A stretch of DNA of 37,704 nt, taken from contig JAUNGL010000013.1 in the NCBI GenBank assembly GCA_030524665.1, positions 1-37,704 on the forward strand. The letters run 5' to 3'. The notes beneath the pieces were generated by a model. That model was given only the letters and a program-made list of their open reading frames with translations. It was not told the origin of the DNA and ran no database searches. Made by a program: the position numbers and the translations under genes. Origin of the DNA: Lachnospiraceae bacterium. GTDB taxonomy: Bacteria > Bacillota > Clostridia > Lachnospirales > Lachnospiraceae. This document shows positions 1-37,704 of the stretch, piece after piece (position 1 is the stretch's first letter; each line of letters starts with the position of its first letter).

Positions 1-125
1 AAGCGATGGCTTTCCTGAGCTTCTTAGTGGGAGTTAGCCGTTCGCTCGGGGGAGCGTTACCCGCTTTTGCGTGGGGGGGCCCGGGCCTGTGGCGGGCGTC
101 CGTTAGTTAACAAACACGAATCCAA
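1..125 (-). mobile_element. Possible IS200/IS605 tnpB right end (omega-RNA-like), remnant
   Basis: This stretch is much richer in G and C than what follows and has no credible ORF. Read on the minus strand it runs through CTAACTCCCACTAAG, GAAGCTCAGGAAAGCC and then CCATCGCTT at the window edge. The GAAGC..AGGAA.GCCA pattern followed by half of a hairpin resembles, from memory, the end of tnpB-type omega RNAs of IS200/IS605 elements, where the next bases would be AAGCGATGG. A second small hairpin lies at 43-56 (CGCTC, loop GGGG, GAGCG). No tnpB coding sequence is visible at 126-330 on the minus strand, where the gene should lie, so this would be a decayed or internally deleted copy. Another structured RNA is not excluded. 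Confidence 0.35.
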
Positions 126-162
126 ATTATTATCTCGTGGGAACCGGATCAGGGAAAAGGTA

Positions 163-190
163 TTGACGAATGGTAAAAAAGAGGTAAGAT
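163..190 (+). promoter_or_regulatory. Sigma-A-type promoter upstream of the yitT-family gene
   Basis: TTGACG at 163-168 and TAAGAT at 185-190 are separated by 16 bases. Transcription would start near 197 and give a leader of about 100 bases before the short leader ORF at 295. Confidence 0.55.
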
Positions 191-294
191 AAAGCTGAGT
201 AATTGAAAGAAAGACAGAAATATAATAGTTGTATTCGGAAAACAGAGGTATCCTGATTCAGATATGGAGCAATACTTAAGGATGAGGTGTTTTT

Positions 295-333
295 ATGAAT
301 GATCATAAGGAAAGAAGGACGCGGAATTTATGA
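295..333 (+). CDS. 12-codon leader ORF translationally coupled to the YitT gene
   Basis: An ATG at 295 preceded by GATGAGGTG opens a 12-codon ORF reading MNDHKERRTRNL. Its TGA (331-333) overlaps the ATG (330-332) of the following membrane-protein gene in an ATGA arrangement. The ribosome binding site of this short ORF is better than that of the downstream gene, whose own AAGGA lies inside the leader ORF at 315-319. That suggests translational coupling, or an in-cis leader peptide. The peptide is strongly charged, with three Arg. It may have no function beyond loading ribosomes. Confidence 0.5.
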   Translation: MNDHKERRTRNL

Positions 334-1193
334 AGATTCAGAACAAAATGCTGCGAAAAACGGCGGTCATTCTGCTTGGAAACTGCATATATGCGCTGGC
401 GGTAGCATATTTCATCCTCCCCGTCGGGTTGATTACGGGAGGGACAACGGGAATCGCGATCTTCGTACAGCATTATACAGGGTTTGAGGTCAGCCTGTTT
501 GTATCTGCATTTAATCTCGCGATGTTTTTGCTGGGTGCATGGCTGCTCGGCAGGCAGTTTGCACTGACTACACTGCTCAGCACTTTTACGTATCCGGTAT
601 TTCTGCACCTGATGGAACGTCTCGCAGATTACACGGGACCGCTGTCTTCAGATCCGATGCTCTGTACGATCTTCGCAGGATTGCTGATCGGGGCGGGAAT
701 TGCACTTGTGATTCAGGAGGGAGCCTCTACGGGCGGAATGGACATACCGCCGCTGGTCATTCACAGGAAAACCGGGATTTCGGTTGCATTTTTGCTGTAT
801 GCATTTGATGTCCTGATTCTGCTGATGCAGATGACATTTTCGGATCGTGAACAGGTATTGTACGGGATTCTGCTGGTATGTATCTATTCCTTTGCACTCG
901 AAGAATTCCTGCTGCTTGGCAAGAGCAGGGTACAGATTAAAATCATCAGTGAGAAATATCAGGAAATCAACGAGGCAATCCTGCATCAGCTTGACCGGGG
1001 AACGACCCTGTTCGAGATAGAGGGCGGATATAAACGAAAGGAAATGTATGCAGTACTGACCGTGGTAAACCGACGTGAACTGTTCAGGGTCAATGATCTG
1101 GCAAAGCAGATCGATCCGGAGGCGTTTATCATTATCGGACAGGTGAAGGAAGTGCGCGGGCGCGGATTCACTGCGGGCAAGAAGTACGAATAA
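330..1193 (+). CDS. YitT family integral membrane protein (DUF161/DUF2179)
   Basis: The 287-residue product has five or six hydrophobic segments in its first 190 residues, beginning with a helix at about 12-32 and a GLITGGTTGIAI loop of the kind seen in YitT/DUF161 proteins. A soluble C-terminal part of about 80 residues (roughly 200-280, KIISEKYQEINEAI...LDRGTTLFEIEGGY...VNRRELFRVNDLAKQIDPEAFIII) matches the DUF2179 domain that completes this family. Length is normal. The molecular function of YitT proteins is unknown; they sit in the cytoplasmic membrane. The start at 330 is chosen because it matches the family N terminus and overlaps the leader ORF stop. The next gene follows after 69 bases with its own ribosome binding site. 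Confidence 0.9.
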   Translation: MKIQNKMLRKTAVILLGNCIYALAVAYFILPVGLITGGTTGIAIFVQHYTGFEVSLFVSAFNLAMFLLGAWLLGRQFALTTLLSTFTYPVFLHLMERLADYTGPLSSDPMLCTIFAGLLIGAGIALVIQEGASTGGMDIPPLVIHRKTGISVAFLLYAFDVLILLMQMTFSDREQVLYGILLVCIYSFALEEFLLLGKSRVQIKIISEKYQEINEAILHQLDRGTTLFEIEGGYKRKEMYAVLTVVNRRELFRVNDLAKQIDPEAFIIIGQVKEVRGRGFTAGKKYE

Positions 1194-1262
1194 AGGGTGA
1201 ATAAAACTATTGATTTATGAGCATGAAGCAGGGGAAGAAGAGTACGGAAGGAGTATCTGGAC

Positions 1263-1742
1263 ATGACGGAGAGAAAAATGAAACGGGTGGAGGATTCTAT
1301 GGTAGAGCAGTCCTTTCTGCTGATGCCGCGCCATCTGAATGCGGCGGGGCATCTGTTCGGCGGACAATTGCTGGCATGGATTGATGAGACGGCAGGCATC
1401 GTGGCGCTGCGCCACGCACAGTGCAATGTAGTGACAGTGGCTGTGGACAATATGTATTTTAAAGCGGGAGCAGGCATCAATGATGTCGTGGTGCTGATCG
1501 GCAGAATTACGCACGTCGGACGTTCCTCCATGGAGGTGCGCATCGATTCCTACGCAGAGAAGCTAGACGGTACGCGGACGATGATCAACAGAGCTTACTT
1601 TGTGATGGTGGCGACGGACGAGAACCAGAAGCCGGTGGAAGTACCGGGGCTGATCGTGGAGGGCGTGACCCAGCAGATTGAATGGGAGGCCGGGGAGAAG
1701 CGCTCGCAGCTTCGGAAAATGCGGAGAAGTGAGGGATATTGA
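1263..1742 (+). CDS. Acyl-CoA thioesterase, hotdog fold (YciA/BFIT type)
   Basis: The 159-residue protein carries the hotdog acyl-CoA hydrolase signature near its N terminus: PRHLNAAGHLFGGQLLAWID at about 21-40, including the helix-capping GG and the Asp used in catalysis in this family. The later stretch VVLIGRITHVGRSSMEVRID fits the central beta strands. Such enzymes cleave acyl-CoA thioesters to free acid and CoA in the cytosol; chain-length preference cannot be read here. AAGGAG at 1248-1253 with a 9-base spacer supports the ATG at 1263. The stop is 3 bases before the next gene, so the two are probably cotranscribed. Confidence 0.88.
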   Translation: MTERKMKRVEDSMVEQSFLLMPRHLNAAGHLFGGQLLAWIDETAGIVALRHAQCNVVTVAVDNMYFKAGAGINDVVVLIGRITHVGRSSMEVRIDSYAEKLDGTRTMINRAYFVMVATDENQKPVEVPGLIVEGVTQQIEWEAGEKRSQLRKMRRSEGY

Positions 1743-1745
1743 GCG

Positions 1746-2270
1746 ATGAGACAGCGTATCAGAAAGATAGGGGAATATCAGCAGGTGTGCCATGAATTTC
1801 CACCCGTCTATGATGAAAACAGCAAAATCCTGATACTTGGAAGCTTTCCTTCCGTCAAGTCAAGGGAACAGCAGTTTTATTACGGGCACCCGCAGAACCG
1901 TTTCTGGAAAGTACTGGCAGGAGAGCTGGGGGAAAAGATACCGGAGCGCATTGAGGAGAAAAAGCAGTTTCTTCTGAGAAACCATATCGCACTCTGGGAT
2001 GTCATCGACTCGTGTGAGATCATCGGTTCCAGTGACAGCAGCATCCGCAATGTCGTTGTCACGGATATCAGGCAGATTCTGGAGCATTGTCAGATTCGGA
2101 ATATCTATGCGAACGGTACAACGGCGAGAAAACTGTTTGAGAAATACCAGAAGGAAAGGTGTGGCCGTGACATCATCGGTCTGCCCTCGACCAGTCCGGC
2201 GAATGCGGCTTATTCTCTGGAGAGACTGCTGGAGGAGTGGAACTGTATTACGGATGGGCTGGGGATTTGA
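1746..2270 (+). CDS. DNA-deoxyinosine glycosylase (uracil-DNA glycosylase superfamily)
   Basis: The 174-residue product has the fold markers of the HDG/MUG-like branch of the uracil-DNA glycosylase superfamily: ILGSFPSVKSREQQFYYGHP at about 29-48 followed by QNRFWKVL, and a C-terminal LPSTSPANA loop that would form the DNA minor-groove wedge. These enzymes excise deaminated bases, notably hypoxanthine from deoxyinosine, and start base excision repair in the cytosol. Length is typical. The gene begins 3 bases after the thioesterase stop, so it probably shares its transcript although the functions are unrelated. The catalytic residue was not assigned with certainty. Confidence 0.85.
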   Translation: MRQRIRKIGEYQQVCHEFPPVYDENSKILILGSFPSVKSREQQFYYGHPQNRFWKVLAGELGEKIPERIEEKKQFLLRNHIALWDVIDSCEIIGSSDSSIRNVVVTDIRQILEHCQIRNIYANGTTARKLFEKYQKERCGRDIIGLPSTSPANAAYSLERLLEEWNCITDGLGI

Positions 2271-2296
2271 CGTTGATGAGAGAGGGATTTTGTCCT

Positions 2297-2324
2297 TTGA
2301 GTCTGGCGGATCTCATGCTATATT
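2297..2324 (+). promoter_or_regulatory. Extended -10 promoter before the DUF1905 gene
   Basis: TTGAGT (2297-2302), a 16-base spacer and TATATT (2319-2324) preceded by TGC. It overlaps nothing else and sits 30 bases upstream of the GTG start at 2354. Confidence 0.45.
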
Positions 2325-2353
2325 GGGGAAAACAGATCGGATGAGGTGCAGCA

Positions 2354-2641
2354 GTGAACCACAAAGTGTATGAATATGAATCCCTGCTTTATGGAGCGGG
2401 AGAAACGGGCGGTGCTTATGTCATTTTTCCCTACGATATCAGGGAAGAATTCGGACGGGGACGGGTAAAAGTACACGTTACGTTTGATGGAGAAAAATAT
2501 GACGGCAGCATTGTGAATATGGGAGTAAAAAATGCGGATGGGAGTATCTGCTACATCATAGGTGTACGGAAAGAGATACGTTCCAGGATAGGGAAGCAGC
2601 CGGGCGACAATGTCCGTGTAACAGTAAAAGAAAGGGAATAG
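2354..2641 (+). CDS. DUF1905 domain protein
   Basis: A 95-residue protein that fills a single DUF1905 domain: YEYESLLYGAGETGGAYVIF, DIREEFGRGRVKVHVTFDG, YDGSIVNMG and a final VRKEIRSRIGKQPGDNVRVTV. The family forms a small beta barrel of unknown role, often fused to or beside YdeI/OmpD-associated domains. The start is a GTG at 2354 with GAGGTG five bases upstream; no ATG lies nearby in frame. A promoter candidate at 2297-2324 fits. No signal peptide or membrane segment is seen. A ribosome binding site for another gene begins directly after the stop. Confidence 0.8.
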   Translation: MNHKVYEYESLLYGAGETGGAYVIFPYDIREEFGRGRVKVHVTFDGEKYDGSIVNMGVKNADGSICYIIGVRKEIRSRIGKQPGDNVRVTVKERE

Positions 2642-2655
2642 AGGAGGGCTGAAAG

Positions 2656-2802
2656 GTGTGGACATGTCCAAAGTGCGGGCGTACTTTTAGAAAACAGAAC
2701 CAGAGTCATTACTGTGGGAAAGAGTACGATGGCGGAATTTTTATCGGGACATCTTGGATTACCGGCTATTTCAAAGGATCGGATAAAAGAATTGATGTAT
2801 GA
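2656..2802 (+). pseudogene. Zinc-ribbon gene fragment (DUF5655-like N terminus), 3' part lost
   Basis: A GTG at 2656 follows a strong AGGAGGG (2642-2648) and opens a frame reading (M)WTCPKCGRTFRKQNQSHYCG, a zinc-ribbon N terminus with C..C and H..C pairs. From memory, small DUF5655/DUF1801-type proteins of Clostridia start this way. After HYCGK the frame turns into unrelated sequence and stops at 2800-2802, because it is now the out-of-frame 5' part of the kinase gene below. The fragment therefore looks like the 5' end of a gene whose remainder was deleted. It could still yield a 48-residue peptide. Confidence 0.6.
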
Positions 2803-3286
2803 TACGGTTGGATTTCGTTCAAGAGAAGAAAAGGTCAGTCTGGGTGTTGCCAGTATGAATATTATGTATTATATGGCTGAACAGCTAATGAAGTGCGGAC
2901 AGCCTTTTATATTAGAAAATAACTTTGAGGACGTGTCACGGGAAGGGTTGCTTGCAATTCTCGAAAAATATTCGTATCAGGCAATTACTGTTACATTAAC
3001 AGGAGATTACAAGAAGATATATCAGCGATTTTTAGAGAGAAATGACAGTCTGGAACGGCATCGCGGGCATGTAGTAAATGACTGCTATCCTGAAAAGACA
3101 AAAAAGAATCCTGTATCACAGATTCCGTATGAAAATTTTGTGGACGGGATTGTGAACAGGGGGATGGACAGATTTATAGCAAATGGGCCGCACATTATTG
3201 TGGATACAACGGATTTTAATCAGATTGATCAGGGTGAACTGCTGCAGCAGATAATAGTTTGCCGGGAGAAAATAATTCATGATTGA
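2714..3286 (+). CDS. P-loop kinase / AAA-family ATPase, probably 5'-truncated remnant
   Basis: The frame begins GKSTMAEFLSGHLGLPAISK, that is, in the middle of a Walker A motif; the preceding beta strand and the first glycines are missing. No start codon with a ribosome binding site exists upstream in this frame, and the only option is the GTG at 2714, which is also part of the zinc-ribbon codons HYCG. The remaining 190 residues resemble the nucleoside-kinase/zeta-toxin-like AAA group: FILENNFED, an arginine-rich lid (RFLERNDSLERHRGH) and a C-terminal IIVDTTDF. A gene with a broken P-loop is unlikely to be active. The most likely origin is a deletion joining two adjacent genes. Confidence 0.65.
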   Translation: MGKSTMAEFLSGHLGLPAISKDRIKELMYDTVGFRSREEKVSLGVASMNIMYYMAEQLMKCGQPFILENNFEDVSREGLLAILEKYSYQAITVTLTGDYKKIYQRFLERNDSLERHRGHVVNDCYPEKTKKNPVSQIPYENFVDGIVNRGMDRFIANGPHIIVDTTDFNQIDQGELLQQIIVCREKIIHD

Positions 3287-3399
3287 TAAAATTTGAATCA
3301 TGGAATAGAGTCGAAAAAGAAAGATCAGTAATGAGTAATGCGTAATGGCGCAAAAGCTGAGATTTAATATTGTGTACAGGAATAGCAGAAAGGGAAAAT

Positions 3400-3939
3400 A
3401 TGAACCGTATTAAATTGGTTGTACCAACAAAAGAATACGAAGATCAGGTAATGGCGTATAAACAGGCATTTTTAGCGAATCACGACAGCTTTGACGGATG
3501 TGCAGGTCTGGAAGAAACGGAGAATTATGAGGAATGGCTTGACTTTGAGAACAGATTGTCAAAAAAATATGGAGATGCTTACGTGTCGTCCACAGTCTGT
3601 CTGGCAGTCAGAACAGAAGATCATAAACTGGTAGGGATTATTGATTACAGGCACGAGCTGTCCGATTTTCTGATGCGCTTTGGGGGAAATATCGGGTATA
3701 GTGTATTGCCGTCAGAGCGGAACAAAGGATATGCAAAAGAGATGCTGCAATTGATGATAGAGAAATGCAGAGAATCTGGCGCGGATAAGGTTTTGGTAAC
3801 CTGTGACAAAAATAATATGGCTTCCTCCAGAACGATTCTTGCTAATGGCGGAGTATTGGAAAATGAGGTGGTGGATGAGGTTGGTTTGAGTAAATGCGGA
3901 ATAATCCAGAGGTATTGGATTACTGTAAATCAGGGATAA
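3400..3939 (+). CDS. GNAT family N-acetyltransferase
   Basis: The 179-residue product has the GNAT fold: a central strand CLAVRTEDHKLVGIIDYRH (about 68-86), then IGYSVLPSERNKGYAKEML, where the R/Q-x-x-G-x-G/A loop (RNKGYA) binds the pyrophosphate of acetyl-CoA, and a C-terminal KVLVTCDKNNMASSRTILANGG typical of the RimJ/YjcK-like subgroup. It should transfer an acetyl group to an amine; the substrate cannot be named. The ATG at 3400 follows GAAAGGGA; an earlier TTG at 3370 has no ribosome binding site. The gene ends before a strong inverted repeat shared with the convergent larC. Confidence 0.85.
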   Translation: MNRIKLVVPTKEYEDQVMAYKQAFLANHDSFDGCAGLEETENYEEWLDFENRLSKKYGDAYVSSTVCLAVRTEDHKLVGIIDYRHELSDFLMRFGGNIGYSVLPSERNKGYAKEMLQLMIEKCRESGADKVLVTCDKNNMASSRTILANGGVLENEVVDEVGLSKCGIIQRYWITVNQG

Positions 3940-3964
3940 ATATGAGATTTTTTAGCGAATCAGG

Positions 3965-4012
3965 CAAGCCCCCTGCTTCAAGTGCAAAGAGCACTGAGCA
4001 GCAGGGGGCTTG
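3965..4012. terminator. Long inverted repeat between convergent genes, probable bidirectional terminator
   Basis: CAAGCCCCCTGCT (3965-3977) pairs perfectly with AGCAGGGGGCTTG (4000-4012). A second hairpin, AGTGC/GCACT, is nested inside at 3981-3995. There is a broken T stretch (TTTGG) on the plus side and no clear T tract on the minus side. The position between the GNAT gene and larC supports termination from both directions. Confidence 0.6.
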
Positions 4013-4061
4013 TTTGGCTTTGGTGAGAATATTTTCGTATTGTGAACATCGAATCATCCTG

Positions 4062-5567
4062 TCATTCCGACAGTAATCTCTGTGCGATCTCCTGTACTTT
4101 GTGATACATTTCCGTGAATCCAACATCCGCCTGTTTCGCGAGCCTGCTCACGCTGTCGTTTTCCGGATAGAAATATGTTTCATCCTTCCAGGTGCAGCAT
4201 TTGACGTCTGCCATACCCCACGGAGTTTCTATGGTGTGTATTTCACGGTCAAGGCGGGTCCGGTTGACTTCAAGCGCACGGATACCGATTGTCGTTGTAT
4301 TCCGAAAGATGATATGTTCCATGCAGGGGCGCTGTTCGTGAGTGCAGAGCACTGTGAGGAGCCATGCGGGCCTGTTTTTTTTCATATAAACAGGAGTATA
4401 GTATACGTCCAGGGCACCGGCATTCATCAACTGTTCCAGAGTAAAGGAGAGAGCCTCTCCGGTACAGTCGTCAATATTCGTCTGCAGCATCAGAATGGAG
4501 TGCTCCCTCTGCTGTGTGACAGGCTCCAGAAGCATGGCACGGAGGACTCCGGTGGTCGGATAGTCACGTTTGCCTGCGCCAAGTCCGGTACGGAGGATAC
4601 GGAATTCGTCCGGCAGTTCCTCGCCCGTACGCAGGGCAGCGGCGATCGCAGCACCGGTCGGTGTCACAAGCTCTCCTTCCACAGGTCTGATTTTCAGGGT
4701 AAGCTTCTGTGCGGCAGCAATCGCAGATACGGCCGGAACAGGAACCGGAATCAGTCCATGCTGGCAGCGGATCTGCCCCGTTCCGTCACTGAGGGCCGAT
4801 ACGATCACCTGATCCGGGTGCAGATTGTCAATGCAGATCGCGGCTGCTGCAATATCCACAATGGAATCGACAGCGCCGACCTCATGGAAATGAACCTGAT
4901 CTACGGGCTTTCCGTGGACGGAGGCTTCCGCCTCTGCCAGAATCGTGAAGATACGAATGGCAAGACTGCGCGCGTTTTCCGTTATAGCTCCCTGATTCAG
5001 AATTGTGATAATATCCTGAAGGTTCCGGGCTGTATGGTGATGATGGCCATGCGCCGGATGCGTGTCGCCCTTTGAATGACTGTGTGAATGATGGTAGTCT
5101 GCATCACTGCCATGAGTGTGTGAACAGCAGGTGGTGTCGTTGCCATGGCTGTGTGAATGATGGTGATCTGAATCACTATCATGTGTATGTGAACAGCAGG
5201 CTGTGTCGTTGCCATGACTGTGTATAGAATGGTGTGCCGCATTTTCTGCCTGATCATGAGTATGCGAAGCATCACCGGATTCCTTATAGTGCTGTTGGTG
5301 CGTTGAGTGTGTATGGGCTTCCCCATGCAGATATGCCATATCGTGATCATGGTTATCCAACTCAGGGGTCAGAATTACATTGAAATCGCAGGCACGCAGC
5401 CCGGATTTGAATACCTCTGAAATCTGAATAGAATATCCGTCAAGAGGGAGGCTTGCAAGCCCGGCTTCAAGTACCTGGCGGTCGGCGCCGAGATCGAGCA
5501 AAGCCCCGACGGTCATATCGCCGCTGATGCCGGAATTACATTCAAGATATAAAATAGTCTGGTTCAT
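4062..5567 (-). CDS. larC: Nickel insertion protein LarC with a His-rich insert
   Basis: The 501-residue product is a full-length LarC (DUF111): it starts ILYLECNSGISGDMTVGALL, continues with KPVDQVHFHEVGAVDSIVDI and TPTGAAIAA, and ends with the domain containing LQTNIDDCTGEAL and PVYMKKNRPAW. LarC inserts nickel into the pincer nucleotide cofactor of lactate racemase and related enzymes, in the cytosol. Residues about 73-178 hold 32 histidines and two CCSHTH motifs, presumably a metal store. In some lactobacilli larC is split by a frameshift; here it is one frame. The ATG at 5567 has AGGAG about seven bases upstream. larA, larB and larE are not in this window. Confidence 0.93.
   Translation of the reverse strand: MNQTILYLECNSGISGDMTVGALLDLGADRQVLEAGLASLPLDGYSIQISEVFKSGLRACDFNVILTPELDNHDHDMAYLHGEAHTHSTHQQHYKESGDASHTHDQAENAAHHSIHSHGNDTACCSHTHDSDSDHHHSHSHGNDTTCCSHTHGSDADYHHSHSHSKGDTHPAHGHHHHTARNLQDIITILNQGAITENARSLAIRIFTILAEAEASVHGKPVDQVHFHEVGAVDSIVDIAAAAICIDNLHPDQVIVSALSDGTGQIRCQHGLIPVPVPAVSAIAAAQKLTLKIRPVEGELVTPTGAAIAAALRTGEELPDEFRILRTGLGAGKRDYPTTGVLRAMLLEPVTQQREHSILMLQTNIDDCTGEALSFTLEQLMNAGALDVYYTPVYMKKNRPAWLLTVLCTHEQRPCMEHIIFRNTTTIGIRALEVNRTRLDREIHTIETPWGMADVKCCTWKDETYFYPENDSVSRLAKQADVGFTEMYHKVQEIAQRLLSE
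5086..5223 (-). repeat. 69-bp tandem repeat encoding His-rich units in larC
   Basis: Two adjacent 69-base units (about 5086-5154 and 5155-5223) encode 23-residue blocks of the form SHGNDT.CCSHTH.SD.D.HHSH. A partial third block follows in the protein. The nucleotide units differ at several positions, so the duplication is not brand new. Confidence 0.75.
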
Positions 5568-5815
5568 AATATTCTCCTGTCAGTAAATTTGTCATGCTCT
5601 GGTTCAGGTCTGTATCTGCATGGCGATCGGGCTGAATAATAACGTTGTTACTGGAGTTTGGCTCGGTCGTTCCCTGAAATCAGACGGGCATGAAGTTGGA
5701 TTGTAGTTTCTGCTCACAGCTCTGTGGTTCGTGAACAGGAACAGATCGTACCGCAGTTGACGGATTTGTCAACTGCGTGCAGCAAAAGTATATCATATGG
5801 ATTTTGAGTCTGCAA
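5568..5815 (-). promoter_or_regulatory. Promoter and long leader of larC
   Basis: On the minus strand TTGCAG (5815-5810) and TATACT (5792-5787) are 17 bases apart. They predict a leader of about 210 bases before the larC ATG. Near its 5' end lies a perfect hairpin, CGCAGTTGAC/GTCAACTGCG with a six-base loop (5752-5777), with further short palindromes downstream (GTTCACGAAC, CACAGAGCTGTG). It has no T tract after the hairpin and no ORF. I could not match it to a known riboswitch class, including the nickel/cobalt class. Confidence 0.5.
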
Positions 5816-5830
5816 GAGAGATGATGTGCG

Positions 5831-6457
5831 CTATCTGTTCTTCAGAACCGCCAGTGCGATGAACAGGATTCCACCAATCCAGGAGAGATCCTGCGGACAG
5901 CGGCGGCTGATTTTGTGACCGAGAAAAAGGCCGAGACAGGTGAAAAGTACCCCTGTAAAAAAGGCGGCAAGCACGGTGAGAAGAATGGGGATTTTCAGGA
6001 ATGCAGCCATAGTTCCGGCAATCAGACTGTCGATGGACATGGCGAGGGCAAAAAATACGGTTTCTTTCCAGGATAAACAACGGCTGCGCTCTCTGACCGC
6101 CTCGACCGGGTCACCGTAAATATCGATAATAAAGCGGAGGTCTGAAAAGGCAAAGCGGATATTTTTGTGCACAGCCTTATGATGGCGCAGGTATTGGCGG
6201 ATGCTGGAATCAGCGAGCTTCAGGCATCCGAGAAAGAGGAGGCTGAAGAAGCAGATTTCTCTCGTATACGTTTCGGAAATCCGACTGTCCAGAAAGGTAC
6301 CGAATAAGAGAGAAATACCGAGACAAAGGCTGCAGATTCCATTGATTACGGCAATCTGCATTTTGGAGAGATCAATCTGGCTGGTGCCGTAAGCTGCGCT
6401 GGCGACAAAGGTGTCCAGGCACAGAGCGAAAACGAGTATCAAGATATTCAGAATCAT
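5831..6457 (-). CDS. MntP/YtaF family membrane transporter (manganese exporter-like)
   Basis: From the ATG at 6457 the product is 208 residues and mostly membrane helices. It shows the two related halves of the MntP family: ILVFALCLDTFVASAAYG at the start and ETVFFALAMSIDSLIAGTMA in the middle. The aspartates after the first hydrophobic runs are the residues thought to bind the ion. The length and the spacer between the halves fit the sporulation-associated YtaF subgroup as well as manganese exporters, so the ion remains uncertain. A longer frame up to 6637 adds about 60 residues that run into the divergent promoter region and look non-coding. larC follows on the same strand but has its own promoter. 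Confidence 0.82.
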   Translation of the reverse strand: MILNILILVFALCLDTFVASAAYGTSQIDLSKMQIAVINGICSLCLGISLLFGTFLDSRISETYTREICFFSLLFLGCLKLADSSIRQYLRHHKAVHKNIRFAFSDLRFIIDIYGDPVEAVRERSRCLSWKETVFFALAMSIDSLIAGTMAAFLKIPILLTVLAAFFTGVLFTCLGLFLGHKISRRCPQDLSWIGGILFIALAVLKNR

Positions 6458-6468
6458 AATATTTACCG

Positions 6469-6543
6469 CTGCAGTCCGGCAAATGCCGGTTTGCAGAATG
6501 ATATCTTTTGGAACATTATATTCAAAACAGTGTTGATTGCCAG
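6469..6543 (-). promoter_or_regulatory. Promoter and hairpin leader of the MntP/YtaF gene
   Basis: On the minus strand CTGGCA (6543-6538), 17 bases, TATAAT (6520-6515). The roughly 50-base leader contains an interrupted hairpin: TGCAG/CTGCA (6492-6496 with 6469-6473) around CCGGCA/TGCCGG (6476-6481 with 6484-6489). It ends only 12 bases before the ATG, so it could affect ribosome access. The visible ribosome binding site is weak. Confidence 0.5.
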
Positions 6544-6692
6544 TGATATATGAGGAAGGTCTGTAGCAGATCACAGGCAAAGGGGACCTGTGTTGTGTGA
6601 GTACAGTGTGCAGCAGGGGCGAAACGGTGTGTAACATATTTGGAAGAGAATTCTCATATACATTAAGAGTAGATTCAAGCCAGAGGTGGAAA

Positions 6693-7646
6693 ATGGAAGT
6701 AGGATATTATATCTTGATGTTTGCGCTTGGACTGGGACTTTTAGTGTGGGGGAGCGATCTGTTTGTGGACAGTGCGATCGCGCTGGCAAACCGCTTTCAT
6801 CTGTCGGAGGTGTTGATCGGGGCTACGATTGTCAGTCTGGGTACCACGCTGCCGGAGACTTTGTTTTCTACGATTGCGTCTGTGCAGGGGCTGCCGGAAA
6901 TGGCGCTTGGAAATGCACTCGGATCTATTTTATGCAATACGGGATTAATAGCAGGAATTATGTTGACTCTGAAGCCAATTGTTCTGGATTCGCAGTCGGC
7001 CGAAAATATGATGCAGGGAGGCTTGTTTCTTGGGGCAGGTTTTTTCATCTATGCGGTAAGCGGATTGTTAACAGGAGGACTGACCAGAAGTACAGGAATC
7101 ATTTTGCTGCTCCTCTGCATTTTTTATATGGTGAATACTGTATGGAATGCCAGAAAGGCAGAGGAAGACTCTCATTTGGAGCAGTCAACCGAACAGTCCT
7201 TCGGTGTGAGTGATATCATAAGAATTTTTCTGGAAGCAGCAGGGATTTATATCGGTGCGGATATTCTGGTAAAATACGGCCCGAAGATTGCAGGTGCCTT
7301 TGGAATACCTGAGATGATCATTTCACTGACTTTTGTTGCACTGGGAACGTCACTTCCGGAGCTTGTGACTTCACTGGTAGCGCTGCGGAAGAAACATTCC
7401 GCACTTTCACTCGGAAACATCATAGGGGCAGATATCCTGAATTTTGTTCTGGTAGGAGGGATTTCAGCGGTCATCTGTCCTTCGGCTTACCCGGAGAGTA
7501 TTATGAAACTGGAGCTTCCGTCCATTTTTGGACTGCTGTTTTTGATGTGCGTACCCTCGATCCTCTGGCAAAAGGCAGGGAGAGCACAGGGGATTCTCAT
7601 GCTTGGCGGGTATATCATGTATCTGATTCTGATGGGAATACATTGA
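6693..7646 (+). CDS. Calcium/sodium antiporter (CaCA family, YrbG-like)
   Basis: The 317-residue membrane protein has the two alpha repeats that define cation/Ca2+ exchangers: ATIVSLGTTLPETLFSTIAS near residue 50 and LTFVALGTSLPELVTSLVAL near 220, each with the GT.LPE motif that coordinates the ions. The halves are separated by a cytosolic loop (about 150-170) and total about ten helices, a usual size for bacterial members. It should exchange Ca2+ for Na+ (or K+) across the cytoplasmic membrane. The ATG at 6693 after AGAGGTGG is preferred; the open frame from 6597 adds 32 hydrophilic residues without a ribosome binding site. It is divergent from the MntP-like gene. Confidence 0.92.
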   Translation: MEVGYYILMFALGLGLLVWGSDLFVDSAIALANRFHLSEVLIGATIVSLGTTLPETLFSTIASVQGLPEMALGNALGSILCNTGLIAGIMLTLKPIVLDSQSAENMMQGGLFLGAGFFIYAVSGLLTGGLTRSTGIILLLLCIFYMVNTVWNARKAEEDSHLEQSTEQSFGVSDIIRIFLEAAGIYIGADILVKYGPKIAGAFGIPEMIISLTFVALGTSLPELVTSLVALRKKHSALSLGNIIGADILNFVLVGGISAVICPSAYPESIMKLELPSIFGLLFLMCVPSILWQKAGRAQGILMLGGYIMYLILMGIH

Positions 7647-7693
7647 CGTGTGAACAGTAAAGGATAAATAGTTTATATACGGGCAGAAACAGG

Positions 7694-7722
7694 TTGCACC
7701 CTCCGGCAAATTTTGATATTCT
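7694..7722 (+). promoter_or_regulatory. Promoter of the PNPOx-family gene
   Basis: TTGCAC (7694-7699), 17-base spacer, TATTCT (7717-7722). It lies 56 bases upstream of the ATG at 7778. Confidence 0.45.
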
Positions 7723-7777
7723 GTAATCTGTTATAGTTTTTGGATTTGATAAATAGGACTGACAGGATGGTGTAAGC

Positions 7778-8302
7778 ATGAGAAGAAAAGACAGAGAAGT
7801 ATCGGAAATCGGGGAACAGCTTGCGATCATAGACCGGTGCAGTGTGTGCCGGCTTGCGCTGCAGGATGAGGAAGGACTGTATCTTTTGCCGCTGAATTTC
7901 GGATATGAATATAAAGAGGGAAAGCTGGTTCTTTATTTCCACAGTGCCAGACAGGGGCGCAAGATCACAGCGATTGGAGCGGGATGCCAAGTAGCGTTTG
8001 AGATGGATGGAGCGCATCAATTAATTACAGGAAATACTGCATGTGAGTACGGCTTCGCATTCGAATGCGTGATGGGGAATGGAACGGCATCCATTGTGGA
8101 TGATATTGCGGAAAAAAAGCACGGACTGGAGCTTCTGATGCAGCAGCAGACGAGAGGAGTACAGCCAGAAGGACAGCAGCCGGATGCTCCGGGTGCCTGC
8201 AGGCAGCCAGCATTCGTGTTTACAGATCAGATGGCAGCCAGCGTGGCGGTGATAAAAGTAGAAGTCAGGAATTTTACTGCAAAGCGGAGAAATATGCTCT
8301 GA
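7778..8302 (+). CDS. Pyridoxamine 5'-phosphate oxidase family flavoprotein (NimA-like)
   Basis: The 174-residue protein begins MRRKDREV, the usual opening of the Nim-like branch of the PNPOx split-barrel family. It continues with CRLALQDEEGLYLLPLNFGY, LYFHSARQGRKI (the segment that contacts the FMN phosphate in relatives) and VAFEMDG. Such proteins bind FMN in the cytosol and reduce small molecules; nim genes give resistance to 5-nitroimidazoles, but most chromosomal homologues have no proven role. The insert RGVQPEGQQPDAPGACRQ (about 128-145) is Gln/Pro-rich and looks like a variable loop. AGGATGG lies eight bases before the ATG. Confidence 0.85.
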   Translation: MRRKDREVSEIGEQLAIIDRCSVCRLALQDEEGLYLLPLNFGYEYKEGKLVLYFHSARQGRKITAIGAGCQVAFEMDGAHQLITGNTACEYGFAFECVMGNGTASIVDDIAEKKHGLELLMQQQTRGVQPEGQQPDAPGACRQPAFVFTDQMAASVAVIKVEVRNFTAKRRNML

Positions 8303-8418
8303 GATGAACAGAACCAGACGATAATCACTCATTTCGGCCCGCTTTGGACAATTTTGACGGGAAAGGGCAAGTGATAGTCGTTACTGAATATGAAATTCGG
8401 CTAAGGGAGAAAGTTATC

Positions 8419-9036
8419 ATGAAAAACATTGTATATCAGCTTCACGGGAAATACTATTTGAATATTACGAATCAATGTCCCTGCAACTGCAGCTTCTGTA
8501 TCCGGAAAAATGGCAATAATGTCGGAACAGGGGACAACCTCTGGCTGGGCTGTCAGCCGGAGACGGATGAAATTATAGAGGCGATTGCAGTTTCCGGGAT
8601 CAGAGAAGGAGAAGCTGTTACGTTCTGCGGCTACGGGGAACCGGTCTGTGCGCTGGAACAGTTGAAGGGAGCAGCCCGCTACCTGAAAGAAAAGTATCAT
8701 GCGGTAATCCGGCTGAATACGAATGGGCTGGGAAACCTGATCCACAGCAGGAATATTACAGATGAATTGTGCGGGCTAATTGATTCCGTTTCTATCAGCC
8801 TGAATGCCTCCGACGCGGAAACATATCAGGAAATTGTACATTCTGTGTACGGGGAACAATCCTTTGATGCGATGCTTCAGTTTGCTGCATCATGTAAAGC
8901 AAAGGGAATCGGGGTGTGCTTTACGGTTGTAGATGTGATCGGAGAGAAAGAAATTGAAAAATGCCGTGCAATTGCGCAGCGGATGCAGATCGAATTCCGG
9001 GTGAGAGTTCATATCAAAGATAATGACAGCTATTAA
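8419..9036 (+). CDS. Radical SAM protein, TatD-associated type
   Basis: From the ATG at 8419 (AGGGAGA upstream) the product has 205 residues. YYLNITNQC then CPCNCSFC gives the CxxxCxxC cluster motif near residues 19-26, followed by RKNGNNVGTGDNLWL. VTFCGYGEPVCALE is the GGE-like strand that holds S-adenosylmethionine, and IRLNTNGLGN and VSISLNASDAE follow as in short radical SAM proteins. The RxNGxxVGTxDNLWL stretch matches the small family usually encoded beside a TatD nuclease (TIGR04038); no tatD gene is present here. The reaction is unknown. The frame from 8344 gives 25 extra residues with no support. Confidence 0.82.
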   Translation: MKNIVYQLHGKYYLNITNQCPCNCSFCIRKNGNNVGTGDNLWLGCQPETDEIIEAIAVSGIREGEAVTFCGYGEPVCALEQLKGAARYLKEKYHAVIRLNTNGLGNLIHSRNITDELCGLIDSVSISLNASDAETYQEIVHSVYGEQSFDAMLQFAASCKAKGIGVCFTVVDVIGEKEIEKCRAIAQRMQIEFRVRVHIKDNDSY

Positions 9037-9065
9037 GGCAATTCTTCCGCAATTTGATTTCAATG

Positions 9066-9103
9066 GTTACTGTTCACTGGGCAGCTGTCCCGCGAACGGT
9101 AAC
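9066..9103. repeat. Hairpin of the GTTACTGTTCAC intergenic repeat type
   Basis: GTTACTGTTC (9066-9075) pairs with GAACGGTAAC (9094-9103), with inner GGG/CCC pairing around CAGCTGT. A half copy, GTTACTGTTA, follows at 9127-9136. Similar half sites occur in other intergenic stretches of the window. No T tract follows, so it is not an obvious terminator. Confidence 0.5.
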
Positions 9104-9143
9104 TTTCAATGAAGTAATGCTGAAAAGTTACTGTTAGAATTTC

Positions 9144-9172
9144 TGTACAAAAATACATTTTTCCAGTATAAT
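9144..9172 (+). promoter_or_regulatory. Promoter of the aldolase-like gene
   Basis: TGTACA (9144-9149), 17-base spacer, TATAAT (9167-9172), 48 bases before the ATG at 9220. Confidence 0.5.
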
Positions 9173-9219
9173 AGACACGACTAACGGAAGAAATATTCCG
9201 ATCATAAGGAGACAGAAGA

Positions 9220-10194
9220 ATGAAAGAAATAGCGAAATTAATGGATTACCGCTCAGATGTGCGTGTTGTCGATGCTACCCTGCGTGATGGCGGCCTGGTG
9301 AATGACTTTTATTTTACCGATGAATTTGTCAGAGCGCTGTACCTTGCAAATATCAAATCAGGCGTGGATTATATGGAATTCGGATATAAGGCGTCGAGAG
9401 AACTGTTTGATGAGAATAAATTCGGAAAGTGGAAATTCTGTAAGGATGAAGATATCCGGGCAATCGTAGGGGAGAACAATACAGACCTGAAGATTGCAGT
9501 GATGGCAGATGTTGGGAGATGTGACTATAAAAACGATATCTTGAACAAAGCAGACAGCCCTATCGATCTGATTCGTGTAGCGACTTATCTGAATACGATC
9601 CCCCTGGCCGCAGACATGATCGAAAATGCGGCAAAGAAAGGCTATGAAGTGAGCTGTAATATCATGGCGATCTCGAATACGCAGGAGAGAGATCTGGAGG
9701 CAGCACTGGATATCCTCGGAAAGACACCGGTTGACGTATTTTATATTGTGGACAGCTACGGCGCTCTGTATCCGGAGCAGATTGCCCGTATTGCAGATAC
9801 CTTCCTGAACTTTGCATCCAAATACGGAAAGAAGGTCGGTATCCACGCACACAACAACCAGCAGCTCGCTTTCGCCAACACGATAGAGGCAGTTGGTGAC
9901 GGAGTGGACTGGCTGGATGGTACATATGCAGGAATGGGCCGCGGCGCGGGCAACTGCGCGATGGAGCTTCTTCTTGGCTTCCTCCGCAACCCGAAGTACA
10001 GCGTATTCCCGGTATTCCAGTTCGTGGACAAGTATATGACGAAGCTTCGCGAGGAAGGAACCGTATGGGGATATGACCTGCAGTATTTGATGACAGGGCT
10101 TCTGAACCAGCATCCGAGAACTGCGATCCAGTTTACGAAGGACAGGAGAAACGATTACGCGGAATTTTATAAGGAGCTGGTGGTACAGGATTAG
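9220..10194 (+). CDS. HMGL-like/DRE-TIM metallolyase aldolase domain protein
   Basis: The 324-residue enzyme has the DRE-TIM signature at its start, VRVVDATLRDGGLVNDFYF (the D in DATLRDGG and the Arg bind metal and substrate), and the metal-binding HxH in KVGIHAHNNQQLA at about 207-219, followed by GTYAGMGRGAGN. This is the fold of 4-hydroxy-2-oxovalerate aldolase, HMG-CoA lyase and isopropylmalate synthase. The short length without a C-terminal regulatory domain favours an aldolase or lyase. The substrate cannot be told. It has its own promoter and a strong terminator, and precedes the TRAP operon, so a role in using the imported compound is possible but unproven. Confidence 0.8.
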   Translation: MKEIAKLMDYRSDVRVVDATLRDGGLVNDFYFTDEFVRALYLANIKSGVDYMEFGYKASRELFDENKFGKWKFCKDEDIRAIVGENNTDLKIAVMADVGRCDYKNDILNKADSPIDLIRVATYLNTIPLAADMIENAAKKGYEVSCNIMAISNTQERDLEAALDILGKTPVDVFYIVDSYGALYPEQIARIADTFLNFASKYGKKVGIHAHNNQQLAFANTIEAVGDGVDWLDGTYAGMGRGAGNCAMELLLGFLRNPKYSVFPVFQFVDKYMTKLREEGTVWGYDLQYLMTGLLNQHPRTAIQFTKDRRNDYAEFYKELVVQD

Positions 10195-10274
10195 AATATC
10201 TGGCAGAGGTTTAAATATTCGTTTCAGTTCAGCAGGCTGAATAAGAAATTTCACTCGCGGACATGACGAAAAAG

Positions 10275-10313
10275 GGATGTTGCTCAAAATAGTTTGCGCA
10301 GCATCCTTTTTTT
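10275..10313 (+). terminator. Rho-independent terminator after the aldolase-like gene
   Basis: GGATGTTGC (10275-10283) pairs with GCAGCATCC (10298-10306) over nine base pairs including one G-U, followed by seven T (10307-10313). Confidence 0.85.
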
Positions 10314-10345
10314 GTGAAAAAGAATTATCAAATTCTGAAGAAAAT

Positions 10346-10419
10346 TTGTACGGATGTCAAAAACTTACCATAAATCTTAAAATTGTACGGTTTTAATTGT
10401 GCAAAATAGCAGATATAAT
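10346..10419 (+). promoter_or_regulatory. TRAP operon promoter with paired TTGTACGG operator candidates
   Basis: TATAAT at 10414-10419 has no good -35 box (TTTTAA at 10391-10396). Two exact TTGTACGG copies lie at 10346-10353 and 10383-10390, 37 bases apart, the second touching the -35 position. A weak -35 with direct repeats just upstream is the usual layout for AraC-family activators, and such a regulator is encoded at 15629. Confidence 0.5.
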
Positions 10420-10469
10420 AAATACATCATGAAAACGTATAAATATTGTGTAAAGGAAGGAGAACAAAA

Positions 10470-11459
10470 ATGAAAAAGAAATTATTATCCGTATTACTGA
10501 CATCTGCAATGGTACTTTCCATGGGTATGGTAGCATCAGCAGAAGAAGTAACTCTTACAATGGCAGAGGTTAACCCTTTGGATACAATTGTAGGACAGAC
10601 TGACAGTGCTTTTAAAGAGAAGGTAGAGGAACTGTCAGGCGGACAGATTACGATTGACCTGCAGGCGAGCGGTGTTCTCGGATCTGAGAACGACGTGCTG
10701 GACTCTATGCTTGGCGGCGGCGGAATGATTGATATTTCCCGTATTTCTGCGTTTGCTCTGACAAGCTATGGCGGAGAGAAATCTTCTCTTCTGTCCCTGC
10801 CGTATACATTTGTGAGCAGAGATCATTTCTGGAATTTCGCGACATCTGATCTGGCAAAGGAATTCCTGGATGAGCCGTCAGAGAACGGATTCGGGATCAG
10901 AGGTCTTTGCTATGGTGAGGAAGGCTTCCGCCATTTCTTTACCGCAAAAGAGATTGCAGGTATGGAAGATCTGGCAGGCATGAAGCTTCGTGTTTCCAAC
11001 GATCCGATTATGACAGGCATGGTTGAAGCACTCGGTGCTTCTGCAACGGTTGTATCTTTTGGAGAGCTGTACTCTGCACTTCAGACCGGCGTGGTTGACG
11101 GCGCTGAGCAGCCGATTGCAAACTACAAGTCCAACGCATTCCCGGAGGTTGCGCCGTATCTGATTCTGGATGGACATACACTTGGAGCCATCCAGCTGGT
11201 TATCACAGACGAAGCATGGGACAGCCTGACAGAGGAGCAGCAGGGTTGGATCACAGAGGCAGCTGAATACGCTTCACAGCACAACCGTGAGATCTCCGCA
11301 GCAGCAGAAGAAGAAGTCCTGAATCAGCTGAAGGAAGAAGGCGTAACAGTTGTTGAAGTTTCTGACCTGACACCGTGGCAGGAAGCAGTGGCAGATGTTG
11401 TTGCTGAAAATACAAAGGGACAGGAAGAACTGTATCAGCAGATTCTGGATATGCAGTAA
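10470..11459 (+). CDS. TRAP transporter substrate-binding protein DctP
   Basis: The 329-residue product opens with a signal peptide (MKKKLLSVLLTSAMVLSMGM, then VASA/EE, a signal peptidase I site) and continues as a DctP-family binding protein: KVEELSGGQITIDLQASGVLG, EDLAGMKLRVSNDPIMTGMVEALGA and SFGELYSALQTGVVDGAEQP. The last two carry the Arg and Asn/Glu region that in this family holds the carboxylate of the ligand. There is no lipobox cysteine, which is unusual for a binding protein in a single-membrane organism. AGGAAGGAG sits seven bases before the ATG at 10470. DctQ and DctM follow on the same strand. Confidence 0.93.
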   Translation: MKKKLLSVLLTSAMVLSMGMVASAEEVTLTMAEVNPLDTIVGQTDSAFKEKVEELSGGQITIDLQASGVLGSENDVLDSMLGGGGMIDISRISAFALTSYGGEKSSLLSLPYTFVSRDHFWNFATSDLAKEFLDEPSENGFGIRGLCYGEEGFRHFFTAKEIAGMEDLAGMKLRVSNDPIMTGMVEALGASATVVSFGELYSALQTGVVDGAEQPIANYKSNAFPEVAPYLILDGHTLGAIQLVITDEAWDSLTEEQQGWITEAAEYASQHNREISAAAEEEVLNQLKEEGVTVVEVSDLTPWQEAVADVVAENTKGQEELYQQILDMQ

Positions 11460-11535
11460 TTTATTCCAGCGTGTCCATAAATAGAAAAGGGCAACAGTTC
11501 CATAGTCTGCCCGGGTGTTTATAAACGATAAGCAT

Positions 11536-11564
11536 ATGCGCAGCGGGAAAAGCTCGCTGCGCAT
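11536..11564 (+). terminator. Hairpin between dctP and dctQ
   Basis: ATGCGCAGCG (11536-11545) pairs perfectly with CGCTGCGCAT (11555-11564). It is followed by CATTTG, not a T run. This resembles the intercistronic hairpins that keep binding-protein mRNA more abundant than permease mRNA, by partial termination or 3'-end protection. Confidence 0.55.
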
Positions 11565-11589
11565 CATTTGTAATAGGAGGGAAACTGGT

Positions 11590-12105
11590 ATGTTTGAAAA
11601 ACTTGATAAAATCAAACCAGTATATGACGCGATTTACAAAGTATGTTTATTTCTATGCAAGCTGCTTTTGATCGCTGATATCCTCATCACCAGTATGGCT
11701 GTTGCCGGACGTTATATCTCTTTTATTCCGGATCCGGCCTGGAGTGAGGAAGTGGTCCTGACTTTGATGTCTTATATGGCAGTGCTTTCAGCGGCTCTGG
11801 CGATCCGGAAAGGAAGCCATATCCGTATGACTGCGTTTGACCGGTATCTTCCGGAGAAATTACTGATCCTTCTGGATCTTCTGGCAGATGTCATGGTGAC
11901 TGTGCTGGCAGTTGTCATGGTCGTAGTTGGATGGCAGTATGCATCAGGCCTTGGTGCGAAGGCAAGCTATATCAGTATGCCGTGGTTGTCCAAATTTTGG
12001 ATGTATGCACCGATCCCTCTTGCGGGTTTATTTATGCTGGTTTTTGAAATCGAGGCGGTTTACAATCACATCAAGAGATGGTGTGGCAAGGAGGTGCGGT
12101 TATGA
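11590..12105 (+). CDS. TRAP transporter small permease DctQ
   Basis: The 171-residue membrane protein has four predicted helices (about 17-40, 52-73, 93-115, 131-152) and the DctQ-like stretch DPAWSEEVVLTLMSYMAVLSAALAIRKGSHIRM, where the W.EE..R...V pattern is family-typical. DctQ packs against DctM and completes the Na+-driven TRAP permease in the cytoplasmic membrane. AGGAGG ten bases before the ATG at 11590 sets the start; the frame from 11515 runs through the intercistronic hairpin and is rejected. Its stop overlaps the DctM start (ATGA). Confidence 0.9.
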   Translation: MFEKLDKIKPVYDAIYKVCLFLCKLLLIADILITSMAVAGRYISFIPDPAWSEEVVLTLMSYMAVLSAALAIRKGSHIRMTAFDRYLPEKLLILLDLLADVMVTVLAVVMVVVGWQYASGLGAKASYISMPWLSKFWMYAPIPLAGLFMLVFEIEAVYNHIKRWCGKEVRL

Positions 12106-13394
12106 GTACACAGACAGCAGCAATTATGATTTTGCTGATCAGTTTTCTGGTCATGATTCTTCTGAGATTCCCTATCGCATATGCCGTAGCGCTGTCTTCC
12201 ATGTTCTGTCTGCTGTATCAGGGACATCCTCTGACAACGATCTGTCAGCAGATGGTAAAAGGAATCAGTTCCTTCAGCCTGATGGCAGTTCCGTTCTTTA
12301 TCACCATGGGATGTCTCATGGGAAGCGGCGGTATTTCCCAGAAGCTGATCGACCTGGCAAATGCGTGTGTGGGCTGGATGACAGGCGGTATGGCGATGGT
12401 GAATATCGTGGCATCTTACTTTTTCGGCGGTATTTCCGGTTCTGCATCTGCAGATACCGCTTCACTGGGAAGCATTCTGATTCCTATGATGGTAGACCAG
12501 GGGTATGACGGAGATTTCTCCACTGCGGTTACCATTACCTCTTCCTGTGAGGGACTTTTGGTTCCGCCCAGCCACAACATGGTTATTTATGCCATGTCTG
12601 CAGGCGGTATTTCCGTAGGAAGTCTGTTTCTGGCCGGCTATATTCCGGGAGCTCTTCTTGCGTTCTCACTGATGGTTGGTTCTTATATTATTTCAAAGAA
12701 AAGAAATTATCCCAAGGGAGAAAAGTTCAGTCTGTGGAACCTGTTGAAGCAGCTGTCCGTATCAATCTGGGCACTGGCGGCTGTTGTTATCGTGGTAGTA
12801 GGCGTTGTGTTCGGATGGTTTACCGCAACAGAGTCTGCTGCAATCGCAGTTATTTACAGCCTGATTGTCAGCGTATTTGTTTACAGGGGGCTGACCTGGA
12901 AGGGAGTATGGGAAGTACTGGAGCAGTGTGTGGATACGCTGTCTATCGTACTGATTCTGATTGCAACCTCCAGTATTTTCGGATTCTGCCTGACGACTCT
13001 GCACGTGCCGGATCTGGCTGCAAACGCAATTATCGGAATTACGGATAACCCGATTATTCTGGCGCTGCTGCTGAACCTGATTCTGCTGTTCCTGGGATGT
13101 ATCATGGATATGGCGCCGATCATTCTGATCGCTACTCCGATCCTGCTTCCGATCGCTACGTCTATCGGTATCAATCCGATCCAGTTTGGTATTATGATGG
13201 TATTGAACTGCGGAATCGGCCTTCTGACACCGCCGGTTGGCGCGGTACTGTTTATTGGTTCTGCAGTCGCAAAGCTCAAGATGGAACAGGTTGTAAAGGC
13301 AACGCTTCCGTTCTATTTCTGTATGATTATAGTTTTGCTTTTGATTACCTTTATTCCGGAGATCAGTATGTTCCTGCCGAACCTTCTCGCTTAG
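12102..13394 (+). CDS. TRAP transporter large permease DctM
   Basis: The 430-residue membrane protein has the usual length and about twelve hydrophobic segments of a DctM subunit. Recognisable stretches are LLRFPIAYAVALSS, MAVPFFITMGCLMGSGGIS, FFGGISGSASADTASLGSI (the GSA loop between helices, near residue 115), TATESAAIAVIYSLIVS and GLLTPPVGAVLFIGSAVAKL near the C terminus. It is the transport subunit driven by the Na+ gradient. The ATG at 12102 overlaps the DctQ stop and follows AAGGAGGTG. With DctP and DctQ it completes the transporter; the ligand is probably an organic acid, which is only a family expectation. Confidence 0.95.
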   Translation: MSTQTAAIMILLISFLVMILLRFPIAYAVALSSMFCLLYQGHPLTTICQQMVKGISSFSLMAVPFFITMGCLMGSGGISQKLIDLANACVGWMTGGMAMVNIVASYFFGGISGSASADTASLGSILIPMMVDQGYDGDFSTAVTITSSCEGLLVPPSHNMVIYAMSAGGISVGSLFLAGYIPGALLAFSLMVGSYIISKKRNYPKGEKFSLWNLLKQLSVSIWALAAVVIVVVGVVFGWFTATESAAIAVIYSLIVSVFVYRGLTWKGVWEVLEQCVDTLSIVLILIATSSIFGFCLTTLHVPDLAANAIIGITDNPIILALLLNLILLFLGCIMDMAPIILIATPILLPIATSIGINPIQFGIMMVLNCGIGLLTPPVGAVLFIGSAVAKLKMEQVVKATLPFYFCMIIVLLLITFIPEISMFLPNLLA

Positions 13395-13442
13395 GAGATG
13401 TGGCGCAGCCTGATTCTGAATACGGAAGGGAGTTGTGTTATT

Positions 13443-13913
13443 GTGAGATACAGGTATACGTGTGACGTAAAACCTAAGGATCTCTGGTATCTGTATCTGC
13501 ACCGTATGTATCACTCGGTAGCGGGTATGGTCACTCTGATCCTGGGGATTTCCCTGATCGCACTGACCATTGCATTCTGGAACCGGAACGGAATATTTCT
13601 CCGCACGGTTCTGATACTTGCCAGTCTGCTGGTTCCGGTGGTGCAGCCGCTTGGGATGTATCTGCGGTCTGTTAAAGAACTGGAGCAGCTTCCAAAGGAC
13701 ATGGAGCTGTGTTTTGGCGATGCCGGGATTTATGTGAAGGTTGGAGAAAAGTCTGATCATGTCAGCTGGCAGAAGGTCCGTCATATCGCGAAAGAAATCA
13801 ATATGATTATGCTTGTACTTCGCGATGGACGAGGTTATATGGTTACTGACCGGGTCATGGGACAGGAAAAAGATGACTTTTACCGATATGTGTTTTCCCG
13901 TATCTCCAAATAA
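13443..13913 (+). CDS. YcxB-like membrane protein, last gene of the TRAP operon
   Basis: From a GTG at 13443 the product has 156 residues: (M)RYRYTCDVKPKDLWYLYLHR, two hydrophobic segments (about 27-47 and 52-74) and a soluble C-terminal half with LCFGDAGIYVKVGEKSDHVSWQKVRHIAK. This is the layout of YcxB-family proteins, whose role is unknown. AAGGGAG lies about ten bases before the GTG. An ATG at 13398 adds 15 residues but the AGGAG there touches the ATG directly, so it is less likely. The gene begins 48 bases after dctM with no terminator between, so it is probably cotranscribed. Confidence 0.7.
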   Translation: MRYRYTCDVKPKDLWYLYLHRMYHSVAGMVTLILGISLIALTIAFWNRNGIFLRTVLILASLLVPVVQPLGMYLRSVKELEQLPKDMELCFGDAGIYVKVGEKSDHVSWQKVRHIAKEINMIMLVLRDGRGYMVTDRVMGQEKDDFYRYVFSRISK

Positions 13914-13956
13914 AAAGCAATCATTATTCTGAAATACATCGCGAAGCGTTGTTACT

Positions 13957-13991
13957 GGTCAGACGGCTGCCTTTCTGGCAGACGTCTGAAC
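13957..13991 (+). terminator. Hairpin downstream of the TRAP operon
   Basis: GGTCAGACGGCTGCC (13957-13971) pairs with GGCAGACGTCTGAAC (13977-13991) at 13 of 15 positions, loop TTTCT. It carries the half site GTTACTGGTCA at its left edge (from 13951). No T run follows; it may act as an mRNA 3' end, with the T-followed hairpin just downstream. Confidence 0.5.
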
Positions 13992-14013
13992 ATTAGGTAC
14001 ATAAGCGATTTTC

Positions 14014-14046
14014 ACGGGCAGTTTGCTTTTTAGACTGCCCGTTTTG
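14014..14046 (+). terminator. Rho-independent terminator before the histidine kinase gene
   Basis: ACGGGCAGT (14014-14022) pairs perfectly with ACTGCCCGT (14034-14042), followed by TTTG. It should end the TRAP operon transcript. Confidence 0.65.
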
Positions 14047-14055
14047 TGTTATACT
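14047..14055 (+). promoter_or_regulatory. Extended -10 promoter of the two-component operon
   Basis: TGT followed by TATACT (14050-14055) directly after the terminator. The -35 region is poor. The ATG of the kinase gene is at 14090. Confidence 0.4.
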
Positions 14056-14089
14056 TGAGAGGATTGCAGGTGAAAGGACGGTACACAGA

Positions 14090-15625
14090 ATGAAGACAAA
14101 GCTGCACCGGAGCTGGCAGTTGCTTGATATCAGACATAAGATTACCATTTTTACGGATACGGTCCTGCTGATTATTATTTTGGCCTGCATTCTGTGTGCA
14201 TGGATTGTGCGTGTTTATGTGGTGGATTTCTATAAAATCATGGAGAGCAACTCGCGCAATGGAAAGCTGATTCAGACGTTGGAAAATGAACAGAACGCTT
14301 TTGAAGAATATATCAGGCGTCCTTCTGTGGAAAAACAGGAGATTTTGAATGGTGCGATGGATGAAGCACAGGAGTCCGTGCAGGGGCTGATACTGGATTA
14401 TGTCCGGTTGGGAGAGCGGATTTACGCGAAGACCTGCTCCATACAGAACAGCTACGAAGTATATCAGAAAAAGCGGGATGCGCTCCTTAATTTGATGGAT
14501 GAAGATGAAGACCCTGAGTATGTCAGCAAGCTGTATGAAGTGTATGATATGCAGTCCTATCTGCTGAATTATGCCAGAATTCTGATGAATGAAAGTGTAA
14601 AAAACGGCAACGCAACCTATCACAGAGAATTCCCATGGATGATCGGTGTACCTCTTGCTACCATCTGTGTTACGCTGCTGCTGTTTTATCTGGTAATCCG
14701 ATTGGCAAATATGATGAATGCCTCAATTGTTCTGCCGGTGGTCAAACTGGCAGATGCTTCCAGGAAGATTGCGGCCAACGAATTTCATATCGATGATATC
14801 AAGGTAGAGAATCAGGACGAGATCGGTGATATGGTCAATGCCTTTAACAAGATGAAGCTGGCCATGAGCAGCTACATTCAGACTTTGGAGGAGAAGCGAG
14901 CAGCTCTGGATAAGCTGCATGAGAAAGAAGTGGAGCGTCTGGAAATGGAGAGGCGTCTGGAGACAGCAAAGATAAAGCTGCTTCAGAGCCAGATTAATCC
15001 TCATTTTCTGTTTAATACGCTGAATGTCATCGGCGGTATGGCGAATCTTGAGGATGCGGATATCACAGAAAAAATGATAAAAGCACTGAGCGACCTTTTT
15101 CGGTACACACTGAACAATGAGCAGTCGGAGGTCCCATTGTCGAGGGAAGTGAAAGTGATTAATGATTATATGTATCTGCAGCATATGCGGTTTGGAGTCA
15201 GGATTTCCTATAAAATAACGTGTCAGGCAGATGCGGAAAAGATTATGGTGCCTGTGTTTACTCTGCAGCCGCTTGTGGAAAATGCGATTATCCATGGGCT
15301 TTCCCCAAAAGTAGAAGGAGGCAGAATTAAGATCCGGATCTGTGAGCGGGACGAAAGCTGTATGATTATAGTGGCAGACAATGGGATCGGCATGAAACAG
15401 GAGACACTGTGCCATCTGAGGGAGCGGACACTGCAGGAGGATGAGGTGGATCTGGGAATTGGTTTTGCGAACGTATATCGAAGGATCAAAGCAATGTATC
15501 CGGATGGAGAAATAGACCTGTTCAGCAAAGAAAATAAGGGCACTATCATCCGGATTACCATTCCGTGGAAGAGCGTGGAAGAAGGGGCTGCGCTGGCCCA
15601 GGAGAGAAAGGAAGAAGGGCTGTAA
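14090..15625 (+). CDS. Sensor histidine kinase, LytS/YesM family
   Basis: The 511-residue protein has a transmembrane helix at about 20-45, an outside region of some 135 residues predicted as helical, a second helix at about 185-207, a HAMP-like linker with coiled coil to about 295, and the His_kinase domain with QSQINPHFLFNTLN (phospho-accepting His about 305). The ATPase part follows with ENAIIHG (about 397-403) and DNGIGM (about 430-435). It autophosphorylates and passes the phosphate to the regulator that starts 3 bases later. The outside region has no recognised ligand-binding fold, which fits a kinase that senses through a partner protein. Confidence 0.93.
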   Translation: MKTKLHRSWQLLDIRHKITIFTDTVLLIIILACILCAWIVRVYVVDFYKIMESNSRNGKLIQTLENEQNAFEEYIRRPSVEKQEILNGAMDEAQESVQGLILDYVRLGERIYAKTCSIQNSYEVYQKKRDALLNLMDEDEDPEYVSKLYEVYDMQSYLLNYARILMNESVKNGNATYHREFPWMIGVPLATICVTLLLFYLVIRLANMMNASIVLPVVKLADASRKIAANEFHIDDIKVENQDEIGDMVNAFNKMKLAMSSYIQTLEEKRAALDKLHEKEVERLEMERRLETAKIKLLQSQINPHFLFNTLNVIGGMANLEDADITEKMIKALSDLFRYTLNNEQSEVPLSREVKVINDYMYLQHMRFGVRISYKITCQADAEKIMVPVFTLQPLVENAIIHGLSPKVEGGRIKIRICERDESCMIIVADNGIGMKQETLCHLRERTLQEDEVDLGIGFANVYRRIKAMYPDGEIDLFSKENKGTIIRITIPWKSVEEGAALAQERKEEGL

Positions 15626-15628
15626 AAG

Positions 15629-16462
15629 ATGTTATATGTATTGGTTGCAGATGACGAGCCCATCGAGCGAATGGTCGTAACGAAAAAGATACAGAAATAT
15701 TTTGGCGGCAGGCTGGAGACGGTGGTGGCAGAAAACGGCGAGGAAGCGGTACAGCGTTTCAGAGAATACGGATGCAGGATTGCTCTGCTTGATATCAGTA
15801 TGCCGGGAATGGATGGACTGGAAGCGGCAGAAAAAATCCGTGAAATGGACAGGAACTGCAGTATCATTTTTCTGACGGCATTTGATGAATTCAGCTATGC
15901 CAAAAAGGCGTTTGGTGTGAGGGCGCTGGATTATCTCCTGAAGCCGGGATCTGATGAGGAACTGGTAGCAGTATTGGAGGAAGCGATCCACCTGTGGCAG
16001 GAGGAACAGGAAAATGCTGCCGGGATAAAGGCAAAACAGAATTTGAACGAAACAATTCACGAGACGGAAGAAAGTCCAGACGGATCCGGAGAAAGTGATG
16101 AAAATGTGCGGTTTCGTGCGGTGGCTGATCATATCCGCCACTACATCGAGCAGCATTACAAAGAAGATATTTCACTTCAGGATGTGGCAGGTCATATGGG
16201 GTATTCTGATGCCTACTTTTGTAAGATCTTCAAGCATTGTTTCGATAAAAATTTTACGGTCTATCTGACGGAATTCCGTGTGGAAAAAGCAAAACTGCTG
16301 CTGGCGGATGTCACAATCAATATTAAGAATGTCTGTGTCCAGGTGGGCGTCAGGGATTCCAACTATTTTACAAAAGTGTTTAAGAGGAATACCGGAAAGA
16401 CACCGAGTGAATACAGAAAGTATGTGTTGAAGCAAAGCTTGCCGGAAAGGGCAGAATTATGA
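15629..16462 (+). CDS. Response regulator with AraC-type DNA-binding domain (YesN-like)
   Basis: Residues 1-120 form a receiver domain with the acidic pair DDE near residue 8-10, the phospho-acceptor Asp55 in ALLDISMPGMDG, a Thr in FLTAF and Lys in LLKPG. A polar linker (about 135-165) leads to a C-terminal AraC-type domain with two helix-turn-helix units: ISLQDVAGHMGYSDAYFCKI and VGVRDSNYFTKVFKRNTGKT. This is the YesN design used by Firmicutes to switch on uptake operons. The TTGTACGG pair before dctP is a candidate target. The stop overlaps the start of the following binding-protein gene, so kinase, regulator and binding protein form one operon. Confidence 0.94.
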   Translation: MLYVLVADDEPIERMVVTKKIQKYFGGRLETVVAENGEEAVQRFREYGCRIALLDISMPGMDGLEAAEKIREMDRNCSIIFLTAFDEFSYAKKAFGVRALDYLLKPGSDEELVAVLEEAIHLWQEEQENAAGIKAKQNLNETIHETEESPDGSGESDENVRFRAVADHIRHYIEQHYKEDISLQDVAGHMGYSDAYFCKIFKHCFDKNFTVYLTEFRVEKAKLLLADVTINIKNVCVQVGVRDSNYFTKVFKRNTGKTPSEYRKYVLKQSLPERAEL

Positions 16463-17469
16463 AAAATATTAAGATACAGATCGGAGCAGTACTGGTTCTG
16501 GCATCCGCAGCTGTGGTTATTTTTTGGAACATACATCATTCGGCTGAGGTGGTGCCGGAATATGTGTTTATTTATGCGGAAAATCAGGCGGCTGATTACC
16601 CGACAACTCTGGGCGGGTATTATTTTTCAGAGCTTGTGGAGGAGAGGACGAAAGGAAGAATCCGCATTCTGGTGCAGCCGGAGGCTGAACTGGGGCCTGA
16701 GAAGGATGTGCTGAAGCAGATGCAGTACGGCGGTATCGATTTTGCCAGAGTATCGTTATCACAACTGTCGGAACTGATTCCGGAGATGAATGTGCTGCAG
16801 ATGCCGTATCTTTATGAAAGCTCAAAGCATATGTGGAAGGTGCTGGACGGTGAGATCGGAGATCGGTTCCTGACCATGACAGACAGCTATGATCTGGTGG
16901 GGCTGTCCTGGTATGATGCAGGAGTCAGAAGCTTTTATACTTCGGAAAAGAAAATAACCTGTCTGGAAGATCTGAAGGGAATGTGTATCCGTGTGCAGGA
17001 GTCAGAACTGATGGCGGAGATGGTGGAGATTCTGGGAGCAACCGCGGTGCAGATCGCTTACAGTGAGGTGTATTCCAGCCTGCAGCAGGGACTGGTGGAC
17101 GGAGCCGAGAATAACTGGCCGTCCTACGAATCAATGCAGCACTACAAGGTGGCGAAGTATTTTACCGTGGATGAGCATGCCAGAGTGCCGGAAATGCAGC
17201 TGGTATCTCTTCATACGTGGAACAGACTGTCTGAGGGGGATCAGAAAATCATCCGGGAGTGTGCCAGGGCATCGGCACTGTATGAACGGAGAATCTGGGC
17301 ACAGCGTGAAAAAGAGGCGAGAAATATTGCAATTCAAAACGGCGCAGAGGAAATACTGATAACAGAGGAGGAAAAAGAAAAATTTCGGGAAGCAGTGCAG
17401 GGGATGTATGAAAAATATTGCGGAGATTCCATGGACCTTGTGGAAGAGATAAAAAAGTGCATACCGTGA
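16459..17469 (+). CDS. Second DctP-like binding protein, encoded with the two-component system
   Basis: The 336-residue product has an N-terminal hydrophobic segment (about 7-24, QIGAVLVLASAAVVIFWN) and then a TRAP-type binding fold: LVEERTKGRIRILVQPEAEL, EDLKGMCIRVQESELMAEMV and YSEVYSSLQQGLVDGAENNW. It parallels the DctP at 10470 in order and length, but differs clearly in sequence. No lipobox and no clear signal peptidase site are seen, so it may stay anchored by the N-terminal helix. Its ATGA overlap with the response regulator gene, and the lack of a second permease, suggest a sensory role: a ligand-bound form could touch the kinase. Use as an extra transport subunit is the alternative. 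Confidence 0.85.
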   Translation: MKNIKIQIGAVLVLASAAVVIFWNIHHSAEVVPEYVFIYAENQAADYPTTLGGYYFSELVEERTKGRIRILVQPEAELGPEKDVLKQMQYGGIDFARVSLSQLSELIPEMNVLQMPYLYESSKHMWKVLDGEIGDRFLTMTDSYDLVGLSWYDAGVRSFYTSEKKITCLEDLKGMCIRVQESELMAEMVEILGATAVQIAYSEVYSSLQQGLVDGAENNWPSYESMQHYKVAKYFTVDEHARVPEMQLVSLHTWNRLSEGDQKIIRECARASALYERRIWAQREKEARNIAIQNGAEEILITEEEKEKFREAVQGMYEKYCGDSMDLVEEIKKCIP

Positions 17470-17504
17470 TCTGTCACAGATGATCGCTGCCTGGTGATGC
17501 GGGC

Positions 17505-17535
17505 CGCAGACCGCCGTCTTCGGAAGTGGTCTGCG
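17505..17535. terminator. Inverted repeat between convergent genes
   Basis: CGCAGACC (17505-17512) pairs with GGTCTGCG (17528-17535), with an inner CCG/CGG. It lies between the second binding-protein gene and the convergent MFS gene. There is no T tract on either side. Confidence 0.4.
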
Positions 17536-17554
17536 ACTGGAATTTATCAGGCCG

Positions 17555-18688
17555 CTATTCTTTTAAACGTATCATTACAAGACTAAGCACCAGTATGCCG
17601 GCACACGGAATGAGGTTGCAGAACATACCGGCACGGAGACCAACTATGTCTGCTGCCAGGCCGATCATCCAGGGCATAACGATTGCGCCGATGCTGGCAA
17701 GGGGGAGCATAACGCCCATGCTGGCAGAACTCATCATTTTGCCGACACCAGCTACGGCTACCGGATTCACACCTGCCATGGCAAATGCAAAGGCAAACAG
17801 CAGAACAATGGCGGGCAGAGGCTGGTCTGCCAGAATCAGCAGCGCATAGAGCACGGTACAGCCAAAGCCCATGACAGAAAGCGCCCGGAAGGTGTTTTTG
17901 ACTGGAAACACAAAAGCGATGAGAAGGCGGGCAATCAGGGTGGAACTCCACATGATCGTTACTGTATATGTACTTAGCGTGCCGCTTAAAATCTGCTGGT
18001 TTTTATAGTAGGTCACCAGCCAGCCAGTCACACTGGTTTCCGCCGCATTCTGGCAAAATACCAGAGCAGTCAGAATCCAGAATTTTTTGCTGTGTAAAAA
18101 GTCGAAAGATGTTCTGGAGACTGTTTTTTCCGTTCCGGTTGTCTTACCCGGGAGTCCGGCGGCAAAGAATACAATCCAGAGCAGCAGACCGGCGACTGCG
18201 ATGGCAATTGTCGGAAGGGCATGGCTGACATTCAGAAACAGTGCGATGATAAACGGGCACAGCAATGCACCGCAGGCATAGCAGGCGTGCATGATATTCA
18301 TGCCCTTCGTGCGGTCGCTGCTGTTATTTCCGACCAGGACAGTACAATTATTCAGGGCGCAGCCTTTCGCGATGCCAACCATTAAAAAGGCGGCAATTAA
18401 AATCCAGGTAACACCGGTCACAGACATCAGAAGATATCCGAGTGCGTATCCGCTGCACAGCAGGGCAACAGTAGCCCTTGTCCCGATTTTGCCCGGAAGA
18501 ATGCCGGAGGCGAAGGAGGCTGCCATATTTCCAATACTCATAAAGGAGAGCATCGTACCCGTTGCTCCAAAGCTGAATCCGTATTTTTCCTGGAGGATGC
18601 TGACAATAACACCGCTGGAAATCGCACAGATTCCACTCAGGAAGAATGTCAGATAACCAGTTGCACAGAGCTTTTTCGTTCTTTCCAT
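17555..18688 (-). CDS. Major facilitator superfamily transporter
   Basis: The 377-residue protein is almost wholly hydrophobic, with twelve probable helices in two halves of six and a short central loop near residue 195 (LPGKTTGTEKTVSRTSFDFL). The N half has GILPGKIGTRATVALLCSGY, the MFS motif A region in degenerate form, and KGCALNNCTVLVGNN in helix 4-5. It is most like the sugar or general MFS_1 group; the substrate cannot be told. The ATG at 18688 has AAAGGTAAG upstream. It converges on the second binding-protein gene. Whether it belongs with the TRAP cluster is unknown. Confidence 0.88.
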   Translation of the reverse strand: MERTKKLCATGYLTFFLSGICAISSGVIVSILQEKYGFSFGATGTMLSFMSIGNMAASFASGILPGKIGTRATVALLCSGYALGYLLMSVTGVTWILIAAFLMVGIAKGCALNNCTVLVGNNSSDRTKGMNIMHACYACGALLCPFIIALFLNVSHALPTIAIAVAGLLLWIVFFAAGLPGKTTGTEKTVSRTSFDFLHSKKFWILTALVFCQNAAETSVTGWLVTYYKNQQILSGTLSTYTVTIMWSSTLIARLLIAFVFPVKNTFRALSVMGFGCTVLYALLILADQPLPAIVLLFAFAFAMAGVNPVAVAGVGKMMSSASMGVMLPLASIGAIVMPWMIGLAADIVGLRAGMFCNLIPCAGILVLSLVMIRLKE

Positions 18689-18750
18689 CTCAAATTCTTA
18701 CCTTTCTCAAGTTTTCAGCAATGCCGCAGGAGACAGCATGGCTGTTTCTT

Positions 18751-18759
18751 ATTATAGCA
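18751..18759 (-). promoter_or_regulatory. Extended -10 promoter of the MFS gene
   Basis: On the minus strand TGC TATAAT (18759-18751), 63 bases from the ATG at 18688. No convincing -35 box. Confidence 0.4.
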
Positions 18760-18859
18760 CGTATCATGTACGGCTGCATTAAAAAATGAACCATCTGTCT
18801 TTTGTTTTTTACTATAGAACCGTGAATCATAGTAGTTTTTAAAACTGAAATGAAATCCT

Positions 18860-18889
18860 GTTGACTTGCCTGTACTGCTAAATATATAA
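18860..18889 (+). promoter_or_regulatory. Promoter of the secreted LRR protein gene
   Basis: TTGACT (18860-18865), 18-base spacer, TATAAT (18884-18889). The start codon at 18957 follows AAAGGAGAGAGGA. Confidence 0.6.
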
Positions 18890-18956
18890 TATGCCATATG
18901 GAAAAGTAAGTCGTGTAAATCATGCGCAGCTATGAAAAGGAGAGAGGAAAAGTGTT

Positions 18957-20465
18957 ATGAAAAGTATTAAAATGAGATTGGTCACACTGTTCATTCTATG
19001 TAGTTTCGTGACATTGCTGCTCCTGCCGGTACATGCGGCAGAGACTGCAGGTAATCTTTTGCCGACAGCTTCGAATAATCTGAATATCGGGTTGAGACGC
19101 TCATCAGATTTTGTAGCGACAGGCGATGGGTATATGAGGGTATTCTATAATGGAATGTCAATTGGCATAGAGTACTATGATGATAATTTTAAAATAAAAA
19201 GCAAAAGAACCATTGCCATGGAATTGAACCTGTGGGGCGGTTTTTACGCCGGCTCTGATGGATATTATTTAGTTGAGGGGCAGAATAACACCGCTGAAAG
19301 CGATACGGCTGAAGTGATTCGTGTAATTAAGTATGATACCAACTGGAACAAGGCAGGTGTTGCAACTATAACAGGCAATCCGGAGCTTTTTGGAGGGGAA
19401 GTGGGGTATCCGTTTCATGCCGGATGTGTGGAGATGACTGAGTGCAATGGGAATCTTTATATCGTTACGGGACACCGGGGATACGTTGATCCCGCAGTCG
19501 GTCAGGGACATCAGGGCTTTTTAATGATCAAGGTAGACGAGGCATCAATGACCGGGAAAATAGTAAAAAGTGATTTGTGGCACTCCTTTGCCCAATATGT
19601 AAAATGCAAAGGTTCAGATCTTTATATATTAGAGCAAAGCGAAGGCTCAAGATGTACAAAGCTTTCAAAATATAATACTGCGAGTTTAGAAAATACGTCC
19701 CTGTCTGTTCTCGAATATGGCGGTTCCCGTACTTCGGCATGGGCTATTTCCTGCTATGCAAGTGTAGATGGCATGGCGCTGTCAGCCAATAATGTACTTT
19801 GTCTCGGTACATCAATTGACCAGTCCAAATATGACAGTGTTACTTCGGATACGGCACACAATATTTATTTGACGGTTACTCCAATGTCAGATTTCTCTGA
19901 AAATGCCACAACCATTAAGTGGATTACTAATTATAATGGCGGTGGAAAGAGTTTTTTGGGAACCAAAATTACTAAGATAAATGATAACCGTTTTATGGTT
20001 TCATGGGAGGAATATGAATCAGAGGGGACTGCCAGTGCGGATGACAGCCTGTCGGCAAGTATTCTCCACTATGTGTTTATAGATGGAAATGGAAATAAAA
20101 TCAGCAGGGAATTCACGCAATCGACTCCAATCTCTGATTGTCAGCCTGTTGTGAAAAATTCTAAAGTTGTATATTATGCATCAAATGCCAATATGGTGAA
20201 TTTTTATTCGATAGATTCAGAAACCGGCAAGGCAGATAAAAAAGCATATCGTTTAGCAGGAGAACATGCATCGTGGGACTTTCATCAGGGTGTACTTACA
20301 ATCTCCGGAACCGGTGCAATATCGATCGATACGGAAGCTAAATTCCGGTCTCCGATCTCGTCGACTGCCGGCTGGCATTCTTATAGTTCAGATGATAATG
20401 CATGGAAGCCAATAAAAAGTCAAGTAAAAAAATGTAATCAAGTCAGGGATCACGAGCATACCTGA
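18957..20465 (+). CDS. Secreted surface protein, N-terminal part (gene split by frameshift)
   Basis: The 502-codon frame starts with a clear signal peptide (MKSIKMRLVTLFILCSFVTL, then LLLPVHA/AE). The next 430 residues have repeated aromatic and glycine-containing strands (GDGYMRVFYNG, GSDGYYLVEGQ, IRVIKYDTNW, GNLYIVTGHRG) that look like a beta-propeller-like module; I do not recognise a named family. Near the end SWDFHQGVLTISGTGAISI begins the usual BspA-type repeat region. The frame then runs into the A7 tract at 20426-20432 and ends after KKCNQVRDHEHT. The sequence makes sense again in the next frame, so this is the first part of a longer gene of about 885 codons. Confidence 0.8.
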   Translation: MKSIKMRLVTLFILCSFVTLLLLPVHAAETAGNLLPTASNNLNIGLRRSSDFVATGDGYMRVFYNGMSIGIEYYDDNFKIKSKRTIAMELNLWGGFYAGSDGYYLVEGQNNTAESDTAEVIRVIKYDTNWNKAGVATITGNPELFGGEVGYPFHAGCVEMTECNGNLYIVTGHRGYVDPAVGQGHQGFLMIKVDEASMTGKIVKSDLWHSFAQYVKCKGSDLYILEQSEGSRCTKLSKYNTASLENTSLSVLEYGGSRTSAWAISCYASVDGMALSANNVLCLGTSIDQSKYDSVTSDTAHNIYLTVTPMSDFSENATTIKWITNYNGGGKSFLGTKITKINDNRFMVSWEEYESEGTASADDSLSASILHYVFIDGNGNKISREFTQSTPISDCQPVVKNSKVVYYASNANMVNFYSIDSETGKADKKAYRLAGEHASWDFHQGVLTISGTGAISIDTEAKFRSPISSTAGWHSYSSDDNAWKPIKSQVKKCNQVRDHEHT

Positions 20466-21615
20466 AAGAGCATTTGCATTCTTTGATAAACTTGAAGAGG
20501 TGGAGATTGAAACAGGAGTAAAGAGCATAGGCAAAGAAGCATTTTACAGTTGTAACGCCTTATCCAAAATCACAATACCGGCCAGTGTGAAAACCATAGA
20601 AGAGGATATTTTATGGACAGGATCATACTGGATATTTGATGAGAGCCATGTGGTAAGAGCGACGATCTGTGCACCGTATGATGCCTATGCAATCAAATAT
20701 GCTAAGAAAAATGGAATCCGGTACGAAATAAATATTTCAAAAGCGAAGGTAAGCGGCCTGAAAGCAAGCTATGTTTATAATGGTAAGGCTCAGGAACCTA
20801 AAGTGACGGTAAAGCTTGGAAGCCAGAAGCTGAAGAAGGATAGGGATTATTCAATTACTTACCATAATAATAAAAAAGCGGGAACAGCGACAGCAGAAAT
20901 TAACGGAATGGGGGATTACGTCGGAACAATCACTCTGAAATTTAAAATTACACTGCCACAAAAGGGAGCAAAGCTGACTGACAGCAAAACCAAGCAGATC
21001 TATTCAGTCACAAAGGCGGGTTCCGCTGTCGCATTTGCAGACGCAAAGAACACGAATAAAACGACGCTGGTCATTCCGTCTACAATCAAGATAGGAGGTA
21101 TCACTTATAAAGTAACATCTGTTGCCAATAATGCCTTTAAAAATAATAAAAAATTGAAGAAAGTAACTATTTCCGGAAATATCACCAGCATTGGGGCAGG
21201 TGCTTTTCAGGGTTGTACGGCATTACGGACGGTTGTAATAGGCTCTAAGGTAAAAACTATTGGCGCCAAAGCATTCTATGGTTGTAAGAAGATGACCGCA
21301 GTGACGCTTGGCAAGAACGTAACTACGATCGGGAATTCAGCATTTGCAAATTGTACGTCGGTTCAGAAAATTACAATTCCGGCAAAGGTGGAAAAGCTTG
21401 GAAGCAAAGCATTTTATAATTGTACGAAGCTGGTGGCTGTCACCATTCAGACAGAAAAGCTTACTTCAAAGAATATCGGAAGCAAAGTATTTACAAATGT
21501 TGGCAAAAACAATTATAAAAAGCTGGCAGTGAAGGTACCTAAGACCAAACTGTCATTATACAAAAAAATCTTTAAGCAGAAGGGACTTTCATCAAAGTCC
21601 AAAATCAGTAAATAA
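20433..21615 (+). CDS. Secreted LRR_5 (BspA-type) protein, C-terminal part (same gene, +1 frame)
   Basis: Read in frame just after the A7 tract, the sequence continues VIKSGITSIPERAFAFFDKL, exactly the expected run of BspA-type leucine-rich repeats (..I.IP.AF..C..L..V.I...V..IG..AF). An internal Ig/MBG-like domain (KVSGLKASYVYNGKAQEPKV to GTITLKFKI, roughly 20740-20950) separates the first repeats from a second set (21100-21470). The first ATG of this frame is at 20500, without a ribosome binding site, so independent translation is unlikely. There is no sortase motif or membrane anchor. The product would be secreted and probably adhesive. Confidence 0.75.
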
Positions 21616-21638
21616 GGAAATTTTTATAGAAGAACAAG

Positions 21639-21676
21639 AATCCCGCAGACATGCATCGTTGCATGCCCGCGGGATT
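21639..21676 (+). terminator. Long hairpin after the LRR gene
   Basis: AATCCCGCAGACATGCA (21639-21655) pairs with TGCATGCCCGCGGGATT (21660-21676) at 15 of 17 positions, loop TCGT. It is followed by TAAAAAAGG, so there is no T tract; a probable mRNA 3' end. Confidence 0.5.
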
Positions 21677-21753
21677 TAAAAAAGGGGAGGATAAGTATCT
21701 TATCTTTTGTAGTGTTTATCATCAGAGGGGGAATCTGATGATAAGAGCATTCG

Positions 21754-21799
21754 CTAATCCCGGAAGCGGTACTTCGCTGCTGTCCGCTTGTGGGATTAG
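21754..21799. repeat. Second large inverted repeat in the intergenic region
   Basis: CTAATCCCGGAAGCGG (21754-21769) pairs with CCGCTTGTGGGATTAG (21784-21799) at 14 of 16 positions. With the hairpin at 21639 it shares the AATCCC/GGGATT ends. The 21616-21996 stretch holds these two structures and no gene I can support. Confidence 0.5.
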
Positions 21800-21996
21800 T
21801 CATAGTATAACCGGGATTTTGAAGGATATTCAACTTTCCATAAAAAACTATTTGAAAAATACAGAAAGTGTTATATAATCGTTACAGTTCAGCCAGACAA
21901 GAAAATGAAAAACAGGCGGTCTGTGGTTTGTCTGGCATCCGACTAATGTAACATATAATCAAAACAAAAGTAATATGCAAAGGAAGGTTATTTACA

Positions 21997-22497
21997 ATGA
22001 GTTTATTAGAAGATTGGAGAGCGATTGCGTACTCTCAGGAAACTGATAAAAAACAGCTTCAGCAGTTCTGGTCAGACTATTTCCTGACAGAGAAGGGAAT
22101 CTATGAGCAGCTTCTGGAAAATCCGGAGGAAGCAGTGTCCGGTACTGTGAAGGAACTGGCAGACAAGTACAATGTTCCGGTCATGAAGATGGTAGGATTT
22201 CTGGATGGGATCAATGACAGCCTGAAGAAACCGAATCCAATTGATACGATGGAAGAGGATACAGTTGTCAGCCTTGATTTTGACAATGAGCTTCTTTATA
22301 AGAATATGGTGGATGCCAAGGCAGACTGGCTCTATGAGATTCCGGCATGGAACAATATCTTTGACGCGGAGAAGAAGCGTGCGCTTTATCTGGAAGCAAA
22401 GAAGATGAACACGATTGTCAAGGGCAAGAAGATCGGAAGAAATGATCCGTGTCCATGCGGCAGCGGAAAGAAGTATAAGAAGTGCTGCGGAAGATAG
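21997..22497 (+). CDS. SEC-C motif protein
   Basis: The 166-residue protein has an acidic, helical body (residues 1-140) and ends with [20 protein letters not shown], a zinc-binding SEC-C motif with the CxC and CC ligands, nearly the same as the tail of SecA at the end of this window. The body ([40 protein letters not shown]) belongs to a short Clostridia-type family of unknown role; the SEC-C tail often helps binding to ribosomes or SecB-like partners. AAGGAAGG lies before the ATG. The YdcF gene begins five bases after the stop. Confidence 0.85.
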
Positions 22498-22502
22498 GCA
22501 GG

Positions 22503-23258
22503 ATGGGGATTGCTGAAGCAGTATGCCTGATACTTGGTGTACTGTGTTTGCTGTATTATCTGGCGATTCTGCTGTATTCCGGCATTACGACCGATTTTGC
22601 ATGGATTTGGGTCGCAGCCGGGATCTTTTTGTTAGGGATGGGACATTTCCTGAAATATGTCAGATGTCATCCCGGAGCGGTTCCTGTGTGGGTTCTATGG
22701 GGTGGTTCTGTGATACTTCTGATTGGTATTCTGGTATTTCTGTATCTGACAGGATGTGTGGTATCCGGTATGAGCCGGAAGGCGGAACCGGGCCTTGATT
22801 ATGTGATCGTGCTCGGCGCGCAGGTGAGAGGGGAAAGGCCATCGCGCGCGCTGCGCAAGCGTCTCGACCGTGCGGCAGAATATGCAAGGGAAAATCCGGA
22901 TACGGTACTGATTCTGTCCGGAGGGAAGGGCAGCGGCGAGGACATCTCGGAAGCCGAATGTATGTACCGTTATCTGACAGAGCAGGGAATTGATCCCAAA
23001 CGCCTGAAAAGGGAAGACCGTTCCACCAGCACGAAGGAAAATCTGGAATTTTGCCGGGAATTGTATCATCCGGAGAACTGCCGGACCGGGCTGGTGTCGA
23101 ACAACTTTCATATTTACCGGGCGCTTGCCCTTGCAAGGAAGAGCGGCTATACGCAGATTTACGGAATTCCGGCTTCTTCGGATATCGGAATGCAGCCGCA
23201 TAATGTTGTCAGGGAAGTATTTGCACTGGCTGTACTGAAGATTACAGGGAAGCTTTGA
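22503..23258 (+). CDS. YdcF family (DUF218/SanA/ElyC-like) membrane protein
   Basis: From the ATG at 22503 the product has 251 residues: three hydrophobic helices (about 4-24, 32-50, 61-84) and then a DUF218 domain. The domain shows DYVIVLGAQVRGERPSRALR, VLILSGGKGSGEDISEAECM, EDRSTSTKENLEFC and GLVSNNFHIYRALALARKSG, the conserved acidic, Ser/Thr-rich and NNFHxxRA stretches of the family. Members take part in envelope processes, such as ElyC in peptidoglycan precursor handling, but the reaction is not settled. A GTG at 22482 inside the SEC-C gene is an alternative start. The two genes are probably translationally coupled. Confidence 0.85.
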   Translation: MGIAEAVCLILGVLCLLYYLAILLYSGITTDFAWIWVAAGIFLLGMGHFLKYVRCHPGAVPVWVLWGGSVILLIGILVFLYLTGCVVSGMSRKAEPGLDYVIVLGAQVRGERPSRALRKRLDRAAEYARENPDTVLILSGGKGSGEDISEAECMYRYLTEQGIDPKRLKREDRSTSTKENLEFCRELYHPENCRTGLVSNNFHIYRALALARKSGYTQIYGIPASSDIGMQPHNVVREVFALAVLKITGKL

Positions 23259-23287
23259 GACTGTGTGAAAAAAGTGACAAAAAACTC

Positions 23288-23316
23288 TTGACGCATTCCT
23301 GATAATTTGCTATACT
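23288..23316 (+). promoter_or_regulatory. Strong promoter of the fhs leader
   Basis: TTGACG (23288-23293), 17-base spacer, TATACT (23311-23316) preceded by TGC. Transcription would start near 23323, about eight bases before the first aptamer, giving a leader of about 400 bases. Confidence 0.75.
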
Positions 23317-23330
23317 GACCATAGTTAAGC

Positions 23331-23408
23331 GGTTTTGATTGCTGACGGATTGATGTGGAGCACCACAGGGTAATCAAAATAATAATTTTGTCGACCGTCT
23401 GGACAGCA
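23331..23408 (+). ncRNA. ZTP riboswitch (pfl motif) aptamer upstream of fhs
   Basis: The order of parts matches the ZTP/pfl riboswitch. P1 is TTTTGATT (23333-23340) with AATCAAAA (23372-23379). Between them come the internal-loop stretch GCTGACGGAT, a hairpin TGTGG AGCA CCACA (23354-23367) and GGG. After an A/T-rich linker comes the conserved 3' element CGACCGTCTGGACAG (23392-23406). In the common form this is CCGCCTGGGCA; here the G-C pair of its small stem is replaced by T-A on both sides, a compensatory change. ZTP or ZMP binding normally prevents termination. Confidence 0.85.
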
Positions 23409-23436
23409 TTTGGGATTCAAGTGTTGTCCTTTTTTT
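23401..23436 (+). terminator. Terminator of the ZTP riboswitch
   Basis: GGACAGCATTTG (23401-23412) pairs with CAAGTGTTGTCC (23418-23429) over twelve pairs with two G-U, loop GGATT, followed by seven T (23430-23436). Its 5' arm takes the GGAC half of the aptamer's 3' hairpin, so aptamer and terminator exclude each other. Confidence 0.85.
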
Positions 23437-23522
23437 CGCTTATATATGGACGGCGGCAGTCTATTCATTATGGTTTTTACTGTTTTCTCAAAACAGCCAA
23501 TATAAAATTATTCTATTGTAAA

Positions 23523-23613
23523 GTAGAGAAGATACAGTACGTTAAGTGTCACACGATGGGAAGGTCTTTATGTGAACGAAGGAATCATTCCGCGTTACGG
23601 TATCGCTTCCGCT
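23523..23613 (+). ncRNA. THF riboswitch (tetrahydrofolate) aptamer upstream of fhs
   Basis: The stretch contains the conserved parts of the THF riboswitch in order: ACGTTAAGTGT (from 23539), GATGGGAAG, GTGAACGAAGG, CCGCGTTACGGTATCG and CTTCCGCT. A P1-like pairing is possible between GAAGATAC (23528-23535) and GTATCGCTTC (23600-23609) with a two-base bulge. The class was recognised by comparison from memory with the published Eubacterium siraeum aptamer. Folate binding normally lowers expression. Confidence 0.83.
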
Positions 23614-23657
23614 ACTGCGCTAAGGTGAATCCGTGGGTCTCTTTGCGCAGTTTTTTT
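23614..23657 (+). terminator. Terminator of the THF riboswitch
   Basis: ACTGCGC (23614-23620) pairs with GCGCAGT (23645-23651), followed by a run of seven T (23651-23657). It begins immediately after the THF aptamer and 68 bases before the fhs start codon, so the second aptamer also seems to act on transcription. Confidence 0.75.
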
Positions 23658-23724
23658 GCGCCCATCTGCAGGGAAAACGACGCATGATCAGACGGACAGC
23701 CGGAAAAAAGGAGGACTTTTTACT

Positions 23725-25410
23725 ATGGGATTCAAATCAGACATTGAAATTGCTCAGGAAACAGTGATGTCTCCGATTACGGAGATCGCAGCAAAAGCAG
23801 GTATTGATGCAAAATATCTGGAGCAGTACGGAAATTACAAGGCAAAGATCGATTACAATCTTCTGAAAGAGACAGATAAAAAGGATGGCAAGCTGGTCCT
23901 TGTAACTGCAATCAACCCGACCCCGGCAGGAGAAGGAAAGACGACGACAACCGTAGGTCTGGCAGATGGTCTTCAGAAGCTTGGCAAGAATGTAATGGTA
24001 GCACTCCGTGAGCCGTCCCTCGGACCGGTATTCGGTGTTAAGGGTGGAGCAGCAGGCGGTGGATACGCGCAGGTAGTTCCGATGGAGGACATCAACCTTC
24101 ACTTCACAGGTGACTTCCACGCAATCGGCGCAGCGAACAACCTCCTTGCAGCTATGATCGACAACCATATCTATCAGGGCAACGCACTGAACATCGACCC
24201 GCGCAAGATCACATGGAGAAGATGCGTGGATATGAATGACCGTCAGCTTCGTTTTGTAGTAGACGGCCTTGGCGGAAAGACCAACGGTATGCCGAGAGAG
24301 GATGGCTATGATATCACGGTTGCATCTGAGATCATGGCAGTTCTGTGTCTGGCAAGCGATATCACAGACCTGAAGAAGCGTCTCGCAAGAATTATTATTG
24401 GATATACATACGGAAAGGTATCCGAGCAGAAGCCGGTAACAGCAGGCGACCTGCACGCAGAAGGTGCTATGTGTGCACTTCTGAAGGATGCCCTGAAGCC
24501 GAACCTCGTACAGACACTGGAGCACGTACCGGCTATCGTACACGGCGGACCGTTCGCAAACATCGCTCACGGCTGCAACTCCGTGATCGCAACCAAGATG
24601 GCTCTGAAGCTTGGTGACTATGCAATCACAGAGGCTGGATTCGGTGCAGACCTCGGAGCTGAGAAGTTCCTCGACATCAAGTGCCGTATGGCAGGACTGA
24701 AGCCAAGTGCTGTTGTCATCGTAGCTACTGTCCGTGCTTTGAAGTACAACGGCGGTGTTGCAAAGGCAGACCTGAACAATGAGAACCTGGAAGCACTTGA
24801 GAAGGGTCTTCCGAACCTTCTGAAGCATGTAAGCAACATCAAGAATGTATACAAGCTGCCGTGCGTAGTTGCAATCAATGCATTCCCGACTGACACGAAG
24901 GCTGAGCTTGACCTCGTAGAGACCAAGTGTAAAGAGCTTGGCGTAAACGTAGCTCTGTCTGAAGTATGGGCAAAGGGCGGCGAAGGCGGAATCAAGCTTG
25001 CAGAGGAAGTAATCCGTCTCGTAGAAGAGCCGAACGACTTCACCTACAGCTATGAGCTGGAAGGAAGCATCGAGGACAAGCTGAATGCAATCGTACAGAA
25101 GATCTACGGCGGAAGCAAGGTAGTCCTGACTGCAAATGCTCAGAAGCAGGCGAAGGAGCTTGAGGCTATGGGATACGGCAACTGCCCGATCTGTGTGGCT
25201 AAGACACAGTACTCCCTGACAGACGACCAGACGAAGCTCGGAGCTCCGACCGGATTCGAAGTAACTGTACGCAACCTGAAGATTTCCGCAGGTGCAGGCT
25301 TCATCGTAGCCCTGACTGGTGAGATCATGACTATGCCTGGACTTCCGAAGGTACCGGCTGCAGAGCGTATCGATGTAGACGAGACAGGAAAGATTTCCGG
25401 CCTGTTCTAA
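23725..25410 (+). CDS. fhs: Formate-tetrahydrofolate ligase
   Basis: The 561-residue enzyme joins formate to tetrahydrofolate with ATP to give 10-formyl-THF, the entry to the methyl branch of the acetyl-CoA pathway and the source of formyl groups for purines. Marker stretches are [20 protein letters not shown] (nucleotide-binding loop, about 70-89), [34 protein letters not shown] and [19 protein letters not shown]. Length is typical. The ATG at 23725 follows AAAAGGAGG; the frame from 23656 begins in the riboswitch terminator and is rejected. Codon use is highly biased, as in strongly expressed genes. The leader carries ZTP and THF riboswitches. Confidence 0.98.
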
Positions 25411-25436
25411 TCCACAGGATTTTGAAATGAAAATGG

Positions 25437-25463
25437 CAGGAGACAGAGAATATCTGTCTCCTG
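25437..25463 (+). terminator. Hairpin terminator after fhs
   Basis: CAGGAGACAG (25437-25446) pairs perfectly with CTGTCTCCTG (25454-25463), followed by TTATAACTT. The T tract is weak, so some read-through into the formate channel gene is possible. Confidence 0.65.
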
Positions 25464-25588
25464 TTATAACTTACACAACGGAATGGTATGTTTTGGAATT
25501 ACGGTTTATAGCCGTGAAGCGGACTGTAACTGCGGCCCGGCAGGATTGTGAACTGTAATCTCACGAAAGAAAAGGGAGGGCGCGGATC

Positions 25589-26359
25589 ATGTTTAAAGAT
25601 GAGATGAATGGGGTATGTAATACCGCCAACGGAAAGCTGAGTTTATTATCAAAGAATCCGGCAGGATATTTTGTGATGTCGATGATGGCTGGACTTTATA
25701 TTGCACTTGGAAGTATTCTGATGGGAATTGTCGGCGGAGTATTTACCGGCGGCGGAGCGTACAGCACGAAGCTTGCCTGCGGTATTGTATTTTCCGTAGG
25801 GCTTTGCTTTGTGACAATGGCAGGTGCCGAGCTGTTCACCGGGAATAATTTTGTGATGGCAGTAGCAGGTATGAAGAAGACTGCTTCCTGGGGGAATATT
25901 ATAAAACTCTGGGTAGTCTGCTGGATCGGCAATCTGGTAGGTTCTGTGATTGCAGCAGGTATTTTTACGATGACAGGTATCCCGGCCAGCGGAGATATCG
26001 GAGCATTTTTCGGAACAACAGCAGCAAACAAGATGGCAGGTACGGCCCCGAATTTGTTTGCGAAGGCAATTCTCTGTAATATCTGTGTCTGTATCGCCAT
26101 CTGGTGCGGTGCAAAGCTGAAATCTGAGGGCGCGAAGATTGCCATGAATTTCTGCTGTGTGGCGACATTCGTTACCTGCGGCTTTGAGCACAGTATTGCG
26201 AACATGACCTTCTTGTCGATCGGTCTGATGAATCCGAACGGAATGGCTGTCAGCATGGCAGGCTTCTGGTACAATCTTCTGATCGTGACACTTGGAAATA
26301 TGGTTGGCGGTATTCTTTTTGTAGCAGTACCGTATTATCTGGTTTCAAAAGACAAATGA
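25589..26359 (+). CDS. Formate/nitrite transporter family channel (FocA-like)
   Basis: The 256-residue membrane protein has six hydrophobic segments and FNT-family stretches: FVMSMMAGLYIALGSILMGI, AGAELFTGNNFVM (the AELFTGN motif of the first half), VCWIGNLVGSVIAAGIF, NICVCIAIWCGAKLKSEGAK and GFEHSIANMTF (containing the pore His). It would move formate across the cytoplasmic membrane as a pentamer. Lying directly after fhs, it fits supply or release of formate for the same pathway. It has GGGAGGG before the ATG. A separate promoter was not found, and a hairpin lies between the two genes. Confidence 0.92.
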   Translation: MFKDEMNGVCNTANGKLSLLSKNPAGYFVMSMMAGLYIALGSILMGIVGGVFTGGGAYSTKLACGIVFSVGLCFVTMAGAELFTGNNFVMAVAGMKKTASWGNIIKLWVVCWIGNLVGSVIAAGIFTMTGIPASGDIGAFFGTTAANKMAGTAPNLFAKAILCNICVCIAIWCGAKLKSEGAKIAMNFCCVATFVTCGFEHSIANMTFLSIGLMNPNGMAVSMAGFWYNLLIVTLGNMVGGILFVAVPYYLVSKDK

Positions 26360-26447
26360 TGTTATGGTTCATTTATGTGACCAGTAACTGTATCGCTGCT
26401 GCGGCCTGACAGATGCAGGGAAAACAGCCGCGGTGGTAAAAGGAAAG

Positions 26448-26494
26448 CTCCGGAGATCACAGATGTGATGACCGGGGCGTTCTTGCGTCCGGAG
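26448..26494 (-). terminator. Terminator of the FMN-binding-like gene (minus strand)
   Basis: CTCCGGA (26448-26454) pairs with TCCGGAG (26488-26494), with an inner ATCAC/GTGAT hairpin. On the minus strand CTTTCCTTTT follows. It sits just past the stop of the minus-strand gene. Confidence 0.5.
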
Positions 26495-26511
26495 TTCCGG
26501 ATTTCGTGATT

Positions 26512-27096
26512 TCACATTTCTGCACGTGCCAGGGCATCGGAGATGGCATTCAGCAGAAGCTGTGAAGTATAGCGGTTTTCCTGCGGGCTGGTAATCCCGT
26601 CCAGAGTCTGACGCTGCAGAATCTGAGCGGTGATATGTTCCAGAGATGGTGTCATCAAAGGGTACATGGCTGAGACTGACTCGCTCAGATTTACGAGGCG
26701 GATGGAGTTGATATGGTTCTTATCAACGGTTACCTCCACATCGATGGTCGCGTCATTCAGATAAATCGGTGTCGCATAGATACCTGGGGTGTAGGCTGCA
26801 GCGGATGCAGCAGAGGAACTGACGGTTCTTGCTTCAGTGCCTGTATTCTGAGAGACGGTTTCAGATGGTCTGCTATGATCTGTTTGCAGTGCCGAAGTTT
26901 CCGGGGAATTGCTGCTCCCGGTTTGTGATTCCGCAGACTGTCCGCCTGAATTGCCGGCTGATGTATTGGTATCGGATGTGCGTCCGGTAAACATCAGAAA
27001 GAGACAGACGAGCAGGAGAATGGCGAGAGATATCAGGAGAAGCGTGTAAATAATCTCGCGCATTCTGAATACAAGGATTCTGGGCTTTGAGTTCAT
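26512..27096 (-). CDS. Membrane-anchored FMN-binding-domain-like protein
   Basis: From the ATG at 27096 (GGAG upstream) the product has 194 residues: a short inside stretch, one strong transmembrane helix (about 14-37, YTLLLISLAILLLVCLFLMF), a Ser/Thr/Gln-rich linker of about 70 residues and a C-terminal domain from about 100. The domain (YTPGIYATPIYLNDATIDVE, VDKNHINSIRLVNLSESVSA, MTPSLEHITAQILQRQTLDG) resembles the FMN-binding (RnfG/NqrC-type) fold, with the SG.T motif missing or altered, so covalent flavin attachment is doubtful. The frame from 27168 adds 24 residues with no ribosome binding site. It is divergent from degV; neighbours give no clear hint. Confidence 0.68.
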   Translation of the reverse strand: MNSKPRILVFRMREIIYTLLLISLAILLLVCLFLMFTGRTSDTNTSAGNSGGQSAESQTGSSNSPETSALQTDHSRPSETVSQNTGTEARTVSSSAASAAAYTPGIYATPIYLNDATIDVEVTVDKNHINSIRLVNLSESVSAMYPLMTPSLEHITAQILQRQTLDGITSPQENRYTSQLLLNAISDALARAEM

Positions 27097-27281
27097 GGTA
27101 ATACTCCGGGGTGTTTTATTGATACAGTTTATGGGACGGGGTGTGGTTTTATGTCTTTGGGTTTGCAATAAAAAAGTGTTCGTGGTATGATGACTTTAAC
27201 CGGAAGCGGCCCTGGTATCATTATTGGAGTGCAAAATGGTCAAGGGTTGTATGGTTGAAGTAGAAAATAGCGGAGGTTATT

Positions 27282-28151
27282 ATGGAAAAATATCTGATTA
27301 CGACGGATAATATGGCAGATTTGCCGGAAGAGTACCTTGCAGAGCACCAGCTTCCGGCTATGTCTCTGACTTATGTGCTGGATGGAAAGAGTTATGATGC
27401 GGAAAAATCTCTTCCGTATCAGGAGTTTTACCGGAAGATGCGCGAAGGCTGTATGCCGACGACTTCTCAGATTAATCCGGAGGAAGCGAGAAAACGTTTT
27501 TGTGATTATCTGAAAATCAGTAAAAATATCATTCACATTGCGTTTTCAGGCGGACTCAGCGGTACGTATAACAGTGTCAGAATTGCTGCTCGGGAGCTGG
27601 AAGAAGAAATGCCGGACTGCCGGATTACGGTAGTGGATTCTCTTTCTGCTTCTCTGGGAGAAGGGCTTCTGGTGCACAAAGCTCTGGAGCTTCAGACAGG
27701 GGGGATGGAGTATGATGCACTGGTGAAGTGGCTGGAAGATCACAAAAAGAATGTATGCCATAACTTTACCGTGGATGATCTGTTCCATTTGTACAGGGGC
27801 GGCCGCGTATCTAAAACTGCGGCTGTAATCGGAACCATGATTCATCTGAAGCCGGTGCTCCATGTAGATGAGGAAGGGCATCTGGTGGCGCTGTCCAAGG
27901 TGCGCGGAAGAAAAAAATCCCTGAATGCGCTGGTGGATAATATGGAAAAACAGATAGGAAGCTGGAGGAACAGAAATGATACCGTATTTATTAGTCATGG
28001 CGACTGTTATGAGGATGCGGTCTATGTAAAAGAACTGGTCAGAAAGCGGTTTGGCATAGAAAAATTCCTGATTGCCCCGGTGGGGCCGACGATTGGGGCA
28101 CATTCAGGCCCCGGAACAGTAGCGCTGTTTTTTATGGGAGATGTGCGTTAG
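27282..28151 (+). CDS. DegV family fatty-acid-binding protein
   Basis: The 289-residue protein starts YLITTDNMADLPEEYLAEHQ, has the PTTSQINPEE stretch (about 47-56) whose Thr/Ser residues hold the carboxylate of a bound fatty acid, and IAFSGGLSGTYNSVRIAA, VDSLSASLGEGLLV and LFHLYRGGRVSKTAAVIGTM in family order. DegV/FakB proteins present fatty acids to the kinase FakA, which phosphorylates them for phospholipid synthesis. AGCGGAGG precedes the ATG. Length is normal and no signal peptide is present. The transglutaminase-like lipoprotein gene follows after 63 bases with its own ribosome binding site. Confidence 0.93.
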   Translation: MEKYLITTDNMADLPEEYLAEHQLPAMSLTYVLDGKSYDAEKSLPYQEFYRKMREGCMPTTSQINPEEARKRFCDYLKISKNIIHIAFSGGLSGTYNSVRIAARELEEEMPDCRITVVDSLSASLGEGLLVHKALELQTGGMEYDALVKWLEDHKKNVCHNFTVDDLFHLYRGGRVSKTAAVIGTMIHLKPVLHVDEEGHLVALSKVRGRKKSLNALVDNMEKQIGSWRNRNDTVFISHGDCYEDAVYVKELVRKRFGIEKFLIAPVGPTIGAHSGPGTVALFFMGDVR

Positions 28152-28214
28152 ACGAAAGAGATGAAAGAAGGAACCACTGCAGGATAAAGCTTGGAAATAG
28201 AAGAGGAGAGGAAT

Positions 28215-30791
28215 ATGCGTTTAATGAGAAAAAAGGGACACCGGATTCTGACAGCGGCTCTGGCGGCGGTGCTGTTGTTTGGCTGCAGTGCGGGAGCAGC
28301 AGAGGAGATATTGATAGAACCGGAAGAAATCGTGCAGCCGGAGGGAAGCAGCGCGAAGGCTGGAAATTCTTTAGAAGCAGGAAATATTTCATCGGATAAC
28401 CTGAGTATTGATGAGGCGGAGATTGTAGTGCTTCCGCAGTCCGGTGAAAATCCTGTGCGTTCCGATGAACCGCAGGATGATGTGAATAGGGATATACTGT
28501 CAGACACGCAGGCCGGTACGGTTTCCGAAGCCGTAGAATTACAGGATGGTGAAGGAATATCGGGTGAAGTACCGGATGTCGGGAATGGGGAAATGATGGA
28601 GCCACAGACCAATGGTGATACTGAAACTCCGTCAGAGCCGCAGACCAATGGGGATGCTGAAACTTCGTCAGAACAGCAGAACGGCAGCAAAATGGAGACT
28701 GATTTCCAGACCTTGGAGCAGGGAGAACCGGAAGCGGAGGGCTCCTTATCAGTGGAATCATTCACAGAAGCAATCACAGAAGAAGAACAGGAATCCGATG
28801 CGGGAGAAGGATTGATACTGGAAATTGAAGAACTGGAGGAGGGCGATGTACCGGAATTTGAGACAGAAGAGCTCCAGATAGAAGAATTAGAAGCATCTGT
28901 AGAAGATACGGAGATGGTCACGCTTGTGAACAGCGGAAACGCCGCGGATGCATCTCTTTCTATGCTTCGTGCGTATTCCATATCCCAGTATGAAACGTGT
29001 TATGGAGAACAGCTGGATGGGGAAAGCCGGCTGATTTATGATGCGATGGTTGCGGCGTGGGCATCCGGGGGGACCGGGAATATTGAATATCCGTTCCGTG
29101 AAAGCCTGACTTTTCAGGCAGAGGGAACCATCGTAAATGGAACCGCACAATGGGATAAAAATAAATGCGTGGAATATCAGGAACTGTTGGATGAACTCCG
29201 GTGTGTAGTGCAGAGCGCCTTTGATGCGTTTGTTTATGATTATCCGGAGGCCTTCTGGCTGAGCAATATTTCATTTTCCTATAGTATTTCCTGGCAAACT
29301 ATACTGGGAATGCCAGGGAAGCTGGAAGGGAAAATCACAGGTATGTCAATTGTCGGGAATGAACGGTATTCCGGCGCCAAATCAGAAACGGCAGCATTCC
29401 AGAGTGCGGTGACAGCAGCAGTGAACCAAATCAATGGCAGCCTGCCCTCCGGTGCAGGGACGTATGACAAGGTTCGTGCCATCCATGATTATATCTGCAA
29501 TGTAGCCACTTACGGAAATGGGAGTTATGCCTACACACCAGCCGGAATCTTTTTGAAGGATAAGATTGTGGTCTGCGAGGGTTACGCAAAATCACTCAAA
29601 ATTCTGTGCGGCCGTTTTGGAATTCCGAGTGCGATCATCGTTGGCAGAGCCCTGAAGAAAAAGAATGGTGACCTGAATAAAAATGACGATACGTCAAAGC
29701 ATATGTGGAATTATGTGAAAATGGAAGACGGGGTGTGGTATCTGGTAGATACGACATGGGATGACCAGAAAGGCGGAATTATTACCGACTATTTCCTGGC
29801 AGGAGCCGGTTCACGGGGATTTTATGCTGTAATAAGTGCCGAGAGGCAGATTTACACAAATTTTTCCGGAATGAATGGGACACAGAATTTTGCAGTGCCG
29901 ACACTGAGTCAGACTGAATATCAGCGTTCGTCGCATGTCTGCCAGTGGCAGGAGATTTCCAGAACAGTCCCTACCTGCCAGAAAAATGGAACAGTTGAAT
30001 ATAAATGTACAGACTGCGATAGGACGAAAACAGAGTATCTCCCGGCAGTAACCCACAGCTGGGGGAAATACAGCTATAACGGAGATGCCACCTGCACCAA
30101 GAATGGAACTAAGACAGCAAAATGCAAATTTGGCTGTGGTACAACTAATACAGTTGCAGATCCGAAATATCCCAAGGGCCATTCCTACTCAAGCAAATGG
30201 ACGATTGACAAAGCGGCCACTTGCTTAGCAGCAGGAAGCAAGTCACATCACTGTACAGTCTGCGGGGCGAAGAAGGATGTCACAAAAATTAAAAAGCTGA
30301 CGCCTACGATCAAGCTCAGCGAGACGAAGGTTGTCCTGACGATAGGAAAGGCAGGGAAGACCATTAAGGTGAGCAAGCTTGGAAAGGGAGATAAGGTCAA
30401 ATCATGGAAGTCGAGCAATACTTCAGTGGCAAAGGTTAGCTCTAAAGGGAAGATCACTCCACAGAAAAAAACAGGAAAAGCGACCATAACAGTAACTCTG
30501 GCAAGCGGGCTGAAGAAAAAGATCAGTGTGACGGTCCAGAAAGATCCGACCAAGACAACGAAAATTACAGGGGTAAGTAAAACTCTTACGCTGAAAAAGG
30601 GAAAAACGAAGACGTTGAAGCCGATACTTACCCCGAAGACGAGCAAAGAAAAGGTGACGTATTCTTCCTCGAATAAAAAAGTGGCGACGGTGAGCTCCAA
30701 AGGAAAGATTACAGCGAAGAAAAAAGGAACGGCAGTAATTACCGTAAAATCCGGGAAGATCAGTGTGAAGTGTAAGGTTGTGGTAAAGTAA
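28215..30791 (+). CDS. Lipoprotein with transglutaminase-like domain and C-terminal Big_2 domains
   Basis: From the ATG at 28215 the product has 858 residues. A lipoprotein signal (AALAAVLLFGC, Cys about 24) leads to a very acidic, Glu-rich linker (about 30-235). A transglutaminase-like protease core follows, with Cys in VVCEGYAKSL, His in SKHMWNYVK and Asp in WYLVDTTWDD as the likely triad (about 455-520). Then come three Cys/His zinc-finger-like modules (HVC..C..CTDC, CTKNGTKTAKCKFGC, HHCTVCG), and two lysine-rich Big_2-type Ig domains ending the protein. It would be anchored outside the membrane and may act on the cell wall or on proteins; the substrate is unknown. Tracts of opposite charge at the two ends are striking. 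Confidence 0.85.
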   Translation: MRLMRKKGHRILTAALAAVLLFGCSAGAAEEILIEPEEIVQPEGSSAKAGNSLEAGNISSDNLSIDEAEIVVLPQSGENPVRSDEPQDDVNRDILSDTQAGTVSEAVELQDGEGISGEVPDVGNGEMMEPQTNGDTETPSEPQTNGDAETSSEQQNGSKMETDFQTLEQGEPEAEGSLSVESFTEAITEEEQESDAGEGLILEIEELEEGDVPEFETEELQIEELEASVEDTEMVTLVNSGNAADASLSMLRAYSISQYETCYGEQLDGESRLIYDAMVAAWASGGTGNIEYPFRESLTFQAEGTIVNGTAQWDKNKCVEYQELLDELRCVVQSAFDAFVYDYPEAFWLSNISFSYSISWQTILGMPGKLEGKITGMSIVGNERYSGAKSETAAFQSAVTAAVNQINGSLPSGAGTYDKVRAIHDYICNVATYGNGSYAYTPAGIFLKDKIVVCEGYAKSLKILCGRFGIPSAIIVGRALKKKNGDLNKNDDTSKHMWNYVKMEDGVWYLVDTTWDDQKGGIITDYFLAGAGSRGFYAVISAERQIYTNFSGMNGTQNFAVPTLSQTEYQRSSHVCQWQEISRTVPTCQKNGTVEYKCTDCDRTKTEYLPAVTHSWGKYSYNGDATCTKNGTKTAKCKFGCGTTNTVADPKYPKGHSYSSKWTIDKAATCLAAGSKSHHCTVCGAKKDVTKIKKLTPTIKLSETKVVLTIGKAGKTIKVSKLGKGDKVKSWKSSNTSVAKVSSKGKITPQKKTGKATITVTLASGLKKKISVTVQKDPTKTTKITGVSKTLTLKKGKTKTLKPILTPKTSKEKVTYSSSNKKVATVSSKGKITAKKKGTAVITVKSGKISVKCKVVVK

Positions 30792-30871
30792 CAATTTCTT
30801 GTATAGTTCAGAAGATATGGGAAACACTGTGAGTAAAGCTTACAATGACAAAACAGTGAGGTCCATAACGG

Positions 30872-32278
30872 ATGAAGCAGAAGTTTGATGCGAAAACGAT
30901 AAAAGAGAATATGGATCAGGCATTGCGCGTCGAAGAGAATTTTGATATCAACTGCTGTGATATGCAGATCGGCGGACGCAATGCCTGGTTTTATTTTGTG
31001 GATGGCTTTATCAAAGATGAGGTCATGCAGAAGATCATGGAATATTTTTATTCCCTGAAGCCAGAAGATCTGGAACAGGGCGCAGACGCTTTTTTGACGC
31101 AAAATCTTCCTTATGTGGAAACAGACACGCTGTACGGAGAAGAAGAAATACAGACGGCGGTTCTCTCCGGGACGACCTGCCTGCTAATTGACGGATTTTC
31201 CTGCTGTCTTGCGATTGATTGCAGGACGTATCCGGCAAGAGGAGTGGAGGAACCGGAGAAGGATAAGGTGCTGCGTGGTTCCAGAGACGGTTTTGTGGAG
31301 ACCGTTGTATTTAATACGGCCCTGATCCGGCGGCGGATCCGCGATCCGGATCTTACGATGGAAATGCTGAATGTCGGTACAGCCTCCAAAAGTGATGTGG
31401 TACTCTGCTATATGGAAGGGCGTGCTGATCCGAAGCTGGTTCGGCTGCTGCGCAAAAAGATCCGGAATGTCCGGGTAGATGCTCTCTCAATGAATCAGGA
31501 AAGTCTGGCAGAGTGCATTTATCATCAGAACTGGTGGAATCCGTTTCCCAAGTTTAAGTATACAGAACGGCCTGATGCGGCGGCAGCAGGAATCCTGGAA
31601 GGCAAGGTTGCAATTTTGGTGGATAATTCACCTGCTGCTTCGATGCTTCCTGCGACCATATTTGATATTCTGGAAGAAGCAGATGACTATTATTTTCCTC
31701 CCGTCACCGGAACGTATCTGAAATTGTCACGTTTTCTGATTTCCATGCTGACGTTGTTCCTGACTCCGGTATGGCTGCTGCTGATGCAGAATACGGGATG
31801 GATTCCGGACTGGCTGCTGTTTATTCTTCCGAAGGAAACGGTGTATGTGCCGCTGGCCCTTCAGCTTCTGGTGCTGGAATTTGCGATCGATGGCCTGAGA
31901 CTGGCTGCGATCAATACGCCTTCGATGCTGACGACACCGCTGAGTGTCATAGCCGGTATTGTGGTGGGCGAATTTGCAGTCAATTCAGGCTGGTTCAATT
32001 CAGAAACTATGCTGTATATGGCGTTTGTTTCGATCGCAAACTACACGCAGGCGAGTTATGAACTGGGGTATGCATTCAAATTTTTCAGGTTAGTTTTTAC
32101 CGTGTTGACCGCATTATTCCAGCTTCCGGGCCTGATTACAGGAGTTCTGTTTTTTGTCTGGTCCCTGTGTGCGAACCGAAGCGTGGGCGGAGGAAGCTAT
32201 CTGTATCCGCTATTCCCACCTGATTTCCGGCAGATGGGAAGAAGCTTCTTCCGGCAGAAAATACGCAGTGAAAGTTGA
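30872..32278 (+). CDS. spoVAF: GerA-family spore protein, SpoVAF-like
   Basis: The 468-residue product has a soluble N-terminal part (1-270) with LRGSRDGFVETVVFNTALIR and WWNPFPKFKYTERPDAAAA, a stretch I recognise from SpoVAF. Then come about five hydrophobic helices with LALQLLVLEFAIDGLRLAAI and ANYTQASYELGYAFKFFRLV. GerA/SpoVAF proteins act in the inner membrane of the spore, SpoVAF together with the SpoVA channel during dipicolinic acid release. Other spoVA genes are not in the window, so the gene stands apart here. Its presence argues that the organism forms endospores. GTGAGGT precedes the ATG. Assignment to SpoVAF rather than a GerAA subunit rests on the NPFPK.KYTERPD motif. Confidence 0.82.
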   Translation: MKQKFDAKTIKENMDQALRVEENFDINCCDMQIGGRNAWFYFVDGFIKDEVMQKIMEYFYSLKPEDLEQGADAFLTQNLPYVETDTLYGEEEIQTAVLSGTTCLLIDGFSCCLAIDCRTYPARGVEEPEKDKVLRGSRDGFVETVVFNTALIRRRIRDPDLTMEMLNVGTASKSDVVLCYMEGRADPKLVRLLRKKIRNVRVDALSMNQESLAECIYHQNWWNPFPKFKYTERPDAAAAGILEGKVAILVDNSPAASMLPATIFDILEEADDYYFPPVTGTYLKLSRFLISMLTLFLTPVWLLLMQNTGWIPDWLLFILPKETVYVPLALQLLVLEFAIDGLRLAAINTPSMLTTPLSVIAGIVVGEFAVNSGWFNSETMLYMAFVSIANYTQASYELGYAFKFFRLVFTVLTALFQLPGLITGVLFFVWSLCANRSVGGGSYLYPLFPPDFRQMGRSFFRQKIRSES

Positions 32279-32486
32279 TAAATAAAGAATAAAAAAACGG
32301 AAAAGGGCATATATTACAGGTATACCTTCTGTGCAGGCAGATGGCCGCTGTTCATACGTCTGCCGGACGGCAGTTGTCCGAACCGCAACAGCAAATGTTC
32401 ACTGCTGAATCATATGTCATGCAGAGACAGAAGGAGAAATACAGGGGTATATGGCCTTATACCAAAACAGAAAAGGAGAATGAATT

Positions 32487-32984
32487 ATGAAGCGTTGGAG
32501 AAAGTATGCATTATGTGCGGCCTGCATTCTTTGCGTGGGAATGCTCGCAGGATGCGGAAATGACAAAAAGGATGACAACAATAACACGAAAGTGACGGAA
32601 GCGGTGACCGAAAAAGGCAATGCCGCGGATGGCACTGCGGCAGATGATAATACGGTAGATGGCAATACTGTTGGAGAGAATGCCGCAGATAATACGGATA
32701 TTGTGGATAACAATGGAACCGTGACGGAAAACAGTATCGACAATGGAGGCGTTGCCGATGATAACGCAGCGGGCGGTACGGCCGCAGATGATGCGCTGGT
32801 GAATGATGCGACAGATAACGATGCCGGTAATGCAGGACGTGCGGCCGGAGAGGTAATAGACGGAGTCGGCGATGCAGGAAAAGATGTGATTGACGGCGTT
32901 GGTGATGCAGGAAAAGATGTGATTGACGGTGTAGAGGATGCAGGAGATGCACTGACCGGCGATGACAGGACAAACGCAGATTAA
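32487..32984 (+). CDS. Asp/Asn-rich lipoprotein with 11-residue C-terminal repeats
   Basis: The 165-residue product has a lipoprotein signal (ALCAACILCVGMLAGC, Cys about 23) followed by a low-complexity region of Asp, Asn, Thr, Ala and Gly without predicted order. Near the C terminus an 11-residue unit of the form VIDGVGDAGKD occurs three times (DNA about 32853-32950, 33-base period). AAAGGAGAATGAATT precedes the ATG. It would be a lipid-anchored, negatively charged protein outside the membrane. I do not recognise a function. It stands alone between the spoVAF-like gene and the hisA gene. The 32279-32486 stretch before it holds only a weak inverted repeat near 32340-32390. Confidence 0.78.
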   Translation: MKRWRKYALCAACILCVGMLAGCGNDKKDDNNNTKVTEAVTEKGNAADGTAADDNTVDGNTVGENAADNTDIVDNNGTVTENSIDNGGVADDNAAGGTAADDALVNDATDNDAGNAGRAAGEVIDGVGDAGKDVIDGVGDAGKDVIDGVEDAGDALTGDDRTNAD

Positions 32985-33099
32985 TCTTTGACATTTCTAT
33001 CTTCCGGATTGCTGCCGGTTCAGGTTTTTGGAAGTCTGAAAGAAAAGCGGTTCATCCGGGAAATGTGCAAAAAAGGTATTCAAACGGCTTGCGCGGTGG

Positions 33100-33105
33100 T
33101 ATAAT
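33100..33105 (+). promoter_or_regulatory. Extended -10 promoter of the hisA gene
   Basis: TGG TATAAT (TATAAT 33100-33105); a poor -35 (TATTCA, 33077-33082) lies 17 bases upstream. The leader would be about 70 bases. Confidence 0.45.
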
Positions 33106-33178
33106 ACGGACAAGTATTGACTCCGGTGCGTGAGCCGTTCTTATTCTTACTGAACATAATTATATGGAGGTATCAGCC

Positions 33179-33955
33179 ATGCGTTTCCGACCATGCATTG
33201 ACATACATAATGGAAAAGTAAAACAGATTGTAGGAGGGTCTCTGCAGGATCAGGGAGACCGGGCCAGCGAAAATTTTGTATCAGAGAAAGACGCCGGATT
33301 TTACGCCGATTTCTATCAGCAGTCCGGTCTTACGGGAGGGCATATCATCATGCTGAATCCTGTCAGTTCGCCATATTATGAAGCAACGAGGGCGCAGGCT
33401 GTACAGGCTCTTTCACGTCAGCCGGGGAAATGGCAGATAGGAGGAGGGATTCATGAGCGGAATGCGGCAGAATTTCTGGATGCAGGTGCTTCCCATGTAA
33501 TTGTGACCTCCTATGTTTTCCGCGATGGCCGGATCCACTATGAGAATCTGGAAAAGGTAGTGCGTGAGGTTGGAAAAGAGCATCTGGTGCTGGATTTAAG
33601 CTGCCGGGCAAAGGGCGGGGCATACTGCATCGTGACTGACCGCTGGCAGAAGTTTACGGACGTATATCTGGATGAAAAAGTATTGGAGGAGCTGTCCGGA
33701 TACTGTGCCGAGTTTCTGGTTCATGCAGCAGACGTAGAAGGAAAGGCACAGGGGATCGAACAGGATCTGGTGCGGATGCTTGGCAGATGGCAGGGAAACT
33801 GTGTGACCTATGCAGGCGGTATCGGAAGCTATGAGGATCTTCACCGACTGAAAGAGCTGGGACAGAACCGTCTGGATGTGACGGTAGGAAGTGCGCTCGA
33901 TCTGTTCGGCGGTAAGCTTTCTTACGAACAAATCTTAAAGTTATGTGAAAATTAA
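33179..33955 (+). CDS. hisA: Eukaryotic-type phosphoribosyl-ProFAR isomerase (HisA/HIS6)
   Basis: From the ATG at 33179 (TGGAGG upstream) the product has 258 residues. It starts MRFRPCIDIHNGKVKQIVGG and has LQVGGG-like WQIGGGIHERNAAEFLDAGA, HVIVTSYVFRDG, LVLDLSCR, FLVHAADVEGKAQGI and TYAGGIGSYEDL with DVTVGSALDLFGG, matching the plant/fungal HIS6 version of the enzyme far better than the usual bacterial HisA. The enzyme carries out the Amadori isomerisation of ProFAR to PRFAR in histidine synthesis in the cytosol. The two catalytic Asp residues correspond to CIDIHNG and the DVEG part. No other his gene is nearby, and the gene has its own promoter. Confidence 0.9.
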   Translation: MRFRPCIDIHNGKVKQIVGGSLQDQGDRASENFVSEKDAGFYADFYQQSGLTGGHIIMLNPVSSPYYEATRAQAVQALSRQPGKWQIGGGIHERNAAEFLDAGASHVIVTSYVFRDGRIHYENLEKVVREVGKEHLVLDLSCRAKGGAYCIVTDRWQKFTDVYLDEKVLEELSGYCAEFLVHAADVEGKAQGIEQDLVRMLGRWQGNCVTYAGGIGSYEDLHRLKELGQNRLDVTVGSALDLFGGKLSYEQILKLCEN

Positions 33956-34005
33956 CAACAAAACATGAGAAATATCAAAAGAATTCGGTAAAATGATAAT
34001 TATAG

Positions 34006-34033
34006 TTGAAAAAAATGCCAAATGTGTTATAAT
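34006..34033 (+). promoter_or_regulatory. Promoter of the raiA-motif RNA and hpf
   Basis: TTGAAA (34006-34011), 16-base spacer, TATAAT (34028-34033). Transcription would start at about 34040, at the first bases of the structured RNA. Confidence 0.7.
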
Positions 34034-34039
34034 GTCCGT

Positions 34040-34185
34040 ACAGGGCAGAGTCAAGTGGGCATAAGAGCAGATGCCGTGCTTGCACGAGCAGCGGCGCTTA
34101 GGTCCATTTGACGAGCGAAGCGAGTCCGGAAAAACGAAGTTTTTACGGACTGCCCGTTGGCAGAGTCAGGCGGGCATAAGACCTG
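34040..34185 (+). ncRNA. raiA-motif RNA candidate upstream of hpf/raiA
   Basis: This region starts at the promoter's expected start site and ends 30 bases before the hpf gene, the known place for the raiA-motif RNA in Firmicutes and Actinobacteria. GGGCAG (34043-34048) can pair with CTGCCC (34150-34155). Inside are GGGCATAAGAGC, a GACGAGCGAAGCGAGTC stretch, and a hairpin AGTCCG-AAAAAC / GTTTTT-CGGACT (34123-34151) closed by GAA. The assignment rests on position and overall appearance, not on a consensus search. The raiA RNA is a structured RNA of debated function, reported to affect aggregation and sporulation in Clostridium. Confidence 0.6.
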
Positions 34186-34216
34186 CCCCAGAACCTCAGT
34201 AAAGGAGTTGATCAGT

Positions 34217-34744
34217 ATGAAGTTTACGATTAGCGGAAAGAATATCGAAGTAACAGACGGACTGAGAACAGCAGTAACAGACAAGCTTGGCAAGCTGGAA
34301 CGTTATTTCACCCCGGAGACAGAGATTATAGTTACCCTGAGTGTTGAGAAAGAAAGACAGAAAATCGAAGTAACGATACCGGTGAAGGGCAATATCATCC
34401 GTTCAGAGCAGGTGAGCAATGATATGTACGTATCGATTGATCTGGTAGAAGAAGTAATTGAGCGTCAGCTTCGCAAATACAAAGAAAAGATCGTGGACAA
34501 GCATCAGTCAGGCGGCAATTTCAAGAAAGAATTTCTGGAAAAAGAATCAGAGCCGCTCGAGGAAGTTAAGATCATCCGCACCAAGCATTTCGGCATGAAG
34601 CCGATGTATCCGGAAGACGCATGCGTACAGATGGAGCTTCTGGGACACAGCTTTTTCGTATTCTGTAATGCAGAGACAGAGCAGGTCAATGTCGTTTATA
34701 AGAGAAAAGGCAACACATACGGGCTGATTGAGCCGGAGTACTGA
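34217..34744 (+). CDS. hpf: Long-form ribosome hibernation promoting factor
   Basis: The 175-residue protein is a long HPF (RaiA/YvyD type). The N-terminal half ([20 protein letters not shown] to about residue 95) is the ribosome-binding domain and the C-terminal half (about 120-175, [40 protein letters not shown]) is the dimerisation domain that joins two 70S ribosomes into a 100S particle. AAAGGAG lies about ten bases before the ATG at 34217; the frame from 34157 begins in the structured RNA and is rejected. A separate terminator and a separate secA promoter follow. Confidence 0.95.
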
Positions 34745-34764
34745 TACAGTATGTAAGTGATTCT

Positions 34765-34800
34765 GTACGGGCAGGATTTCCTGCCCGTACTTATTTTGTT
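34765..34800 (+). terminator. Rho-independent terminator after hpf
   Basis: GTACGGGCAGG (34765-34775) pairs perfectly with CCTGCCCGTAC (34780-34790), loop ATTT, followed by TTATTTTGTT. Confidence 0.85.
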
Positions 34801-34814
34801 CATAAAAAATTCAA

Positions 34815-34843
34815 TTGTTTTGCTTGCCTGAAAGTGATACAAT
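34815..34843 (+). promoter_or_regulatory. Promoter of secA
   Basis: TTGTTT (34815-34820), 17-base spacer, TACAAT (34838-34843). The leader to the secA ATG at 34939 is about 90 bases. Confidence 0.5.
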
Positions 34844-34938
34844 ATGCTGGTATGAGCAGGATATTGTCTGCCCCTAAGCGGAATGCCGGTGGCCCCGGTA
34901 TTTTTGTACAGCTAAATATTTTGATTGGAGACACAGTG

Positions 34939-37509
34939 ATGAAGTTAGTAGAAAAGATTTTCGGAACACACAGTCAGCGCGAGCTGAAAATGATCATGCC
35001 GATTGTGGACAAGATAGAAGCGCTGCGGCCGACCATGCAGGCACTCAGTGATGAGCAGCTTCGTGCGAAGACGCAGGAGTACAAAGAGCGTTATGCGGGA
35101 GGAGAGTCTCTGGATTCCCTTCTTCCGGAAGCGTTTGCGACGGTGCGTGAGGCAGCGAAGCGTGTACTGAATATGGAGCATTACCGGGTACAGCTGATTG
35201 GTGGTATTATCCTGCATCAGGGCCGTATCGCCGAGATGAGGACAGGTGAAGGTAAGACGCTCGTATCGACACTTCCGGCGTATCTGAATGCGCTGACCGG
35301 GGAGGGCGTCCATATCGTTACAGTCAATGACTATCTGGCACACCGTGACGCAGAATGGATGGGAAAGGTACATGAATTCCTCGGACTGACTGTAGGCTGT
35401 GTCCTGAATTCCATGGACAATGATGAACGCCGCAAAATGTACGCCTGCGATATCACGTACGTCACGAACAATGAGCTTGGTTTCGATTATCTGCGTGATA
35501 ACATGGTGATTTATAAAGAACAGTTGGTACAGAGAGATCTTGTCTATGCGATTATTGATGAGGTTGACTCCGTGTTGATCGATGAAGCGCGTACCCCTCT
35601 GATTATTTCCGGACAGAGCGGCAAATCCACGAAGCTCTATGAGGTCTGCGATATTCTGGCGAGACAGCTGGAACGCGGTGAGGCGAGCGGTGAAGTGACA
35701 AAGATGACCGCGATCATGGGCGAGGAGATCACGGAGACAGGGGACTTTATCGTCAATGAGAAGGACAAGATTGTCACCTTGACCCAGCAGGGTGTGCATA
35801 AGGTAGAGAAATTTTTCAATCTGGAGAATTTTGCGGATGCTGAGAATCTGGAGATTCAGCACAATGTCGATCTGGCGCTGCGCGCCCACAATCTGATGTT
35901 CCGTGATCAGGACTATGTGGTAAAGGATGATCAGGTCATGATCGTCGATGAATTTACAGGACGTATCATGCCGGGCCGCCGTTATTCCGACGGTCTGCAT
36001 CAGGCGATTGAAGCGAAGGAGCATGTAAAAGTAAAGCGTGAGAGCAAGACACTTGCGACAATCACTTTCCAGAATTTCTTCAACAAATACAAAAAGAAAT
36101 CCGGTATGACAGGTACGGCACTGACGGAGGAGAAAGAGTTCCGTGATATCTACGGAATGGATGTAATCGAGATTCCGACGAACCGTCCGGTTGCCCGTAA
36201 GGATCTGGATGATGCCGTATATATGACAAAGAAAGAGAAATACCGCGCAGTCGTTGAGGCAGTCAAGGAAGCTCACGCAAAGGGACAGCCGGTACTGGTA
36301 GGTACCATTACAATTGATGTATCCGAGCTGCTTTCCGGTATGCTGAAACGCGAGGGTATCAGGCATAACGTACTGAATGCAAAATTCCATGAGCAGGAGG
36401 CTGCGATTGTTGCGGATGCAGGTATTCACGGCGCCGTTACGATTGCGACGAATATGGCCGGACGTGGTACGGATATCAAGCTGGATGACGAAGCGAAGGC
36501 GGCCGGAGGTCTGAAAATCATCGGTACGGAGCGTCACGAGTCCCGGCGTATTGACAACCAGCTCCGCGGACGTTCCGGACGTCAGGGAGATCCGGGTGAG
36601 TCCAGATTCTATATCTCACTTGAGGATGATCTGATGCGCCTGTTTGGCTCTGAGAAGATGATGAAAGTATTCCAGTCACTCGGAGTACAGGAAAATGAAC
36701 AGATTGAGCACAAGATGCTTTCCAGCGCGATTGAAAAAGCGCAGATGAAGATCGAGAGCAACAACTTTGCAATCCGTAAGAACCTGCTTGAATATGATCA
36801 GGTAAATAACGAGCAGAGAGAAATCATTTATGCAGAACGCCGCCGTGTACTCGACGGTGAGAGTATGCGTGATTCGATCTTCAAGATGATTACTGATATC
36901 ATTGACAATACGGTGGATAACTGTCTCGGAGAAAACTCAGACAAAGGAGATTGGGATCTTCGCGAACTGAATACGCTGCTTCTGCCGTATATACCGTTGA
37001 AGCCAATCACGGAGGAGACTGTTGAGACAGTTAAAAATAAAAATGAACTCAAGCAGATGCTGAAAGAGCAGGCAGTTAAGCTGTATGAGATGAAGGAAGC
37101 AGAATTTCAGGAGCAGGAACAGATCCGTGAGCTGGAGCGTGTCATCCTGCTGAAGGTGATTGACCGGAAGTGGATGGATCATATTGATGATATGGATCAG
37201 CTCCGTCAGGGAATCGGCCTGCAGGCATACGGCCAGAAGGATCCGCTGGTTGAGTATAAGATGAGCGCTTATGACATGTTCGATGCCATGACCTCCTCGA
37301 TTCAGGAGGATACGGTACGTCTGTTGTTCCATGTTAAGGTAGAACAGAAGGTAGAACGTGAAGAGGTAGCCAAGGTGACCGGAACAAATAAGGATGAATC
37401 CGGCCCGCGTGCCCCGAAGAAGCGTCTCGCAGACAAAGTTTATCCGAACGATCCGTGTCCTTGCGGAAGCGGCAAGAAATATAAGCAGTGCTGCGGACGT
37501 AAGGCATGA
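34939..37509 (+). CDS. secA: Protein translocase ATPase SecA
   Basis: The 856-residue product is a complete SecA. Nucleotide-binding domain 1 has MRTGEGKTL (Walker A, about 100-108) and [17 protein letters not shown]. The preprotein cross-linking region follows. Domain 2 has [12 protein letters not shown] and [20 protein letters not shown]. The helical wing and scaffold come next, and a C-terminal SEC-C motif ([20 protein letters not shown]) binds zinc. SecA drives preproteins through SecYEG at the membrane with ATP. The ATG at 34939 follows GGAG and gives the conserved [16 protein letters not shown] start; the frame from 34834 is longer but unsupported. prfB follows after 87 bases, a conserved order in Firmicutes. 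Confidence 0.98.
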
Positions 37510-37596
37510 TAAGACATGGTGATATACATTCCAGCACCATACAGATAAGTTTAAGAGCTGTAAACAGCAGCCAGAAAATAGAAAGAAGGTGAAGCT

Positions 37597-37704
37597 ATGG
37601 TTGAACTTGACCAGTTCAAAAGTATTTTAGGCAGTTATGAAAAACCATTAGTGGAAGTGAGGGATTCACTTTGACCTGGTAAATAAAGAACAGAGAATTC
37701 AGGA
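37597..37704 (+). CDS. prfB: Peptide chain release factor 2 (RF2), 5' end with programmed +1 frameshift
   Basis: The gene is cut by the end of the window. From the ATG at 37597 (GAAGGTGA upstream) the first 25 codons read MVELDQFKSILGSYEKPLVE then VRDSL and stop at TGA (37672-37674). The site is CTT TGA C, with a Shine-Dalgarno-like GAGGG just upstream; a +1 shift gives DLVNKEQRIQ, the expected continuation of RF2. This is the known autoregulatory frameshift of prfB: low RF2 lets the ribosome pause at UGA and shift. RF2 releases peptides at UGA and UAA codons. Position right after secA supports the call. Confidence 0.93.

Follow-up and report, generated by a model that had tools for sequence, protein, structure and literature searches.

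In the window (the whole stretch of 37,704 nucleotides from a Lachnospiraceae bacterium analysed here), the gene for formate--tetrahydrofolate ligase, fhs, is preceded by a leader of about 400 bases in which Rfam models place a ZTP aptamer and then a THF-I aptamer, each with its own terminator. We consider that this leader is probably a two-step transcription gate in which both steps are ON, so that fhs would be expressed in response to ZTP AND folate. RNA polymerase would meet the ZTP aptamer first, and ZTP or ZMP, a sign of 10-formyl-THF shortage, would hold this aptamer and block the first terminator. The polymerase would then meet a THF-I aptamer of a subtype that is linked to fhs among the elements fetched; a folate, most likely unformylated THF, would hold the switch helix P1, the held P1 would prevent the 2-4 terminator pairs nearest to the second U tract from forming, and transcription would run into fhs. 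The formylating enzyme would then be expected while its substrate THF is available but 10-formyl-THF is short.

The cmscan search of the whole window against 4227 Rfam families at gathering thresholds returned two matches, ZMP-ZTP (RF01750) at 23328..23411 (+ strand, 56.4 bits, cut-off 39, E 1e-6) and THF (RF01831) at 23522..23616 (+ strand, 61.5 bits, cut-off 36, E 1e-11). A preliminary description of this DNA, made from the letters alone, had placed the two aptamers at 23331-23408 and 23523-23613 and had proposed a covariance search with these models; its positions were right to within 3 bases and both scores exceed the gathering cut-offs. Its order of ZTP, THF and fhs is likewise borne out by the cmscan coordinates together with the identity of the gene (23725..25410, + strand, 561 aa), which matches Pfam PF01268 (FTHFS, 906.8 bits) and NCBIfam NF010030 (PRK13505, 936.1 bits). 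The single upstream promoter that it had named, a sigma-70 type TTGACG-17-TATACT with TG before the second hexamer (23288..23316, + strand), is the sole site found by consensus scan in 23200-23760, though shuffles average 1.1 sites, so this alone proves nothing; by eye, a similar promoter stands 5′ of the ZTP aptamer in all 10 of the tandem fhs leaders with upstream sequence inspected, of 12 known. Downstream of fhs and on the same strand lies a formate/nitrite transporter gene (25589..26359, Pfam PF01226, 215.7 bits), a possible partner of fhs and candidate for co-transcription; its position 3′ of fhs fits a supply of formate to Fhs. The assembly of this genome (3.39 Mb, 242 contigs) is 82% complete, and the nearest named relatives of its Fhs are mostly from Lachnospiraceae and Blautia MAGs. 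Within this 82% complete assembly the Rfam search gave one THF match, that of the fhs leader, and one further ZTP aptamer (L080:579-658, G000:C58), which precedes an IMP cyclohydrolase-like gene. On the strand opposite to this second ZTP aptamer there is also a match to Clostridiales-1 sRNA (L080:1734-1883).

The first switch conforms to its class. Its terminator (23401..23436, + strand; stem 23401-23429, T7 23430-23436) has 13 pairs by consensus scan, which finds 1 terminator in 23200-23760 versus 0.5 in shuffles, and 12 pairs by folding, with -17.2 kcal/mol and none of 200 shuffles equally stable. According to the RF01750 alignment, the 3′ strand of the final aptamer helix lies within the 5′ arm of this terminator, and the stem begins at 23401, inside 23328-23411. 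Judged by sequence, this overlap is the usual ON arrangement, the sign that the preliminary description had given to the ZTP element. According to PMC13273304, a terminator that rearranges the 3′ part of the aptamer is common to ON-type ZTP (pfl) riboswitches, and the fhs leader shares it; the element in the window differs from the class only in having a THF partner downstream. fhs is itself named among the genes most often found behind pfl (ZTP) RNAs (PMC2864571).

The sign of the second switch turns on how its terminator is built. This terminator (23614..23657, + strand, located by folding and alignment) comprises a hairpin at 23614-23651, with a core of 23617-23620 paired with 23645-23648, and a T7 tract at 23651-23657; 23610-23655 folds with -14.6 kcal/mol, a stability equalled by 8 of 200 shuffles, and the hairpin is missing from the consensus scan because its loop exceeds the limit of 8. 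Both of the terminators noticed in the preliminary description were recovered. In the hairpin 23614-23620 pairs with 23645-23651, and the basal pairs (23614-23616 with 23649-23651) use the last three of the five bases in the 3′ strand of P1, which is formed by 23522-23526 and 23612-23616. Hairpins were identifiable for 12 of the 15 fhs-linked elements (11 tandem fhs leaders and L074, registers set by hand); in all 12 the 3′ arm of the terminator pairs with bases 4 and 5 of the P1 3′ strand, and in eight it also pairs with base 3. At least five U follow the second terminator in 10 of these 12, and the terminator arm covaries among fhs leaders (position 8 G-C, A-U or G-U; position 9 U-G, C-G or U-A). 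Since P1 and the 5′ arm of the terminator compete for these bases, ligand binding that stabilises P1 should block the second termination, which would make the THF step ON and, with both steps ON, the gate ZTP AND folate. We infer the direction, the ligand identity and the in-cell effect of this THF step. The serial gate of the preliminary description, which required high ZTP and low reduced folate, thus keeps its two inputs in series, but the low reduced folate is made doubtful by the same overlap.

Among the elements fetched, this overlap is mostly seen in the fhs-linked ones. In an automatic search, 10 of 14 fhs-linked elements had a U-run hairpin whose start lies 1-5 bases inside P1, versus 1 of 98 other THF elements, these 98 being those fetched, a sample of the existing elements; the sole case among them, L012, is a 152-nt fold. 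The same search found no P1-overlapping terminator in L215 and L216, two fhs copies with THF alone. The other 98 elements divide into 26 without a hairpin, 56 with hairpins only after P1, nine with hairpins only 11-15 bases inside the aptamer and seven with both, and 60 of their 69 U-run hairpins after P1 contain a Shine-Dalgarno-like motif close to a start codon. In these 98 THF-I elements (RF01831), which precede folT-type and other genes, the fold, the L3-J2/1 pseudoknot and P1 are those of the fhs type, but the U-run hairpins mostly lie after P1 over a Shine-Dalgarno-like motif and U42 is mostly kept (94 of 98), whereas in the fhs type position 42 is a purine and the intrinsic terminator draws on the 3′ strand of P1.

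Folding models were used to examine the direction of the THF step, with an energy bonus on P1 as an assumption standing in for the ligand. A bonus of -6 kcal/mol lowered the probability of the basal terminator pairs from 0.83-1.00 to 0.02-0.10 in all eight leaders run. Without ligand, the full terminator is favoured over the P1 state by 2.7-4.7 kcal/mol in eight of 11 leaders, and in the remaining three (L067, L069, L074), with basal pairs enforced, the balance tips to the P1 state by 0.9-2.2 kcal/mol. In a model blind to pseudoknot and ligand, P1 has a probability of 0.000-0.115 when the transcripts of the 11 leaders are complete; with the terminator 3′ arm not yet transcribed, the value is 0.00-0.25 in 10 leaders and 0.74 in one. 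The MFE fold of 23518-23655 is likewise without P1 (z-score -0.36; 0.57 for the aptamer alone, 23522-23616), and as the program cannot form pseudoknots, plain MFE is a poor guide to a THF aptamer. As a model result, the anatomy of the second terminator would be that of an ON switch. When P1 is enforced the terminator core still forms, mostly 2 or 4 bases off the U tract, so antitermination may be partial.

The opposite sign for the second step would give ZTP ON followed by THF OFF (A AND NOT B), with THF binding letting the second terminator form and sparing fhs when folate is plentiful. It is the reading in print (a 2022 review, PMC9481103), both for THF-I switches, which are held to be OFF, and for the tandem, and it would also be compatible with the coexistence of terminator core and P1 in the model. 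An OFF switch needs an antiterminator, and one could exist locally: before the 3′ arm is made, the terminator 5′ arm in the window and in L090 is predicted to pair with J2/1 at 0.86-1.00 over five bases. This candidate is, however, highly probable in only two of 11 leaders, and the basal terminator pairs share bases with P1 in 12 of 12 hairpins, and on balance we regard A AND NOT B as unlikely for fhs. At this stage many of the 11 leaders have portions of the terminator 5′ arm paired with upstream sequence. A conserved antiterminator was considered and rejected since the partners differ among these leaders. A short contact near J2/1 does recur (0.43-1.00 in the window, L064, L090, L067, L071, L072 and L074), its longer form being strong only in the window and L090. 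For the other THF elements, equilibrium folding predicts that opening P1 makes the Shine-Dalgarno more accessible in 12 of 92 and less accessible in none, with no clear change in 80, which agrees only weakly with OFF.

What the second aptamer of our proposed ON-ON gate would bind depends on a pocket that differs from that of the class. The fold itself is conserved. The L3 strand of the pseudoknot (23559..23563, + strand, GGAAG) pairs with the J2/1 strand (23606..23610, + strand, CUUCC), both strands coming from covariation analysis, and in 11 sequences 100% of the cells of these five pairs are paired, one pair being changed on both sides (A-U, G-U, G-C). For the fhs-type fold with its pseudoknot, 96.5% of cells are paired and 13 pair changes are double-sided versus 5.7 in shuffles, a lenient control as the sequences are related, and 1-4 in slid versions. 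A covariance model, R1, built from 11 fhs-type elements, scores the window aptamer, one of its own source sequences, at 106.6 bits; it gives 103-111 bits in five of 392 genomes of the order and at most 77 elsewhere, and although four of these five genomes had supplied R1 sequences, the fifth (G668, 104.6 bits) had not.

U7, U35 and U42 are reported to belong to the tetrad that makes up the regulatory pseudoknot site of THF-I (PMC9881143, PMC11477058); the ligand at this site is said to govern the stability of P1 (PMC11477058), and U25 and C53 are residues of the 3WJ ligand site (PMC9881143). At the place of U42, in the register set by alignment, the window has G (23564, the base after the L3 strand). 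A pattern count in alignment register, which tries the U form first, gives a purine at position 42 in all 15 fhs-linked elements (G in 10, A in five) and U in 94 of the 98 others; the four exceptions are L075, L076, L077 and L187, the last being U-like by eye. Position 7 is U in 11 fhs-linked elements, A in three (the window, L064 and L090) and C in L067, and of the other 98, 96 have U at this position and two have C. The pseudoknot-site tetrad of THF-I is therefore altered in fhs-linked elements at position 42, and in the window also at position 7 (A), and membership of RF01831 stands. The bases aligned to U25 and C53 of the 3WJ site are invariant in the 11 aligned fhs-type aptamers, their positions being set by alignment to the S. 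mutans sequence. On these base identities the fhs-linked THF aptamers appear as a subtype with an altered binding pocket, and since U42 belongs to the site reported to control P1, the effect of a ligand on P1 cannot be assumed.

Two further readings concern this pocket. Tentatively, the fhs-linked THF-I elements could form a variant riboswitch class, with a pocket that reads a different folate or pterin state and with OFF turned into ON through a P1-competing hairpin that became a terminator; together with ZTP it would form an AND gate on the charging of the folate pool. Telling free THF from formylated folates would be one example of such a changed reading. A second and rather improbable reading is that the element no longer senses THF, and either responds to another folate or pterin or acts as a constitutive attenuator, so that ZTP alone controls fhs. 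The purine at position 42 in 15 of 15 elements and the A or C at position 7 in four of 15 would fit this, as would a second terminator that is degenerate in three of 12 tandem fhs leaders (U4 in L064, no U run in L070, no hairpin in L068) and the existence of fhs leaders in which a ZTP motif stands without a THF motif (L087, L088, L091). Against it, pseudoknot and helices are conserved with the 13 double-sided changes (5.7 in shuffles), the U25 and C53 equivalents are invariant in the 11 aligned aptamers, and L074 has its THF element before fhs while the 3.3 kb retrieved contain no ZTP aptamer. In both L074 and L069 (genus g28) fhs comes with a THF element and, upstream, a tRNA gene, and L074 can be seen as a natural single-switch version.

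Leaders of fhs were also compared across related genomes, as had been proposed in the preliminary description. THF-I matches were found in 168 of 397 genomes of the family and ZTP matches in 184 (180 of them above the cut-off), in a scan with strict filters that may lose weak matches. We re-ran 58 of the 94 genomes with both classes, leaving out 36 whose single listed matches are not adjacent; in 11 of the 58 the two aptamers are neighbours, and ZTP precedes THF. Nine of these tandems precede fhs (the window, L064 and L067-L073) and two (L065, L066) precede an ECF transporter S gene, which scores 62.5 bits with the NCBIfam folate family in L065 (cut-off 60) and 51.1, under the cut-off, in L066. 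Among the best 80 Fhs loci listed, a regex applied to as much as 900 bases of upstream sequence detected the tandem in at least three (L084, L085, L090), with L084 and L090 confirmed by cmscan and L085 apparently on the same contig as L068 of G204, 5076 bases long in both cases. The order-wide R1 search added L227 of G668, where cmscan confirmed both aptamers, so that 12 distinct tandem fhs leaders were seen.

These leaders also bear on whether the two switches share one transcript. A second promoter between them would give two independent leaders and transcripts that see the THF switch only; in the window the spacer is 85 bases long and 68% AT, which would fit this. The consensus scan has no promoter there, and the distance from ZTP U tract to THF P1 is about 14 nt in L227 and 32 nt in L071, from which it follows that in these two the switches share one transcript. 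An internal promoter was rejected on these grounds, with no scan site and almost no room in L227 and L071, and we hold it to be highly improbable.

Related loci show other combinations. The genomes of tandem leaders L072 and L073 also carry a second fhs (L215, L216, seen in the DNA by eye) behind a THF element alone, in which position 42 is A. In L075 (694-786) and L076, both counted among the 98 other elements, a THF element with G at position 42 stands before another gene, and a distant fhs-like gene (about 42-43% identity) lies farther down. In L229, L230 and L237 the THF element is followed by a FolT-like gene and then fhs, with FolT family scores of 118.6 bits (L230) and 100.8 bits (L237) and assignment by resemblance in L229. 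Judging from these gene orders, the fhs-type THF element may have derived from a THF-folT-fhs operon that lost folT and acquired a U tract.

The preliminary description did not know whether this exact pair had been described for fhs. ZTP/THF-I arrangements before 10-formyl-THF genes are in fact already known: the 2022 review counts 10 such tandems and classes them as A AND NOT B, ZTP on and THF off, says that they were noted before 10-formyl-THF genes when the two classes were validated and that THF-I suppresses expression, and credits Kim 2015 and Ames 2010 (PMC9481103). These tandems and the window share aptamer classes, order, 10-formyl-THF gene setting and a serial two-input gate. The logic differs, A AND NOT B in the review versus the AND that we predict for fhs leaders, whose second terminator competes with P1. 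The L065 and L066 tandems before ECF-type genes appear to be translational and are closer to the published logic. Neither the likely ON sign with AND logic nor the altered pocket of the fhs type was found in searches of open-licence PMC papers, a set without the original tandem reports.

If the THF step is ON, the published tandem logic would be wrong for fhs. A single aptamer class would then act with either sign, depending only on which hairpin competes with P1, and the gate would sense a shortage of product jointly with the substrate. The altered pocket offers a handful of RNAs in which a change of ligand, if there was one, could be tested.
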